Below, one piece after another: positions 1 through 64,000 of a DNA stretch of 64,000 bases. This DNA is from Hyphomonas sp. (GTDB taxonomy: Bacteria > Pseudomonadota > Alphaproteobacteria > Caulobacterales > Hyphomonadaceae): the NCBI RefSeq assembly GCF_016125515.1, contig NZ_WGLO01000001.1, forward strand, positions 248,001 to 312,000. Reading direction: 5' to 3'. How positions within the stretch are numbered: the first letter of the stretch is position 1; every line of letters begins with the position of its first letter. Both the position numbers and the translations under genes were made by a program. The notes under the pieces are model-generated. The model saw nothing but the letters and a program-made list of their open reading frames with translations. It was not told where the DNA came from and ran no database searches.

Positions 1-2
1 CA

Positions 3-2363
3 CCGGAAGACCGCGCCCCGCTAGCCGAAGGCAAGCGCACCTGGACCCTGATTCTCGCCATTCTCGGCCTTCTCGCCCTCGGCCTCAGCCTCAAGGCCTG
101 GGACGAACGCCAGGCCGCCGATCGCGCCTTTCTCGCACAGCTGGACGCGGAAGCGCAGATGCTCGCCGCACGCGTGTCGTCCCGCGCCGAAGGGGCCGAG
201 GTTATTCTCAGCCTCGTGGGGCAGAAGGACCTGTCGACGTCCGAGGTCGCGGCCCTCTCGCCCAGCATCGACGCCCTGGTGACGCTCCACGATGCCAGCC
301 AGTCCCTGCCGGCCTCCCGTCTCGGCGCCGCCGCCAAGGCCGCCGGCCAGCTGGCGGAAGGCGAGTCCGGCATTGTGCTTACTGCGCAGGGCGATTTCGT
401 GTTTGTGTCCGCGGTTCCGGACCAGCCGGTCCTGCTGGCCCTGTCCCCGATTGCCGCCACTTTCGCAGAGCCCCGGTCCGCCCGCCTGACGCTGCGTTCG
501 CCCGCCGCCCGGTTCAGCATCGGGAATGCCCAGCTTGCCGCCGCCGCAGACCACGTGCCGGCCCATGGCCCGGCCATCCGTTCCATCGCAGGCAGCGACC
601 GGGCCGGCACGGCCTGCGCCAGTATCGCCGGCAGCGACATCAACATCTGCCTCACGGCGGCGCGGCCCCTGATCAGCGCCGCTGATCTCGTTCGCCTCGC
701 CATTGTCGGCCTGCTTCTCGCGGCGCCCGCCATGGCGCTGCTGGGTCTCACCCGAAGCCTGTCGAACCGCCAGACCGAATTGCTGATCCATGCCACCCGC
801 AACCAGGAATCGGACCGGATCCTTGGCCTTGTCATGCGCGGCGCCCAGTCCGGCTATTGGGAATGGTCGATCGAGAACGAAGCAATCTTCTTCAGCGAAG
901 GTGCAGCCGACATTCTCGGACTTGCGCGTCCCGGCCTCCTGTCGCTCGACGACCTGCTCGCCCGCGCGCCGGTGGACTCCCACGAACGCATCCGCGAGGC
1001 CTTCGACAAGGCCCGCACCATCGGCTGGATCCATCTGACATTTCCCGCCGCCACGCTGCCCGGCCGCTGGGTGGAAATGCGCGGCAGCGTCTCGGTCGAC
1101 CCCGCCAGCGGCAGCCAGGTGTTCGGCGGCATCATGATGGACATCACCGACCGCAAGCAGGCCGACGACCGGATCAAGGCTGCCGAGCGCCGGCTGCGCA
1201 CGGCCATCGAAGGCTTCAACGGTCCCTTTGCGCTCTGGGACTCAAAGGGCCGGCTGCTGTACTGGAACCGCGCATTTGCGCTCGATTTCGGCCTGCAGGA
1301 TACGCTTCGCCCAGGCATGGGCCGCGCCACGGTCCAGATCGCGCGGTCCGGTGCTGTTCTGCTGGAGCGTCAGTCGACCGACGATCCCCACACCACATTG
1401 CTCGCCCTGCGCAACGGACGCTGGCTGAAGCTGATCGAGCGCGCCACACCGGATGGCGGCCTGCTGACGGTCGGCGTTGATGTGTCGGAGAACATTCGCA
1501 ACGAGGAAGAGCTGAAGAAGCAACAGGAAAAGATGCGCCGCGCCGCGCTCGACCTGCAGCGTTCCGAAGGCAAGGCCGAAGCTCTCTCGCGCAAGTATTC
1601 CGAGGAGAAGGTGAAGGCCGAGCACGCCGCTTTCACCAAGTCGGCCTTCCTCGCCAACATGAGCCACGAGTTGCGCACGCCGCTGAACGCCATCATCGGT
1701 TTCTCGGAGATCATGATGAACGAGCTGGCCGGCCCGCTCGGCCATCCGTCGTACAAAGAATACTCCCGCGACATCCTCACCTCCGGCCAGCACCTGCTCG
1801 ACATGATCAATGACATCCTCGACATGGCCAAGATCGAGGCCGGCAAGATGACGATCACGCCGCAGGCCATCGATCCGGTCGATCCGGTCGATGCCGCACT
1901 GCGGATGATCCGGCGCAAGGCCGAGGAGAAGGAGATCGAGCTGGTCCTCGATGCCGCGCCGAACCTGCCGGATATCGACGCCGACCACCGCGCGATCCGC
2001 CAGATGATCCTTAATCTCGTGTCCAACGCCATCAAGTTCACCGATCCCGGCGGCACGATCACCGTGCGCGTCGAACAGCGCGGTCCGGAAATCTACTTCG
2101 CCGTCACCGATACCGGCATCGGCATTCCGGCGGAGGACATCTCGCGCCTCGCGCAGCCGTTCGAGCAGGTCTCCAAGACGAAGGACCGCAACACCGACGG
2201 CACCGGCCTCGGTCTCGCGCTCACCAAGTCCTTCGCCGAAATGCATGGCGGCCGGCTCAATATCGCCTCGATCTATGGCGAGGGCACGACAGTGGCCTTC
2301 AGCCTTCCGATCGGTGGGCCGGGCTCGCTCGGCTACCAGATCGCTGCCCGCGACGTCGCCTGA
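3..2363 (+). CDS. Membrane sensor histidine kinase with two PAS domains, PleC/DivJ-like (5' end outside window)
   Basis: The reading frame is open to the left edge, so the true start lies upstream; the first ATG at 159 falls after an evident N-terminal membrane segment encoded at about 56-115. A second membrane segment lies near residues 177-200 (counting from the ATG at 159). It is followed by two PAS-like regions (about 220-335 and 345-445), a coiled coil, and a HisKA domain with the motif NMSHELRTPLNAIIGF, whose phospho-acceptor is His503. The HATPase_c boxes are N (NLVSNAIKF), G1 (DTGIGIP) and G2 (GTGLGLAL). There is no receiver domain, so it must pass phosphate to a separate regulator. 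The HisKA segment resembles Caulobacter PleC/DivJ as I remember it, but the assignment within that group is uncertain. Its stop codon abuts the stop of the convergent gene. Confidence 0.93.
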   Translation, partial: PEDRAPLAEGKRTWTLILAILGLLALGLSLKAWDERQAADRAFLAQLDAEAQMLAARVSSRAEGAEVILSLVGQKDLSTSEVAALSPSIDALVTLHDASQSLPASRLGAAAKAAGQLAEGESGIVLTAQGDFVFVSAVPDQPVLLALSPIAATFAEPRSARLTLRSPAARFSIGNAQLAAAADHVPAHGPAIRSIAGSDRAGTACASIAGSDINICLTAARPLISAADLVRLAIVGLLLAAPAMALLGLTRSLSNRQTELLIHATRNQESDRILGLVMRGAQSGYWEWSIENEAIFFSEGAADILGLARPGLLSLDDLLARAPVDSHERIREAFDKARTIGWIHLTFPAATLPGRWVEMRGSVSVDPASGSQVFGGIMMDITDRKQADDRIKAAERRLRTAIEGFNGPFALWDSKGRLLYWNRAFALDFGLQDTLRPGMGRATVQIARSGAVLLERQSTDDPHTTLLALRNGRWLKLIERATPDGGLLTVGVDVSENIRNEEELKKQQEKMRRAALDLQRSEGKAEALSRKYSEEKVKAEHAAFTKSAFLANMSHELRTPLNAIIGFSEIMMNELAGPLGHPSYKEYSRDILTSGQHLLDMINDILDMAKIEAGKMTITPQAIDPVDPVDAALRMIRRKAEEKEIELVLDAAPNLPDIDADHRAIRQMILNLVSNAIKFTDPGGTITVRVEQRGPEIYFAVTDTGIGIPAEDISRLAQPFEQVSKTKDRNTDGTGLGLALTKSFAEMHGGRLNIASIYGEGTTVAFSLPIGGPGSLGYQIAARDVA

Positions 2364-2966
2364 TCAGGGCCGCACATTCCAGGCCGTGATCTCTGACCGG
2401 CCGGGCGCAACCACGATTTCACCCCAAGCGCCAGTCTTCAGTTTCCGGTCCAAGCCGTCCGGCTTGGTGTCCACCACATCCGGCAGGAAGCGGGCCGTTC
2501 CATTGCTTGTAACAACGAGCACATTGGCCGCGTCGGGCAGCGCCGCGATTCCGGCCAGCAGTGCGGCCCATCCGGCCCGGATCGCGGCAGGGTCCACATC
2601 CCATCCCGGCGGCACCGTGCCATCCTCGTCCCAGGCCTTCAGCGCCGCTTCGCCAAGGCGGGCAACCACGACTGCCTCAGCCTGGTTCTCGTCCGGGCCA
2701 TAGTCGATCTCGCGCAGGAAGCTGCGGATCAGCAGGGCCGGCGCATCCGTTCGTGTACTGAGTATTGCCCGCGCCGTCGCGCGCGTACGTTCCAGAGGCG
2801 AGGCCAGCGCTCCGGCAAAGCGCGTGCCGGCAAAGTGCGCAGCCAACTTTTCCGCCTGCGCCTTGCCGGAGTTGGACAGTGGCAGGTCGGTGCGCCCGCC
2901 GACGCGGGTCACCACATCGCCTGCATCAAACGTGTTGCCATGCCGGACGACAAACAGGCGCGCCAT
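2364..2966 (-). CDS. Histidine phosphatase superfamily (phosphoglycerate mutase-like) protein
   Basis: The 200-residue protein begins MARLFVVRHGNTFD. The RHG motif carries the catalytic histidine of the histidine-phosphatase fold, and a second conserved region (LASPLERTRATA) matches the phosphate-pocket arginine segment. A probable acid residue lies in FLREIDYG. Substrate is not deducible; members include phosphoglycerate mutases, cobalamin-pathway phosphatases and SixA-like enzymes. The start lies only 3 bp after the kdsB stop, so the two are almost certainly co-transcribed and translationally coupled. The 3' end directly abuts the sensor kinase stop (shared TGATCA), leaving no room for a terminator between the convergent genes. 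Confidence 0.9.
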   Translation of the reverse strand: MARLFVVRHGNTFDAGDVVTRVGGRTDLPLSNSGKAQAEKLAAHFAGTRFAGALASPLERTRATARAILSTRTDAPALLIRSFLREIDYGPDENQAEAVVVARLGEAALKAWDEDGTVPPGWDVDPAAIRAGWAALLAGIAALPDAANVLVVTSNGTARFLPDVVDTKPDGLDRKLKTGAWGEIVVAPGRSEITAWNVRP

Positions 2967-2969
2967 GGC

Positions 2970-3779
2970 TCACACCAGATCCGGATCGCCGTATTCGGCG
3001 ACCAGGCGTTCGGCGAGCGCAATGTCCTCCGCCGTGTCGATGCCGGGAATGGCGATCCGCCCGGGTTGCACTTCCACCGCCTGCACGCTCATGCCGTTCT
3101 CGATCAGGCGCAGCTGTTCGAGGCCTTCCAGCCGCTCATACCGGCTCTCGGGCAGCGCGCAGTAGCGCTGCAGCGCCTCCAGGCGGAAGCCGTAGAGCCC
3201 GATATGCTGCAGCACCGGCGAGAGCGGGTTCAGCTTGCGCAGCTCGGCTTCCTTGCGCATCGCGGGCAGGATGATCTTGGAAAACCAGATCGCCCGTCCC
3301 GCCGGATCGGTCACCAGCGTCGTGCCGGAAAAGGGCGTCTCTTGCTTGTGCGCCCGCAGCCGGTCGAGCGCCTCCCAGCTGAGACGGATGCAGGGCGTTG
3401 CCGCGTCCGTGCCGGACGTCGCCAGCGCCTCGACGATAGCCACCACATGCGCCGACGGCGTGAAAGGCGCATCGCCCTGCAGGTTCACGACGAATTCGGG
3501 CTCGGCGCCCAGCCCCTCAACCGCTGCCAGTGCGCGGTCGGATCCCGATGGTAGGGCCGGATCCGTCATCACCACCGGAATGCCGGCATCGCGGCAGAAT
3601 TCCAGGATACGCGTATCATCGGTCGCCACAGCAAAGTCAGCATCGGTCAGCTGCTCTGCGGCCCGGCGGGCAAGGCCCGCAACGCGCTCCACCATCGTGC
3701 GCCCGGCGATCATGGCCAGCGGCTTGCCGGGCAGGCGTGTCGAGGCATAGCGGGCGGGAACGACGATCAGGGTTTTCAT
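2970..3779 (-). CDS. kdsB: 3-deoxy-manno-octulosonate cytidylyltransferase (CMP-KDO synthetase)
   Basis: This cytoplasmic enzyme activates KDO with CTP for lipid A/inner-core LPS synthesis. The N-terminus has the nucleotidyltransferase signature IVVPARYASTRLPGKPL, and NLQGDAPF near residue 100 is the KdsB metal/CTP motif. C-terminal HIGLYGFR and a terminal GIDTAEDI are also family hallmarks. At 269 residues it is slightly longer than the usual 245-260. It sits in the middle of a minus-strand operon: a small lipoprotein gene ends 21 bp upstream and the histidine phosphatase starts 3 bp downstream. Confidence 0.95.
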   Translation of the reverse strand: MKTLIVVPARYASTRLPGKPLAMIAGRTMVERVAGLARRAAEQLTDADFAVATDDTRILEFCRDAGIPVVMTDPALPSGSDRALAAVEGLGAEPEFVVNLQGDAPFTPSAHVVAIVEALATSGTDAATPCIRLSWEALDRLRAHKQETPFSGTTLVTDPAGRAIWFSKIILPAMRKEAELRKLNPLSPVLQHIGLYGFRLEALQRYCALPESRYERLEGLEQLRLIENGMSVQAVEVQPGRIAIPGIDTAEDIALAERLVAEYGDPDLV

Positions 3780-3800
3780 GGGCGCAGCCTGTACGACGGA

Positions 3801-4226
3801 TCAGTTCTGGCTGTCGATCACCAGGCTCAGCGCCAGGATCGGCCCGACCCATTCAAGCGCTTCGTCCGATACGCCCTCGCGGCGCAGGAACTCGGTAAAG
3901 GCTGGTACGAACTCCGCGTCCTTGCCGCATTGGTCATAGGCCGATTGCAGTTCCGGCAGCACAATCCGTTCAAAGCTGCGGGCGAACTTGCGCAGGTCGT
4001 CCGCCTTGGAGGCCAGCAGGATCGCTTGCACGGGGTCGATGTCGCCGTCCGCCCGTTTCAGGTCGCGCAGGTCCGACACCAGGCCGCGATTGGCGACTGC
4101 GAAATTGCGCAGCACCTTTTCGGTCCGGTAGTCGATCCATTCGGTGGTGCAGGGCTTGGGCGCGGTGGCGCATGCGCTCAGCGAGGCTGTAAGCAACAGC
4201 GCGGCACAGAGGGCTTTGAAGGTCAT
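3801..4226 (-). CDS. Small lipoprotein of unknown function
   Basis: I chose the ATG at 4226 because it begins a clean lipoprotein signal (MTFKALCAALLLTASLSAC) with the lipobox LSAC. The longer open frame to 4286 only adds an unlikely charged extension. The mature part is about 120 residues, mostly helical and charged. It has one Cys near the N-terminus (KPCTTEW) and one in DQCGKD, which could form a disulfide. I do not recognise the family. It is the first gene of the minus-strand operon with kdsB, which is compatible with an envelope role but does not prove one. Confidence 0.8.
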   Translation of the reverse strand: MTFKALCAALLLTASLSACATAPKPCTTEWIDYRTEKVLRNFAVANRGLVSDLRDLKRADGDIDPVQAILLASKADDLRKFARSFERIVLPELQSAYDQCGKDAEFVPAFTEFLRREGVSDEALEWVGPILALSLVIDSQN

Positions 4227-4302
4227 GGCGGCGGCTCCCAGTTTTGTCGTTGGCGCGCACCCTAACGGGTCCGCCTGCCGGCGCAAAGCGGCGCGGCTCA
4301 GG

Positions 4303-4333
4303 CAAAAGAAAACCCCGGCTGCAGGAGCCGGGG
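4303..4333 (-). terminator. Rho-independent terminator after the M56 gene
   Basis: A perfect 8-bp stem (CCCCGGCT / AGCCGGGG at 4313-4320 and 4326-4333) with a 5-nt loop is followed, on the minus strand, by a T-rich run (TTTTCTTTT). It lies 36 bp past the M56 stop and upstream of the next minus-strand gene, so it separates the BlaI/M56 operon from the kdsB operon. Confidence 0.85.
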
Positions 4334-4368
4334 CTGAAGGGATTGATTGAGGGGGCGCCGATCTGTTC

Positions 4369-6405
4369 TTACTTCTGCGGAGTCTTCGGCGTGTCAGGTG
4401 TCTTGGGCGTCGCGGGCGTTTCCGGGGTTTCGGGCGCCGCTGGCGGTTCGATCATGTCTCCGTCATCATCGCTGCGGAACACCATCACATGCTTGCGTTT
4501 CTGGCCTTCGGAGGCCGCCGTAAACGCGGCTTTTTCGGCTTCGGTGATTCCGGGGTAGCTGTCGACCGCAGCCAGCGTGCTGGCCGCTTTGAGGTTGGCA
4601 CGGTCGCCTTCGACGCAGGCCAGCCGCACGGCTTCGCCATCTGCGTCCTTGCGCTCGATGATGCGGGTTTCGCCCGTGGCCAGCTCGGCGTCTTTGCAGG
4701 CGCTGACCAGTTCCTCGACCAGATCAGCCTGGGCTTCGATCCGTGCTTCGAACTCGGGACCGAAACGCTCGTCCATGATCCGCTCGATTTCTGCGCCGTT
4801 CTCTTCCATCCGGCGTTCGATAACGATCATCTTGCTTTCCATCTTGGCCTCGTGCGCATCCATCTCGGCTTCGCGCGCGGCCAGCTTGGCCTCCAGGGCG
4901 GCGCCTTTGGCTTCCAGTTTGGCCATCAGGGCTTCACGTTCTTCTTCGGTCAGTTCGCCGCCGGAGGTGCGCACCCGCACCACAACGTGCTTGCCGTCTT
5001 CATCGGCGGAGTGCTCGACGATGTCGCCGGACAGGTTCGCCATCTCTTCGGCGAGGGCTTCGAATTCCTTCCAGTCGGCGCTGTCCGTCCAGTCCATGAC
5101 CGGGCCGACCACGATATGGCGGGACAGTTCGTTGGCGTCGATCTCGATCTGGTGCTGCAGCTCCAGCACTTCGGTCGGCATCGGCGGAACCGGCAACACC
5201 TTGGCCATCGGATCGCCCAGCAACACCATCTGGCGGTCCTCGGCGCCGCCGTTGAGCGCAAGGCTATCCATCTCGATCCGGAATTCATGGCGCTCGACCG
5301 GCTCGGATTTGTCCGGCTCGCCGGCGACAGCGACCGAGGAGGTGATGGCCAGAGTCGAGACGCCGAACAGAAGGGCTGCGCCGAAACCGATCATGCGGCG
5401 GCGGGACGAAGGGGCAGGATAGGACATGCGGGTCAGTCTTTCTTTGAGGGCGTGAGTGAGGGGCAGCCGCGCGGCGGCAAGGACAGGTTCGGGCAGGTGC
5501 AGGCGGGCGGCTTTCACCAGCGTCGACCCATAGGCATGCGGGCTCGTCTGGCAGCGGCTGAGGACATCGGCGTCGCAGGCGGCTTCCTGGTCCGTGCGGA
5601 AGGCGTTGCGGGCGATGTACGCAAGCGGGTTGAACCACAGCGCGGCCACCAACAGTTCCGAAGCTTGCAGGGCCCAGAGGTCACCGCGGCGCACATGCAT
5701 CATCTCGTGGGCCAGGGCGGCGCGGGCTTCGGACGGTGTATAATCTTCCTCGAACCAGGCCGGCATCACCACGACCGGGCGCAGTAGGCCGGTCACGAAC
5801 GGGCCGCGCGAGATCAGGCTCGCCACGACGCGGGGCGGACGGCGCAGGCCGGTCTCGGCGGCGAGATCCGCAGCGACATCAGCCATCCGCGTGGACACAG
5901 GCATCGCTTCACGCTCGACCGTCTTCATGAACTCGAAGTGCGTAATCAGGCTGCGGGCCGCGAAGTACAGGGCACCAGCGACCCAGACGGCCACGCCGGT
6001 CATCAATGCCAGCGTCAGCAGGTCGACCGGGAAGGCCGAGCCATCGATCATGGCAGGTGCAGCCGTCGGCAAGGACGCCGGGCCTGCAGGCGTCACGACC
6101 GACACAGTCCCTTCGACGCTCACCGAATTGATCGCCGTGCTCGTGCGTGACGTGACGTGCTCGGTCGTCGTTGTTGCGGCGGGCGCGAGACCTCCGAGAT
6201 CGAGGTTCAGGAACGAAACCGGCGTCGTCATCGGCGGCATGAAGAAGCGCACCACCGGAATTGCCCACAGGAGGTAGACAATCCCTGCGCCGAACTGGCG
6301 CGACACGGCGCGGCGCAGCATCAGCACCACCAGGATCAGCACTGAAACCGCAAGCAGGGTTTCCAGCGCATGCGAAAGATCACCATTCAGGATAGCGTGG
6401 ATCAT
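4369..6405 (-). CDS. BlaR1-like M56 zinc metalloprotease sensor with periplasmic coiled-coil domain
   Basis: Membrane segments are visible near residues 14-32, 36-57 and 134-155. The zinc protease motif HEMMH follows at 233-237, with the likely third ligand in DQEAACDAD near 285. A last membrane segment lies at about 342-366. In BlaR1/MecR1 the protease cleaves its partner repressor after an outside signal. Here the roughly 310-residue C-terminal periplasmic part lacks any penicillin-binding (SxxK...KTG) domain. Instead it has a charged coiled coil (EAKLEAKGAALEAKLAAREA, about 490-560) and ends in a Pro/Thr-rich tail of PETP/PKTP units. The start overlaps the blaI-like stop by 4 bp (ATGA), so the pair is one operon. 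The signal sensed is unknown; a beta-lactam signal is not supported. Confidence 0.92.
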   Translation of the reverse strand: MIHAILNGDLSHALETLLAVSVLILVVLMLRRAVSRQFGAGIVYLLWAIPVVRFFMPPMTTPVSFLNLDLGGLAPAATTTTEHVTSRTSTAINSVSVEGTVSVVTPAGPASLPTAAPAMIDGSAFPVDLLTLALMTGVAVWVAGALYFAARSLITHFEFMKTVEREAMPVSTRMADVAADLAAETGLRRPPRVVASLISRGPFVTGLLRPVVVMPAWFEEDYTPSEARAALAHEMMHVRRGDLWALQASELLVAALWFNPLAYIARNAFRTDQEAACDADVLSRCQTSPHAYGSTLVKAARLHLPEPVLAAARLPLTHALKERLTRMSYPAPSSRRRMIGFGAALLFGVSTLAITSSVAVAGEPDKSEPVERHEFRIEMDSLALNGGAEDRQMVLLGDPMAKVLPVPPMPTEVLELQHQIEIDANELSRHIVVGPVMDWTDSADWKEFEALAEEMANLSGDIVEHSADEDGKHVVVRVRTSGGELTEEEREALMAKLEAKGAALEAKLAAREAEMDAHEAKMESKMIVIERRMEENGAEIERIMDERFGPEFEARIEAQADLVEELVSACKDAELATGETRIIERKDADGEAVRLACVEGDRANLKAASTLAAVDSYPGITEAEKAAFTAASEGQKRKHVMVFRSDDDGDMIEPPAAPETPETPATPKTPDTPKTPQK

Positions 6406-6767
6406 TTCTTCAGGTCCCCCAGGAGCTTTTCGAGCGCGGCAATGTCTTCGCGGGTCAGGCCACGGCTGTCAGCAAGATGGGCCACCAGCGGGGCGGCGCG
6501 GCCGGAGAAGACGCGATCAATGAACTGCGTCGCCGCTTCGGCCTTGTATTCGTCTTCTTTGATCTGCGGGAAATAGAGGTAGCGCCGGCCATCCTCTTCG
6601 GTGCGCAACGCGCCTTTCTCCACCAGACGGGCGAGGAAGGTTTTCACCGTGCGCACGTTCCAGTCGCGCCCGTCGCCGAGGGCGTCGTGCACATCGCTGG
6701 CCGCAAGGCCGGGACGTGCCCACAGCACCTCCATGACTTCTAGTTCTGAAGCGGAAATCTGCATCAT
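6402..6767 (-). CDS. BlaI/MecI/CopY-family winged-helix repressor
   Basis: The 121-residue protein has the BlaI layout: a winged helix (SASELEVMEVLWARPGLAASDVH ... NVRTVKTFLARLVEKGAL) and a C-terminal dimerisation helix pair where the partner protease normally cuts. Two adjacent ATGs (6767 and 6764) are possible; the Shine-Dalgarno AGGTGGAG sits just upstream. It is first in the operon with the M56 protease. Two dyads with ACTACA half-sites cover its promoter, which is the expected autoregulation. No beta-lactamase or PBP gene is nearby, so the regulon is likely elsewhere or the system is dedicated to another envelope stress. Confidence 0.95.
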   Translation of the reverse strand: MMQISASELEVMEVLWARPGLAASDVHDALGDGRDWNVRTVKTFLARLVEKGALRTEEDGRRYLYFPQIKEDEYKAEAATQFIDRVFSGRAAPLVAHLADSRGLTREDIAALEKLLGDLKK

Positions 6768-6782
6768 GCTCCACCTGACATA

Positions 6783-6800
6783 TGACTACATGCGTGGTCA
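6783..6800. promoter_or_regulatory. BlaI-type operator 1 (proximal)
   Basis: TGACTAC-ATGC-GTGGTCA is an 18-bp dyad with one mismatched arm pair. The left half contains ACTACA, the half-site of bla/mec operators. It lies 15 bp upstream of the repressor start and covers the predicted -10 (minus strand TATGAC, 6797-6802). Confidence 0.8.
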
Positions 6801-6825
6801 TATTATTGACTACAGCCGTGGTCAA
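6797..6825 (-). promoter_or_regulatory. Predicted sigma-70 promoter of the BlaI/M56 operon
   Basis: On the minus strand TTGACC (6820-6825) and TATGAC (6797-6802) are separated by exactly 17 bp. Each element is embedded in one of the two operator dyads, so repressor binding would occlude both. Transcription would start near 6790, leaving a leader of about 25 nt. Confidence 0.65.
6807..6824. promoter_or_regulatory. BlaI-type operator 2 (distal)
   Basis: TGACTAC-AGCC-GTGGTCA has arms identical to operator 1, offset by exactly 24 bp. It overlaps the predicted -35 (minus strand TTGACC, 6820-6825). Confidence 0.8.
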
Positions 6826-6963
6826 CAGGGGCAACATGAAAAGAAGGTAAGCTCGTCTTCCGCAGCACAGGGGCCCGGGTGCCCTTCATTTCCGCGAACC
6901 GGTCCTGTAGGGTTAACCAGTATAGCGTATCACGGCCCCGTCCGGCCCCCGGGAGTTTGAAGC

Positions 6964-7686
6964 ATGAGACCTGGCATGATTGCGGCTCTGGTTCTTGCGA
7001 TCCTCCCCGCAGGGTGCGAATCGGCCGGCGTCTATGCCCCCGTCCTTGGCACCATCCTCACCGATCCCTCCGCGCCGCTGACCACCGCCGAAATCGACGC
7101 AGGCCTGCGCGAGGCGCTGACCGTCGGCACCACGAATGTTGCCAGCCAGCTGGGCAGGGAGAACGGCTATTTCGGGGATCCGCGCATCCGCATCCCGCTG
7201 CCGAAAACCTATCGCGAGGTCCAACGCAACCTCGCCGTGATCGGCGCCAGCGGTCCGCTCGATGATGTCGAGCTGCGCCTCAACCGGGCGGCCGAAGCCT
7301 CGGTTCCCGAAGCGCGGGCCCTGATCCTCGGCGCTGTGCGCAACATGACCATCGAGGATGCCCTCGGCATCCTGCGCGGCGGCCCCACAGCCGCCACCGA
7401 TTTCCTCCGCGCGCGGACGGAGACCCAGCTGACCGCCGCCTTCACTCCGCACGTGCGCACTGCGCTGGCCGAGTCCGGGGCCTTCCGGTCGATGGAAAAC
7501 TACCTGAAGGGAATCGGCCTCGGCGGCACGACGTCGAGCGTGCAGGCGGACTTGACGTCGCATGCAGTAAAGCTCGGGCTTGACGGCATCTTCCTCTATG
7601 TGGCGGAAGAGGAGAAGAAAATCCGGGAGAATCCAGTGGCGCGTACGACCGATCTGCTCCGCAAGGTGTTTGGAGCTGCTGGCTGA
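6964..7686 (+). CDS. DUF4197-family lipoprotein
   Basis: The protein starts with a short signal and a lipobox (ILPAGC). The rest matches my recollection of DUF4197: TTAEIDAGLREALTVGT, YFGDPRIRIPLP, ATDFLRARTETQL and a C-terminal DGIFLYVAEEEKKIRENP. It is predicted to be anchored to a membrane on the periplasmic side; its biochemical role is unknown. The ATG at 6964 follows GGGAG by 9 nt. Its stop overlaps the next start (TGATG), so it is coupled to the alpha/beta hydrolase. The preceding 196-bp gap holds the BlaI promoter on the other strand. Confidence 0.88.
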   Translation: MRPGMIAALVLAILPAGCESAGVYAPVLGTILTDPSAPLTTAEIDAGLREALTVGTTNVASQLGRENGYFGDPRIRIPLPKTYREVQRNLAVIGASGPLDDVELRLNRAAEASVPEARALILGAVRNMTIEDALGILRGGPTAATDFLRARTETQLTAAFTPHVRTALAESGAFRSMENYLKGIGLGGTTSSVQADLTSHAVKLGLDGIFLYVAEEEKKIRENPVARTTDLLRKVFGAAG

Positions 7687-8663
7687 TGCGCCGTTTCCGT
7701 GAGCCTTTGAAGTCTGGCGGCGAGATGGCCGGCATCGAGTTCGGCGATCCGATCAAGCCCTATGCCGCCGTCTGGCTGCATGCCACCGGCTTCAATGCGA
7801 TGACCTACCAGTCGATGCTCGCACCGCTCGGCCTGCGCGCCCGCGTGGCGGCGCTCGATTTGCGCGGCCATGGCCGCTCGACCTTGCCGGCCAAGGGCTC
7901 GCTCGCCTCCTGGAACAAGTACCGCGACGACGTGATCGCCTTCCTCGACGAGGAAGCGCCGCACGGCGTCGTACTGGGTGGTCACTCGATGGGCGGCTGC
8001 GTAGCGCTGCTGGTCGCCGGCAAGCGGCCGGATCTCGTGAAGGGCCTCGTGCTCGCCGATCCGGTGATCCTGTCGCGCAAGACCTATTTCTGGAACCATG
8101 TCTTTCCGCCGGTCAACTGGCTGACGTCGCGCAACAACATGGCGGCGCGCGCGAAGAAGCGGCGCGCCGAATTCAGCTCCTTCATCGAAGCGCTGGACAA
8201 CTATTCCAGCAAGCCGGCCTTCAAGTCCTGGCGTGAACCTTTCCTCGCCGATTACCTGCTCGATGGTCTAGACCGCGCCGACCATGGCCATGCGGACGCC
8301 GAGAAGCAGAGCTGGAAACTGCTGTGCACTCCGAAATGGGAAGCCAAGACCTTCGGGGCGCATCGCCACCGTCCATGGGCGGCGCTCCGCAAGGTGCGCA
8401 AGAAGAAGATCCCCATTGTCATCCTCCGCCCGAACCGCGACTCCGTGATTTCCGGAAAGGTCCGCGCCCAGATCATCCAGCAGAACCCTTCGCTGATGAT
8501 GCGCGGCATCCGCGGCACGTCGCACTTCCTGCCGATGGAAGCGCCCTACGAGATCCGCGACCAGCTCTCGGCCTTCATCGCGCGCCTCGTCGAACGCCTG
8601 ACCCTGGAAGAAGACGCCCCCGTCTCGCGCAGCCTCGGCCAGCGCCGGCGCCGGGCGGGGTAG
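7686..8663 (+). CDS. Alpha/beta hydrolase
   Basis: The fold is shown by DLRGHGRS, the nucleophile elbow GGHSMGG (serine within GHSMG, about residue 101) and a C-terminal GTSHFLPMEAP that supplies the catalytic histidine. A lid-like helical segment lies between about 130 and 225. Substrate cannot be read from the sequence; esterase, lipase or C-C hydrolase activities are all possible. It overlaps the DUF4197 stop by TGATG and is convergent with the MarR gene 3 bp downstream. The strongly basic C-terminus (RRRRAG) is unusual but may be unstructured. Confidence 0.9.
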   Translation: MRRFREPLKSGGEMAGIEFGDPIKPYAAVWLHATGFNAMTYQSMLAPLGLRARVAALDLRGHGRSTLPAKGSLASWNKYRDDVIAFLDEEAPHGVVLGGHSMGGCVALLVAGKRPDLVKGLVLADPVILSRKTYFWNHVFPPVNWLTSRNNMAARAKKRRAEFSSFIEALDNYSSKPAFKSWREPFLADYLLDGLDRADHGHADAEKQSWKLLCTPKWEAKTFGAHRHRPWAALRKVRKKKIPIVILRPNRDSVISGKVRAQIIQQNPSLMMRGIRGTSHFLPMEAPYEIRDQLSAFIARLVERLTLEEDAPVSRSLGQRRRRAG

Positions 8664-8666
8664 GGC

Positions 8667-9134
8667 TCACCACAAATCCCGCTCCGGCGAGGCCGCTTTT
8701 GCGAGCTTGCCCATCAGCCGCGCCAGCTCAGCCTGTTCCTTGTCGCTGAGGGCGGTGACGAGCTGTGCCTCCTCGGCCAGCGCCAGTGGCACGATCAGCT
8801 CATAGATGCCGAGCCCCGCCGGCGTCAGCACCAGGTTTGACCGGCGCGCATCGTCCGTGGACGGACGCCGCTCCAGGTAGCCCATTTCGATCAGGCCCGC
8901 GACCGCCCGGCTGACGGCCACCTTGTCCATCTGCGTGCGCTGGCCGATTTCGGTTGCGCTGATGCCGGGCGTGTCGGCCGTCACCGCCATCACGCGCCAT
9001 TGCCAGATCGAGAGACCGAATTCCCGGTCATAAAGCTCGGCAATCCGCTGCGAGACGGCGTTCGACAGCACCGATAGCCGGAAGGGCAGGAACGTCGCAA
9101 GGCGCAGCGGCGCGGGGTGGGGTGATTGGGGCAT
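8667..9134 (-). CDS. MarR-family regulator, probable repressor of the hppD operon
   Basis: The 155-residue protein has the MarR winged helix: GISATEIGQRTQMDKVAVSRAVAGLIEMGYLERRPSTDDARRSNLVL. It is divergent from hppD, and the 97-bp gap contains an 18-bp near-perfect palindrome over the hppD promoter. By analogy with HpaR/HmgR-type regulators it probably senses an aromatic catabolite such as 4-hydroxyphenylpyruvate or homogentisate. The ligand is inference only. The first base of the ATG is at 9134. Confidence 0.92.
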   Translation of the reverse strand: MPQSPHPAPLRLATFLPFRLSVLSNAVSQRIAELYDREFGLSIWQWRVMAVTADTPGISATEIGQRTQMDKVAVSRAVAGLIEMGYLERRPSTDDARRSNLVLTPAGLGIYELIVPLALAEEAQLVTALSDKEQAELARLMGKLAKAASPERDLW

Positions 9135-9156
9135 GGCTGAGTGGAAATCCCTCGGT

Positions 9157-9186
9157 TTGACTTGCGGCGCGGGTCGAAATTAGTTA
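9157..9186 (+). promoter_or_regulatory. Predicted hppD promoter
   Basis: TTGACT (9157-9162) is followed after 18 bp by TAGTTA (9181-9186), a weak -10. The -10 lies wholly within the MarR palindrome, so binding would block it. Confidence 0.45.
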
Positions 9187-9198
9187 CATATGAAACTA
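9181..9198. promoter_or_regulatory. MarR-type palindromic operator
   Basis: TAGTTACATATGAAACTA is palindromic at 16 of 18 positions (arms TAGTT/AACTA, core CATATG). It sits 34 bp upstream of the hppD start and between the divergent MarR and hppD genes. It also contains an in-frame ATG at 9190 that I reject as the hppD start, because a good RBS precedes the ATG at 9232. Confidence 0.75.
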
Positions 9199-9231
9199 TA
9201 TTCTCAGCCCTTCAAGTCAGGAGCCTCCCAC

Positions 9232-10332
9232 ATGGCCGACCTCTTCGACAACCCCGCCGGTCTCGACGGCTTCGAATTCATTGAGTTTTCAGCGCCGGAG
9301 AAGGGCGTGCTGGAGCCCGTCTTCGAAACCATGGGTTTCACAAAAGTCGCCCGCCACCGTTCCAAGGATGTCGAGCTGTGGCGCCAGGGCGGCATCAACC
9401 TGATCACCAATTACGAGCCGAATTCGCCCGCCTGGTATTTCAGCCGCGAGCATGGCCCGTCCGCCTGCGGCATGGGCTTCCGCGTCCGCAACGCCCGCGC
9501 CGCCTATGACCACCTGCTGAAGCAGGGCGGCGAGCCCGTCGAGATGAAGACCGGCCCGATGGAGCTGCACATCCCCGCCATCCGAGGCATCGGCAATTCC
9601 ATCATCTACCTCGTCGACCGCTATGACGGCGGCGATGGCAACTTCTCGATCTATGACATCGATTTTGACTACCTGCCGGGCGTCGACCGCAATCCGCAAG
9701 GCGCGGGCTTCAAGGTGATCGATCACCTCACCCACAACGTCTATGGCGGCCGCATGAAATACTGGGCGGACTTCTACGAGACGCTCTTGAATTTCCGTGA
9801 GATTCGCTATTTCGACATCAAGGGCGAATATACCGGCCTCACCTCAAAGGCGCTGACCGCGCCGGACGGCAAGATCCGCATCCCGCTCAACGAAGAAGGC
9901 AAGGGCGGCGGTGGCCAGATCGAGGAATTCCTGCGCGAGTTCAATGGCGAGGGCATCCAGCACATCGCCCTCATCTGCGACGACCTCGTCGCCTGCTGGG
10001 ACAAGCTCAAGGAGAAGGGCGTGCCTTTCATGACCGCGCCGCCCGCCACCTATTACGACATGCTCGACAAGCGCCTGCCGGGCCATGGCGAACCGGTCGG
10101 TGAGCTGAAATCTCGCGGCATCCTTCTCGACGGCACCACCGAAGGCGGCGAGCCGCGCCTCCTCCTGCAAATCTTCGCCCAGCCGCAGATTGGCCCGGTC
10201 TTCTTCGAGTTCATCCAGCGCAAGGGCGACTACAAGGAAGGCTTTGGCGAAGGTAACTTCAAGGCCCTGTTCGAATCCATCGAACGCGACCAGCTTGAGC
10301 GCGGCGTGCTGAAGGCCGAGGAGAAAGTGTGA
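9232..10332 (+). CDS. hppD: 4-hydroxyphenylpyruvate dioxygenase
   Basis: The enzyme converts 4-hydroxyphenylpyruvate to homogentisate in tyrosine degradation. The ATG at 9232 follows CAGGAG and starts [19 protein letters not shown], as in bacterial HppD. The two VOC domains carry the Fe(II) ligands His165 (in DHLTHNV), His244 (in IQHIAL) and Glu326 (in [10 protein letters not shown]). The C-terminal gate helix [17 protein letters not shown] is intact. At 366 residues the length is typical. It is the first gene after the MarR operator and overlaps the VOC gene downstream. Confidence 0.97.
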
Positions 10333-10880
10333 TGACCACCCCCAGACTTCGCGGAGTCCACCATGTCGCCTATCGCTGCAAGGATGCGAAGGAGACGGTG
10401 GAGTTCTACAAGAAGACGCTCGGCATGGCGTTCCAGCTGGCGATCGCTGAGGACCATGTGCCCTCCACCGGCGCCTATGATCCGTACATGCACATTTTCC
10501 TCGACGCAGGGAACGGCAATGTGCTCGCCTTTTTCGAGCTGCCCGAGCAACCCGAAATGGGCCGCGACCCGAACACGCCGCAATGGGTGCAGCACATCGC
10601 CTTCCGCCTCGGCTCGCTCGACGAGCTCATGGCCACCAAGGCGTACCTTGAATCCCTCGGTATCGACGTGCTCGGCCCGACCCATCACGGCATCTTCAAG
10701 TCGATCTACTTTTTCGACCCCAACGGCCACCGCCTCGAACTCGCCGCCGACATCGGCACGCCCGAACAGATGGCCCAGCTCAAATCTGTCGCCGAGCCCA
10801 TGATCGAGGAATGGAGCGCCACCAAGAAAGCGCCGAGGCATGCGGCCTGGCTGCATGAGAAGATCAAGACAGAAAGCTGA
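10332..10880 (+). CDS. VOC-superfamily metalloprotein (glyoxalase/extradiol dioxygenase-like)
   Basis: The ATG at 10332 overlaps the hppD stop (TGATG); an alternative GTG lies one codon upstream. The 182-residue protein has two beta-alpha-beta3 modules with a complete set of candidate metal ligands: His11 (GVHHV), Glu69 (AFFEL), His88 (WVQHIAF) and Glu136 (HRLEL). Such a set is seen in glyoxalase I and epimerases; extradiol dioxygenases use His-His-Glu. It is translationally coupled to hppD and lies directly before fahA, the position where homogentisate dioxygenase or maleylacetoacetate isomerase would be expected. A role in those steps is only a hypothesis. Confidence 0.9.
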   Translation: MTTPRLRGVHHVAYRCKDAKETVEFYKKTLGMAFQLAIAEDHVPSTGAYDPYMHIFLDAGNGNVLAFFELPEQPEMGRDPNTPQWVQHIAFRLGSLDELMATKAYLESLGIDVLGPTHHGIFKSIYFFDPNGHRLELAADIGTPEQMAQLKSVAEPMIEEWSATKKAPRHAAWLHEKIKTES

Positions 10881-10884
10881 CCTT

Positions 10885-11000
10885 CCCCCCCTCTCCCTTG
10901 GGAGACGGGCCGGGGGTGAGGGGGCGCACCATTTCCGCTCTTGCAATGTCACGTGAGGGCGTGCTCCCTCACCCCAACCCCGCTCCCAACGGAAAGGGGT
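10885..11000. repeat. Intergenic GC-rich palindromic element A
   Basis: A long imperfect inverted repeat with arms of about 35 bp: the left arm begins CCCCCTCTCCCTTGGGAG and the right arm ends CTCCCAACGGAAAGGGGT, with GGGTGAGGG / CCCTCACCC pairing further in. A loop of about 40 bp separates them. It lies between the VOC gene and fahA and is related to element D at 52388. Confidence 0.7.
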
Positions 11001-11024
11001 AAAAAAGGATACCGAGGAAATATC

Positions 11025-12038
11025 ATGAAACTCGCCACCCTCCGCAACGGCACACGCGATGGCCGCCTTGTCGTCGTCAGCCGCGACCTGACGCGTGCCA
11101 CCGATGCCGCCCGCATCGCGCCGACCCTTCAGGCCGCGCTCGACAAATGGTCCATCTACGGTCCCGAACTCGCCGTGCTCGCCCAGCAGGTGGAGCTGGG
11201 CAGCGTGCCCACCTTCCGCTTCCACGAGCATGACTGCGAAAGCCCGCTGCCGCGCGCCTATCAGTGGGCGGACGGTTCGGCCTATATCAACCATGTCGAG
11301 CTGGTTCGCGCCGCCCGGGGCGACAAGGTGCCGGAGAACTTCTACTACGACCCTCTGATGTACCAGGGTGGCTCGGACGGTTTCCTCGGTCCACGCGATG
11401 CCATCCCGCTCGCCGATCCCGCCTGGGGCTGCGACATGGAAGGCGAGATCGCCGTCATCACCGACGACGTGCCGCTGGGCGTCAGCGAAGAGGAAGCTGC
11501 CCTCCACATCCAGCTCATCATGCTCTGCAATGACGTCTCGTTGCGCGGGCTCATTCCCGGCGAACTCGCCAAGGGCTTCGGCTTCTTCCAGTCCAAGCCT
11601 GCCAGCGCCTTCTCCCCGGTCGCCATCACGCCGGACGAGCTCGGCGCCAACTGGCAGGACGGCCTCGTCCACCTGCCGCTGCGCGTCGATCTCAACGGCC
11701 AGCCCTTCGGCCGCGCCAATGCTGCCATCGACGCCACCTTCAACCTCCCGCGCCTCGTCGCCCATGCGGCGAAGACCCGCGCGCTCTCCGCCGGCACGAT
11801 CATCGGTTCGGGCACCGTGTCCAACAAGGGCAAGGATGGCGGCCCCGGCAAACCGGTCAACGACGGGGGGCTTGGTTATTCCTGCATCGCCGAGATCCGG
11901 ATGATCGAAACCATCGAATCCGGCACGGCCAGAACGCCGTTCCTGAAAGCCGGCGACACCGTCCGCATCGACATGCACGACGATGCCGGCCACTCAATCT
12001 TCGGCGCCATCGAGCAGACGGTCGCTGCCGCCAGCTGA
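11025..12038 (+). CDS. fahA: Fumarylacetoacetate hydrolase (short bacterial FahA type)
   Basis: The enzyme hydrolyses fumarylacetoacetate to fumarate and acetoacetate, the last step of homogentisate degradation. I chose the ATG at 11025 (MKLATLRNGTRDGRL), preceded by GAGGAA; the longer frame reads into the palindromic repeat. Family marks are PLPRAYQWADGSAYINHVEL, DPLMYQGGSDGFLGP, the metal-binding DMEGEIAVITDDVP, and GSGTVSNKG near the C-terminus. The 337-residue length matches the bacterial short form rather than the roughly 420-residue eukaryotic-like form. The acetoacetate made feeds ScoAB just downstream. Confidence 0.95.
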   Translation: MKLATLRNGTRDGRLVVVSRDLTRATDAARIAPTLQAALDKWSIYGPELAVLAQQVELGSVPTFRFHEHDCESPLPRAYQWADGSAYINHVELVRAARGDKVPENFYYDPLMYQGGSDGFLGPRDAIPLADPAWGCDMEGEIAVITDDVPLGVSEEEAALHIQLIMLCNDVSLRGLIPGELAKGFGFFQSKPASAFSPVAITPDELGANWQDGLVHLPLRVDLNGQPFGRANAAIDATFNLPRLVAHAAKTRALSAGTIIGSGTVSNKGKDGGPGKPVNDGGLGYSCIAEIRMIETIESGTARTPFLKAGDTVRIDMHDDAGHSIFGAIEQTVAAAS

Positions 12039-12078
12039 TCGCGCTCAGGCGGCCTTGTTTTCTGCCTGCGTCCGTGTA

Positions 12079-12094
12079 TTCAACGGCCGTTGAA
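12079..12094. promoter_or_regulatory. Perfect 16-bp palindrome upstream of scoAB
   Basis: TTCAACGGCCGTTGAA is perfectly self-complementary and lies 103 bp before the scoA start, in the 159-bp gap after fahA. It looks like a repressor operator (for example TetR-like), but no cognate regulator is identifiable. Confidence 0.5.
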
Positions 12095-12197
12095 ATCTTG
12101 ATCTCCGCGCGCGGGTTCAGCGCGCTGGAAATTGTGCTACGCAACATCAGCGATAGGCGCGTTCGCGCGCCGCAGTCAGGGAGCAACCGGCCGGTCC

Positions 12198-12905
12198 ATG
12201 GCAAGCAAGGTCTTTAAATCGGCGAAGGAGGCCCTCGACGGGCTTACCTTCGATGGCATGACGGTGATGGCAGGCGGCTTCGGCCTCTGCGGCATTCCGG
12301 AAAACCTCATCCTCGCCCTGCGCGACAGCGGTGCGAAGAACATCACGGCTATCTCGAACAATGCCGGCGTCGACGATTTCGGCCTCGGCCTTCTGCTGAA
12401 GACGCGCCAGATCAAGAAGATGATCTCTTCCTATGTCGGCGAGAACAAGGAGTTCGAGCGCCAGTACCTCTCCGGCGAACTCGAGCTCGAGTTCAACCCG
12501 CAGGGCACGCTCGCCGAGCGCTGCCGGGCAGGGGGCGCGGGCATCCCCGGCTTCTACACGAAAACCGGCGTGGGCACGCTGGTCGCCGAAGGCAAGGAAC
12601 ACCGCGAGTTCAATGGCGAGACCTACATCCTCGAGACCGGCCTCGTTGCCGACCTCTCGATCGTGAAAGCCGAGAAGGCCGACACGCAGGGCAACCTCGT
12701 CTTCAACAAGACCGCACGCAACTTCAATCCGCCCATGGCGATGGCCGGCAAGATCACGGTCGCCGAGGTCGAGGAAATCGTCCCCACCGGCGATATCGAC
12801 CCCGACCAGATCCACCTGCCTGGCATCTTCGTGCAGCGCATCGTGAAAGGCACCTTCGAGAAGCGCATCGAACAACGCACCGTCCGCAAGCGGGAGAGCT
12901 ACTGA
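12198..12905 (+). CDS. scoA: Succinyl-CoA:3-ketoacid CoA-transferase subunit A
   Basis: This is the alpha subunit of the two-gene SCOT enzyme that moves CoA from succinyl-CoA to acetoacetate. The ATG at 12198 gives [16 protein letters not shown]; the family glycine-rich motif [13 protein letters not shown] follows, with [14 protein letters not shown] and [21 protein letters not shown]. At 235 residues it is full length. It overlaps scoB by TGATG. Placement after fahA fits removal of acetoacetate from tyrosine breakdown. The upstream gap holds a perfect palindrome, so the pair may have its own promoter. Confidence 0.96.
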
Positions 12906-13534
12906 TGCCCTGGACACGTGATGAAATGGCGGCGCGCGCCGCAAAGGAACTGCACGACGGTTACTATGTGAACCTCGGCATCGGCATTCCGACGATGGTG
13001 GCCAACCATATCCCCGAAGGCATGGACGTGACGCTGCAGTCTGAGAACGGACTGCTCGGCATGGGCCCGTTTCCCTATGAAGGCGAGGAAGACGCCGACC
13101 TAATCAATGCCGGCAAGCAGACGATCACCACGCTGCCGCGCACCAGCTTCTTCGACAGCGCGACCAGCTTCGCGATGATCCGCGGCGGCCATATCAACAT
13201 CGCCATCCTGGGTGCGATGGAAGTCGCCGAGAACGGCGACCTTGCCAACTGGATGATCCCCGGCAAGCTCGTAAAGGGCATGGGCGGCGCGATGGACCTC
13301 GTCGCCGGCGTCAAACGCATTGTCGTGGTGATGGACCACGCCAACAAGGCCGGCGAGTCCAAGGTGCTCAAGACCTGCACCCTGCCGCTCACCGGCAAGG
13401 GCGTCGTCAACCGCATCATCACCGACCTCTGCGTGATGGACGTCGTCCCCGGCGGCCTCAAGGTCATCGAACTCGCCCCCGGCGTCGCGATGGACGAAGT
13501 GAAGGCAAAGACCGAAGCCACCCTGGTCGACTGA
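12905..13534 (+). CDS. scoB: Succinyl-CoA:3-ketoacid CoA-transferase subunit B
   Basis: The beta subunit carries the catalytic glutamate in [13 protein letters not shown] (Glu47), which forms the enzyme-CoA thioester. [19 protein letters not shown] and [28 protein letters not shown] are family signatures. At 209 residues it is complete. Its start overlaps the scoA stop. Downstream is palindromic element B and a convergent DUF1330 gene, so this probably ends the transcription unit. Confidence 0.96.
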
Positions 13535-13630
13535 ACGCGCCGGTCCCCCCAAGCTCATGCGCACGGCTCTTCGAGAGAGAAGGGCCACGCTCTGTACCCG
13601 GATGGCCTTGCCGGTCCGGATGTTGGTGCT

Positions 13631-13752
13631 TGCCTCGCCCCCCAAACCCTCCCCGTTCCGGAGAGGGTACCGATCAGTTGGTGGGGCGCGCTCAGTCTGC
13701 TTGATAGAGTGACATGTCCCCTCCCTATTTTGGGGAGGCTGGGGCGAGGCAA
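13631..13752. repeat. Intergenic GC-rich palindromic element B
   Basis: Inverted repeat with outer arms GCCTCGCCCC / GGGGCGAGGC and inner CCTCCCC / GGGGAGG segments, ending with the small hairpin CCCTCCCTATTTTGGGGAGG. It fills the gap between scoB and the convergent DUF1330 gene and could act as a bidirectional terminator. The end hairpin is nearly identical to one in element C. Confidence 0.7.
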
Positions 13753-13776
13753 AAGAATGGGGTCGAGGAAAACCCC

Positions 13777-14067
13777 TCAACCCACGCCTTCCACAAAGAT
13801 AACCCGGTAGTCCGCCGCCTGGAAACGGTGTGCCCGGGCCGCCTTGTATTCCGGGCTGTCATACCAGGCCTTGGCCTCGGCCATCGTCGGGAAGGACAGA
13901 AGCACCACGCCGTCGGCGGCCGCGCCCTCGGTCGTCTCGCACGGGCCGTAGAAGGCCAGCGGCGTGATCTTGTGGTCGCCGCGCGCACCCCCTGCGGCCT
14001 CGGCATATTTCTTCATCGCGGCTTCGTCGCGCAGCTTTTCACGGATCAGGATCACATAGGCAGTCAT
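13777..14067 (-). CDS. DUF1330 domain protein
   Basis: The ATG at 14067 (MTAYVILIREKLRDEAAMKKY) has a strong AGGAGAG site; an upstream in-frame start to 14121 lacks one. The 96-residue protein matches the DUF1330 dimeric alpha-beta barrel pattern, including GVVLLSFPTMAEAKAWYDSPEYKAAR and a C-terminal YRVIFVEG. Function is unknown; related small barrels bind or modify small hydrophobic molecules. It is transcribed away from the aromatic aminotransferase and toward scoB, with 145 bp of shared upstream DNA. Confidence 0.9.
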   Translation of the reverse strand: MTAYVILIREKLRDEAAMKKYAEAAGGARGDHKITPLAFYGPCETTEGAAADGVVLLSFPTMAEAKAWYDSPEYKAARAHRFQAADYRVIFVEGVG

Positions 14068-14212
14068 GACAGTCTCTCCTTTGTTTCGCCCGAGCTTCCG
14101 CAATCCGGCGGCGCGGCGCAATTGTCACCCTGCGTCAGCTTGCCCGGCCGGCGGGGTTCCGCGCTGCAACAAAAACCGCTAGGTCTGCGCCTACATAATT
14201 GGAAGAGCTCCC

Positions 14213-15400
14213 ATGTCCCATTTCACCGTCCTGTCGACCCTTCCGCCCGATGCCTTGCTGGGCCTGATGACGGCCTTCCGCGCCGATCCGCGCCACGACA
14301 AGTTCGACCTCGGTGTCGGCGTCTACAAGGACCCGGACGGTGAAACGCCGATCCTCTCGGCGGTGAAGAAAGCCGAAGCCCGCCTGATCGGCGCGCAGGC
14401 AACCAAGGTCTATGAAGGCCCGCGCGGCAACACGGATTTCTGCGCCCATGTTGAGGATTTCGTCTTCGGCGCCGAGCATCCCGCCCGCGCCGAAGGCCGC
14501 ACGATTTCCTTCACCGCGCCCGGCGGCTGCGGCGCGCTTTTCCTCGGCATCAGCCTGATGAAACGCACCGGCACCAAGCGCGTCTGGGTGTCCAAGCCGA
14601 CCTGGCCGAACCATCCAAACGTGGTCAAATCGCTCGGCCTTGAAGTGAAGGACTATGCCTATGCCCGCGACGGCGAGTTCTACCGGCTCGGCATGATGGC
14701 AGACCTCTCCGAAGCCCAGCCCGGCGACGGCGTGATTATTCAGGGCCCGTGCCACAACCCGACCGGAATCGATCCCACGCTCGATGACTGGAAGGAACTC
14801 GGTAAACTCGCGAAGGAGAAGGAGCTGCTGGTGCTGCTGGATGTGGCCTATCACGGCTTTGCCCAGAGCCTTGAGCGCGACATGGACGGCGTGCGCGCTT
14901 TCATGAAAGAAGCCGGCGAGGCGTTGGTCGCCTATTCCTGCTCGAAGAATTTCGGCCTGTACCGCGAACGCACGGGCTGTTTCCTCGTGCTCGGCGAAAC
15001 CCGGGCGGGCATCGAGGCGGTCACCACGCACATCGCTGACAATGGCCGCGCCACCTGGTCGATGCCGCCGGCGCATGGTGCGGGCATCGTGGCGACCGTG
15101 CTTGGCGACGCAGAACTGCGCGCCGAATGGGAGGCCGAACTCAATGCCATGCGCACACGGATGAAGGGGCTGCGCGAAGACCTCTCCGACGCCTTGGTCA
15201 AGGCCACTGGATCAAACGCCCTTGCGGCCCTGAAGCACCAGAATGGCATGTTTTCCCAGCTGCCGGTTACGGCGGCGCAAACGATCGAGTTGCGCGAGAA
15301 ACACGGCGTCTACATGCCATCTTCCGGCCGCATCAACATCGCCGGCCTGAACCCCAAGGACATCCCAGTCTTGTCGAGAATCCTCGCAGGGTATCTCTAG
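14213..15400 (+). CDS. Aromatic amino acid / aspartate aminotransferase, class I
   Basis: The 395-residue PLP enzyme has the TyrB/AspC subgroup start (SHFTVLSTLPPDALLGLMTAFRAD...FDLGVGVYKD). The PLP-anchoring Lys245 lies in YSCSKNFGLYRERTG, and the substrate-carboxylate region is near INIAGLN. It contains GPCHNPTGID for cofactor binding. In this neighbourhood it is the natural first step of tyrosine catabolism (tyrosine to 4-hydroxyphenylpyruvate), though aspartate could also be a substrate. GGAAGAG precedes the ATG at 14213. The gene ends at element C. Confidence 0.95.
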   Translation: MSHFTVLSTLPPDALLGLMTAFRADPRHDKFDLGVGVYKDPDGETPILSAVKKAEARLIGAQATKVYEGPRGNTDFCAHVEDFVFGAEHPARAEGRTISFTAPGGCGALFLGISLMKRTGTKRVWVSKPTWPNHPNVVKSLGLEVKDYAYARDGEFYRLGMMADLSEAQPGDGVIIQGPCHNPTGIDPTLDDWKELGKLAKEKELLVLLDVAYHGFAQSLERDMDGVRAFMKEAGEALVAYSCSKNFGLYRERTGCFLVLGETRAGIEAVTTHIADNGRATWSMPPAHGAGIVATVLGDAELRAEWEAELNAMRTRMKGLREDLSDALVKATGSNALAALKHQNGMFSQLPVTAAQTIELREKHGVYMPSSGRINIAGLNPKDIPVLSRILAGYL

Positions 15401-15469
15401 AACCTCCGGGCTCCACCCTCTAGCTCGGGAAATTGCATTCGATTTCGCGTCCTCGCAAGCTCCCGGTTA

Positions 15470-15551
15470 GCGGGGAGGGGAAAGGTTGCTTTGGGGGATG
15501 TGTCAGCGATAGGCGGTTGATGAGAGAATTCCCTCCCCATTTTGGGGAGGG
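15470..15551. repeat. Intergenic palindromic element C
   Basis: Left side GCGGGGAGGGGAAAGG and right side CCCTCCCCATTTTGGGGAGGG form an imperfect inverted repeat; the right side is itself a 21-bp hairpin. It lies between the aminotransferase and the convergent thioesterase gene and resembles element B in sequence and position. Confidence 0.65.
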
Positions 15552-15598
15552 TAACGGTGGCGCCGAGGCGAAGGACGAAGCCGAGGCTGATCCGATCG

Positions 15599-16522
15599 TC
15601 AGATGCTCAGCCCGCGCGGCGCGATCTTCTCGAGTTCGGCAATCATCTCCGGCGGCGCTTCGACTGCCTTGCGGGCGTCGAGGTCCAGCGAGATGGCGAT
15701 CACTTCGCAGGTCGCCCAAGGGCCGCCCGTCTGCGGATCCATGACCCAGTGGATCAGGTTGTGCGTCTTGCCGGCGACCTTGCCGAGCGAAGTGTGCACC
15801 ACGAATCTGTCGCCCTCGCGGGGCATCCGGTGATAGCGAAGGCGGTATTCCAGCACGGCGGCGCCCATCCGCCGGCCACCGGCATTGGCGCCGACACGGG
15901 TGCGCCAGTCGAACAGTAGGTTCGGCACGGAATCCGAAACGCGCCCGATGATCCAGGACGGCGTCATCCATCCGTGGGCGCCGCAATGAGTGGCGGGCAC
16001 CGCGCCGAGGCCGATGCGCGGCGCGCCGATCTCGGCGACGCGGGCCAGGGTGATTGCCTCGACCGGCAGGCCCGGCGCGTCGGGATCGAAGGAGCGGGGC
16101 TTGGCTTCGTCGGGCGTGGCGCCCCTCAGCGAATCGAGCTTTTCGAGCACGCGGCGGGTCCAGGGAAAGGCCTTGCCTTCGGCGGTGTCGAGATGGGCGA
16201 TCCGTGTACGGAAGGCAGCTGACAGCGTGCCATCGGCATGGCGCAGTTCCTGGTAGACTACGGCGTCACTCTCGCCGATCTCCAGCACGCAGCCCTGCAT
16301 CGTCAGCGGCCGGCCCGGCAGGACCTCGCGCACGAACCGGATATGCTGGTCGGTCGGGGATACGGTGGAAGGCGAACTCGGGCGGAAAGCATTCGGCATG
16401 CCGGCCGCGTGGCAGAGCGCGACGAGGCCTTCCAGTTGCTTCTCGACATAGACGCGGACATTCATGTGTCCCATCTCGTCGCAGTCCCACTGGTTGCAGC
16501 TGCCTTGCCAGAGGGGGATCAT
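15599..16522 (-). CDS. Acyl-CoA thioesterase, double hotdog fold
   Basis: The N-terminal hotdog domain has CDEMGHMNVRVYVEK, the 4HBT/FadM-type motif. A second hotdog-like half follows from about residue 160 (GWMTPSWIIGRVSDSVPNLL, LEYRLRYHRMPREGDRFVVHTSL, KTHNLIHWVMDP). The 307-residue length fits a tandem fold. Acyl chain specificity is unknown. Its ATG overlaps the Zur-like stop by ATGA, so it is the second gene of that operon. Whether zinc status controls it is not shown by the sequence. Confidence 0.88.
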   Translation of the reverse strand: MIPLWQGSCNQWDCDEMGHMNVRVYVEKQLEGLVALCHAAGMPNAFRPSSPSTVSPTDQHIRFVREVLPGRPLTMQGCVLEIGESDAVVYQELRHADGTLSAAFRTRIAHLDTAEGKAFPWTRRVLEKLDSLRGATPDEAKPRSFDPDAPGLPVEAITLARVAEIGAPRIGLGAVPATHCGAHGWMTPSWIIGRVSDSVPNLLFDWRTRVGANAGGRRMGAAVLEYRLRYHRMPREGDRFVVHTSLGKVAGKTHNLIHWVMDPQTGGPWATCEVIAISLDLDARKAVEAPPEMIAELEKIAPRGLSI

Positions 16523-17004
16523 GCGGCGCAGTTCCGGCAGATGCCGCGCACTTCGACAACGGCCCGCGTCATGTGGAAGCCCGCCGCGTGCGTCTCGGCC
16601 TTGAGGGAGGCGCTGGTTGCCGTGGCGTGCAGCTCCTCGGCGCCCTTGCAGGTGTCGCAGATGAGGAAGACGGCTGAGTGGCTGTGGCTGGTATGTCCGC
16701 AGGCAACATAGGCATTGAGGCTCTCGATCTTGTGGACGAGGCCGGTGTCCTGGAGGAAGTCGAGCGCCCGGTAAATCGTCGGCGGCTTGGCCGCCCCTTC
16801 GCCGTCGAGGTTCGCGAGCAGGTCATAGGCTTTCGCGGGGCCGTCGCTGTCGAGCAGCAGGCGGAGCACCTTGCGGCGGATTTTCGTCATACGCTGGCCC
16901 TGGCGAACCACCAGCGCTTCGGCCTCCTGCAGGAACGCTTCGGTGTCCTGCGGGCTGCACGGCGTATTTGCGGCGCCGTGATCGTGGGAATGGGAAATGG
17001 CCAT
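16519..17004 (-). CDS. Fur-superfamily regulator, probably Zur
   Basis: The winged-helix region MTKIRRKVLRLLLDSDGPAKAYDLL...KPPTIYRALDFLQDTGLVHKI is typical of Fur proteins. The structural zinc site is given by CDTCKG and the C-terminal CRNC pairs. The Zur-like features are AYDLL, YVACGHTSHSHS and an N-terminal His cluster (SHSHDHG) that could bind metal. I cannot exclude Fur or PerR. It leads an operon with the thioesterase. No znuABC genes are in the window, and I did not find a clear Zur box in the 141-bp upstream gap. Confidence 0.88.
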   Translation of the reverse strand: MAISHSHDHGAANTPCSPQDTEAFLQEAEALVVRQGQRMTKIRRKVLRLLLDSDGPAKAYDLLANLDGEGAAKPPTIYRALDFLQDTGLVHKIESLNAYVACGHTSHSHSAVFLICDTCKGAEELHATATSASLKAETHAAGFHMTRAVVEVRGICRNCAA

Positions 17005-17145
17005 GCCCTTATTTCAGGTGTTTTGCCCCGAATGTGAAGGGGCGGGCCGCTTTGCGGGTCTGGACGGCCTCCGCAAATCACTTGAGATTCGCCTGATACG
17101 CGACCGTCCGGTAGCAGCCGGGGCGTGGTGTGGAGGCTTTGGACA

Positions 17146-17526
17146 ATGCAGTTATCCGAACGGGACGGGCTCGAACTCTGGCGCAAGGCGGTCACCGCCT
17201 CGGTGCGCTCGGACGCGCCGGACCTGACGGCACGCCAGCAGGCGGTGCTGATGTCGGTGGCGCTGATGCCCGGTCCGCACACGGTGCGCGGCCTTGCCGA
17301 GCATCTGGGCATCGCCAAACCTGCGATCACGCGGGCTCTCGACGCGCTGGAGCGGCTGAATTTCATCCGCCGTCTGCCGGACGATTCGGACCTGCGGTCG
17401 ATCTTCATCGAGCGCACCCCGGATGGCATGACCTATCTGCGGTCGTTCGCTCGCCTTGTTCTCGCCGCAGCGTCCGGCGAAGAAGCGGGCGGAAAGCCTG
17501 TGGCGAAGCGCTCCAACGCGGCCTGA
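17146..17526 (+). CDS. MarR-family regulator, short
   Basis: I chose the ATG at 17146 (MQLSERDGLELWRKAV), with GGAGG upstream; an alternative in-frame start at 17125 adds seven residues. The 126-residue protein contains LTARQQAVLMSVALMPGPHTVRGLAEHLGIAKPAITRALDALERLNFIRRLPDDSDLRSIFIERT, a standard MarR winged helix, and then a basic, low-complexity tail. It is followed after 25 bp by an NlpC/P60 hydrolase, a pair seen together in related bacteria as far as I recall. The inducer is unknown. Confidence 0.88.
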   Translation: MQLSERDGLELWRKAVTASVRSDAPDLTARQQAVLMSVALMPGPHTVRGLAEHLGIAKPAITRALDALERLNFIRRLPDDSDLRSIFIERTPDGMTYLRSFARLVLAAASGEEAGGKPVAKRSNAA

Positions 17527-17551
17527 GGCGATCGCCTCGGAGGCTGCGGCC

Positions 17552-18400
17552 ATGCCAGACTTCAACGACAAGCGGCTTGCGCGCCCCCTGGGCGCTGCAA
17601 CGGCGCTCCAGGTGACCGCCGGGGTCGCGGCGGTGCGGGAAACGCCCACACCGGACGGCCGCCTCGCCACACAGGCGTTGCATGGCGAGACCGTCGACCT
17701 GTTCCGGGAGGAGGGCGAGTTCGGCCTCGTCCAGTGCCGGCGCGATCACTATGTCGGCTGGGTCAGTCTCGATGCGCTGTCGGCGCCGGTCCTGCCGGTC
17801 ACGCACAAGGTGATCGCCCTGCGGACCTATTGTTTCTCCGAGCCGGATCTCAAGTCCGCCCCGCGCTTCCTGCTGTCGCTCGCCGCAAGGATCGCCGCGA
17901 CCGGGCGCGTCGAGGGGGTCTGGATCGAGGCCGGGCGGGCCGGCTGGGTCCACCGGCGCCATCTCGCCGGCCTCGCGGAGTTCGAGTCCGATCCGGTCGC
18001 GGTCGCTGAACGGTTCATCGGCACGCCTTACCTCTGGGGCGGACGCGAAAGCCTGGGGATCGACTGTTCGGGCCTCGTCCAGCAGGCCTTCGAGGCCTGC
18101 GGCGTGCTGCTACCGCGTGATTCGGACATGCAGGGCGCCTGGGCCGGTGAGCCCGTGCCCGACTGGCAGGCCCCTGGCGCGCTGCAGCGAGGCGATCTGG
18201 TCTGCTGGGCGGGCCATGTCGGCCTGCTCACGGCGCCGGGCACGTTGCTCCACGCCAATGCCTACCACCTGCAGGTCGAGTGCGAGCCGCTGGAGGACGC
18301 GATCCGGCGGATCCGGCCGGCGGCAGGCGAGGTGACCGGCGTGCGCCGCGTAGCGTTGACGCAGCGGGGCGGCCTGCCGAACTGGCTCGCCGCGGGCTGA
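17552..18400 (+). CDS. NlpC/P60 peptidoglycan endopeptidase with SH3-like domains
   Basis: The ATG at 17552 has GGAGG 12 bases upstream. The 282-residue protein has SH3-like segments (about 25-85 and 95-150) and a C-terminal NlpC/P60 domain: GTPYLWGG, catalytic Cys172 in IDCSGLV, His222 in GHVGLL, and the third polar residue in HANAYH. These enzymes cut gamma-D-Glu-dipeptide bonds in peptidoglycan stems. No classical signal peptide is visible, which suggests cytoplasmic recycling or a non-standard export. It appears to be in an operon with the MarR gene. Confidence 0.92.
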   Translation: MPDFNDKRLARPLGAATALQVTAGVAAVRETPTPDGRLATQALHGETVDLFREEGEFGLVQCRRDHYVGWVSLDALSAPVLPVTHKVIALRTYCFSEPDLKSAPRFLLSLAARIAATGRVEGVWIEAGRAGWVHRRHLAGLAEFESDPVAVAERFIGTPYLWGGRESLGIDCSGLVQQAFEACGVLLPRDSDMQGAWAGEPVPDWQAPGALQRGDLVCWAGHVGLLTAPGTLLHANAYHLQVECEPLEDAIRRIRPAAGEVTGVRRVALTQRGGLPNWLAAG

Positions 18401-18412
18401 GCGCCGCCGCTC

Positions 18413-18446
18413 AAACAAAAAACCCCCAGCCAGGGGCCAGGGGCTG
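18413..18446 (-). terminator. Rho-independent terminator after the cytochrome c gene
   Basis: On the minus strand a GC-rich hairpin (CAGCC ... GGCTG) is followed by GGGGG and TTTTTTGTTT. It lies 26 bp past the cytochrome stop; the plus-strand NlpC gene ends just before it. Confidence 0.75.
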
Positions 18447-18471
18447 ATTGTCATGCGCGCAGGGCGGCCGA

Positions 18472-19218
18472 TCAGGTCGGCACAGCTTCCTCGGCAGGGA
18501 CCTCGGCCGGAGCGGTTTCACCCTCGGCAGGAGCTGCTTCGCCTTCGGCCGGGACGGCTTCACCTTCAGCGGGGACAGTTTCGCCCTCCGCCGCGACAGC
18601 CTCACCCTCGGTCGCTTCCGGTACAGCCGCCGGAGCCGGGAAGGCCGGGGCGTTCTCGGTATTGGCGGCGAGGTAAGCAATGACGTTGGCGCGGTCGGCA
18701 TCTTTCTTGAGGCCGGCGAAGGACATCGAGGTGCCCTTGATGTAGCCAGCCGGGCTCTTCAGCCAGTCGTTCAGGTTCTCGTAGGTCCAGACTTCTCCCG
18801 AAGTGGCCGCCATGGCGCCCGAATAGTTGAAGCCCGCAAGGTGAGCGTGCGGGGCGCCCACGACGTTGTTGAGGTTCGGGCCGGTGCCGTTGGCGCCGCC
18901 GGGGGTGATGGTGTGGCAGGTCGAGCACTGGCCGGCAAAGATGCGCTCGCCGCGGGTCACGTCTGCGGCAGCCAGAGCGGCGCCGAGGTCGAAGACCGGC
19001 TCGGCCGGTCCGCCGGCCGAAGCGGCTTCGGCGATTTCGACACAGTAGTGAAACTGTCCGCACATCTTCTGGCTGAGCGTCTGCTCCTCGCCATGCTCTT
19101 CGCCGTGGTGCGCGGCTTCGCCGCCGAACACCAGGCCAGGGAGCTGCATCAGGGCCATCAAGCCGAGAGCGGTCGCCAGCAAGGCGCCGAAGATCTTGTT
19201 GAGACCGAGTTCTCCCAT
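18472..19218 (-). CDS. Membrane-anchored c-type cytochrome (CycM/c552-like)
   Basis: An uncleaved N-terminal anchor (residues 8-30) is followed by a class I cytochrome c domain with heme motif CSTCH (Cys98, Cys101, His102), PGGANGTGPNLNNVVG, and the axial Met in GTSMSFAG. Such cytochromes carry electrons from the bc1 complex to the aa3 oxidase in alphaproteobacteria. The C-terminus is a 50-residue acidic tail of five imperfect heptapeptides (EGEAVPA type) ending AVPT. It is divergent from pheA, a common alphaproteobacterial arrangement. A Rho-independent terminator follows. Confidence 0.94.
   Translation of the reverse strand: MGELGLNKIFGALLATALGLMALMQLPGLVFGGEAAHHGEEHGEEQTLSQKMCGQFHYCVEIAEAASAGGPAEPVFDLGAALAAADVTRGERIFAGQCSTCHTITPGGANGTGPNLNNVVGAPHAHLAGFNYSGAMAATSGEVWTYENLNDWLKSPAGYIKGTSMSFAGLKKDADRANVIAYLAANTENAPAFPAPAAVPEATEGEAVAAEGETVPAEGEAVPAEGEAAPAEGETAPAEVPAEEAVPT
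18507..18611 (-). repeat. 21-bp tandem repeat encoding EGEAVPA-type heptapeptides
   Basis: Five degenerate 21-bp units at the 3' end of the cytochrome gene encode EGEAVAA, EGETVPA, EGEAVPA, EGEAAPA and EGETAPA. The array stays in frame, so copy-number change would alter tail length only. Confidence 0.85.
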
Positions 19219-19384
19219 TGGGGCGTTCCTTCGAATCTATTCCGTTACTTACGTCTTGGCGGGCGCCTTTTGGCACGCTAACCGGGAGCGCACAATATAA
19301 CCGGTGCCTCGTTGAGGCGCTTCCCCCGGTCGTCGCGGCGATCAGACGCACGTGAAATCGGGGTGCAGGGCAGGGAAATCCCCA

Positions 19385-20221
19385 ATGACACAGAAAATTG
19401 CCTATCAAGGCGAACCCGGCGCGAACTCGCATATCGCCTGCGGTGAGGCTTATCCGGGCCATGAGCCGATGGCCTGCCGAACCTTCGAGGACTGTTTCAA
19501 CGCGGTCGAGAAGGGCGAGGCGGACCTCGCGATGATCCCTGTGGAAAACACCATCGCCGGCCGCGTGGGCGACATCCATTACCTGCTGCCGTCGACCCAG
19601 CTGCACATCACGGGCGAATACTACCTGCCGATCCGGTTCCAGCTGATGGCGCTGCCCGGCACCAAGCTGGAGGCCGTGAAGAAGGCGCGCTCTCACATCA
19701 TGGGCCTCGGCCAGTGCCGCAACTTCCTGCGCCGGCATGGCATCGAAGCGGTGACGGCCGCTGATACGGCCGGAGCGGCGCGCGAAGTGGCCGAGCTGAA
19801 GGACCCTGCCGTGGCCGCGATCGCGCCCCGGCTGGCAGCGGAGGTCTATGGTCTGGAGATCCTCGCGGAGGATATCGAGGACGCAGCCCACAACACGACC
19901 CGCTTCGTGATCATGTCGCGCGAGCCGGCGGACATCGATGCCGAAGACGGCCCGGCGAAGACCGCGTTCCTGTTTGAGGTGCGCAACATTCCGGCGGCGC
20001 TCTACAAGGGCCTCGGCGGATTTGCCACGAACGGCATCAACATGACGAAGCTCGAGAGCTATCTCACCGGCGGCTCGTTCGAGGCCTCGCAATTCTATGC
20101 CGAGGTGGAGGGACATCCAGACGAACGCCCGGTTCAACTCGCGCTGGAGGAACTCGGGTTCTTCTCGCAGTCGATCAAGATCCTCGGCGTATTCCCGAAA
20201 GCGCAGATCACCCGGCTCTGA
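19385..20221 (+). CDS. pheA: Prephenate dehydratase
   Basis: This enzyme makes phenylpyruvate in phenylalanine synthesis. I prefer the ATG at 19385 (MTQKIAYQGEPGANSH) over a GTG at 19352; AGGGAAA precedes it. The catalytic PDT domain shows YQGEPGANSH, IPVENTIAGRVGDIHYLL and NTTRFVIMSRE (the TRF motif). The C-terminal ACT domain has GINMTKLESYLTGGSFEASQFYAEVEG, in the place of the ESRP phenylalanine-binding motif. There is no chorismate mutase fusion. It is divergent from the cytochrome gene. Confidence 0.96.
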   Translation: MTQKIAYQGEPGANSHIACGEAYPGHEPMACRTFEDCFNAVEKGEADLAMIPVENTIAGRVGDIHYLLPSTQLHITGEYYLPIRFQLMALPGTKLEAVKKARSHIMGLGQCRNFLRRHGIEAVTAADTAGAAREVAELKDPAVAAIAPRLAAEVYGLEILAEDIEDAAHNTTRFVIMSREPADIDAEDGPAKTAFLFEVRNIPAALYKGLGGFATNGINMTKLESYLTGGSFEASQFYAEVEGHPDERPVQLALEELGFFSQSIKILGVFPKAQITRL

Positions 20222-20243
20222 GCGGTGCAGCGCGGCGTGAGGG

Positions 20244-21161
20244 TCAGGCGCGCGCCACTTCGAGACGCGACAGGCCGCACGCGGCAGTGATCGATGGTTC
20301 GGCATGGTCGATGAAGAGCTTCGCCTTGCCGCGCAGCTTGCCTGAACTCCAGACAGCATGGATGGGAAGGCTGGGGCCGATCCAGTCCGGCAGTACGCGG
20401 ACGAGGCGGATCTCGCCGGTGCATTCCGACGCGAGCCAGGCGGGCGCCAGGAAGATGCCGAGACCGCCGGCCGCCGCTTCCAGCAATGTCTCGCCTGACG
20501 ATGCGCGGAAGGGACCATCGACGCGCACGTTGATGGTCTCCTTGCCGTTGTTGAGTTCCCAGGTCGTCTGACGGATGTGCCGGAACACGACTGCATCATG
20601 CTCGGTCAGTTCGGAAGGATGCTGCGGTGCACCGCGCCGGGCGATGTAGTCTGGCGAAGCCCAGAGCACCTGCGACGCTTCGCCGAGTTTCTTCGCCATC
20701 AGGCTGGAGTCGCGCATCTCGCCGAGACGGAACGCGATGTCTACGCCTTCGGAGACAAGGTCCGTGATCGCATCATCGGAGATCAGGTCGACGCGAATCT
20801 GCGGCCAGGCGGCAAGAAAGCCGGGCAGGAGCGGCGCGACGACGCGGCGTCCGAATGAGTGGGAGCAGGAGAGGCGCAACAGGCCGACCGGTGCATGCTC
20901 GAAACCGCGCGCTTCAGCTTCGGCCTCATCATACTCGGCGAGGATGTCAGTGGCGCGGCGGTAGAAACGCGCGCCGGCTTCGGTCAGGCTCAGCGCACGG
21001 GTCGTCCGCAGGAAGAGGGTGGTGCCGAGGCTCTCTTCCAGATCCTGCACGCGGCGCGAAACGGTCGGCTGTCCCAGTTCGAGATCGCTCGCCGCGCGCG
21101 AGAAGCTGCCCGCGTCTGCGACCCGAATGAACAGTCGCATCGCATCAATCCGGTCCACCAT
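20244..21161 (-). CDS. LysR-family transcriptional regulator
   Basis: The 305-residue protein begins with the LysR helix-turn-helix (MRLFIRVADAGSFSRAASDLELGQPTVSRRVQDLEESLG), followed by a substrate-binding domain. It is of the large LysR subgroup with LSCSHSFGRRVVAPLLPGF that often controls a divergent gene. The divergent neighbour is a membrane protein followed by a YHS-domain protein. A dyad with a T-N11-A core lies just before its start codon. The effector is unknown. Confidence 0.93.
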   Translation of the reverse strand: MVDRIDAMRLFIRVADAGSFSRAASDLELGQPTVSRRVQDLEESLGTTLFLRTTRALSLTEAGARFYRRATDILAEYDEAEAEARGFEHAPVGLLRLSCSHSFGRRVVAPLLPGFLAAWPQIRVDLISDDAITDLVSEGVDIAFRLGEMRDSSLMAKKLGEASQVLWASPDYIARRGAPQHPSELTEHDAVVFRHIRQTTWELNNGKETINVRVDGPFRASSGETLLEAAAGGLGIFLAPAWLASECTGEIRLVRVLPDWIGPSLPIHAVWSSGKLRGKAKLFIDHAEPSITAACGLSRLEVARA

Positions 21162-21170
21162 GATCCCTCA

Positions 21171-21187
21171 CATGCAATTTCCGCATG
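21171..21187. promoter_or_regulatory. LysR-type box (T-N11-A dyad)
   Basis: CATGCAATTTCCGCATG has perfect 5-bp arms and contains T-N11-A (21173-21185). It is 9 bp from the LysR start codon, suggesting autorepression and divergent control. Confidence 0.55.
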
Positions 21188-21321
21188 ATGCTTACTTTAT
21201 CCTGTCGGGCTGCGCGAGAGGAGGCGGGTCGCTCACGCAGGCGTGATTGCGCCTCACAAAGGCGTGCTTTGAGTGCGACAGGCGCCGCGTGGCAAAAGCC
21301 TCGCACGCTGAGGACACAGAC

Positions 21322-21849
21322 ATGATTTCAAGACTTCGCACCTACGCACCGGTTGCCTATTCGGCGATTGCCTCGGCTGTCTTTCTCGACAGCCTGCGGT
21401 TCAAGTTCACCAATGCCGTCGAAACACAGGTCATCTTCGGCCGGCTCGATGCCTGGGCGGCCAGCTTGGGCGCCAAGGGCCTGTTCGCGCAGACGGGACT
21501 GTTCAGCCAGTACGTGATCGGCTCAGCCGAGCTGCTCGCGTCGGCGCTGCTGCTGGCTAGCCTTATCCCGGCGCTGAAACGCCTGCGCGTGATCGGCGCG
21601 CTGATCGCGGTGGCAGTGATGAGCGGCGCGGTGTCGTTCCATCTCTTCACGCCGCTCGGCATCGATCCCAACAATGATGGCGGCGGACTGTTCGCGATGG
21701 CGGTTGTCGTCTGGCTCAGCTCGATTGCGATGCTGGTGGCCGGGCGCCAAGTGCTGGCCGAACTGGTGCAGGCCATTGCCGGTGTGCTTGTGGCGCACCG
21801 GATCGAACTCAAGGACAAGGGACCGCTGCCTGCCCCTGCGCGGTCCTGA
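21322..21849 (+). CDS. Four-helix inner membrane protein, DoxX-like
   Basis: The ATG at 21322 is preceded by a weak GAGGA; the longer frame from 21247 is out of keeping with a membrane protein start. Four hydrophobic segments are visible (about 10-27, 55-81, 87-110 and 120-145). The motif LGIDPNNDGGGLF lies in a loop. The layout resembles DoxX/DUF-type small membrane proteins but I am not certain of the family. It is divergent from the LysR gene and 86 bp before the YHS gene, so it is the likely regulated target. Confidence 0.75.
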   Translation: MISRLRTYAPVAYSAIASAVFLDSLRFKFTNAVETQVIFGRLDAWAASLGAKGLFAQTGLFSQYVIGSAELLASALLLASLIPALKRLRVIGALIAVAVMSGAVSFHLFTPLGIDPNNDGGGLFAMAVVVWLSSIAMLVAGRQVLAELVQAIAGVLVAHRIELKDKGPLPAPARS

Positions 21850-21935
21850 TGCTGGCCGCGGGTGCGTGATCTCCCCCCGGCTACGCGCCTGCGGCCAGAA
21901 CTTCCCTTTCACTCACAACTCTGGATACTGTTGCC

Positions 21936-22394
21936 ATGAACCTCCGTTCACTTCTCGTTGCTGCTGCGATCGCCCTTGCGCCCGCCGTGCTGTTGCCCGC
22001 GCCTGCAATGGCAGAGCCGCCGATCTATACCGGCGCCTTCGACGACCTTGCCGTGCAGGGCTATGATCCCGTCGCGTATTTCACCGATGGCAAGCCGGTC
22101 AAAGGCGAAAAGGCCTTCTCCGCGAAGTACAAGGGTGCGACCTTCCGCTTCGCGAGCGCTGCGCACCGCGACACGTTCCTCGCCAACCCTGAAGCCTACG
22201 CGCCGCAGTATGGCGGCTACTGTGCCTGGGCGGTCAGCCAAGGCTACACGGCGAAGGGCGACGCCCGGAACTGGAAGATCGTCGATGGCAAACTGTATCT
22301 CAACTACAACACTTCGATACAAAAGAAGTGGGAAGCCGACATTCCGGGATTCGTGTCTGCGGCGAATATGAATTGGCCGGGTCTGGTCGACTGA
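21936..22394 (+). CDS. Exported YHS-domain protein
   Basis: The 152-residue protein has a signal peptide (cleavage likely after PAMA, residue 26) and then a YHS domain: VQGYDPVAYFTDGKPVKGEKAF, FRFASAAHRDTFLANPEAYAPQYGGYCAWAVSQGYTAKGD. YHS modules bind metal ions in several enzymes; this periplasmic stand-alone form has no established reaction. It probably shares regulation with the preceding membrane protein. A strong terminator-like hairpin follows 20 bp downstream. Confidence 0.92.
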   Translation: MNLRSLLVAAAIALAPAVLLPAPAMAEPPIYTGAFDDLAVQGYDPVAYFTDGKPVKGEKAFSAKYKGATFRFASAAHRDTFLANPEAYAPQYGGYCAWAVSQGYTAKGDARNWKIVDGKLYLNYNTSIQKKWEADIPGFVSAANMNWPGLVD

Positions 22395-22414
22395 ACACGG
22401 CAGCGGAACAGGAT

Positions 22415-22447
22415 GCGGCGCCGGAGGGGAGACCTCCCCGGCGCCGT
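22415..22447 (+). terminator. Terminator-like hairpin after the YHS gene
   Basis: GGCGCCGG...AGG pairs with CCT...CCGGCGCC (2-nt bulge), one of the most stable stems in the window. A second hairpin (CAGCCGGCG / CGCCGGCTG, 22545-22574, followed by ATTTT) lies in the same gap. The T-tracts are poor, so Rho-independence is uncertain. The rest of 22395-22649 shows no gene. Confidence 0.6.
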
Positions 22448-22649
22448 CTCATTTCCGGACAGGTGAGCGGGGGTGCGGGCGCGCCGCTGGCATGCGCGAG
22501 AGGTGCGCGAAGGTGTTTGGAGGGGGCAGGAGGGGTAAGGGATACAGCCGGCGCGGCGGTCGGGGCGCCGGCTGATTTTCCGGCTGGCGCGCGAGGGGCC
22601 CGCTTGCCGCGTCATCTGAAGACTGTTTCAAAACGCCTTGAATTTACAT

Positions 22650-22680
22650 AAAAAAACGGGCGAACTTGCGCTCGCCCGTT
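22650..22680 (-). terminator. Rho-independent terminator of the Lys/Ala-rich gene
   Basis: On the minus strand AACGGGCGA/TCGCCCGTT forms a 9-bp stem, ending in a seven-T run. It lies 24 bp past the stop. Confidence 0.9.
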
Positions 22681-22703
22681 CGTATTGAAGAATGTCCGTA
22701 GAC

Positions 22704-22886
22704 TTACTTCTTTTTTGCGGCCGGCTTTTTTGCGGCCGGCTTTTTCGCCGGAGCAGCTTTCGCAGCAGGCTTGGCGGTTTTAGCTGCCGGCTTCTTAGCG
22801 GCGGCTTTCGGCGCAGCTTTTTTCACGGCGGGCTTAGCGGTTTTCGCAGCCGGTTTTTTGGCGGCGGGTTTTTTTGCAACTGCCAT
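22704..22886 (-). CDS. Lys/Ala/Pro-rich histone H1-like protein
   Basis: The ATG at 22886 (MAVAKKPAAKKPAAKTAKPA) has a strong AAGGAGAT site. The 60-residue protein is almost entirely Ala, Lys and Pro in repeating AKKPAAK units, with no aromatic residue. This resembles the C-terminal tail of histone H1 and of bacterial histone-like proteins, so nucleic acid binding is likely. The efficient RBS and strong terminator suggest high expression of a monocistronic mRNA. The repetitive codons mean alignment-based identification will be unreliable. Confidence 0.85.
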   Translation of the reverse strand: MAVAKKPAAKKPAAKTAKPAVKKAAPKAAAKKPAAKTAKPAAKAAPAKKPAAKKPAAKKK

Positions 22887-22989
22887 CTTCGATCTCCTTT
22901 GAGTGGCATCCCAATAATATGCTGATTCGTTGGAATGCAACTCCAAAAATTCATTTTTCAGGCGAGTCCCCGTATCCCTCCGTACACGG

Positions 22990-23907
22990 TCAGTCGTCCC
23001 GTTCGGCCCAAACCTTCAGAATATGATGGGCTATTGCCGTCGGCGGGGGGCAAAAAAGTGACGAATGTTTACCCGCAAGAATCTCGCGCATCTCGGCGCG
23101 CGGAACCCATCGCGCGCTCTCGAGTTCCTTCGAGTCGATCTCGATCTCGTCGGTTTGTGCGGTCAGGATGAAGCCCATCATCAGCGAAGAAGGGAAAGGC
23201 CAGGGTTGGCACGCGACGTATTCCGCAAATGCGGGATCGCAGACGATGCCGGCTTCCTCGAAGATCTCGCGCGCGGCGGCCTGCTCGATGGTTTCACCCG
23301 GTTCGCAAAAGCCTGCGAGGCACGATATAAAACCGGCGGGCCAGAACTTTTGGCGGCCGATCAGCGCCTTGCCGTCTTTCACCGCGAGCATGATGGCGAC
23401 CGGATCGGTGCGCGGGAAATGTTCGGCGCCGCACATCGCGCACTGCGCTTTCCAGCCTGCATCCGTCACAGCGTTCTTGCCGCCGCACTTTGCGCAGTAG
23501 CCGTGCGAGCCATGCCAGAGGAAGAGGCTGCGCGCGGTGGAGGCGCAGTTGGCATCCATCGCCGGCATGCGCGCGGCGCCCTGACGGAAGTCCGCAAACT
23601 CGCCGACGCCTTCGATCAGCGAACCTTCGAGTTCGAACTTCGGTGGCAGGTCGAGCGCGAAGACCGGTGTGCCCGCCTTGTCGACACCGAGGAAGAGACG
23701 CGGCGAGCCAGGCGACACGCGCGCCGCTTCCGGGCCGAGCCAGACCAGCCCGCCATCGCGGGCGAGCAAGGGTGCGCCGTCGCGGATCAGGAAGATCAGC
23801 ACGTCGTCGCGTTTGAAAGCTTCTTCAAGCCAGGCTTCATCGCTGCGCCGGTGTGCGGCGCGTTCGATCGGCTTGGCGGCGAGGGGCATGTCGTTCGAGT
23901 TCGTCAT
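22990..23907 (-). CDS. nudC: NAD(+) diphosphatase / NAD-capped RNA hydrolase
   Basis: The protein has the four-Cys zinc site (CAKCGG and CAMCGAEHFPRTDP), the Nudix box GFCEPGETIEQAAAREIFEEAGI, and the NudC hallmark CQPWPFPSSLMMGF. It hydrolyses NADH/NAD+ and can remove NAD caps from RNA. I chose the ATG at 23907; the frame is open to 23946 and a further ATG at 23889 is possible. No strong RBS decides this. It is divergent from the beta-propeller gene, with about 115 bp between starts. Confidence 0.94.
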   Translation of the reverse strand: MTNSNDMPLAAKPIERAAHRRSDEAWLEEAFKRDDVLIFLIRDGAPLLARDGGLVWLGPEAARVSPGSPRLFLGVDKAGTPVFALDLPPKFELEGSLIEGVGEFADFRQGAARMPAMDANCASTARSLFLWHGSHGYCAKCGGKNAVTDAGWKAQCAMCGAEHFPRTDPVAIMLAVKDGKALIGRQKFWPAGFISCLAGFCEPGETIEQAAAREIFEEAGIVCDPAFAEYVACQPWPFPSSLMMGFILTAQTDEIEIDSKELESARWVPRAEMREILAGKHSSLFCPPPTAIAHHILKVWAERDD

Positions 23908-24022
23908 GCGAAGCGACGTAATCCGGTTTGAGCGCGGAGGGAACACGTTACCGCGCGTCCTTTGCCTTTACTCTGCCAAAGTCTGGTGGCCTTACTGCAG
24001 CCAGACAAGGGAGGGGAATCCC

Positions 24023-26194
24023 ATGAACGTTATCCGCATTGCGAGCCTTGGCGCGCTGATGTTGGCGTCGGCGGCTTGCACGTCCATGTATCCGTGGGGA
24101 CAGGACGAGGCACCTGAAACCGTGACCACGCTCGTCGAACAGAACCGCTTCGATGCCATGGAGCCCGGTGAGCCGGACGAGTCGGTGCCGGCTTATGCGG
24201 ATCCTTCGCTCGATGCGCTGCGCTCTGCGACCCTGTCGCGGTTCCGCAGCGAAGCGGAGTTCCTTGACTGGCTGAAGGCGGTGCGCGCCGCTGCCAAGGC
24301 GCGCGGAGTCTATTCGTGGCGCGACATGCCGGTGGCCATGGCTGCGCCGCCGCCCGGCGCCATGGAGTCCGCCGCGCCTGCAGCCGACGCCGCCATGGAA
24401 TCGATAACCGTTACGGGAAGCTCGGTGGGTGCTGCAGATGCGAACCCCGAGATCACCAACAACCAGAAGGCCGGTGTGGATGAAGGCGGCATCGTCAAGC
24501 AGATCGGGAACTATCTCGTCGTGCTGCAGGACGGGCGCCTGTTCGTCACCGACCTGATGCCTGGCGGCAAGCCGGGACTGAAACTCGCGGACCGCGCCAA
24601 TGTGTATCGCTCTGACATGGAAGACACCTGGTATGACGAGATGCTCGTCTCGGGCCGGACGATCCTCGTCACCGGCTATTCCTATGCCGAGAATGCCAGC
24701 GAATTCACAGTGCTCACCCTCGGTGAAGACGGGAAGGTGACGCGGGATGCGACCTTCTATATCTCGTCTGACGATTACTACTCGGGCAGCAATTATGCGT
24801 CGCGGATGATCGACGGGAAGCTCCTGATCCACACGCCGATCTATACGTCCGGCCGCGGCTGGTGGGATGCGTTCGATCCGCCGGAGATCCGCGAATGGCG
24901 CCGCGAAGGTCCGGACGGCGAGCGCCAGCACCTGCGCGGTCATCCGCTGTTCCGCGCCGAAGACATCTGGATGCCGGTGCAGCGTGTGCTGGAGCCGGTG
25001 ATCCACACGGTCACGGTCTGCGATATTTCAGGCGTTACGGATGTCGATGTGCCGGCCTGCAAGTCCACCGCCATTATCGGTACAGACGACCACGAGTTCC
25101 TCGTCACGAAGGACGCGTTCTGGCTGTGGCTGAGCCCGTCCTGGTCCGAGCGCGATTTCAACACCATCGGCGTGCCCGACGAAGCCATCGCCGCGTGCGA
25201 AGCGCGCCAGTCCCACGCGCCAATCAAGGAACTGGTGCCCTCCGCGCTGGTGAAACTTCCCATCGATGGCACCCAGCCTTCCGTGCTCGGCGTGCGCGGT
25301 GAACCGCAGAACCAGTTCTCGATGGACATGGATGCAGGCACCTTCCGCGCAGTGGTCGACTGGAATGCGGCGCTGTGCCCGGACCCCTATGATAAGCCAG
25401 CGACGCTGACCTTCTTCGACACGCCGCTCAGCGCGCTGACGGATACGCTGGGCGATGCGCCGGGCGGACGCTACGTGCCGCTGCCGACGCCGGGCAAGAC
25501 CAATTACGAAGCGCGCTTCACCGAATCGCACCTCGTCTATGGCGCGCGCGAAGGCTGGGGCAGCTGGGCGCCGGATGAAGAAGACGAGCCGAGGGAAGAT
25601 GGCCGCGCGATCGTGGTGCCGCTCGACAATCCCTCCTGGCCGGTAACGCTGACCGTTCCGCATGACGTGATCCGTGCCGAGCGTGCCGGGCCGTACATGG
25701 CGCTGACCGGGTACCGCGACTCGGAAGGGCTGAGCGTTTCGCTGATCGATCTGCGCAAGGAAGAGCCCGCGGTCTCGGGAACCTTTGTGATGCAGAACCG
25801 GTATGAGAGCGAGAACCGCAGCCATGCCTTCAACAGCAAGATCGATGCAGACGGAACCGGCCTGATCGGCTTGCCGACCGTCTCGCTTTCGGAAGAGTCC
25901 GAGCGCTGGTGGTGGTGGTCGGAGAGCTCCGATCTCAGCTATCTGCGAACCGATGCCAACGGGAAGCTCTCGGCGGCCGGCGACCTGATCGCGACGCGGC
26001 GGGATCCGAACGCGGAAAGCCCCACGGGCTATGAGTGCGAAGTGTCGTGTGTCGATTGGTATGGCAATGCGCGGCCGATCTTCACCGGCGGGCGCGTGCT
26101 GGCGCTGGTCAACTCCGAACTGATCGAAGGCAAGCTCGAGGACGGCAAGATCCAGGAGATCGGCCGCATCGACCTCACCGCGAAGCCCGATTAA
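24023..26194 (+). CDS. Secreted beta-propeller-domain lipoprotein
   Basis: The ATG at 24023 is preceded by GGAGGGG. The signal ends in a lipobox (LASAAC), so the 723-residue protein should be lipid-anchored outside the cytoplasm. After a short helical spacer and an Ala/Met-rich linker (about 100-135) comes the region TNNQKAGVDEGGIVKQIGNYLVVLQDGRLFV, the entry of the PF09826-type beta-propeller family as I recall it, continuing to the C-terminus. Four clustered Cys (CDISGVTDVDVPAC, CEAR, and CEVSC) may form disulfides. Function is unknown. It is convergent with the PodJ-like gene, only 12 bp between stops. Confidence 0.9.
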   Translation: MNVIRIASLGALMLASAACTSMYPWGQDEAPETVTTLVEQNRFDAMEPGEPDESVPAYADPSLDALRSATLSRFRSEAEFLDWLKAVRAAAKARGVYSWRDMPVAMAAPPPGAMESAAPAADAAMESITVTGSSVGAADANPEITNNQKAGVDEGGIVKQIGNYLVVLQDGRLFVTDLMPGGKPGLKLADRANVYRSDMEDTWYDEMLVSGRTILVTGYSYAENASEFTVLTLGEDGKVTRDATFYISSDDYYSGSNYASRMIDGKLLIHTPIYTSGRGWWDAFDPPEIREWRREGPDGERQHLRGHPLFRAEDIWMPVQRVLEPVIHTVTVCDISGVTDVDVPACKSTAIIGTDDHEFLVTKDAFWLWLSPSWSERDFNTIGVPDEAIAACEARQSHAPIKELVPSALVKLPIDGTQPSVLGVRGEPQNQFSMDMDAGTFRAVVDWNAALCPDPYDKPATLTFFDTPLSALTDTLGDAPGGRYVPLPTPGKTNYEARFTESHLVYGAREGWGSWAPDEEDEPREDGRAIVVPLDNPSWPVTLTVPHDVIRAERAGPYMALTGYRDSEGLSVSLIDLRKEEPAVSGTFVMQNRYESENRSHAFNSKIDADGTGLIGLPTVSLSEESERWWWWSESSDLSYLRTDANGKLSAAGDLIATRRDPNAESPTGYECEVSCVDWYGNARPIFTGGRVLALVNSELIEGKLEDGKIQEIGRIDLTAKPD

Positions 26195-26206
26195 GGTTGC
26201 GCGGTG

Positions 26207-29200
26207 CTAGCTGCGGCGTGAGCCGGTGGCGCGGGCGTTGAGGTGGTCGACCAGTTCGGGCGTGATCGTGCCGGTCTGTTCGAGGCCTTCCATCGACTGG
26301 TAGTCGCGGATCGCTTGCGCCGTGCGCGGACCAAGCACACCGTCCGGCGTGCCGGCACCGAAGCCGAGACGGCCGAGCGCAGTCTGCACCGCTTGCACCT
26401 GCAGCGGATTGCCGGTGTTCCAGCGTTGCGCACCGAACTTGCCGTTGGCCAGCGCGTTGGGGGCAGAGGCTTTCCAGTTGTTGGCCTGGTCGCGGGCGTC
26501 GATGGATTCGGTCATCGAAACCCGGGTGCGCAGGTTTGCAACTTCCTGTTCGGCGCCCGTGTCGCCAGCCTTGGCGGCGACCTCGAACCAGAACAGCGCC
26601 TTGGCGAGGTCCTTCGGCACGCCGATACCCTCGGCGTTGACGACGCCGAGATTGTACTGCGCGTCGACGACGCCGAGTTCAGCCGCCTGGGTGAACCAGT
26701 CGACCGCTGCGGCTTCGTCTTTCGGGCCGCCTTCGCCTTCGGCGAGGAAGAGCGCGTAGTCGTACATGGCGCTCGTGTGGCCGGCTTCGGCGGCCTTCTG
26801 GACCAGGTTGCGGGCTTCGGTGATGTCCTTGTCGACGCCGTGGCCGCGCTCATACAGTTTGCCAAGATCATATTGCGCCGGCGCAATGCCTTTCTGGGCG
26901 GCGCGGCGCAGGAACGAGGCCGCGTTTTCCAGATCCCCGTCGGCGAGCAGGACCTGCGCATACTGATACTGCGCGACGGCGTTGCCGGCATTCGCTTCGG
27001 CCTCGACGGTGACGACGACCGGAATGGGCGGGAAGCTGCCATCGCCGCGTACCGTGAGCTTAGCCGGCTCGGCGGCCGGCGAGGTGGCCGCAAGGGCGAT
27101 GTCCGGTTTGGCGGAAGGCGGCTCGGCGGCTTCAATGGCTTCTGCGGCGGTGACGATCGACTTGATCGCGGCCTGTTCGGCCGTCAGCTTGACGGCAGGC
27201 TTGGGCTCCGGCTTCGGCGCGATGCGGGTCGCCGGTTTCGGCTGCGGCGGCGCCGGCTGAACCGAGGCGATCACCGGGACGGGTTCGGCGGCAGGCTCTG
27301 CGGCGGCTTCGGTCTCAGGCGCGCCCGCTTCGGCAGCGACCTGGGCGAGCGTCAGGATGTCGTCCGACGGTGCGTCGGCGGCGGCCGTTTCGGTTTCGCC
27401 GAACAGATCTTCCGTGATCTGGGCGCCTGCATCTTCGAAAAGGATCTGCTCTGCATCGACCGGCGCCGGGCGCTCGGCGGCGGCGAGGGTCGTGGTGGCG
27501 GCGGGTTCGCCGGTTTCCGGATCGACATAGGTGTCGACCGGGCCTGACAGGGTGGGGGTGACGGGCTGTTTGCCGCGCAGGTAGAGATAACCTCCGACCC
27601 CGGCGCCGGTGATGGCGACGGCCGAGGCCGCCAGGAGAAGCGGCAGCTTTGAGCTGCCGCCGGATTTTGGAGCCATGTTCTCTTTCGCCGACAGACCGGC
27701 CGGTGAAACGCGGCTGCGGGTTCGGGGCGCATTCTGCTCCGCAGCGGCAAGGGCCGCGCGCCGGGCGCGGGCGAGATAATCCGCGGTCTTTTCGTCTTCT
27801 GCTGCGCTCACGGAGGCAACCGGTTCGGCTTCGGCCAGCGTGCGGGCAAAGTCGGGCTCATCGTCGAAGATGTCGGATTCGCGGGTTTCTGTGTGGCTGT
27901 CTTCGAGGCTGTCATCGCCCTCGTAGGCGAAGGCATCGAGTTCCGAGACCGGATCAAAGCCGCGTGCGTCGTCCGCTTCAGACTCCTCGGCCGGAAGATC
28001 GGCAATATAATTGTGTGTGTCGTCGGACCCGGCCGCTTCGGCTTCCGGGGCGCTGCCCGATTGGGCTTCGGCGGCTTCGACTTCGGCCACCATCGACTGG
28101 ACGGCCTGGGTCAGTTCTTCGAAGTCCGAAGTGTAGGGGCTGCGCGGGGCAGCGTCCTCGCGCGGGTCCCAGCCATCGAAACCGGCTTCGAAGTCGGTGT
28201 CGTCGCTGGTCTCGGTGAAGGCAGGCAGGTCCGCGTCCGTTGCATCGACCTCGTCGAAGACCGGATCGGTTTCAGGCGCGGCCGTGATGGGCGCCGTGCT
28301 GGCCACGAATTCCGGCTGCAGCACCGGCGGCGGCACGGCGACGTGGGGCGGCGTCGTGAAGGCTTCGAGGCTTTCCAGACGCGTGGCGAGCGCCACGATG
28401 GCGCGCTGCACCGGCGACAGCGACTCCGAGGATTGCGACTGGATCTTCTCAAGGCGTTCCGACACACCGGCGAGGGCGTCGGACAGGCGGGCGTCGGACG
28501 CCTTGCGCATGCCGTCGATGTCCTGGGCGAGCGCGGTGATGGCTTCGTCCTGACGTTTCTGCAGACGGACAGCGGCAACGGTGACCTGTTCGCCGACCTG
28601 TTCGATCGCTTCGGCGCTGCGCATCTCGCTCTCTTCGAGCCGGTCTTCAACATGCGCGGCGAGGGCGTCGATCCGCTCGGCGACATTGGCGCCGAGGCGG
28701 CCGATTTCTTCCTGTACGGTGGCCGTGAGATCTGCAGGCTCGCGCGCTTCGACTTCGGCGAGGCGGCTCTTCAGTTCACTGACTTCCGCCTTGAGGCGCT
28801 CTTCGAGTTTTTCGTCCTGGCCCGCTGCGGCGGCCGTGATCTCGTTGGCGAGTTCGAGGCGGGCATTGTCGACCGCGCTGCGCACCGAGCGCGTGAGGTC
28901 TTCGAAGCGCTGTTCGAATTCCTGCTTCAGGCGTTCAGCCAGTTCCGGATCGACCTGGCTGGCAACCGCTTCGATCCGCTCGTCGAGATGGGCGAAGGTG
29001 GTCTCGAGGCTCTTGAGTGCGGAGTCGGTGCTGGTCTCGGCACGGTTCAGGCGTTCCTGGATCCGCAGCAGAGTCGATTCCATGGAATCAAGCGCGCCGG
29101 AGACGTCGGCTTCCACCGCGCTGAGGCGTTCTTCGGACGGCGCGGCCTGGGCGAGTTTTTCCTCCAGCGTCGACATGCGGTCGGCCAGGCCGCGCGCCGC

Positions 29201-29881
29201 GCCTTCAGCGCGAAGCTCAGCCTGTTCGACGGCGCGTTCGACACGGGCCGCGGCATCGGACAGCGTGCGCTCGACGCGCGTTTCAATGCCGTCCACGCGG
29301 TCGGTGAGCTCGGTGAAGCCGGACTCGATGCGGCCCTTGATGGCCACGGTTTCGTTCTGGGTGAGCTCACCTTCTTCGTACACATGGGTCGCGAGTTTGC
29401 CGAGCGCGTCCTCAAGCGCCCGCAGCGCAGCGACGTTGCCCTTGCTGCCTTCGTCTGATTCGAGGCGGCGGACCTTCGATTGCAGCGCCTCGTGCGTAGC
29501 GCGCATTTCGTCGATCAGACCTTCGACATGGCCGGCAACGGCCACGGTGGTCTGTTCCGCATTCTGGAGGCGCGCGACAAGGCCGTTTACGGCGTGGTCG
29601 ATTCCGTTGATGGCGAGGGTGGAGCGGGCCTCGGTGGCTTCGATGCGGCGGGTCAGACGGTCCAGCGTGGTGGCCGAGTCCTGCTGCGGCGGCAGCGGCG
29701 GCGCGCCCGTGCGGCGGGTATAGGAATAAGGAGTCTCGCCGGGCTGCGGCTCTTCCACCATGGTCAGCAGGCGGTTGAGGTATTCACCCAGGGTAATGCC
29801 CTCGGCCATGGCGGCCTCGCGGGCAGCCTCACGAGCCCTCTGGTCGTTGCTGAACTTGTTCCACGGTCCAGTCTGGCTCAT
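26207..29881 (-). CDS. PodJ-like polar localisation protein (coiled coil, TM, Sel1 repeats, peptidoglycan-binding domain)
   Basis: The 1224-residue protein starts MSQTGPWNKFSNDQRAREAA, then a long cytoplasmic coiled-coil region (about 60-480) and an acidic low-complexity stretch (480-730). A single membrane helix follows near 748-770, then a Pro/Ala/Glu-rich periplasmic linker. Four Sel1/TPR-like repeats (about 960-1110: AQYDLGKLYERGHGVDKD, AQYNLGVVNAEGIGVPKD) and a PG_binding_1 domain (about 1150-1215, LGRLGFGAGTPDGVLGPRT) complete it. This is the architecture of Caulobacter PodJ, which recruits the PleC kinase to a cell pole. Homology is by architecture; orthology is not proven. A CtrA box lies 88 bp upstream. 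Confidence 0.9.
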   Translation of the reverse strand: MSQTGPWNKFSNDQRAREAAREAAMAEGITLGEYLNRLLTMVEEPQPGETPYSYTRRTGAPPLPPQQDSATTLDRLTRRIEATEARSTLAINGIDHAVNGLVARLQNAEQTTVAVAGHVEGLIDEMRATHEALQSKVRRLESDEGSKGNVAALRALEDALGKLATHVYEEGELTQNETVAIKGRIESGFTELTDRVDGIETRVERTLSDAAARVERAVEQAELRAEGAARGLADRMSTLEEKLAQAAPSEERLSAVEADVSGALDSMESTLLRIQERLNRAETSTDSALKSLETTFAHLDERIEAVASQVDPELAERLKQEFEQRFEDLTRSVRSAVDNARLELANEITAAAAGQDEKLEERLKAEVSELKSRLAEVEAREPADLTATVQEEIGRLGANVAERIDALAAHVEDRLEESEMRSAEAIEQVGEQVTVAAVRLQKRQDEAITALAQDIDGMRKASDARLSDALAGVSERLEKIQSQSSESLSPVQRAIVALATRLESLEAFTTPPHVAVPPPVLQPEFVASTAPITAAPETDPVFDEVDATDADLPAFTETSDDTDFEAGFDGWDPREDAAPRSPYTSDFEELTQAVQSMVAEVEAAEAQSGSAPEAEAAGSDDTHNYIADLPAEESEADDARGFDPVSELDAFAYEGDDSLEDSHTETRESDIFDDEPDFARTLAEAEPVASVSAAEDEKTADYLARARRAALAAAEQNAPRTRSRVSPAGLSAKENMAPKSGGSSKLPLLLAASAVAITGAGVGGYLYLRGKQPVTPTLSGPVDTYVDPETGEPAATTTLAAAERPAPVDAEQILFEDAGAQITEDLFGETETAAADAPSDDILTLAQVAAEAGAPETEAAAEPAAEPVPVIASVQPAPPQPKPATRIAPKPEPKPAVKLTAEQAAIKSIVTAAEAIEAAEPPSAKPDIALAATSPAAEPAKLTVRGDGSFPPIPVVVTVEAEANAGNAVAQYQYAQVLLADGDLENAASFLRRAAQKGIAPAQYDLGKLYERGHGVDKDITEARNLVQKAAEAGHTSAMYDYALFLAEGEGGPKDEAAAVDWFTQAAELGVVDAQYNLGVVNAEGIGVPKDLAKALFWFEVAAKAGDTGAEQEVANLRTRVSMTESIDARDQANNWKASAPNALANGKFGAQRWNTGNPLQVQAVQTALGRLGFGAGTPDGVLGPRTAQAIRDYQSMEGLEQTGTITPELVDHLNARATGSRRS

Positions 29882-29969
29882 CTGCCGCTCCTAACGCCGG
29901 CGCCAGCTCCCCAAGGTTAAGGAGAAGGGCCCATTTGTTTACACCCGACCAGAAATGGCCCCGTGTCCG

Positions 29970-29984
29970 TTAAGGTCGGGTTAA
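29970..29984. promoter_or_regulatory. CtrA box, TTAA-N7-TTAA
   Basis: TTAAGGTCGGGTTAA is a perfect match to the CtrA consensus (TTAACC on the minus strand). It lies 88 bp upstream of the PodJ-like start. A GANTC methylation site (GATTC, 29991-29995) is adjacent, and a further TTAAGG half-site lies near 29915. Confidence 0.6.
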
Positions 29985-30062
29985 AGGTAAGATTCGGCGT
30001 GGGTTTCGCGTGAGGAGAGTCTCGGGGCCTCGGTTTCCCTTCGCGTAAGCGGAAATTTACGT

Positions 30063-30077
30063 TGACGTTCGCGTAAG
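30063..30077 (+). promoter_or_regulatory. Candidate MerR/LiuR-type box 1
   Basis: TGACGTTCGCGTAAG lies within a 20-bp dyad (TTACG ... CGTAA, 30057-30076, centre ACGT). TTGACG here could be a -35, with TAGAAA 18 bp on as -10 (30086-30091), the long spacing typical of MerR targets. It is 57 bp before the MerR start. The same motif recurs at 32569. Confidence 0.6.
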
Positions 30078-30134
30078 GGCCGGCTTAGAAAGTTCCCGAA
30101 AAGAAGTCAGCAGACTCGAACGGAGGAACCACCC

Positions 30135-30617
30135 ATGCAACACCGCACCATATCGTCCATCTCTGCCGCCGATTCCCGGACCTACACGATTTCCGAGCTT
30201 GCCCGGGAATTCGGGGTGACGCCGCGCGCTTTGCGCTTCTATGAAGATAAAGACATGCTGCATCCGGCCCGCGACGGCATGATGCGTCTTTATTCCAACC
30301 GGGACCGCGCCCGGCTGACGATCATCGTCCGCCTCAAGCGCCTCGGCCTGCCGCTGGCCGACATCCGCGAAATCCTCGACCTCTACGCCATGAATGACGG
30401 CAAGCGCGCCCAGACCCGCATGATGCTGGAGAAATTCCGAAAACAGGCGGCCGAGCTGGAAATCCAGCGCGGCGATATCGAAACCGCCCTAACGGAACTC
30501 TATAAAGGCATCGAGTGGCTGGAAGATCTGGTTGCCAATAATGGCCCCTCGGAAGAGACCAAACGCCAGGCCGCGGCCTATGAGCAGGTGGCGCGCAAGC
30601 AGCTCGACGAAGTCTGA
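30135..30617 (+). CDS. MerR-family regulator of the beta-oxidation cluster (LiuR-like)
   Basis: The N-terminal MerR helix-turn-helix reads YTISELAREFGVTPRALRFYEDKDML, with a following wing and a C-terminal coiled-coil dimerisation helix. There is no cysteine cluster, so it is not a metal or SoxR-type sensor. It stands immediately before acyl-CoA dehydrogenase genes, as LiuR-like regulators of branched-chain amino acid and fatty acid catabolism do. The ATG at 30135 follows CGGAGG. A strong hairpin 33 bp after the stop may end its transcript. Confidence 0.93.
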   Translation: MQHRTISSISAADSRTYTISELAREFGVTPRALRFYEDKDMLHPARDGMMRLYSNRDRARLTIIVRLKRLGLPLADIREILDLYAMNDGKRAQTRMMLEKFRKQAAELEIQRGDIETALTELYKGIEWLEDLVANNGPSEETKRQAAAYEQVARKQLDEV

Positions 30618-30650
30618 GAACCAGCTACTGATAAAAATGTAGATAAAGAG

Positions 30651-30680
30651 AGCGTGTTGGAATGACTTTTCCAACACGCT
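30651..30680 (+). terminator. Strong symmetrical hairpin between the MerR and acyl-CoA dehydrogenase genes
   Basis: A perfect 12-bp stem, AGCGTGTTGGAA / TTCCAACACGCT, has a 6-nt loop and short flanks AAAGAG and TTG. The T-tract is only two to three bases, so it may be a weak terminator or a processing/attenuation element 48 bp before the next ATG. Confidence 0.6.
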
Positions 30681-30728
30681 TTGCCATTCAGGCTACCAGA
30701 CTTTCCGTTTGCCAGGAGCCTTCCTTCA

Positions 30729-32513
30729 ATGCCCCGTTATGATGCCCCCGTCCGCGACATGCAGTTCATCCTGCACGAGATGCTTCAGCTGCAGAACTAT
30801 TCGAACCTTCCCGGTTTTGCCGATGCGACCCCCGATGTGATCGACCAGATCCTCGATGAGGGCGCCAAGTTCGCCAAGAATGTGCTGTTTCCGTTGAACG
30901 CCGTGGGTGACCGGCAGGGCTGCAAGCGCGCCGACGATGCCAGCGTGAAAACGCCGGACGGGTTCTCGGACGCCTACAAGCAGCTGGTCGAGAATGGTTG
31001 GCCGCTTCTGTCGGCCCATCCGGAAATGGGCGGGCAGGGCCTGCCCCATGCGGTGAACATTGCCTGGACCGAGATGGTCTCGTCCTCGAACATGGCGTTC
31101 GGCATGTATCCCGGCCTCACGCACGGCGCCTATCAGGCGCTGATGGCGGGCGGCTCTGATGAACTCAAGGCCAAGTACGGTCCGAAGATGGCCTCGGCCG
31201 AATGGGCCGGCACGATGAACCTGACCGAGCCGCATTGCGGCACCGACCTTGGCCTGATGAAGACCAAGGCCGTTCCGCAAGCCGACGGCACCTACAAGAT
31301 CACCGGCCAGAAGATCTGGATTTCCGGCGGCGAGCAGGACCTGACCGAAAACATCATTCACCTTGTACTGGCCCGTATCGAGGGCGCACCGGAAGGCATC
31401 AAGGGTGTCTCGCTGTTCGTGGTGCCGAAATATTTTGTCAACGATGACGGCTCACTCGGCGCGCGCAACAGCTGCTCGTGCGGTGGCCTGGAAGAGAAGA
31501 TGGGCATCCACGGCAATGCCACCTGCGTCATGAACTATGATGGCGCGACCGGCTGGCTGGTCGGCGAGGCGCACAAGGGCATGCGCACGATGTTCGTGAT
31601 GATGAACGAGGCCCGCCTCGGCGTCGGCCTTCAAGGCCTGTCGCAGGCGGAGATCGCCTACCAGAATGCACTCGATTTCGCCCGGGACCGGGTTCAGGGC
31701 CGCTCGCTGACCGGCGTGGCCGCGCCCGACAAGCCGGCCGACCCGATCATCGTGCACCCCGATGTGCGCCGGATGCTGCTGGACCAGAAGGCTTTTATCG
31801 AGGGCGCACGCGCCTTCACCTACTGGCTGGCGTTCCAGGGCGACCTTCAGCACAAGTCTCCGGACGAGAAGGTGCGCGAGAAGGCCGGTGACTACATGGC
31901 GCTGCTGACGCCGGTGGTGAAAGCCTACCTCACCCACAAGGGCTATGAGAGCGCGAACCTCGGCCTGCAGGTGCATGGCGGTTCGGGCTTTACTCGCGAA
32001 TGGGGCCTGGAGCAGATCGTCCGCGATTGCCGCATTACCCTGATCTATGAAGGCACCAACGGCGTTCAGGCGCTCGACCTGGTCGGCCGCAAGTTGGGCG
32101 CAAATGGCGGCCGTGCGGTGTTCAGCTTCTTCGGCGAGATCGACGAGTTCATCGCGCAGGCCGAGGGAACGCCCGGTCTGGAACCGTTCCTCGACGGGCT
32201 GAAATCGGTGCGTGCCCAGATGCAGGACGGTACGATGTGGTTGATGCAGAACGGCATGAGCGACTTCAACAATGCCGGCGCCTCCAGCCACGATTACCTT
32301 CACCTCGTCGGCCTGACGGCGCTGGCCTACATGTGGACCCGGATGGCGAAACTGGCTCTGGAGAAGAAAGAGTCCGGCGATCCGTTCTATGCGGCCAAGC
32401 TCGCGACCGGCCGTTATTTCGTCGAGCGTTTGCTGCCCGACGCGGCGGCGCACCTGGCGAAGGTGAAGACCGGCGCGGGCGCGATGATGGCGGTCACGGA
32501 AGCGCAGTTCTGA
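30729..32513 (+). CDS. Acyl-CoA dehydrogenase with extra C-terminal domain (FadE/DmdC-like)
   Basis: The ATG at 30729 (MPRYDAPVRDMQFILHEML) is preceded by AGGAG; a TTG at 30681 falls in the hairpin and is rejected. At 594 residues it is longer than classical 380-residue enzymes and has the added C-terminal domain (PF12806-like) seen in DmdC and similar proteins. The FAD motifs are TEPHCGTDLG and KIWISGGEQD; catalytic Glu441 is in LIYEGTNGVQALDL. It oxidises an acyl-CoA to the enoyl-CoA; the chain type is unknown. It begins the beta-oxidation cluster. Confidence 0.95.
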   Translation: MPRYDAPVRDMQFILHEMLQLQNYSNLPGFADATPDVIDQILDEGAKFAKNVLFPLNAVGDRQGCKRADDASVKTPDGFSDAYKQLVENGWPLLSAHPEMGGQGLPHAVNIAWTEMVSSSNMAFGMYPGLTHGAYQALMAGGSDELKAKYGPKMASAEWAGTMNLTEPHCGTDLGLMKTKAVPQADGTYKITGQKIWISGGEQDLTENIIHLVLARIEGAPEGIKGVSLFVVPKYFVNDDGSLGARNSCSCGGLEEKMGIHGNATCVMNYDGATGWLVGEAHKGMRTMFVMMNEARLGVGLQGLSQAEIAYQNALDFARDRVQGRSLTGVAAPDKPADPIIVHPDVRRMLLDQKAFIEGARAFTYWLAFQGDLQHKSPDEKVREKAGDYMALLTPVVKAYLTHKGYESANLGLQVHGGSGFTREWGLEQIVRDCRITLIYEGTNGVQALDLVGRKLGANGGRAVFSFFGEIDEFIAQAEGTPGLEPFLDGLKSVRAQMQDGTMWLMQNGMSDFNNAGASSHDYLHLVGLTALAYMWTRMAKLALEKKESGDPFYAAKLATGRYFVERLLPDAAAHLAKVKTGAGAMMAVTEAQF

Positions 32514-32524
32514 TATACTGCTGA

Positions 32525-32559
32525 CGCTGCGGCACGGATGGCGAAACCGTGCCGCAGCG
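32525..32559 (+). terminator. Perfect 13-bp hairpin after the first acyl-CoA dehydrogenase
   Basis: CGCTGCGGCACGG / CCGTGCCGCAGCG encloses a 9-nt loop. No T-tract follows, so it may stabilise the upstream mRNA 3' end or act with Rho. Confidence 0.55.
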
Positions 32560-32568
32560 CTTACATGC

Positions 32569-32583
32569 TGACGTGAACGTAAG
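32569..32583 (+). promoter_or_regulatory. Candidate MerR/LiuR-type box 2
   Basis: TGACGTGAACGTAAG matches box 1 at 12 of 15 positions, including TGACGT and CGTAAG, and lies 39 bp upstream of the second acyl-CoA dehydrogenase start. Confidence 0.6.
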
Positions 32584-32622
32584 CGGCAACCCGCGTGCCG
32601 CACCCGGCCTGGAGATTGCCCG

Positions 32623-33798
32623 ATGCAGACTAGCCCCCTCAACGTCCCCAAATCCGCCTGGCGCCAGGATGAGGAGCTCGACATCTTTGCCGATGCCGTG
32701 GGCCAGTTCTTCGAGAAAGAGTGTGTTCCGCATGTGCCGGCCTGGCGCAAGGCCGGCGTCGTGCCCCGCGAGATCTGGAAAAAGGCGGGCGAGATGGGCC
32801 TGCTAGGCGCCTCGGTGCCGGAAGAGTATGGCGGCGCGGGCGGGGACTTCCGCCATGAAGCCATCATCATCGAACAACAGCAGTGGAAGGGCGTCGACGG
32901 GTTCGGCATCACGCTGCACAACGCGATCATCGCGCCCTACATCACCGCCTATGGAACCGAAGAGCAGAAGCGCCGTTGGCTGCCGAAGATCTGCTCGGGC
33001 GAGATCGTCACCGCCATCGCGATGACCGAGCCGGGCGCGGGCTCTGATCTGCAGAACATCAAGACGACGGCCAAGCGCGACGGCAACGAGTATGTGGTCA
33101 ACGGCTCGAAGACCTTCATCTCGAACGGCCAGACCGCGAACCTGATTCTCGTTTGCGCGAAGACCGACCCGACCAAGGGCGCCAAGGGCATCTCGATCGT
33201 CTGTGTCGAGACGGACCCGGTGGAAGGCGACGGCGGCTTCCGCCGCGGCCGTAATCTCGACAAGGTCGGCCAGCACGCCGCCGACACGTCGGAGCTGTTC
33301 TTCGATGACGTCCGCGTGCCGGCCACGCACCTTCTCGGCGACGAGGAGGGCAAGGGTTTCATCCAGTTGATGCAGAAATTGCCGCAGGAGCGCCATATCA
33401 TCGGCCTGCAGGGCATCGGCATGATCGAGCGCGCGATCCACGAAACGGTCGCCTATGTGAAGAGCCGCAAGGCTTTCGGCGGCACGATCTGGGACTTCCA
33501 AAACACGCAGTTCAAGCTGGCCGAGTGCAAGACCGAGGCGACAGTGGCTAAGGTGTTCATGGATCACTGCACCGAACTTCTGCTTCAAGACAAGCTCGAC
33601 GCGGCCACAGCGTCGATGTCGAAATACTGGGTGTCGGACCTCCAGTGCAAGATCATCGACGAGTGCCTGCAGCTGCATGGCGGCTTCGGATATATGGACG
33701 AGTATCCGATTGCGCAGATGTATGCCGATGCCCGCGTCCAGCGTATCTATGGCGGCGCCAACGAAGTCATGAAAATGCTGATCGCGAGGACGCTCTGA
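32623..33798 (+). CDS. Acyl-CoA dehydrogenase, LCAD-like active site
   Basis: The 391-residue enzyme has EPGAGSDLQNI and TFISNGQTANLI in the FAD/substrate region and GGFGYMDEYPIAQMYADARVQRIYGGANEVMK at the C-terminus. The catalytic Glu of medium-chain enzymes is replaced by Gly in YGGANE, but Glu256 in LPQERHIIGLQG sits where long-chain acyl-CoA dehydrogenase keeps its base. This suggests long-chain or branched substrates. GGAG precedes the ATG at 32623. It has its own candidate MerR box and a strong hairpin upstream. Confidence 0.95.
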   Translation: MQTSPLNVPKSAWRQDEELDIFADAVGQFFEKECVPHVPAWRKAGVVPREIWKKAGEMGLLGASVPEEYGGAGGDFRHEAIIIEQQQWKGVDGFGITLHNAIIAPYITAYGTEEQKRRWLPKICSGEIVTAIAMTEPGAGSDLQNIKTTAKRDGNEYVVNGSKTFISNGQTANLILVCAKTDPTKGAKGISIVCVETDPVEGDGGFRRGRNLDKVGQHAADTSELFFDDVRVPATHLLGDEEGKGFIQLMQKLPQERHIIGLQGIGMIERAIHETVAYVKSRKAFGGTIWDFQNTQFKLAECKTEATVAKVFMDHCTELLLQDKLDAATASMSKYWVSDLQCKIIDECLQLHGGFGYMDEYPIAQMYADARVQRIYGGANEVMKMLIARTL

Positions 33799-33804
33799 GC
33801 CATC

Positions 33805-34239
33805 ATGCCCGATAGGCATCTCCTTCGCGAAGTTTTTCCCAAGCCGGCGCCAAGTTCGGTGTCGCTTGGTTTTGAACTGCTTGATCTGGATGCCCGGGCC
33901 ATGACGACACGGATCCGTTTCGACGGCCGGGCCGAGTTCACCAATCCGGCCGGCTTCATCCAGGGCGGCTATCTCGTCGCCATGATGGACGATGCCATCG
34001 GCATGTTGACGACCGTTAAGGCGGGAACCTCGAAGCTGCCCTCGACGGTCGACCTTCACACCCACTTCCTGCGCCCGGTGCGCGTCGGCCCCATCGAGGT
34101 CGTCGCGCGCTTGCGCAATATCGGCCGGGCGATGGTGTTCGCCGAAGCCGACCTCTTCGACGCGCGCGGTAAGGAAGCCGCCCGCGCCACTGCCTCCCTT
34201 ACGCTCAATCCGGTGTCGAAGCCGGCCATTACATCCTGA
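33805..34239 (+). CDS. PaaI-family hotdog thioesterase
   Basis: The 144-residue single hotdog protein has FTNPAGFIQGGYLVAMMDDAIGML, the PaaI/acyl-CoA thioesterase motif with the active-site region, and DLHTHFLRPVRVGPIEV. It starts 6 bp after the acyl-CoA dehydrogenase stop, so it is co-translated with it. It probably releases CoA from stalled or unusual acyl-CoA intermediates. Specificity cannot be read from sequence. Confidence 0.92.
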   Translation: MPDRHLLREVFPKPAPSSVSLGFELLDLDARAMTTRIRFDGRAEFTNPAGFIQGGYLVAMMDDAIGMLTTVKAGTSKLPSTVDLHTHFLRPVRVGPIEVVARLRNIGRAMVFAEADLFDARGKEAARATASLTLNPVSKPAITS

Positions 34240-34260
34240 TCCCCCGAAAGGAGCTTTCAA

Positions 34261-35466
34261 ATGCCCGAAGCCTATATCTACGACGCCGTGCGCACGCCCC
34301 GCGGCAAAGGCAAGTCCACCGGCGCCCTGCACGAGATCACAGCGCTGAGCCTCGGCACGCAGGTTCTGCAGGCCATCCGTGAGCGGAACAACCTTGACAC
34401 ATCGAAAGTGGACGATGTGGTGTTCGGCTGCGTCTCGCCAGTCGGCGAGCAGGGCGGCGACATCGCCCGGATCGCAGTGCTGAACGCCGAGTATGCCGAA
34501 ACGACGGCCGGCGTGCAGGTTGACCGGTTCTGTGCTTCGGGCCTTGAAGCCTGCAACATGGCCGCCTCGAAAGTGATGACCGGTGAAGCCGATATGGCCA
34601 TCGGCGGCGGCGTCGAAAGTATGAGCCGCGTGCCGATGGGCGCCGCCGGCGGGGCCTGGTCGACCGATCCGCAGATCGCGCTGAAATCCTATTTCACGCC
34701 GCAAGGCATCGGCGCCGACACGATCGCCACCAAGTACGGCTTCAGCCGTGATGACGTGGATGCCTTCGCCCTCGAAAGCCAGCGCCGTGCCGCGCAGGCC
34801 TGGAAGGAAGGCCGCTTCAAGAAATCCATCGTTCCGGTAAAGGACCAGATGGGCGGCATCCGCCTTGCGCACGACGAGCACATGCGCCCGGACACGACCA
34901 TGCAGACCCTGGCCGCGCTCGATCCGTCCTTTGCCGGGATGGGCGCGATGGGCTTCGATGAAGTCATCAAGCAGCGCTATCCGGAACTCGAGAAGATCAA
35001 CCACGTGCACCATGCCGGCAACTCGTCGGGCATCGTGGATGGCGCGTCGGCCGTTCTCTTCGGTTCGAAGGAAATGGGCGAAGCCATGGGCCTGAAGCCG
35101 CGCGCCCGCGTGCGCGCAATGGCTTCCATCGGTTCGGAGCCGGGCATCATGCTGACCGGCCCGACCTATGTGACCCAGAAGGTCCTGAAAAAGGCCGGCA
35201 TGAATGTCGAAGACATCGACATCTATGAACTGAACGAAGCCTTCGCGTCGGTCGTCATGTTGATGATGAAACTGCTCAACATCCCGCACGAGAAAATGAA
35301 CGTGAACGGCGGCGCCATTGCGATGGGCCACCCGCTTGGCGCCACGGGCGGCATGATCCTCGGCACGGTGCTCGATGAACTTGAGCGCTCTGATAAGGAA
35401 ACGGGCCTCATCACCCTGTGCGTTGGCGCAGGCATGGGAACCGCAACGATCATCGAGCGGGTCTAG
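34261..35466 (+). CDS. Acetyl-CoA acyltransferase (thiolase)
   Basis: The 401-residue thiolase has nucleophile Cys91 in [16 protein letters not shown], His in [15 protein letters not shown] and the second Cys in LCVGAGMGT. It can act degradatively (3-ketoacyl-CoA to acetyl-CoA) in the FadA role, pairing with the FadJ-type gene two genes downstream. AAAGGAG precedes the ATG. It belongs to the plus-strand operon from 32623 to 38467. Confidence 0.95.
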
Positions 35467-35478
35467 GTCCGTTCACGG

Positions 35479-36207
35479 ATGGCTCCGGAAGACAAATACA
35501 GCGCTCTGTCGCCGGCTTCGATCCTCAAGACGCTTTACCGTCTTGAGGATCGCGTTGTCGAGCGTTTTCCGGAGCGGGGCCTGGCCAGCGTGGTGCGCGA
35601 TCTCGGCCGCGTCGCGAAGGTGCATGTGCAGCGCGTCGGAGATGTCGCCCGCCCGCACCTTCTGCTTCGCATTCTCGTCGCGCTCGTGCTGGTGCTTGGC
35701 CTCACGGTGACCGGCATCGGCGTTGCCCAGAAGGTCGAGATGCTGACCGGCCCTGATGGCGGGCAGCTCAGTTTCGAAGGCATTGAGGCGCTCGCCAACA
35801 TCCTGATCTTGATGGGCGCGGCGATCTGGTTCCTGCTCAATCTGGAAGCGCGCATCAAGCGGGCCCAAGCGCTGACCGCTTTGCACGAACTTCGTTCGAT
35901 GGCGCACGTTATCGACATGCACCAGCTGACCAAGGATCCGCCGAGCCTGCTCGGTTCGGGGCGCACGGCCTCGTCGCCGGAGCGGGACCTCACCCCGTCT
36001 GACCTGATGCGCTATCTCGATTACTGTACCGAAATGCTGTCGCTGATCGGCAAGCTCGCCGCGCTCTACATGCAAGGCCTGCGCGACGAAGTGATCATCC
36101 ACACCGTTAACGAAATCGAAGGCCTGACCACAAACCTTGCCAGCAAGATCTGGCAGAAGATCATGATCATCCGTTCCGAGATCGATCTGCCTTCCGCCAA
36201 AACCTGA
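35479..36207 (+). CDS. Two-TM membrane protein of unknown function inside the beta-oxidation operon
   Basis: This 242-residue protein starts 12 bp after the thiolase stop. It has two predicted membrane helices (about residues 66-86, LLLRILVALVLVLGLTVTGI, and 107-124, ALANILILMGAAIWFLLNLE). An N-terminal amphipathic, basic part (1-62) and a C-terminal helical region (125-242, HVIDMHQLTK, TEMLSLIGKLAALYMQGL) face the cytoplasm if both ends are inside. I do not recognise any domain. Codon use matches its neighbours. The position between FadA- and FadJ-type genes implies a role tied to fatty acid handling at the membrane, but that is inference. Confidence 0.85.
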   Translation: MAPEDKYSALSPASILKTLYRLEDRVVERFPERGLASVVRDLGRVAKVHVQRVGDVARPHLLLRILVALVLVLGLTVTGIGVAQKVEMLTGPDGGQLSFEGIEALANILILMGAAIWFLLNLEARIKRAQALTALHELRSMAHVIDMHQLTKDPPSLLGSGRTASSPERDLTPSDLMRYLDYCTEMLSLIGKLAALYMQGLRDEVIIHTVNEIEGLTTNLASKIWQKIMIIRSEIDLPSAKT

Positions 36208-36232
36208 CACACTGAATTCAAGGAGACCGAAC

Positions 36233-38467
36233 ATGAAGCTCGAAACATTTGGATGGGACATCGACGCAGACGGCATCGCACATGCGGTGTTCGATGTGCC
36301 GGGCCGCAGCATGAACACGCTGACGGGCAAGGCCGTTGCGGACATCATCGCCATCACCCAGGAAGTTGCCAGCAATGACGCTATCAAGGGCCTCGTTATT
36401 TCTTCCGGAAAGGCAAGCGGCTTCTGCGCCGGCGCTGACCTGGGCGAGATGGGTAGCCGAGCCGGCGGTGGCGCCGAGACCAAGAAGAAGTCCGAGGCCG
36501 AACTGAAGAAAGAACAGTTCGATGCGGGTTTCTCGCTGAACGGCACGCTGCGCAAGCTCGAGACCTGCGGCAAGCCGGTCGCGGTGGCGCTGAACGGCCT
36601 CGCGCTGGGCGGCGGTCTGGAAGTGGCGCTCGCGTGCCACTACCGCGTTGCGGCGAATGACAATCCGAAGCTGCAATTCGGTCTGCCGGAAGCCAAGATC
36701 GGCCTCCTGCCGGGCGCCGGCGGCACGCAGCGCTTGCCGCGCCTGGTCGGCGTTCAGGCGGCCCTGCCACTGATCCTTCAAGGCGAGAGCTTCACGGCCG
36801 AGCAGGCGAAGGCGATGGGCGTGGTGCAGGAACTTGCGCCGTCCTCGGAAACTGTCGCGCGGGCAAAGGCTTGGGTGAAAGCCAATCCGAAGGCGAAGGC
36901 GCCTTGGGACGAGAAGGGCTTCAAGGTACCGGGCGGCGTGCCGCATAAGTCTCCGGGCGTGGGCCAGGTCGCCACGATGGCGAACATGATGCTCGCTTCG
37001 AAAACCTATGGGAACTATCCTGCGCAGAAGAATATCCTGTCCTGCATCTATGAAGGCATCCAGGTGCCGATCGATGCCGGCCTGCGCATCGAGACGCGCT
37101 ATTTCATCAACACCCAGCAGCGCCCGGAAGCGAAGGCGATGATCCGCTCGCTGTTCCTGTCGATGCAGGAGCTCGGCAAGGGTGCAAACCGTCCGGCGGG
37201 TCATCCGAAGACGGAGTTCAAGAAGATTGCGGTCATCGGCGCGGGCCTGATGGGCGCCGGCATTGCCTACGTTCAGGCAAAGGCTGGCATCCCGACCGTT
37301 CTGGTCGATGTGTCGAAGGAAGCTGCCGATAAGGGCAAGCAATACTCCGTCCGGCTCGTCGAGAAGGATGTCTCGCGCGGCAAGCTGTCGAAAGAGAAGG
37401 GCGATGCGTTGCTCGCCCTGATCACGACCACCGACAACTATGATGACTTCAAGGGCGCAGATCTCGTGGTCGAGGCCGTGTTCGAGAATGAAGAGCTGAA
37501 AGCGAAGATCACCCAGCAGGCCGAAGCCGTGCTCGGTGAGGACGCCGTGTTCGGATCGAACACCTCGACGCTGCCGATCACCGGCCTCGCCAAGGCGTCG
37601 AAGCGCCCGGCGAACTTCATCGGCATCCACTTCTTCTCGCCGGTCGAGCGCATGGGTCTCGTCGAGATCATCATGGGCAAGGAAACCAGCGAAGCGACGC
37701 TGGCAAAGTCGATCGACTATGTCCTTGCCATCCGCAAGACGCCGATCGTCGTCAGTGACAGCCGCGGCTTCTACACCTCGCGCTGCTTCGGCACCTACAC
37801 GCGCGAAGGCATGGAAATGCTCTCGGAAGGCATCGCCCCCGCGATCATCGAGAATGTGGGCCGTCAGGCCGGCATGCCGATGGGCGCACTGGAAGTGTCC
37901 GACTCCGTCGGTCTCGATACCGCGCTCAAAGTGACGCGCGCGATGGCGGAAGCGACCGGTATCGATCTGCAGTCGGATGAACGCACGCAGTTCCTTGCCT
38001 GGTTGGTCGAAGACCAGGGCCGCGTTGGCCGCAAGGCAGGCAAGGGCTTCTACGACTATGACGAGAAGGGCAAACCCGCGCGCCTCTGGCCGGACATCAA
38101 CAAGCAGCTCACCGTCAAGATCGACGAATGTCCGCCGGCCCTGAAGAAGGAGCTGACCAACCGCTTCCTCGTCCGTCAGGCCGTTGAAGTGGCGCGCTGT
38201 TTCGAGGAAGGCGTGATCACCGATGCCCGCGACGCCGATATCGGCTCGATCCTCGCCTGGGGCTTTGCGCCCTTCACCGGCGGTTGCTGCTCCTACATCG
38301 ACCTGATCTGGGGCATCAAGGCATTCGTCGCCGAAGCCGATAAGCTCGCCGACAAGTATGGCGAACGGTTCCGTCCGAATGCCCTGCTGCGCGACATGGC
38401 CGCCAAGGGCGAAGGCTTCTACGACCGTTTCCCGCCCGCCGGCACCAAGGCGAAAGTTGCTGCGTAA
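36233..38467 (+). CDS. Multifunctional enoyl-CoA hydratase / 3-hydroxyacyl-CoA dehydrogenase (FadJ/FadB type)
   Basis: The N-terminal 190 residues form the crotonase fold ([16 protein letters not shown], oxyanion hole; [21 protein letters not shown] with the second catalytic Glu). The C-terminal half has the NAD-binding [35 protein letters not shown], and catalytic His in [20 protein letters not shown]. It carries out steps 2 and 3 of beta-oxidation and presumably forms a complex with the upstream thiolase. CAAGGAG precedes the ATG at 36233. A bidirectional terminator follows. Confidence 0.96.
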
Positions 38468-38487
38468 TCGTCTCGTTCACCCAATCG

Positions 38488-38523
38488 AAAAGGCCGGAGC
38501 ATCGCTGCTCCGGCCTTTTTGTT
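38488..38523. terminator. Bidirectional Rho-independent terminator between the fadJ-like gene and rne
   Basis: AAAAGGCCGGAGCA / TGCTCCGGCCTTTT is a perfect 14-bp stem with a 4-nt loop; the plus strand continues TGTTTG and the A-run gives a T-run on the minus strand. It ends both convergent units. Confidence 0.9.
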
Positions 38524-38545
38524 TGAGTGCGGATGAGGCGCGGCG

Positions 38546-41251
38546 CTATTTGCGGCCGCGGTTCCACCAGCCGGTTTTCTTCGGACCTTCCGGCTGCGGC
38601 GGGGCAGGCGGGGCGGCAGGCTCGGCTTTCGGCTGTTCGGCTTCGGCCATCGCAGGTTCGGGCTCCGAAGCAGGTTCCGGCGCAGCGGGCGCAGGTTCCG
38701 GCTCGGCCTGGACAGGTTCCGGCGACGCTTCGGCTTCGACCGCCTCTGGCTCAGCGGCAACAGGCTCAGGTGCGGGAGCCGGCTTGGCACGGCTGCGGCG
38801 GGTGCGCGTCTTCGCCTTGGGCGCTTCCGCTTCGACCTCGGCCTCCGCCTCTGCTTCGACCTCGGACTCCGGCTCGGCGTCTGCAGCGTCGCCCGCGTCA
38901 TCCGGAGCCGATGCTTCGATCACATCGCCCGGTTCGGCGTCGTCCTCGTCAGACAACATCGCTTCGGCGCTCGACGAGAGCCCATCGAGATAGGCGCCGC
39001 CATCGGCGATGGCCTCAATCTCGCTGCCCTCGGCGCGCGGTTCGCCCGAACGGCGGCGGCGGCGGCCGCCCCGGCGTCCACGGCGGCGGCGTTTGCGCGG
39101 GCCTTCGTCGCCTTCGGCGCGGGGCGCTACGGCCGAGCCGTCGCTCTCGTCGTCTTCCTCGTCACCGTCCTCGTCCGATGCGGTTGCCTCGGTCTGGACC
39201 GGCGCATCAGCATCGACCACTTCGAGGCCGGTTTCGCGTTGTTCACGGCCTTTGCCGCCGCGGCGGCGGCGACGGCGCTTGCGGCCACCGTTTCCGCCTT
39301 CGGCGCCTTCGGGCGCAGCGGCGCGCGGGGTATCGTCTTCGTCTTCGTCGTCTTCGGCTGTGTCGCTGATTTCTTCGTCATCGACCTCTTCATCGTCATC
39401 GTCGCGGGCCGAAGCCGGCGTCGGCTTCATCAGCGAGCGCGGCGTGGCGCGTTTCTTCGGCTTGGCGTTCGGGTCGCGCTCGGCATCGAGCTGGAAGTCA
39501 CCCGGCAGCATGTCTTCCGACGACAGGATCGAGACAGCAAAGCCGGCGACCCGTTCGATCTCGATCAGCGCTTCACGCTTGTTGTTGAGGATGTAGAGTG
39601 CGACATCGGTCGGTGCCTTGACCGAGATGCCTTTGAGCGCGCCGATGGCCGCGCGGGCCTCGATGGCACGGATCAGCTGCAGCGCAGCCGACGGGATCGA
39701 GCGGCGGCGGCCTGTGCCATTGCACGCTTCACACGGATCGGATGTTGCCTGGAGCACGCCCTGGCGGCGGCGCTGGCGGGAGATTTCCATCAGGCCGAAT
39801 TGCGAGATACGGCCATGCTGGACGCGCGCGCGGTCGACCTTCAGGCATTCCTTCAGGCGTTTCTCGACGGCGCGGTTGTTCTTGTTCTCCTCCATGTCGA
39901 TGAAGTCGATCACGATCAGGCCGGCGAGATCGCGCAGGCGCATCTGGCGGCAGGCTTCTTCCGCCGCCTCCAGGTTGGTGCGCACGGCGGTCTGTTCGAT
40001 ATTGCGCTCGCGGGTCGATTTGCCGGAGTTCACGTCGATGGCGACGAGCGCTTCGGTCTGGTTGATCACCAGATAGCCGCCGGATTTCAGCTGCACGACC
40101 GGCGAGTAGATCGAATCGAGCTGACCTTCGACGGCTTCGGCCACATAAAGCGGCTCTTCATCGCGCCATTGCTGAACCTTCTTGGCCTGGCTCGGCATGA
40201 TGATCTTGGCGAGGTCCTTGGCTTCCCGGTAGGCCTCATCGCCCTGGACCCAGACTTCCTCGATCTCTTTGTCGAACATGTCGCGCATGGCCCGGTGAAC
40301 AAGGCCACCTTCGGCATTGATCAGGGCGGGGGCGTCGGAGGTCAGCGTCTTTTCGACGATCTGCTCCCAGAGCTTGGACAGGTAATCATAGTCGCGCTTG
40401 ATTTCGGCCTTGGTGCGTTTGGCACCGGCCGTACGCACGATCAGGCCCTGGCCCTCCGGCACGTCGAGTTCGGCGACAATGGATTTCAGGCGCTTGCGGT
40501 CCGCCGAGTTGGCGATCTTGCGCGAAATGCCGCCGCCGCGCGGGGTATTCGGCATCAGCACCGAGTAACGCCCGGCGAGGGAGAGATAGGTGGTCAGGGC
40601 GGCGCCCTTGTTTCCGCGTTCTTCCTTGACGACCTGGACCAGCATGACTTGCCGGCGGCGGATCACTTCCTGGATCTTGTAGCGCTTGGAAATCGGCGTG
40701 CGGGTCGAGGCGGGCTTTGCGGCGCGGGCACTGCGGGCATGCGGCTTAGCGGGGCGGGGCGCGGCGTCGTCATCGCCGTTCTCGTCGCCGTCTACCTCAT
40801 CGTTGCCTGCCTCAGCATCAGCTTCCGCGCCATCATTGTCTTCATCGTCATGATCGTGATCGTCATGGGCGTGGTGATCGCCGCCATGTTCGAGTTCGGC
40901 GGCAACGCCGTGCGGCACGTACGGGCCGTCATCATCGTCGTCGTCCTCGATGGCAGCAGCGGCCTCTTCGGCGGCCTCGCGCAGCAGGGCCTCGCGGTCC
41001 TCGGCGGGCAGCTGGTAATAATCCGGGTGGATTTCGCTGAACGCGAGGAAACCGTGACGGTTCCCGCCATACTCGACAAAGGCCGCCTGGAGCGAGGGCT
41101 CCACCCGGGTCACTTTGGCGAGATAGATGTTTCCGCGGAGTTGTTCGTTGCCGGTTGCCTCGAAGTCGAAATCGTCAACCTGGCCGTTGTTGACGATCGC
41201 CACCCGCGTTTCTTCGGGATGGGCGGCGTCGATAAGCATCAATCTGCTCAT
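38546..41251 (-). CDS. rne: Ribonuclease E/G
   Basis: The 901-residue enzyme initiates mRNA decay and rRNA processing. The N-terminal catalytic half has the split S1 domain (NIYLAKVTRVEPSLQAAFVEYGGNRHGFLAFSEI), a roughly 90-residue Asp/Glu/His-rich insertion (about 94-185), the 5' sensor and DNase I-like parts, and the zinc-link CEACNG. The C-terminal third (from about 585) is acidic/basic low complexity with poly-Arg blocks. It ends PKKTGWWNRGRK, and GWW is the motif by which Caulobacter RNase E holds PNPase. A 425-bp leader region precedes it. Confidence 0.96.
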   Translation of the reverse strand: MSRLMLIDAAHPEETRVAIVNNGQVDDFDFEATGNEQLRGNIYLAKVTRVEPSLQAAFVEYGGNRHGFLAFSEIHPDYYQLPAEDREALLREAAEEAAAAIEDDDDDDGPYVPHGVAAELEHGGDHHAHDDHDHDDEDNDGAEADAEAGNDEVDGDENGDDDAAPRPAKPHARSARAAKPASTRTPISKRYKIQEVIRRRQVMLVQVVKEERGNKGAALTTYLSLAGRYSVLMPNTPRGGGISRKIANSADRKRLKSIVAELDVPEGQGLIVRTAGAKRTKAEIKRDYDYLSKLWEQIVEKTLTSDAPALINAEGGLVHRAMRDMFDKEIEEVWVQGDEAYREAKDLAKIIMPSQAKKVQQWRDEEPLYVAEAVEGQLDSIYSPVVQLKSGGYLVINQTEALVAIDVNSGKSTRERNIEQTAVRTNLEAAEEACRQMRLRDLAGLIVIDFIDMEENKNNRAVEKRLKECLKVDRARVQHGRISQFGLMEISRQRRRQGVLQATSDPCEACNGTGRRRSIPSAALQLIRAIEARAAIGALKGISVKAPTDVALYILNNKREALIEIERVAGFAVSILSSEDMLPGDFQLDAERDPNAKPKKRATPRSLMKPTPASARDDDDEEVDDEEISDTAEDDEDEDDTPRAAAPEGAEGGNGGRKRRRRRRGGKGREQRETGLEVVDADAPVQTEATASDEDGDEEDDESDGSAVAPRAEGDEGPRKRRRRGRRGGRRRRRSGEPRAEGSEIEAIADGGAYLDGLSSSAEAMLSDEDDAEPGDVIEASAPDDAGDAADAEPESEVEAEAEAEVEAEAPKAKTRTRRSRAKPAPAPEPVAAEPEAVEAEASPEPVQAEPEPAPAAPEPASEPEPAMAEAEQPKAEPAAPPAPPQPEGPKKTGWWNRGRK

Positions 41252-41676
41252 GTAACAGAACCTTTCGGTCCGGCGCGGCGGGCCAGGGCGCGATGCGCCT
41301 CAGTTGGCCCCGAAGGCCGGTAATGGGATTTGAGGGAAATGCCACGCCCGAAGGCTTCGCCGATCGCGTGGGCGACCTAGCGAATCCTGTAGTGGCAGCA
41401 GCACTTTTGCGCATTGTTCCTTGCTTTCCTGAGCGCGCTACCCGCTTGCCTTTCCGGGGAAGCCGGGTCTGGTGCGCGCTGTTGGGAAACCTATGGGCCA
41501 GCCCCTTCGGACGGCCACGAACAGATAGTGCCCAATTTCATCCGGAATTGAAAGAGCCAAATTCCGAACGGGAACAGGGCCGCAGCTAAGGCCCGGTCAA
41601 GCGGAGGTTAATCTTCGCGTGTCTATGAGGGCTTTGTCCCATTTTGCCCCAGCCTGCCAGGCCGCCGACCAAACCG
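41252..41676. other. 425-bp divergent leader region between rne and the amidase
   Basis: No credible gene is seen. The region holds hairpins (GGCGC-GAT-GCGCC at 41287-41299; CGGAATT ... AATTCCG at 41543-41566) and must contain the promoters of both genes. A long rne 5' UTR is known to mediate autoregulation in other bacteria; whether the element here does so is inference. Confidence 0.6.
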
Positions 41677-42870
41677 ATGACGAAATTTCTGTCTATCCTG
41701 TTGATAATACTGGGATTTACGAGCCTTTCGCCGGCTATTGCGGACGTGACGCAGGTGCGAATCGTCGGCGATGGCGCGCCGACCCGGATCACCCTTTGGA
41801 CAGACACGGCCGAGTCGGCCGACGGATTGCTGACCGAGGGCAACGGGGAACGCAAGGTAGTGCTTCTTCTCGCGCAGAACGGGTATTCTGCAGCGGGTGA
41901 AGGCAATGGCGGGGTCGAATCCTGGTCGCTGGAGCCGGGCCGGCTCGAGTTCACGCTGGACCGTCCGATGGCCGTCACCCGGATGCTGCGCCTCCCGCCG
42001 ACCGGGAAGGAGCGCGCCTACCGCGTGATTCTGGACCTCGATACGATTTCGCCGACCCGCTACACCGTCGCGGCTCGCCGGGACACCAAGAAGCTGGCGA
42101 AACTGGAGACCCAGTTCGCCGAGGCCCGCGCAGACGCGAAGAAACTTGCCGGAGCGGCGACGGCGACGCGCAAGGCGACGGGGCCGCGCAAACACGTGAT
42201 TGTGATCGATGCGGGCCATGGCGGGAAGGATCCGGGCGCCCTTGCCGTGAACGGCGGCAAGGAGCGTGACATCACCCTGAAAGCGGCTCTGGCGCTGCGG
42301 GATATTCTGGAACAGACCGGCAAATATGAAGTGCGCCTGACCCGGGACACCGATGTCTTTGTGGAGCACGAGGACCGGGTCACGATGGCCCGGAACTGGG
42401 GCGCCGAGCTGTTCATTTCGCTACATGCCGACGCGGCGGGCTCCGCCAGCGTGGCGGGCGCGTCCGTCTATACCATCTCGGCGCGCGGCGAGACCCGGAT
42501 TGACAGGGAGTCGAGCCGGAATGACTGGAAGATTGCCATCGAGGATGGCACGCCCGGCCAGCTGAACGGCCTGCTCGAGGATCTCGTCAAGCGCGAGACC
42601 AAAACCCGCTCGGCCGAATTTGCCGAACTGCTGCTGCCCGAACTGGCGGCTGCCGGGCCGGTCCTGCGCAACACGCACCGCAATGCGGGCTATTATGTGC
42701 TGCTTGCGCCCGATGTGCCGGCGGTGCTCGTCGAACTCGGGTTCGTCACCAATGCCGACGATGCCAAGCGCCTCCAGTCCGAGAAAGGACGCAAGGCGGC
42801 CGTGACCGCCATCGCTTCCGCCATCGACGCCTATTTCGACCAGCAGGACCTGCGCCTGGCATCGAACTGA
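41677..42870 (+). CDS. N-acetylmuramoyl-L-alanine amidase (AmiC type)
   Basis: The ATG at 41677 gives a signal peptide (MTKFLSILLIILGFTSLSPAIA). An AMIN-like domain follows (about 24-135), then the Amidase_3 domain with zinc ligands in IDAGHGGKDPGA, SLHADA and the catalytic Glu in AVLVELGFVTN. It splits glycan strands from stem peptides at division. The RBS is poor; a start at 41644 is open but would bury the signal. Divergent from rne, as in other alphaproteobacteria. Confidence 0.94.
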   Translation: MTKFLSILLIILGFTSLSPAIADVTQVRIVGDGAPTRITLWTDTAESADGLLTEGNGERKVVLLLAQNGYSAAGEGNGGVESWSLEPGRLEFTLDRPMAVTRMLRLPPTGKERAYRVILDLDTISPTRYTVAARRDTKKLAKLETQFAEARADAKKLAGAATATRKATGPRKHVIVIDAGHGGKDPGALAVNGGKERDITLKAALALRDILEQTGKYEVRLTRDTDVFVEHEDRVTMARNWGAELFISLHADAAGSASVAGASVYTISARGETRIDRESSRNDWKIAIEDGTPGQLNGLLEDLVKRETKTRSAEFAELLLPELAAAGPVLRNTHRNAGYYVLLAPDVPAVLVELGFVTNADDAKRLQSEKGRKAAVTAIASAIDAYFDQQDLRLASN

Positions 42871-42929
42871 CCTTCCGGCGCAGCGCCCGGCCTCTTGCCG
42901 CCTGTCTCGGATGCTGCAAATTTCACGGC

Positions 42930-44654
42930 ATGAAACGTTTCAGGGTTTTGCTGGCGCTCGCGCCGCTGAGTATTTCTGCGGCCTGCGCCACGGGAACCTT
43001 TGGCCGGACGGCCTATCCGTCGGCTGACCGGCCGGACGAGGCGCGGGCCTATAGCGACTTCATGGTCGCACGTGTGGCTGCCCTGACCAACGATCCCGAA
43101 ATGGCGGCGCGCCATTATGCGTCGGCGATCTCGACCGCGCCCGAGGAACTGGACCTTGCCGAGCGCGCGGTCTTTTCGGCCTTGCTGGCGGGCGATTACG
43201 GGCTGGCGGCCGGCATGGCGCGCCGGGCGAGTGATTCCGGCAGCGAGGCGAGCCTCGTCCGGCTGACGCTGATCGCGGACTCGATCGGCCGGGGGAAGAC
43301 CAAAGCGGCAATCGACCTGGTGGAGGCGAGCGACCTGAGCGCCTTCAACCGCATGGTCGCGCGCAACATGGAAGCCTGGTGCCTGCTCGATGTGGAAGGC
43401 GCCGATGCCGCCGAAGCGCTGCTTCAGAAGAACCTCACCGGCGATCCGCGCCTCGACAATGCGACGCTCCACATCCTGGGCCTCGTGCAGACAGCCGCAC
43501 ACAAGGACGACGCGGCCCTCGCCACGTTTGACGCGATCTGGGCCTCGGGCGCGCGGCTAGCGACGGGTACGGAGACCTACGCGGCCTTGCTCGCCGAACG
43601 CGGCGAACGGGAAAAGGCCCTCTCGATCCTCAACCGGTTCCGCGCCGATGTCGGCTACAACGCGGCGCTCGAAGCATTGAAGGCACGGATCGAAGCGGGC
43701 GAGGCCATCAAAGCGCCGCGGCTGACGGTGCGCCAGGGCGCCGCGCTTGCGCTCTTCCTGCCGGCCTCGGCGCTGTTCTTCCAGACCAGTGACGACGTGG
43801 CGGCGGTCTATTTCGTGCTCGCCGTCGCGCTGGATCCGGACTTGCATCAGGCCCGCACCCTGTGGGCGCAGTCGCTGATCCAGGCGGACCGCCGCGACGA
43901 GGCCATCCGTATTCTGAGGGATGTGCCGCAAAGCTCGCCCTATTATGCCGCGGCGCGCAGCCAGATGGCGAGCACGTTGCTGCAGGAAGAGCGCGCCAAT
44001 GAGGCCCTGCAGGTCGCCGCCGAAGCGCTGGCGGCCAAGCCGGACCGCAGCCTGCGCCTTCAGTTGGCCGATCTCTACCGCGCGCTGGAACGTTACGGCG
44101 AATCCGAAGCGATCCTCACCGATGTGATTGCCGCTGACGAAGCCGAAGGCCGCGAAGACTGGCGGCCGATCTTTTCGCGCGGCGCGGCGCGGGAGCGCCA
44201 GGGCAATTATGAGGGCGCCGAAGCGGACTTGAAGCGTGCGCTCGCGATCAATCCCAGCAACGCAACCGTGCTCAATTATCTCGGCTATTCGTGGATCGAC
44301 CGGGGCGTGAATCTCGCCGATGGACTTGATCTTATCCGGCAGGCCGTGGCGCTGCAGCCGGACTCGGCGCATATCGTCGATAGTCTTGGTTGGGCGCACT
44401 ACAAGTTCGGGCAATATGATCTGGCGGTCGACTATCTCGAACGCGCGGTCGAGTTGATGCCTGGCGATGCTGTCCTCAACGATCATCTCGGTGATGCGTA
44501 CTGGCAAGTCGGCCGCCGCAAGGAAGCCGGATTCCAGTGGCGGCGCGCGCTCAAACTTGATCCGGCCCCGGAAGACAAGGCGAAGATTGAGCAGAAGTTG
44601 ATGACGGGTCCCGGGGCGCCCCCACCGGCACCCGGCTCGGCCGTGGCGCGCTGA
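42930..44654 (+). CDS. TPR-repeat lipoprotein
   Basis: The 574-residue protein begins with a lipoprotein signal (MKRFRVLLALAPLSISAAC). The rest is helical, with TPR units clearest between about 420 and 555 (AARERQGNYEGAEADLKRALAINPSNATVLNYLGYSWIDRG, DSLGWAHYKFGQYDLAVDYLERAVELMPGDAVLNDHLGD). It is likely an envelope scaffold. It starts 59 bp after the amidase and ends 24 bp before ispE, so may be co-transcribed with both. Confidence 0.9.
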   Translation: MKRFRVLLALAPLSISAACATGTFGRTAYPSADRPDEARAYSDFMVARVAALTNDPEMAARHYASAISTAPEELDLAERAVFSALLAGDYGLAAGMARRASDSGSEASLVRLTLIADSIGRGKTKAAIDLVEASDLSAFNRMVARNMEAWCLLDVEGADAAEALLQKNLTGDPRLDNATLHILGLVQTAAHKDDAALATFDAIWASGARLATGTETYAALLAERGEREKALSILNRFRADVGYNAALEALKARIEAGEAIKAPRLTVRQGAALALFLPASALFFQTSDDVAAVYFVLAVALDPDLHQARTLWAQSLIQADRRDEAIRILRDVPQSSPYYAAARSQMASTLLQEERANEALQVAAEALAAKPDRSLRLQLADLYRALERYGESEAILTDVIAADEAEGREDWRPIFSRGAARERQGNYEGAEADLKRALAINPSNATVLNYLGYSWIDRGVNLADGLDLIRQAVALQPDSAHIVDSLGWAHYKFGQYDLAVDYLERAVELMPGDAVLNDHLGDAYWQVGRRKEAGFQWRRALKLDPAPEDKAKIEQKLMTGPGAPPPAPGSAVAR

Positions 44655-44678
44655 CGGCAGGCATTCGGGAGAAGCACC

Positions 44679-45557
44679 ATGATCCAGCTCAAGGCGTTCG
44701 CGCCCGCCAAGGTGAACCTGTTCCTGCATGTCGGGCCGGTAAAGCCGAACGGCCGGCACGATCTCGATTCCCTGGTCGCGTTCAGCAATATGGCCGCCAG
44801 CGACCATCTGACGGTCGAGACGGCAGACGGCTTGTCGCTTTCGGTGTCCGGTCCCGGCGCCGCCGAAGCTGGTCCGGATGCGGACAATCTGGTGCTGCGC
44901 GCCGCGCAGGCCCTGCAGGCCGCCAGCGGCACGACCAAAGGGGCGAAGATCTCGCTCGACAAATGGTTGCCCGTCGCAGCCGGGATCGGGGGCGGATCAT
45001 CAGATGCTGCGGCCGCGCTGCGTCTGCTGACCCAGCTCTGGGGTATCGATCCTTCGCATGCGGCGGCTGTTGCGCCGGGGCTTGGCGGCGATGTGCCCGT
45101 GGCGCTTGCCGGTGTGCCGGCCTTGATGCGCGGCGAAGGCGAACGGGTCATCCCCGCGCCGCTGCCAGAGCCTCTGCGGGCGCTGCTGGTCAATCCCGGC
45201 GTTGCATGCCCCACCGGGCCGATCTTCCGCGCCTATGATGCGGCGGGCGGCGGCGGGAATTTCCGCGAGATTAGTCCGTTTCCGGCGTTTCCTGATGCTG
45301 CGGTATTGGCGCACTGGCTTGAAGGTCAGCGCAATGATCTGGAAGCGCCCGCCATGGCTTTGGTGCCGGAGATCGGCCGCGTGCTCGAATTCCTTCGCGC
45401 CCAGCCCGGCGTGCGCCTCGCCCGGATGAGCGGATCGGGCGCCACCTGTTTTGCGCTGTTTGAAGCCCTGGCTTTCGCGGAGCGTGCGTCGGTGGTCGTG
45501 AAGACCCTGCACCCCCGCTGGTGGAGCGCGCCATGCCTGCTTGGAGCCATTCCATGA
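44679..45557 (+). CDS. ispE: 4-diphosphocytidyl-2-C-methyl-D-erythritol kinase
   Basis: This GHMP kinase acts in the MEP isoprenoid pathway. APAKVNLFLHV at the N-terminus holds the substrate lysine, and the ATP loop is LPVAAGIGGGSSDAAAALR. Family segments LGGDVPVALAG and MSGSGATCFALFE follow. At 292 residues it is the normal size. Its stop overlaps the next gene by ATGA. The nearby polyprenyl synthase uses the isoprenoid products, and the WecA-like enzyme uses the lipid carrier. Confidence 0.96.
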   Translation: MIQLKAFAPAKVNLFLHVGPVKPNGRHDLDSLVAFSNMAASDHLTVETADGLSLSVSGPGAAEAGPDADNLVLRAAQALQAASGTTKGAKISLDKWLPVAAGIGGGSSDAAAALRLLTQLWGIDPSHAAAVAPGLGGDVPVALAGVPALMRGEGERVIPAPLPEPLRALLVNPGVACPTGPIFRAYDAAGGGGNFREISPFPAFPDAAVLAHWLEGQRNDLEAPAMALVPEIGRVLEFLRAQPGVRLARMSGSGATCFALFEALAFAERASVVVKTLHPRWWSAPCLLGAIP

Positions 45558-46639
45558 GTCTCGTCACTCTATTCGTCGTTCCGTTCGCCGTCAGCCTGTT
45601 CATCTGTTGGCTGATGATCCGCTTTGGTCCGAAGGACACGCCCGATGGCGGTCGCAAGACGCAGGCTGCACCGGTGCCAAGCTCGGGCGGCGTGGGCGTT
45701 CTGTCAGGCGTGGTCGCCAGCGCGGGTTTGCTCGCGCTTCTGGGCGCGCCCGTTTCGGACCTGCTGCAATCGGCGCCGCTCGCCGGCATCGCCGCCTTCG
45801 CCGTGTTTGCCGCGCTGATCGGATGGGCGGATGACGCGTTCGGCCTGCCGGCGCTTGCCAAGCTCGTGGCGCTGCTGGGCGGCGCGCTTTTCGGTGTGCT
45901 CATGGGCCCGCAGCCGGCTTTGCTCTGGATCGGCGGCGGCAGTGTTGCGCTGCCCTGGATGGCGGCGGTGATCGGCGCGGCGGTCTTCCTGTTCGTGATG
46001 GCGAATGCGGTGAACTTCATGGACGGCGCAAACGGCATCGCGATGGGCACCGCGCTGATCATCCTGCTCGTGCTGGGCATGATGCTGGTGCCCGGAACCG
46101 TGTTCGGCTCGGGCGATGGCGCGCCGACCCTGATGATGGCTTTGCTGTTTGCCGCATCCGCCGCGCTTGCAGGTTTTCTCCTCTGGAACCTCCCGGGCAA
46201 ACTCTACGCGGGCGATGCGGGCGCACTGTCCATCGGCGCCCTGATCGGCGGCGCCTCGGCGCTGTTCGCGCTGCACGGGCCGGTGCTGATCCCTTTGACG
46301 CTTTGCCTGCCGATCCTGATCGATGTGTTCATGACGCTCGCTTGGCGCGCGCGCCATGGACGGCCGGTGCTGAAGGCCCACCGGGATCATGCCTACCAGC
46401 TGTTGCTGCGCTCAGGCTGGGCGCATGCCCAGGTCGCGCGGCTCTGGTGGGGTATGACAGCCGTGTGCGCGGGCGGCGTCATCGCCGGTCCGTTCGCGGC
46501 CGCGATCGGGGCGTATGGCCCGCCGGGATTGCCCCTCGATGTGATCGTGTTTGCCGGATTGCTGGCGGCGGGAATCTGGCTCTGGGTGCGCCAGCGCCTG
46601 ACGCTCGGCCGGCAATTGGAGACGACGGCCAATCAGTAA
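45554..46639 (+). CDS. WecA/MraY-family polyprenyl-phosphate sugar-1-phosphate transferase
   Basis: The start at 45554 overlaps the ispE stop (ATGA) and has TTGGAG 8 nt upstream; an ATG at 45536 is possible. About ten hydrophobic segments are visible. The cytoplasmic loop motifs are GWADDAFGLPALAKL (aspartates), NAVNFMDGANGIAMG and AGDAGALSIGALIGG, with HRDHAYQLLLRSGWAHAQV near the C-terminus as the nucleotide-sugar site. It probably starts a polysaccharide or O-antigen repeat on undecaprenyl phosphate. Its 3' end overlaps the convergent polyprenyl synthase by 7 bp. Confidence 0.93.
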   Translation: MSLVTLFVVPFAVSLFICWLMIRFGPKDTPDGGRKTQAAPVPSSGGVGVLSGVVASAGLLALLGAPVSDLLQSAPLAGIAAFAVFAALIGWADDAFGLPALAKLVALLGGALFGVLMGPQPALLWIGGGSVALPWMAAVIGAAVFLFVMANAVNFMDGANGIAMGTALIILLVLGMMLVPGTVFGSGDGAPTLMMALLFAASAALAGFLLWNLPGKLYAGDAGALSIGALIGGASALFALHGPVLIPLTLCLPILIDVFMTLAWRARHGRPVLKAHRDHAYQLLLRSGWAHAQVARLWWGMTAVCAGGVIAGPFAAAIGAYGPPGLPLDVIVFAGLLAAGIWLWVRQRLTLGRQLETTANQ

Positions 46640-47754
46640 GCGCGGCTGACGCAGAAGTCGGCGAGGTCTTCCAGCGCATCGCGATAGGGCGATGCGGGCA
46701 GGGTGCGCAGCGCGCCTTTTGCGAGGCCCGCATAGGCTTCGGCTTCCTGCACCGTCGCCTCGGCGGCGCCGGTCGCGCGGATCAGATGCACCGCGTGGGC
46801 AAGGTCTGAGTCTTCCTGCGTTTCGGTGTTCAGCGCGCGGTCCCAGAAGGCCCGGTCTTCATCCGAACCGCGCCGGCGCGCGATGATCACAGGCAGCGTT
46901 ATCTTGCCTTCCCGGAAATCGTCTCCGACGGATTTTCCGATTACCGAAGTCGTGCCACCATAGTCCAGCGCATCGTCGATGATCTGGAAGGCGAGGCCGA
47001 GATTCTTGCCATAGGTCGCCAGTGCCGCAGCATGGTTTTCACCGCCGCCGGACAGGGCGCCGGTCTCGGCGGCTGCTTCGAACAGGGCGCCGGTCTTCGC
47101 TTCGACGATGGCCAGATATTCTTCGGTCGGCAGGTCGCGCGCGGCCATCGCCGCCAGCTGGCGCACTTCGCCTTCCGCGATCACCGTCGACGCAGTGGCC
47201 AGCCGGTTGAGGATATCGAGGCTGTTGGTTTCGACCAGCAAGTTGAAGGCGCGGGCGAACAGGAAGTCACCAACAAGGATCGACGCCTTGTTGCCCCAGA
47301 CATTCTTTGCTGCGGGCTTGCCGCGCCGCATCTCGCTCTCGTCGACAACATCGTCGTGCAGAAGCGTTGCCGTGTGGATGAACTCGACTGCAGCAGCCAG
47401 TGCGTGGGTCGGCGCGCCGGACTTGCCGACCGCATTGGCCGCGATCAGCGTGATCAGCGGGCGCAGGCGCTTGCCGCCGGCAGCCACGATATATCCGGAG
47501 AGATCGGGAATGATCGCGACCGGGCTTGCCGCGCGTTCCGCGAGGAGGCGTTCGACCTGTTCCAGATCGTCCGCGACGAGCGCCTGCATCCTGTCGAGCA
47601 CCGTAGCCAGCGCAGCCTTGCTTTTAGGTTTGGGCGCGAGGGTCAAATGGCACTCCAGGTCGAGCTCTTGAGCGGTAAGTAATTCTACGTGAGTGCCGGG
47701 CCAAGGCGACGTGGCACCCAGCCGCACGTATTCACCCCATGAAATGGCGTTCAT
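46633..47754 (-). CDS. ispB: Long-chain polyprenyl diphosphate synthase (octaprenyl type)
   Basis: The trans-polyprenyl synthase motifs are present: GGKRLRPLITL, the first Asp-rich motif LLHDDVVDESEMRRG, KTGALFEAAAETGAL, and the second Asp-rich motif FQIIDDALDYGG. It makes the side chain of ubiquinone. I placed the start at 47754, giving 373 residues; this is about 40 longer than usual, and the RBS is weak, so an alternative start near residue 45 is possible. The open frame to 47826 overlaps the divergent lipoprotein gene. The product length is not certain. Confidence 0.93.
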   Translation of the reverse strand: MNAISWGEYVRLGATSPWPGTHVELLTAQELDLECHLTLAPKPKSKAALATVLDRMQALVADDLEQVERLLAERAASPVAIIPDLSGYIVAAGGKRLRPLITLIAANAVGKSGAPTHALAAAVEFIHTATLLHDDVVDESEMRRGKPAAKNVWGNKASILVGDFLFARAFNLLVETNSLDILNRLATASTVIAEGEVRQLAAMAARDLPTEEYLAIVEAKTGALFEAAAETGALSGGGENHAAALATYGKNLGLAFQIIDDALDYGGTTSVIGKSVGDDFREGKITLPVIIARRRGSDEDRAFWDRALNTETQEDSDLAHAVHLIRATGAAEATVQEAEAYAGLAKGALRTLPASPYRDALEDLADFCVSRAY

Positions 47755-47813
47755 CAACCGTCTTTTGTCGTCAATGGCTGACACAGCGTCGTGATTCGCG
47801 CTAAATGTGTCCC

Positions 47814-48305
47814 ATGAAGCACGCAATCCTGATCCCCGCTCTCGCCCTGTTGGCCGCCTGCGCGACCACGCCGACCTATGGCCCGGCCAAGTCCGATCAC
47901 GGGGAGGGCTATCTCTCGCAAAAGATCGAGACCGGCCGCTACCGTATTTCCTACACCGACAAGGATCCCGTCCGCGCCCGCAACATGGCGCTGCTGCGCG
48001 CGTCGGAGGTCACCCTGTCGGATGGACAGGACTGGTTCGAGATCACGCATGAGAGCGTGGATGCCGACACGTCCAGCCGGTCGGGCGGGGGCACTTCGGT
48101 CAGCATCGGGGGCAGCACGGGCTCGCGGGGCTATTCCGGCGTGGGTGTCGGAATCGGCATCGGTTTTCCCCTCGGCGGCAGCGGCAGCACCGGCAAGACG
48201 ACCCATACGCTGGAAATCGTCACAGGCGCGGGGCCGAAGCCCGACAAGCCGGAAGCCTATGACGCCCGTTCGGTCGACATGAACCTGCGGGTCACGTCAG
48301 GCTGA
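47814..48305 (+). CDS. Lipoprotein of the CC0125/CC1285 type
   Basis: The ATG at 47814 starts MKHAILIPALALLAAC, a lipobox at LAAC; an ATG at 47805 is also open. The body has YRISYTDKDPVRARNMALLRASEVTLSDGQDWFEI, followed by a Gly/Ser-rich stretch (about 88-125) and a beta-rich end. This matches the caulobacterial lipoprotein family named CC0125/CC1285 as I remember it. Its stop overlaps the DUF2007 start (TGATG). Confidence 0.85.
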   Translation: MKHAILIPALALLAACATTPTYGPAKSDHGEGYLSQKIETGRYRISYTDKDPVRARNMALLRASEVTLSDGQDWFEITHESVDADTSSRSGGGTSVSIGGSTGSRGYSGVGVGIGIGFPLGGSGSTGKTTHTLEIVTGAGPKPDKPEAYDARSVDMNLRVTSG

Positions 48306-48511
48306 TGGAAGAAGTCTTCCGGACCAACGACCCAGTCAAACTGTCCTATGCCGAACACCTCCTCGCAGAGGCCGGCATCGAATTTTTCGTGCTTGACCGG
48401 CACATCGCGGCGGTCGAGGGGAATATCGGCGCCTTTCCGCGCCGCATCATGGTGCCGACGGAACAGCTGACCCGGGCGCGACTGACCATCGGTAATCTTG
48501 CAAACGAGTGA
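48305..48511 (+). CDS. DUF2007 small protein
   Basis: The 68-residue protein (MEEVFRTNDPVKLSYAEHLLAEAGIEFFVLDRHIAAVEGN, then RRIMVPTEQLTRARLTI) is a typical DUF2007 domain, a PII-like ferredoxin-fold protein sometimes called a putative signal transducer. The glycine and arginine positions of the family are kept. It is translationally coupled to the preceding lipoprotein. In many alphaproteobacteria it lies between a polyprenyl synthase and a methyltransferase, as here. Confidence 0.88.
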   Translation: MEEVFRTNDPVKLSYAEHLLAEAGIEFFVLDRHIAAVEGNIGAFPRRIMVPTEQLTRARLTIGNLANE

Positions 48512-48565
48512 TCTGCGCAACCTGGCGGTGGATCATTTTCGGCATTGATCTTGCGGCCATTGCAG

Positions 48566-48597
48566 CGAATCTCGCCGAAGGCGTTGCGGGAGATTCG
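48566..48597 (+). promoter_or_regulatory. Hairpin that overlaps the Shine-Dalgarno of the next lipoprotein gene
   Basis: CGAATCTC (48566-48573) pairs perfectly with GAGATTCG (48590-48597) around a 16-nt loop. The putative SD (GGGAG, 48588-48592) is partly in the stem, directly before the ATG at 48600, which could limit translation. Confidence 0.45.
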
Positions 48598-48599
48598 GC

Positions 48600-48956
48600 A
48601 TGCAGAAGAGTTTGTTGGCGGGGTTGGCGGGCGCGTCGGTCCTGGCGGGTTGTTCATCAGCGGACCTAGCTGCGTTCAATGTCGGCCTTCAGGAGGCCAA
48701 CGGCACCTATTGGCCTGACCAGTCGCAAAGCCAGGCGCTGGAGTGCGCATCGGGCGACGGGTATCTGATGGAGTATTCCGGCGTCAGCGGCGGAGAGGGC
48801 TTTCTCTACTTCGTCAGCTATGCCGGCTACGACGCCGATATCACGGTCACCTATGACGACGGCGACGTCTACGATCTCAGCGTATCGCCCGGCGACACGA
48901 CCTACACGCTCTATAACCATCCGGGCTTTGGCTGGAACTCGTCCTGGGCCTGTTGA
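48600..48956 (+). CDS. Small lipoprotein of unknown function
   Basis: The 118-residue protein has a lipoprotein signal with lipobox LAGC. The mature part is acidic and aromatic (WPDQSQSQALECASGDGYLMEYSG, YVSYAGYDADITVTYDD) and ends in a terminal Cys, possibly paired with the earlier Cys in LECASG. I do not recognise it. It sits 88 bp after DUF2007 and 30 bp before the TrmN6-like gene. A hairpin overlaps its SD. Confidence 0.78.
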   Translation: MQKSLLAGLAGASVLAGCSSADLAAFNVGLQEANGTYWPDQSQSQALECASGDGYLMEYSGVSGGEGFLYFVSYAGYDADITVTYDDGDVYDLSVSPGDTTYTLYNHPGFGWNSSWAC

Positions 48957-48986
48957 CGGGAACCCGGACGTGGCCGATGGCAGGCC

Positions 48987-49739
48987 ATGAGCCGCGATCC
49001 CGATACCCCCGCACCGGACACGACGCGCGACACCGTCTATCAGGGCCGTGTGACGTTAGTGCAGCCGGCGGCCGGCTTCCGGGCGGGCTTTGACTCCCTG
49101 GTCCTCGCGGCGGCGCTGCCCGCGCTCGAGAAAGGCGAGGCGCTTGAACTCGGCTGCGGCTGTGGCGGCGCTCTGTTGCCAGCGGCGTTCCGGCTTTCCG
49201 GCGCTGCGTTCACCGGTATCGAGCAGGACGCGGCCATCGCCGCGCTGGCCCGGAAGGGGGCAGACCTCAACAGCTTCGGCGCGCGAGTGACGGTCGAGAC
49301 CGCCGAAGCTTCCGCCTGGGTGCAGGCGCATGAAAACCGGTTCGATCTCGTGTTCGCCAATCCGCCCTACTTCGAACCCGGCAAGATCTCCGAGCCGGGG
49401 GCCGGCAAGGCCGGAGCCTATATCGAAAGCCTGCCGCTGGAGGGCTGGGTCAAGGCGATGCTGCATGCGGCCAAGCCCCGGGCGCCGGTCATCCTGATCC
49501 ACCGCGCGGCCGAATTGGCCCGATTGTTGACCCAGCTGGACCGGCAAGCCGGGGACATTACCGTGCTGCCGATCGCCTCAAAAGCGGACGAGCCGGCCCG
49601 CCGGGTACTGGTCCGCGCCCGCAAAGGGCTCAAGCGCGGCCCGCTGACTCTGCTGCCGCCATTGGTCAGCCACGACGCCGCCGGCGCGCGCACGCCTGCC
49701 GCGCAGGCGATCGTGGAAGGCCATCCAATTGTCTGGTAG
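48987..49739 (+). CDS. TrmN6-like class I SAM-dependent methyltransferase
   Basis: The 250-residue protein has the SAM motif ALELGCGCGGALLPAAFR, an acidic motif II (TGIEQDAAIAALARKGADLN) and the N6-adenine methyltransferase motif FANPPYFEP. The DTVYQGRVTLVQPAAGFRAGFDSLVLAAA opening is that of tRNA1(Val) adenine-37 methyltransferases. The target base is inferred, not shown. Its local order (polyprenyl synthase, DUF2007, methyltransferase, glyQ) is common in alphaproteobacteria. Confidence 0.88.
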   Translation: MSRDPDTPAPDTTRDTVYQGRVTLVQPAAGFRAGFDSLVLAAALPALEKGEALELGCGCGGALLPAAFRLSGAAFTGIEQDAAIAALARKGADLNSFGARVTVETAEASAWVQAHENRFDLVFANPPYFEPGKISEPGAGKAGAYIESLPLEGWVKAMLHAAKPRAPVILIHRAAELARLLTQLDRQAGDITVLPIASKADEPARRVLVRARKGLKRGPLTLLPPLVSHDAAGARTPAAQAIVEGHPIVW

Positions 49740-49812
49740 GGTTCAAAACCGCTTGCAATCGGGCCGGATGGACCCAACCTGAGATACAAGGGGGCGAGGA
49801 AGGGAGCATGAC

Positions 49813-49923
49813 ATGTTCTATGTTCTTTTGTTTCTGAGCATCGTCGCAGGCGTCGTCGTTTCGTGGATCGGCTGGTTCGGGCAAGCCGATCACGACAAGG
49901 GGCGTGGGCGAAACGACCGGTGA
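49813..49923 (+). CDS. 36-residue single-TM microprotein upstream of glyQ
   Basis: ATG at 49813 follows AAGGGAG. The product is MFYVLLFLSIVAGVVVSW followed by IGWFGQADHDKGRGRNDR: one membrane helix and a short charged tail. The frame is clean and ends at TGA (49921-49923). Its start lies 73 bp after the methyltransferase stop and its stop 62 bp before glyQ. The RBS and amphipathic composition favour a real gene, but no homologue is known to me. Confidence 0.6.
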   Translation: MFYVLLFLSIVAGVVVSWIGWFGQADHDKGRGRNDR

Positions 49924-49985
49924 GACCGGTTGCGCCGGATTGGGCTTGGCGCTAGGCCGGCATTTCCCCTGCCGATGAGCCGAAC

Positions 49986-50885
49986 ATGCCCGCCCCGAAA
50001 GCTGACGCCAAGCCGAAATCCTTCCAGGACCTGATCCTGACGCTGCAGGCCTACTGGGCCGCGCAGGGTTGCGCGATCCTCCAGCCTTACGACATGGAAG
50101 TCGGCGCCGGGACGCTGCATCCAGCGACGGTGCTGCGGGCTCTGGGCCCCAAAGCCTGGCGCGCCGCCTATGTCCAGCCGTCGCGCCGGCCCAAGGATGG
50201 CCGCTACGGCGAGAATCCCAACCGGCTTGGCCACTACTACCAGTACCAGGTGATCCTGAAGCCGAACCCGCCGAACCTGCAGGACCTCTACCTCGGCAGC
50301 CTGCGCGCCATCGGCATCGACGAGACCGTGCACGACATCCGCTTCGTTGAGGATGACTGGGAGAACCCGACCGTTGGCGCCTGGGGCCTCGGCTGGGAAG
50401 TCTGGTGCGACGGGATGGAAGTCAGCCAGTACACCTATTTCCAGCAGGTCGGCGGGCTCGATGTGGCGCCGGTCTCGGGCGAGCTCACATACGGTCTGGA
50501 ACGCCTCGCGATGTACGTGTTCGGCGTGGATAACGTTTATGACCTGCCATTCAACGCGCCGGATTCTGCCGTGCCGTTGACCTATGGCGACGTGTTCCTC
50601 GAGAACGAGCGCCAGCAGAGCGCGTTCAATTTCGAGCATTCCGATGTCGAGATGCTGAAGCGCTGGTTCGCCGATTGCGAAAGCCAGTCGAATGCGCTGC
50701 GCGCCGTCGGCAAGCCTTTGCCGGCCTATGACTACGCCCTGAAAGCCAGCCACACGTTCAACCTGATTGACGCCCGCGGCGCGATCAGCCCGACCGAGCG
50801 TCAGGCCTACATAGCCCGGGTCCGCGACCTCGCGCGCGGCGCTGCGGCGCTCTGGGCGGAGCAGGAAGACGCGCGGGCAGACTGA
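49986..50885 (+). CDS. glyQ: Glycyl-tRNA synthetase alpha subunit
   Basis: The class II aaRS alpha subunit carries [44 protein letters not shown] and [31 protein letters not shown], containing the motif 2 arginine. It activates glycine and works only with GlyS. At 299 residues it is full length. Unlike the usual glyQS pair, glyS is 1.67 kb downstream, beyond three other genes. Confidence 0.97.
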
Positions 50886-50895
50886 GGCGAATGCC

Positions 50896-51621
50896 ATGTC
50901 CGACCCCGACGCCCCCATTGCGCTGGACGCCTACGAAGCGCTCGCGCGGCGCTATTCGGACCTCGCCGAAACCAAGGCCGAGAACGGCTATAACGAGCAC
51001 CCGGCCATGCGCGCGCAGATCGGCGACGTGGCGGGCCTCAGGATCCTTGATGCCGGTTGCGGGCCGGGTTTCCTGACGCGCGACCTGCTGGACAAGGGCG
51101 CGGCTGAACTGGCCGCTTTCGATATCAGCCCGGCGATGATCGAGGTGGCGCGCGAGCGCGTCGGCGCGCGGGCGCGCCTGTTCGTTGCCGATATGGCCCA
51201 GCCGCTGCCCTTGCCGGAGAAAGGGTATTTCGATCTCGTGGTGTCGTCCCTCGCCATTGATTATGTGCGCGACTGGAGCGTGCCCTTGTCCGAATTCCGC
51301 CGCGTGCTGAAACCGGGCGGCCGGCTGGTCATGTCTGTCCAGCATCCGATGGGCGCCTACACCTGGTACAACCCGCCCTCGGCGTTCGGGGTGCAACTTT
51401 GCGAGGCCACCTGGAAAGGCTTCGGCGGCAAACCCGTTGTCGTGGCGGATTATTACCGGCCGTTCGGTGAGATCATCGGTCCGGTGCTGGCAGCAGGTTT
51501 CACGCTGCGCGCGCTCAAGGAAACCCGGCCCGTGCCGGAGCTGGAAGCCATCAATCCGCGCAAGTACCGCGAAGGCATGACTTCACCGACCTTCATGATC
51601 CTGGATTGCGCGTCTGGTTGA
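50896..51621 (+). CDS. SAM-dependent methyltransferase (UbiE/COQ5-like fold)
   Basis: The SAM-binding motif is LRILDAGCGPGFLTRDLL, with AFDISPAMIEVARERV and a post-motif FDLVVSSLAIDYVRDW. The substrate is unknown; the C-terminal segment PTFMILDCASG ends the fold. The gene begins 10 bp after glyQ and is probably in the same transcript. It is one of three genes that split glyQ from glyS. Confidence 0.9.
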   Translation: MSDPDAPIALDAYEALARRYSDLAETKAENGYNEHPAMRAQIGDVAGLRILDAGCGPGFLTRDLLDKGAAELAAFDISPAMIEVARERVGARARLFVADMAQPLPLPEKGYFDLVVSSLAIDYVRDWSVPLSEFRRVLKPGGRLVMSVQHPMGAYTWYNPPSAFGVQLCEATWKGFGGKPVVVADYYRPFGEIIGPVLAAGFTLRALKETRPVPELEAINPRKYREGMTSPTFMILDCASG

Positions 51622-51673
51622 TGTCCGGTGCCGGGCGGGGCAGGGTTGATCGAACCTGCTGAGGAGGACGCCC

Positions 51674-51916
51674 ATGAGCAACGAACCCCATATCGCTGGA
51701 AACCAGCCTATCCCGGTCGAGGTCGAAGAAGGCAAGATGTACTGGTGGTGCGCGTGCGGCCAGTCGAAGAAACAGCCCTTCTGCGACGGTAGCCACAAAG
51801 GCACCGAATTCGTGCCGCAGGGCTGGGAAGCGCCGAAGAGCGGCAAGGTGTTCTTCTGTGCCTGCAAGCGCACGGGCGGCAGCCCGCTCTGTGATGGCAG
51901 CCACAACAAGCTATGA
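51674..51916 (+). CDS. Double CDGSH iron-sulfur protein
   Basis: The 80-residue protein has two complete CDGSH motifs: CACGQSKKQPFCDGSH and CACKRTGGSPLCDGSH. Each binds a [2Fe-2S] cluster through three Cys and one His. It has no membrane anchor. A redox or cluster-transfer role is likely. GGAGGA precedes the ATG at 51674. Confidence 0.95.
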   Translation: MSNEPHIAGNQPIPVEVEEGKMYWWCACGQSKKQPFCDGSHKGTEFVPQGWEAPKSGKVFFCACKRTGGSPLCDGSHNKL

Positions 51917-51939
51917 ATCTGAATGAACAGGTATTCATA
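51912..51939. repeat. AT-rich inverted repeat at the CDGSH stop codon
   Basis: TATGAAT / ATTCATA is a perfect 7-bp pair around 14 nt and overlaps the stop codon. The A-run after it (and not a T-run) argues against a plus-strand terminator. The DNA to about 51975 is visibly AT-rich and may hold a promoter for the next gene. Confidence 0.5.
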
Positions 51940-52058
51940 AAAAAATCAGGGTATTAAGCAAGATATTTTGGGGGGCGAGCGACGGAAGGGCAAGTGCCGC
52001 AACGTTGTAAGGGCGTGATCCGGATGCGGGTCATATCGCTCACAAGGAGGACTACCCC

Positions 52059-52373
52059 ATGTTCAAACCCCTCATCGCCGCCGCCTTCATCGCTGCATTG
52101 GCGGTCCCTTCGGCGCTCGCCGCACCCGCCGAACGCCTTGGCCGGATCGACCATCGCCTGACCGCCGCAGAACTGCGCGGCGACATCCCGCAAGGCAGCC
52201 GCGCTGACCATGCCGAGGACCGCCTCGACCGGTTCGAGAACCGCGTCGACCGCCGCGAGAGCCGCCGCGACGAAGCCGTCGATTTCGGACCCCGTGATGT
52301 GATCGAGGATCATCTCGACCGGGCGGAAAGCCGCCGCGATCACCGTGAAGACCGGATCGATCGCCGCCACTAG
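52059..52373 (+). CDS. Exported Arg/Asp-rich small protein
   Basis: A strong AAGGAGG precedes the ATG at 52059. A signal peptide (MFKPLIAAAFIAALAVPSALA) is followed by 83 residues dominated by Asp, Arg, Glu and His (DRLDRFENRVDRRESRRDEA, DHLDRAESRRDHREDRIDRR). The pattern suggests a charged helical rod in the periplasm. No family is recognised. It is the only gene in the glyQ-glyS interval with a convincing own promoter region. Confidence 0.8.
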   Translation: MFKPLIAAAFIAALAVPSALAAPAERLGRIDHRLTAAELRGDIPQGSRADHAEDRLDRFENRVDRRESRRDEAVDFGPRDVIEDHLDRAESRRDHREDRIDRRH

Positions 52374-52387
52374 GTGCCCGGGACTGA

Positions 52388-52474
52388 ACCCCTCTCCCTT
52401 GGAAGAGGGGCTCGCGTGGTCGAGAGATCGTATACGATTTCCCGCGCGAGCCCTTCGCCCAACGGGAGAGGGGG
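52388..52474. repeat. Intergenic palindromic element D with inner ATCGTATACGAT palindrome
   Basis: CCCCTCTCCCTTGG ... GGCTCGCG pairs with CGCGCGAGCC ... CGGGAGAGGGGG (arms about 31 bp). The loop centre contains the perfect 12-bp palindrome ATCGTATACGAT. The left arm resembles element A. It lies between the Arg/Asp-rich gene and glyS. Confidence 0.7.
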
Positions 52475-52553
52475 CCTTGATGTGTGACCCTTGACCCCGG
52501 CGCGCGCGCGTCTATGCCGTCACCCACGCGAAACACCTGCCCGCCGGGATCCC

Positions 52554-54689
52554 ATGGCCGAACTCCTGCTTGAACTCTTTTCCGAGGAAATCCCTGCCCG
52601 CATGCAGGCGAAGGCGGAGGCCGACCTGCTGGCCGCGCTGACGCAGCGCCTGAAAGAGGCCGGTCTCAACTGGACGAACGCGTTTGCCGTGTCCGGCCCG
52701 CGCCGCCTCACCGCCGTGGTCGAAGGGCTCGATGCCCGCTCGGCAGATGTGCGCGAGGAGAAGAAGGGCCCGAAAGTCGGCGCGCCGGAGCAGGCGCTCG
52801 CCGGCTTCCTGCGCGGGGCAGGGCTGAGCGATATCTCGCAAGCCGAGATCGTCTCCGATCCAAAGAAGGGCGACTTCTATGTCGCCTACCTGACGAAGCC
52901 CGGCCGCGACGCGGCGGACGTGATCGCCGAGGCTGTGCCGGACATCATCAAGACGTTCCACTGGCCGAAATCGATGCGAACAGCGGAAGGTGACCTGCGC
53001 TGGGTGCGCCCGCTGCAGGGCATTGTGTGCCTGCTCGACGGCAAGGTCGTGGCGTTCGAAGTCGGCGGCATCAAGAGCGGCAACGTCACCGAGGGCCACC
53101 GTGTCCACGGGCGTGGTCCGTACACGGTCAAAGGCTGGGCAGATTACAGGAAGCAGCTGGAAGGCAAGGGCCACGTGATCCTGTCGCGCGCTGACCGGCG
53201 CTCGCGCATACTGGCGGGTATCGAGGATGTGTGCAGCGCGTCCGGGCTGGCGTTGGTGCCGGACGAGGGGCTGCTGGAAGAGGTGACAGGTCTGGCGGAA
53301 TGGCCGGTAGTCGTGCTGGGGCAGATGGAGCCTTCCTTTCTCGATCTGCCGCCGGAAGTGATCAAACTGTCGATGCGCACGCACCAGAAGTATTTTGCGG
53401 TGAAGCGTCCGGGTGCGGATGGCCTGGCGCCGAACTTCATCGTGGTGGCGAACATTGCCGCGAACGATGGCGGCGCGAAGATTGCTGAAGGCAATGCGCG
53501 CGTGCTCTCTGCGCGCCTGTCGGATGCGCGCTTCTTCTGGGAGAAGGACAAGTCAACGCCGCTCGACATGATGGGCGAAAAGCTGAAGACCATCGCCTTC
53601 AAGGAAGAGCTCGGTTCGCTCGGCGATAAGGTGGAGCGTGTCGCGGCTCTGGCGCGCGAACTCGCGCCGAAAGTCGGCGCGGATGCGCGCCTGGCGGAGC
53701 GCGCCGCGCGCCTTGCGAAGGCTGACCTCGTGTCCGAGATGGTTGGCGAGTTCCCGGAACTGCAGGGCGTGATGGGCCGCTATTATGCGCTCGCCGCCGG
53801 CGAAGATGCGCGCGTGGCCGATGCCATCCGCGATCATTATAAGCCGCAGGGGCCGAGCGATGCTGTGCCGGCGGAGCCTGTGTCCGTCGCCGTCGCGCTG
53901 GCGGATAAGTTGGACACGCTGGTCGGCTTCTGGGCGATTGATGAGAAGCCGACGGGATCGAAGGATCCGTTTGCACTGCGCCGCGCGGCGTTGGGCGTGG
54001 TTCGGATTGTACTGGAAAACGGAGTTCGCATTGAACTTGCCGAAGTGGTGAGCGCGGCTCGAATTTGTCTAAAGAGTTGGGTGCCCACAAAAACGCCAGT
54101 AACGGAAACAGTGCCGTCGGTGAAAGAATCTGTTGCCCGTGGCTTCTCTGCTTTAGTCGATCCAAGTCTCGTGGACTTCTTCGCTGATCGCCTCAAGCAA
54201 GTGCTCCGCGACCAGGGCAAGCGCCACGACCTGATCGATGCCGTGTTCGCGCTCGGCGAAGATGACCTCGTGCTGATCGTCAAGCGCGTCGAGGCGCTCG
54301 GGGCGTTCCTCGAGACGGAAGACGGCGCGACGCTGCTGGCGGGCTACAAGCGCGCGGCAAATATCCTGAGGGCGGAAGAGAAAAAGGGCGCGCTGCCGGA
54401 GAACCTGAACGTGGATGCGAAGCTCGTCGTCAAAGGGCCCGCGGTGGAGCAGGCGCTGTGGGCGGCCGTGCAGAAGACCACCAAGGCGCTCGACGCCCCG
54501 CTGAAGAAGGAAGACTTTGCCGGCGCGATGACGGTGCTCGCCGCGCTGCGCGGTCCGGTCGATGCCTTCTTCGAAGGCGTGATGGTCAACGATTCCGATG
54601 CGGCGGTGCGCGCCAACCGGTTGGCCCTGCTGGTCGCGGTGCGCGATGCCCTGCACCAGGTGGCCGACTTCTCGCGCATCGAGGGCTAG
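52554..54689 (+). CDS. glyS: Glycyl-tRNA synthetase beta subunit
   Basis: The ATG at 52554 starts MAELLLELFSEEIPARMQAKAEADL, the canonical GlyS N-terminus; the track-like extension to a TTG at 52491 is rejected. Family motifs include PKSMRTAEGDLRWVRPLQGIVCLLDG, the HD-like tRNA-handling region and the C-terminal anticodon-binding part. It is 711 residues, a normal size. Within it, about 54001-54180 has about 51% GC by my count and codons (TTA, AGT, CGT, GTA) unlike the rest of the gene. The frame stays intact across that patch. Confidence 0.96.
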   Translation: MAELLLELFSEEIPARMQAKAEADLLAALTQRLKEAGLNWTNAFAVSGPRRLTAVVEGLDARSADVREEKKGPKVGAPEQALAGFLRGAGLSDISQAEIVSDPKKGDFYVAYLTKPGRDAADVIAEAVPDIIKTFHWPKSMRTAEGDLRWVRPLQGIVCLLDGKVVAFEVGGIKSGNVTEGHRVHGRGPYTVKGWADYRKQLEGKGHVILSRADRRSRILAGIEDVCSASGLALVPDEGLLEEVTGLAEWPVVVLGQMEPSFLDLPPEVIKLSMRTHQKYFAVKRPGADGLAPNFIVVANIAANDGGAKIAEGNARVLSARLSDARFFWEKDKSTPLDMMGEKLKTIAFKEELGSLGDKVERVAALARELAPKVGADARLAERAARLAKADLVSEMVGEFPELQGVMGRYYALAAGEDARVADAIRDHYKPQGPSDAVPAEPVSVAVALADKLDTLVGFWAIDEKPTGSKDPFALRRAALGVVRIVLENGVRIELAEVVSAARICLKSWVPTKTPVTETVPSVKESVARGFSALVDPSLVDFFADRLKQVLRDQGKRHDLIDAVFALGEDDLVLIVKRVEALGAFLETEDGATLLAGYKRAANILRAEEKKGALPENLNVDAKLVVKGPAVEQALWAAVQKTTKALDAPLKKEDFAGAMTVLAALRGPVDAFFEGVMVNDSDAAVRANRLALLVAVRDALHQVADFSRIEG

Positions 54690-54748
54690 GGGCAGGTTGT
54701 TCCGCTTCGGAACGCTGGTCGCTGCCCGGGCGCAATTACATTCCCCGA

Positions 54749-54779
54749 GGGGCGAGTTAACAACGTTGTCAGTCGCCCC
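54749..54779. promoter_or_regulatory. Nested dyad upstream of ppdK
   Basis: GGGGCGA (54749-54755) and TCGCCCC (54773-54779) flank the perfect 10-bp palindrome ACAACGTTGT (54760-54769). It lies 110 bp before the ppdK start and may be an operator or leader structure. Confidence 0.45.
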
Positions 54780-54889
54780 GGAGACGAAACGCGCACTTCT
54801 CAATACGGGTGCGATGCAGCATAGGACTTGCAATCAGACAGGCCGGATGGATTTGACCGGCTTACAAAGTAAACGGAAGGCGATTTGGC

Positions 54890-57607
<2,718 letters not shown>

Positions 57608-57961
57608 GCAAAACACGCCAAATTCGGAGGCGCTTGGGTGTTGTTTTTCAGCAACACGCAGGCGCCCTACGAATCGCTAGGGTTGCGCCCCGGCCACCCT
57701 GAAAACACTAGAAATTCAATGGTTTACACGCAATTTCCTTGAAATTGCATGAGCCCGCGCTGTCCACCCCGGCGCGAGCCTTTCGACTTTGTCACTCAGA
57801 AGGTTGGCTGATTTATTGCTAGATAGCGACGGGTGGGCCAAATCCCGCGTGCTCCTGACGGAGTGTTGCGGGACGCGTTCGGTCCTCGAAATGCGTACTA
57901 ACCTGAAATGCCCGGGTCACAAGACGGAACATAACCGTCGGCCGGGTAAAGAGGATCGGTG
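57608..57961. other. 354-bp gap before the SleB-type gene with three structured elements
   Basis: No gene is seen. A hairpin GTGTTG ... CAACAC (57637-57657) inside a longer stem (57629-57666) follows ppdK, with its T-run in the loop. GCAATTTC-CTT-GAAATTGC (57730-57748) is a perfect dyad. A nested hairpin CCCGG...GACGG-AACATAA-CCGTC..CCGGG (57911-57946) ends 15 bp before the start codon and just before AGAGGA. The gap probably carries a long 5' UTR. Confidence 0.6.
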
Positions 57962-59140
57962 ATGTTAAGGTTTCTTCAACCAAGCCAGACGAGTCTGGTC
58001 ACCCTGAATGGGCTGCGTGAAAAGCTCAAACGGTGGTGGCTAGGTATGACTGACCAGGAACAGCGCGAAGTTTTCATTCGTGGCGGGATGGTTGCCGTCT
58101 GTGCGGTGACCGCCACGGTGTCGCTGCCGGTCATCTCGCACGAACAGTCCAGCCTGCGCGCCGAAGCTGAATACCGCGCCGAAGCCGAGCGCTTCGCGAT
58201 GTATCAGGATGCCGGCCTTGCGGTGCGTACCGACGAACATACGCCGGCCCTTCTCGACACGCCGTGGCTGCGCACCGTTGAGTACACGCTGAAGCGTGAC
58301 ACAGATTCTTCCATGAGCCGTTATGCGATGCGCGACCGCGATGGCGCGGCGCTCGCAACGCTCGCTTCGTTCCGCACCGATCAGATCCAGCGCGCCGAGA
58401 CCATCGACTCCGAGCTGATGTGCATGGCGCAGGCTGTCTATTACGAGTCGGCCCGCGAGCCACTCGAAGGTCAACTGGCTGTCGCTGAAGTCATCTCGAA
58501 CCGGATGAGGGATCATCGCTACCCGGACACCGCCTGCGGCGTTGTCTTCCAGGGCGCGACCCGCACGACCGGTTGCCAGTTCACGTTCACCTGTGACGGC
58601 GCGATGAAGACCAAGCCAAAGGGCGAGAACTGGGAACGCGCCAAGCGCATTGCCGCGCACGTCCTGATGGGCCTCAACGAGGAACGCACCGGCGGCGCGA
58701 CGCACTATCACGCCACCTATGTTGATCCGCTGTGGAACTCGGGCCTGATCCAGACCGACAAGATCGGTATGCACATCTTCTACCGCTTCCCGCGCGGCTC
58801 CGAGTGGGCCAGCGTCGAGCGCAACTTTGCTGCCCGCAAGCAGGCCGCTGCCGTGCAGCTCGCCGCACTCGATGCCAGCACGTCCGGCGCCGATGCGGTC
58901 GATGAGACCTTGCTGTTCGCGGATGGTTCTGCGGCCGGCGATGACGGCTACTACACGATCACGCCGACCACGGCGCCCGCCGGTGTGTCCACCTCGACGC
59001 GCACGGTCTCCTCGACCGCGCCGCGCCTGATGAGCATCCAGACGGCGCCTGCTGAAAAGGCCGAAACCGCGGCCGAGTCGGTGGCCGCTTACACGGCCCG
59101 CCAGATCAGCGCCGTCGAGACAGTCGACACGTCCCTCTGA
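57962..59140 (+). CDS. SleB/CwlJ-type cell wall hydrolase
   Basis: I prefer the ATG at 57962 over the preceding GTG. The 392-residue protein has an inner membrane anchor (about 42-60), a periplasmic spacer, and the Hydrolase_2 domain with CMAQAVYYESAREPLEGQLAVAEVISNRM and GCQFTFTCDG. The catalytic Glu is in YYESARE. A 75-residue Ser/Thr/Ala-rich tail follows. It cuts peptidoglycan glycan strands in family members; its role in cell shape here is inference. The upstream gap is long and structured. Confidence 0.92.
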   Translation: MLRFLQPSQTSLVTLNGLREKLKRWWLGMTDQEQREVFIRGGMVAVCAVTATVSLPVISHEQSSLRAEAEYRAEAERFAMYQDAGLAVRTDEHTPALLDTPWLRTVEYTLKRDTDSSMSRYAMRDRDGAALATLASFRTDQIQRAETIDSELMCMAQAVYYESAREPLEGQLAVAEVISNRMRDHRYPDTACGVVFQGATRTTGCQFTFTCDGAMKTKPKGENWERAKRIAAHVLMGLNEERTGGATHYHATYVDPLWNSGLIQTDKIGMHIFYRFPRGSEWASVERNFAARKQAAAVQLAALDASTSGADAVDETLLFADGSAAGDDGYYTITPTTAPAGVSTSTRTVSSTAPRLMSIQTAPAEKAETAAESVAAYTARQISAVETVDTSL

Positions 59141-59155
59141 TCCGCAACCGCCGCG

Positions 59156-59965
59156 CTAGCTGCGCGGCGGAACACGGGCCTTGATCTGCTTTCGGACGAG
59201 GCCCGGCAGCCAGCGCGTCATGAAGCGCGCCCGCTCCGCTTCCCCGCCCACCATATACTGGATGTCGTCGCCATGCGCGGCGTCCCAGACCTTTTCGGCG
59301 GCCATCGAGACCGGATAGATCGTCACGCCATTGGCGCGCATCTCGTCCGACATCTTCTCGTTGGCGCCTTCGGTTTTACCGATATCGAGGATCGGTGTGT
59401 CGACGAACCAGGGCATCAGGCTCATCACCTTGATGCCGAGATCCCGGAACTCGGCATCGAGCGCTTCCGACAATCCGCGTACGGCCCATTTCGAGGCCGA
59501 ATAGACGGCCAGCTGCGGCGCGCCCACGATGCCGGCGGTCGAGGCCGTGTTGATGATGCGCGCACCCGGCGTGGCCTTCAGCAGGGGCAGCGCCGCATAG
59601 ACGCCGTTGATCACGCCCTTGACGTTGATGTCGATCACCAGGTCGGCGTCTTCCGGCGGCACCTCTTCGAACCAGCCGTGGCGTCCGATGCCGGCATTGT
59701 TGAACAGCACGTCCATCTTGCCGCCGGTCGCCGCACTGAAGCCCTCCATGGCGGCGGCCCAGTCTGCCCGCTTGGTCACGTCGAGGCGCGCCATATGGCA
59801 ATTGGCGGCGCCGAGTTCCGCAGCGACCGCCTTGAGGCCCATCTCGTTCACATCATAGAGGCCGCAGAACCAGCCTTGCTTGCAGAAATGCCGGGCAGTC
59901 TCAGCGCCGATGCCCGATGCAGCGCCCGTGATGAAAATGCTCTTGCGGCCGTTGGCGGTGGTCAT
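59156..59965 (-). CDS. Short-chain dehydrogenase/reductase
   Basis: The Rossmann motif is FITGAASGIGAETARHF; the Asp in LYDVNEMG favours NAD(H). NNAG is at NNAGIGRHGWF, and the catalytic Tyr-Lys pair in YSASKWAVRG. A C-terminal Arg-rich tail (TRWLPGLVRKQIKARVPP) may touch a membrane. Substrate is unknown. It follows nadC by 52 bp on the same strand and may be in the same transcript; convergent with the SleB-type gene. Confidence 0.93.
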   Translation of the reverse strand: MTTANGRKSIFITGAASGIGAETARHFCKQGWFCGLYDVNEMGLKAVAAELGAANCHMARLDVTKRADWAAAMEGFSAATGGKMDVLFNNAGIGRHGWFEEVPPEDADLVIDINVKGVINGVYAALPLLKATPGARIINTASTAGIVGAPQLAVYSASKWAVRGLSEALDAEFRDLGIKVMSLMPWFVDTPILDIGKTEGANEKMSDEMRANGVTIYPVSMAAEKVWDAAHGDDIQYMVGGEAERARFMTRWLPGLVRKQIKARVPPRS

Positions 59966-60017
59966 GTCTGAAATCTCCGGTGCCTGGGCGCCGCGATGGG
60001 CGCGTCACCGCCGACTG

Positions 60018-60875
60018 TCAGACGACATCGAGTCCGAGGTCAAGGTTCGGCGCCGAATGTGTGAGGGCGCCCGACGAAATGAAATCCACGCCCGTCTCGG
60101 CAATCGCCGCCAGCGATGACAGGGTCACCCCGCCGGACGCCTCCAGCGGCACGCGCCCGTCCGTGATCTGCACCGCCGCGCGCAGGTCATCGAGGCTCAT
60201 ATTGTCCAGCAGCACGGCGTGCGGTCCGTGCTTCAGCGCTTCTTCGAGCTGGGCCAGCGTATCGACCTCGATCTCGATCATGCGCAGGTGACCGGCATAG
60301 GCCTTGGCGCGGGTGAGGGCATCGGCGATCGAGCCGCCGCAGGCCGCGATATGATTGTCCTTGATCAGGATCGCATCGTCGAGGCCGTAGCGGTGCGACG
60401 TCCCGCCGCCGCAACGCACGGCGCGCTTTTCCAACGCCCGGTGGCCCGGCGTGGTCTTCCGAGTGCAGACGACGCGCGCCTTGGTATGCGCCACCGCATC
60501 CACATATTGCCGGGTAAGGCTGGCAATGCCGGACAGCCGCCCGAGGAAGTTCAGCATCGTGCGTTCGGCAATCAGGATCGAGCGCGCTTCACCCTTCAGT
60601 TCAGCGATCACATCGCCGGGCTTCAGTGCTGCGCCATCCTGCAATTTCACATCGAGCCGCAGGTCCGCGTCCACCAGCTTCAAGGCATGCGCGGCCACAT
60701 CGAGGCCCGCCAGCACGCCGGGTTTGCGCGCGGCGATCACGGCGCGCATCTGCGTGCCCATCGGAATCGTGGCATCGGTCGTCAGGTCGCCTGCCCGGCC
60801 GAGGTCTTCGGCCAGCGCAAGACGCACGATCGGATCAAGGATGACCGCCGGCAGCGGCGGGATCTGGAGGGTCAT
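60018..60875 (-). CDS. nadC: Nicotinate-nucleotide pyrophosphorylase (quinolinate phosphoribosyltransferase)
   Basis: The enzyme makes nicotinate mononucleotide from quinolinate and PRPP. Signature segments are AEDLGRAGDLTTDATIP, RKTTPGHRALEKRAVRCGGGTSHRYGLDDAILIKDNHI and EASGGVTL. At 285 residues it is full length. Its ATG overlaps the nadB stop by 4 bp (ATGA), a tight translational coupling in the de novo NAD operon. Confidence 0.97.
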   Translation of the reverse strand: MTLQIPPLPAVILDPIVRLALAEDLGRAGDLTTDATIPMGTQMRAVIAARKPGVLAGLDVAAHALKLVDADLRLDVKLQDGAALKPGDVIAELKGEARSILIAERTMLNFLGRLSGIASLTRQYVDAVAHTKARVVCTRKTTPGHRALEKRAVRCGGGTSHRYGLDDAILIKDNHIAACGGSIADALTRAKAYAGHLRMIEIEVDTLAQLEEALKHGPHAVLLDNMSLDDLRAAVQITDGRVPLEASGGVTLSSLAAIAETGVDFISSGALTHSAPNLDLGLDVV

Positions 60876-62410
60876 GGCAGAACCCGTTCGGTAGCAGGTT
60901 GGGCGATGAACTGGCGCTGCGGCCGTCCAGTCTGGGGGAAATCGGCGCGGTAATGGCCGCCGCGGCTTTCGGTGCGGGCCAGGGCGCTTTCGCAGATCAG
61001 GCGCGCCGCCGTCACCGCGCGGGCGCCGGGCGCTTCCGGCTCCAGCCGGTTGCAGAGTTCCAGCACCTGTGACAGCCCGCTTGCCTCACGCACCACGCCG
61101 CAATGGGCCGACATCGCTTCGCGCAGCTCCATCAGCCGGTGCTCGGGCAGGCCGGCCGGAACGGCCGCTTCGCTCGCAGCGGGTGCGTCCAGCGTCGCGC
61201 CGTTCAGGCGCCGCGAAATGCGTTCGGCAAACACCACCGCTTCCAGCAGGGAGTTGGAGGCAAGTCGGTTGGCGCCGTGTGCGCCTGTGGAGGTACACTC
61301 TCCGCAGACGGACAGTCCTGCCAGCGTCGAGCGGCCCCAGAGATCGGACACGATGCCGCCCATGTGATAATGCGCTGCTGGCGCGACCGGTATCATCTGC
61401 GTGCGCGGATCGATGCTGGCGCTCATGCACGCGCCGAACACGGTCGGGAAATGATCGGGGAAATGATCGCCTACCGCCTTGCGGCAATCGAGATAGGCGC
61501 CGCGCCCCGCCATGCGCTCGGCATGGATCGCGCGGGCAACTTCGTCGCGCGGCGCAAGCTCCGCCAGCGGATGATAGTCCAGCATGAAGGCGCGCCCGTC
61601 GGTATTGTGCAGCGTCGCGCCTTCGCCGCGCAGCGCCTCGGTGGCCAGTGGGGCAGGGTCGCGGCCGATATCGATGCCGGTCGGATGGAACTGCACGAAT
61701 TCAAGGTCCGCCAGCAGCGCGCCGGCCTCATAGGCCATCGTGATCGCGTCGCCCTGCGCTTCGCGCGGATTGGTCGTTACACGGAACAGGCCGCCGGAGC
61801 CACCCGTGCACATCGCGGTGGCGCGCGCCGTGCGCGGCGTCAGCTGGCCGGATCCGTCGCGCAGCACCACGCCCGCCACCCGGCCATTGGCATCCTGCAG
61901 CAGCGAGACCGCGCGGGCGCCTTCGATGAGTTCAATGCTCGGCGTCGCCGCTACGGCCGCCACCAGCGCGTCCATGATCGCCTTGCCGGCGAGGTCGCCC
62001 GAAACACGCGCCACGCGCGGACGCGAGTGTGCCGCTTCCAGCGAGAGGGCGAGCGCGCCGTCCGGCGTGCGGTCGAACGGCACGCCCAGCGTCAGCAGGT
62101 CGCGCACGCGCGCCGGGCCATCCTCGGCGATCAGGCGTGCGATCACCGGGTCCACCAGTCCGGCGCCGGCCGCCACAGTATCGGCGGCGTGCTGCTCCGG
62201 GCTGTCCAGCGGATCGAGCGCGGCGGCCAGTCCGCCCTGTGCCCAGGCCGACGACGCGGCCTGGCCGAGCGTCGACGGCGAGATGACGAGGCAATGGCGC
62301 GGCGCCAGCTTCAGCGCCAAGAACAGCCCGGCAAGGCCCGCCCCGACGATGAGCACGTCGACGCTCGCGCCGGCTTCGGCGCGGATCCGGTGAGGTGTGC
62401 CTTCGAACAT
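60872..62410 (-). CDS. nadB: L-aspartate oxidase
   Basis: The FAD-binding N-terminus is DVLIVGAGLAGLFLALKL, followed by SSAWAQGGLAAALD, VQFHPTGIDIG, GEGATLHNTDGRAFM, YHMGGIVSDLWGRS and GECTSTGAHGANRLASNSLLEAV. It oxidises aspartate to iminoaspartate for NadA. I placed the start at the ATG 62410, 7 bp after the upstream stop; an ATG at 62434 would overlap the upstream gene. Neither has a good RBS. It feeds nadC by overlap. Confidence 0.96.
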   Translation of the reverse strand: MFEGTPHRIRAEAGASVDVLIVGAGLAGLFLALKLAPRHCLVISPSTLGQAASSAWAQGGLAAALDPLDSPEQHAADTVAAGAGLVDPVIARLIAEDGPARVRDLLTLGVPFDRTPDGALALSLEAAHSRPRVARVSGDLAGKAIMDALVAAVAATPSIELIEGARAVSLLQDANGRVAGVVLRDGSGQLTPRTARATAMCTGGSGGLFRVTTNPREAQGDAITMAYEAGALLADLEFVQFHPTGIDIGRDPAPLATEALRGEGATLHNTDGRAFMLDYHPLAELAPRDEVARAIHAERMAGRGAYLDCRKAVGDHFPDHFPTVFGACMSASIDPRTQMIPVAPAAHYHMGGIVSDLWGRSTLAGLSVCGECTSTGAHGANRLASNSLLEAVVFAERISRRLNGATLDAPAASEAAVPAGLPEHRLMELREAMSAHCGVVREASGLSQVLELCNRLEPEAPGARAVTAARLICESALARTESRGGHYRADFPQTGRPQRQFIAQPATERVLP

Positions 62411-62417
62411 GGCCGTG

Positions 62418-62888
62418 TCAGGAAATCCCGTCATTCGCGCGGCGGAATTCAACCGGCGCCGTGACGGCAGAGACAAGCGCGCCGAACATGCGCTCATGCG
62501 ACTGGATCGTCAGGGTGAAATTGTCGGGCACATAGAGCAGGTCCGGCGCCTTGCTCTCGATCATTTCCTCGATAGTCGAGCGGACTGACACCTGGTTGCC
62601 GAAGCGGCGCGCATCACAGGATTGGCGCACGACCGAGCGGCCCCACATGGTGCACATCTCGACCGCGGTAATCTCGCAGCTGTAGCGGCCTTCGTCCGGA
62701 TGCGGAGACAGGTTCATCGTGCCGGTCATCACGCATTGCCCGTCGCGGTAGGGCCGCGTCTGGAAGCTCCAGTTCCCCAGCACGTCGGATTTGTCCGTGT
62801 CGGTTTTCCCTTTCACGGCAGACGCCGGAAAGCTCGCCGCGAGCGCAAGGAACAGCAGGCCGAGCGCCGGCTTCAGGTAGTTCGACAT
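62418..62888 (-). CDS. Exported protein of unknown function between nadA and nadB
   Basis: The ATG at 62888 has GGAGG upstream and begins a signal peptide (MSNYLKPALGLLFLALAASFPASA). The 156-residue protein has two Cys pairs (GQCVMTG, YSCEITAVEMC, SCDARRF) likely to form disulfides and a segment LGNWSFQTRPYRDGQCVMTG. I do not recognise a family. It separates nadA from nadB in an otherwise standard nadABC operon; a periplasmic protein there is unexpected. Confidence 0.82.
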   Translation of the reverse strand: MSNYLKPALGLLFLALAASFPASAVKGKTDTDKSDVLGNWSFQTRPYRDGQCVMTGTMNLSPHPDEGRYSCEITAVEMCTMWGRSVVRQSCDARRFGNQVSVRSTIEEMIESKAPDLLYVPDNFTLTIQSHERMFGALVSAVTAPVEFRRANDGIS

Positions 62889-62966
62889 GGACGCCTCCTC
62901 GACTAGGGTCCGGTTGACTTCACGCCTTCGGCCCGCGCTTGGCAAGCCATCCCGATCACACGTTTT

Positions 62967-64000
62967 CTAGATCACCATTTCAAGCTCGATCGGCGTCTGG
63001 CCCGTCTTGAAGGCCAGCGGCCGTGCCATTTTCGGCAGCGCCAGCATGGCGTCCAGTGCGGCCTTGGCCCGCACGCGGACATCTTCCGGGATCTTCACCT
63101 CGAACTCGCCCGTCACCAGGCAATCGTAGATATTCTCCAACGTGATACGCTTCATGTGCGGGCACAGGTTGCACGGCCGGATGAAGTTCACGTTCGGGTT
63201 CTCTGCGGCGACGTTGTCGCTCATCGAACATTCGGTCAGCAGCACGACCTTCGCCGGCTGGTTTTCGGAAACATAGTTCGACAGCGCCGAGGTCGAGCCG
63301 GCAAAATCGGCCTCCTGCAGAACGTCCGGCGGGCATTCCGGGTGCGCCAGGATGATGACGCCCGGATGGGCCTCGCGCAGCTGTTTCACGTCCTCGCCGG
63401 AAAACAGCTCGTGCACTTCGCACGCGCCCGGCCAGGTCAGGATGCGGATACCGGTCTGCGCCGCCACGTTCTTCGCCAGGTACTGGTCCGGCACCATGAT
63501 CACCGTGTCGGTGTTCCACGCCTTGGCGACGTGTTCCACCACCTGCGCCGCGTTGGAGCTGGTGCAGGTGATGTGGCACTCGGCCTTCACGTCGGCGGTG
63601 CAGTTCACATAGGTGACGATCGGATAGTCCGGATATTTCTGCTTGATCAGCCGCACGTCTTCGCCGGTGATCGAGGCGGCAAGCGAGCAGCCTGCGCGCA
63701 GGTCCGGGATCAGCACGGTCTTTTCCGGGGCCAGGATTTTCGAGGTTTCGGCCATGAAGTGGACGCCGGCCTGCACGATCACGTCCGCGTCCGTCGCGGC
63801 GGCTTCGCGCGCCAGCTGCAGGCTGTCGCCCCGGAAGTCGCCCACCAGGCTGAAAATGTCCGGCGTCATGTAGTTGTGGGCCAGGATGACCGCGTTCTTG
63901 GCTTTCTTCAGCCGGTTGATGCCAGCCACCAGCGGGGCAATCGCGGGCCATTCCATAGGTGTGACGAAATCGGCGACCAGCGGATACAGCGGATCGGTTT
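62967..64000 (-). CDS. nadA: Quinolinate synthase, 5' end beyond the window
   Basis: The frame has no stop to the right edge, and residues upstream of the ATG at 63956 (TDPLYPLVADFVTP) look like real NadA sequence, so the true start lies past 64000. [4Fe-4S] ligands are expected in AGCSLAAS, ECHITCTSSNA region and RPCNLCPHMK. AVILAHNYMTPDIF and VQAGVHFMAETSKILAP are family motifs. It condenses iminoaspartate with dihydroxyacetone phosphate. It heads the nadA-exported protein-nadB-nadC run. Confidence 0.95.
   Translation of the reverse strand, partial: TDPLYPLVADFVTPMEWPAIAPLVAGINRLKKAKNAVILAHNYMTPDIFSLVGDFRGDSLQLAREAAATDADVIVQAGVHFMAETSKILAPEKTVLIPDLRAGCSLAASITGEDVRLIKQKYPDYPIVTYVNCTADVKAECHITCTSSNAAQVVEHVAKAWNTDTVIMVPDQYLAKNVAAQTGIRILTWPGACEVHELFSGEDVKQLREAHPGVIILAHPECPPDVLQEADFAGSTSALSNYVSENQPAKVVLLTECSMSDNVAAENPNVNFIRPCNLCPHMKRITLENIYDCLVTGEFEVKIPEDVRVRAKAALDAMLALPKMARPLAFKTGQTPIELEMVI

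Follow-up and report, generated by a model that had tools for sequence, protein, structure and literature searches.

Candidate operators of a LiuR-type MerR protein upstream of beta-oxidation genes in Hyphomonas

Results

Gene cluster and boxes in the window

The window, that is, the whole stretch of Hyphomonas sp. DNA that was analysed, comprises 64,000 nucleotides (contig NZ_WGLO01000001.1, positions 248,001 to 312,000). The part described here carries a gene for a MerR-family regulator (merR), followed by a cluster of genes for fatty acid oxidation, with palindromic ACG-N4-CGT boxes before merR and before the second acyl-CoA dehydrogenase gene (acd2). The features are as follows.

30033..30050, + strand: weaker upstream box, another TTCGCGTAAG (score 13.5), present in some Hyphomonas lineages only, as judged by eye in the alignment
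30055..30078, + strand: putative autoregulatory operator of two overlapping ACG-N4-CGT boxes (30055-30072 and 30061-30078; scores 16.2 and 22.6)
30062..30067, + strand: putative -35 element of merR, TTGACG, within the operator
30085..30090, + strand: putative -10 element of merR, TTAGAA
30135..30617, + strand: merR, 160-aa MerR-family regulator of the LiuR type (Pfam MerR_1, 70.1 bits, and MerR-DNA-bind, 44.1 bits, both over the Pfam cut-offs)
30729..32513, + strand: acd1, located downstream of merR, acyl-CoA dehydrogenase whose C-terminal domain is PF12806 (Pfam)
32561..32566, + strand: putative -10 element of acd2, TTACAT, directly upstream of the box
32567..32584, + strand: putative acd2 operator, GCTGACGTGAACGTAAGC (score 24.5)
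32623..33798, + strand: acd2, acyl-CoA dehydrogenase (Pfam)
33805..34239, + strand: hotdog-fold thioesterase (TIGR00369 over cut-off; 4HBT)
34261..35466, + strand: thiolase, acetyl-CoA C-acetyltransferase (NF006090, 715.5 bits, cut-off 514)
36233..38467, + strand: FadJ/FadB-like multifunctional beta-oxidation protein (Pfam ECH_1, 3HCDH_N, 3HCDH)

The gene order of the cluster was the same in the 20 Hyphomonas loci examined, except for loci that end early and for a gene between the thiolase gene and fadJ (35479-36207), whose 242-aa product had no Pfam or NCBIfam match at E 0.001. This gene was present in 3 of the 20 long Hyphomonas loci and absent, with the thiolase gene and fadJ adjacent, in 16, while one locus stops before fadJ. 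The FadJ/FadB-like protein itself obtained 574.4 bits with the NCBIfam FadJ model, which is under the cut-off of 869. An 11-bp inverted repeat, CTGCGGCACGG / CCGTGCCGCAG, with a 9-base loop (32527-32557), is located between acd1 and the acd2 promoter and may represent a terminator that lacks a T run.

Each of the 37 genomes of the genus that were searched, the own one among them, encodes an orthologue of the MerR protein with 80–100% identity, and the own genome has only three MerR_1 proteins. The merR locus of the window also has a 97% identical counterpart on two contigs (L231 and L232) filed as Acidobacteria and Candidatus Sulfopaludibacter; these contigs are probably mis-binned or mislabelled Hyphomonas DNA.

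Structure and scoring of the box

In the first-pass annotation, a 15-bp motif had been placed before merR (TGACGTTCGCGTAAG, 30063-30077) and before acd2 (TGACGTGAACGTAAG, 32569-32583), with 12 of 15 bases identical. Both positions, on the + strand, and the degree of identity were confirmed, the three differing positions being the central ones. The two 15-mers are parts of an ACG-N4-CGT palindrome, in which the half-sites ACG and CGT are 4 bases apart, and the natural unit is this 18-bp palindrome and not the 15-mer. The exact 15-mer pattern gave two matches in the window against a mean of 0.00 in 100 dinucleotide shuffles; the statement that the motif occurs nowhere else holds for the window, but not for the genome, where the palindrome occupies eight places. 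When up to two mismatches were allowed, three window matches were obtained against 1.6 expected, which is unremarkable, the third of them being the acd2 site read on the opposite strand. The real support for the boxes is their conservation and genome-wide recurrence, rather than the count in the window.

For scoring, a matrix was built from fourteen words out of these Hyphomonas promoters, and a box was called where a matrix score of 15 or higher was reached no more than 200 bp from the gene start, conditions under which shuffles led to at most 0.05 expected boxes per target set. Note that the Hyphomonas counts given below for merR, acd2, etfB, acd3 and thl2 are in-sample, these being the training promoters of the matrix, and that the Hyphomonas genomes are not phylogenetically independent.

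The merR and acd2 promoters

A box scoring at least 15 was present upstream of merR in all 36 other Hyphomonas genomes (in-sample), and alignment of the 37 loci (these 36 and the window) revealed a nearly invariant operator core with variable flanks. The two overlapping boxes of this operator have one half-site in common, which results in three half-sites with a 6-bp period. The putative promoter elements are weak, and no promoter was found by a sigma-70 consensus scan. The long spacing characteristic of MerR-regulated promoters, which the first-pass annotation had ascribed to merR, was not borne out: the distance from TTGACG to a YTANNN hexamer was 17 bp in 31 of the 37 loci, and the other six had AGTCTG instead of the -10-like hexamer at this distance. 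The merR start codon lies 33–36 bp from TTGACG in 23 of 37 loci, which suggests a nearly leaderless merR transcript. As for acd2, loci from 20 of the 36 other genomes were examined, and the box was present in all 20 (in-sample); the hexamer directly preceding the box fitted YTANAW in 19 of 21 loci and did not fit it in two.

Recurrence of the box in the genome and the genus

A scan of the own genome (3.22 Mb, 26 contigs) detected the exact palindrome TKACGYNNRCGTMA at eight distinct places. Five of them are located upstream of merR, acd2, etfB-etfA-hbd, acd3-acd4 and a second thiolase gene (thl2). The remaining three are of the TGACGCNNGCGTCA type and lie before a monooxygenase-like gene, near glnB and near a P450-like gene (genes named by eye). 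An alternative form of the motif was also found at eight places, comprising the same five and three others inside predicted reading frames (L001, L004 and L006).

The TGACGCNNGCGTCA palindromes of the own genome are at C19:3339, C21:39636 and C21:159402 (loci L081-L083). Palindromes of this type were also counted in three single-contig relatives, with nine in G016, four in G018 and four in G019. They differ from the LiuR-type box and may be the sites of another factor. Among the ten exact palindromes in each of G018 and G019, six were not of this type, and five of those six were located, by position, at merR, acd2, etfB, acd3 and thl2; the sixth precedes a thiolase gene in G018 and a short-chain dehydrogenase gene in G019, the latter with a presumed role in beta-oxidation. 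The exact palindromes of G016 not belonging to the TGACGCNNGCGTCA type (4 of 13) were those at acd2, thl2, acd3 and position 1599962, and its merR and etfB boxes gave no exact palindrome match.

Footprints of 30 loci each, own included, were assembled for etfB, acd3 and thl2 from the 37, 35 and 37 of 37 genomes with a match. In these in-sample sets, a box scoring at least 15 was present upstream of etfB in 29 loci, the single miss (L135) starting near a contig end, and upstream of both acd3 and thl2 in 30 of 30. The control genes acd1, thl and hotdog had such a box in 0 of 20 orthologous upstream regions each; since acd1 has no box of its own, it is probably read from the merR promoter.

Palindromes with one mismatch were uninformative as a class (73 forward matches in the own genome, exact ones included, versus 59 in the reversed control), and among the matches listed and read they were mostly inside predicted genes. 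One site of this class, C1:244055, precedes a further acyl-CoA dehydrogenase gene outside the window, acd5 (C1:242872-243984; loci L088 and L366). Of 30 Hyphomonas loci, 29 have this degenerate box, which in the own genome lies about 86 bp upstream of the gene and scores 15.4; the remaining locus is cut by a contig end. The gene was absent from the training set of the matrix. Because such a conserved site was found among the one-mismatch matches, the target list is to be considered a minimum. By eye, a CarD-like gene begins on the far side of the acd5 box region.

The NAD-glutamate dehydrogenase gene, gdhZ, was rejected as a target: its own site, 130 bp before the gene (L110:5455-5478; own C1:20454), scores 21.5, yet a score of at least 15 was reached in only 2 of 30 loci, own included. 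The gdhZ box is a recent gain or a chance occurrence.

The recurrence upstream of catabolic genes, whose absence would have refuted the first-pass proposal, was found. As judged from sequence, it is well supported that the boxes mark a LiuR-type regulon over the beta-oxidation genes merR-acd1, acd2-hotdog-thiolase-fadJ, etfB-etfA-hbd, acd3-acd4, thl2 and acd5.

Association of the box with merR outside the genus

Outside the training genus, a box scoring at least 15 was located within 200 bp of merR in 61 of 69 loci (L242-L310) and was lacking in eight, the shuffle expectation being 0.1 for all 80 loci (merR upstream). Among order-level relatives, it was present in 13 of 14 loci (the best 14 of 24 genomes searched) and lacking in one. 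Plasmid-collection relatives had it in 6 of the 10 examined, out of 139 records with a match; two of the four records lacking a box of at least 15 (Alloyangia and Paracoccus) adjoin beta-oxidation genes. The six include all three records with a liu-linked MerR gene (one Marinobacter and two Vibrio, the gene standing beside ivd and mccB homologues), upstream of which the Hyphomonas-trained matrix gave scores of 21–26. The assignment of the box to the MerR protein, as proposed in the first-pass annotation, is supported by this company in and beyond the genus.

Relation to LiuR and the leucine genes

The Hyphomonas protein belongs to the same family as LiuR of the Shewanella/Vibrio/Marinobacter type, with 40–48% identity over 102–129 residues to four gammaproteobacterial members (E 5e-34 to 3e-28). 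Its length of 160 aa is within the approximately 130–160 aa expected, the liu-linked relatives having 127–141 aa. It matched the liu-linked MerR proteins with E values of 4e-29 to 3e-28, versus 2.5e-4 and 0.029 for the two paralogues of its own genome, while the deep branches of a 24-row tree remained unsettled. A sequence search of solved structures returned only general MerR relatives.

The target set of LiuR is the leucine/branched-chain regulon, in contrast to the beta-oxidation genes in Hyphomonas, where none of the 300-bp regions upstream of ivd in 30 loci contained a box scoring at least 15; one of these loci did reach this score at another place in its approximately 4 kb. The own ivd gene, which owes its name to a Marinobacter gene annotated as isovaleryl-CoA dehydrogenase (72% match), forms part of an ivd-mccB-mccA group in whose surrounding 19 kb no match scored at least 9. 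The description of the regulon as LiuR-like can thus be retained for the protein type, the DNA box and its recurrence at catabolic genes, but not for the leucine/isovalerate genes. On the evidence of family and box, the regulator is of the LiuR type, but its predicted regulon is beta-oxidation and not leucine/isovalerate use.

Discussion

The boxes are best explained as operators for the LiuR-type MerR protein encoded beside them, which would act as a repressor of beta-oxidation; we give this reading a probability of roughly 87%. A dimer of the protein is expected to bind the palindrome and to repress transcription, a direction of control suggested by the overlap of the box with the -35-like TTGACG at merR and by its location directly after the -10-like hexamer at acd2. 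The positions of both boxes fit steric repression. An acyl-CoA arising from fatty acid breakdown would relieve the repression, and the protein would presumably regulate its own gene via the overlapping array at merR. At the same time, the etfB and acd3 boxes are located, as judged by eye, upstream of a possible -35 element, and this position may leave room for activation at these two genes. A more elaborate scheme, in which a dedicated beta-oxidation switch without leucine genes blocks RNA polymerase at merR and acd2 and assists it at etfB and acd3, is considered rather unlikely.

A classic MerR mechanism, in which a dimer sitting between the -35 and -10 elements of an over-long spacer untwists the DNA and thereby activates transcription, would agree with the protein family and with the partial coverage of the spacer by the merR box. 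MerR-type activators are described as using a 19–20 bp spacer (PMC5045206), whereas the merR promoters, with their putative elements, have 17 bp in the 31 unambiguous loci, the other six being ambiguous; moreover, neither the acd2 box, downstream of its -10-like hexamer, nor the etfB and acd3 boxes have the position required, and we regard this mechanism as very unlikely. It is no more credible that some other regulator binds the sites and that merR is near them by coincidence. Factors with similar half-sites are suggested by the TGACGCNNGCGTCA palindromes elsewhere, but merR has the box at its side in other genera as well (13/14 and 61/69 loci), and so do the three liu-linked gammaproteobacterial genes.

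Control of liu/ivd as the main job of the protein, that is, a leucine/isovalerate regulon as in gammaproteobacteria, is recommended by the LiuR-like box and protein and by a precedent in the alphaproteobacterium Rhodospirillum rubrum, for which an ILV box has been described in the upstream regions of ivd, liuR and liu genes (PMC7238569). The ivd regions of Hyphomonas, with no box in any of the 30 and none around the own genes, largely refute it for this genus, leaving it most improbable. Finally, the insignificant window count at two mismatches would be compatible with a chance recurrence of a GC-rich word, but the genus-wide conservation seen in the footprints, together with the empty control genes, refutes this explanation, whose likelihood is practically negligible.

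The preferred reading, a LiuR-type repressor of beta-oxidation, can be compared with several known systems. LiuR orthologues are reported to control fatty-acid degradation genes in alphaproteobacteria, in work by Kazakov and colleagues in 2009. Regulators so defined would share function, bacterial class and regulator type with the Hyphomonas protein, whose boxes likewise stand upstream of beta-oxidation genes. In Shewanella, LiuR is described as a MerR-family repressor (PMC3223726), and it is listed under branched-chain amino acid use in PMC5343134. The regulators of fatty-acid degradation named in the latter source, FadR (GntR family), PsrA and FadP (both TetR family), are functional analogues from other protein families. 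The heavy-metal activators CueR, ZntR and MerR have a related DNA-binding domain, but their 19–20 bp spacer was not found in Hyphomonas, and the NCBIfam scores were far below their cut-offs.

A full-text literature search, limited in scope, found no publication on transcriptional regulators of fatty acid oxidation in Hyphomonas. The present analysis names a likely regulator of fatty-acid use in this genus, together with its operator and six operons as a first set of targets. A control circuit of this kind, with a scattered set of fatty-acid-burning genes under one MerR-type regulator, is not without precedent in bacteria. It would provide a clear case in which the box of a regulator has been kept while the pathway under its control differs between bacterial classes.
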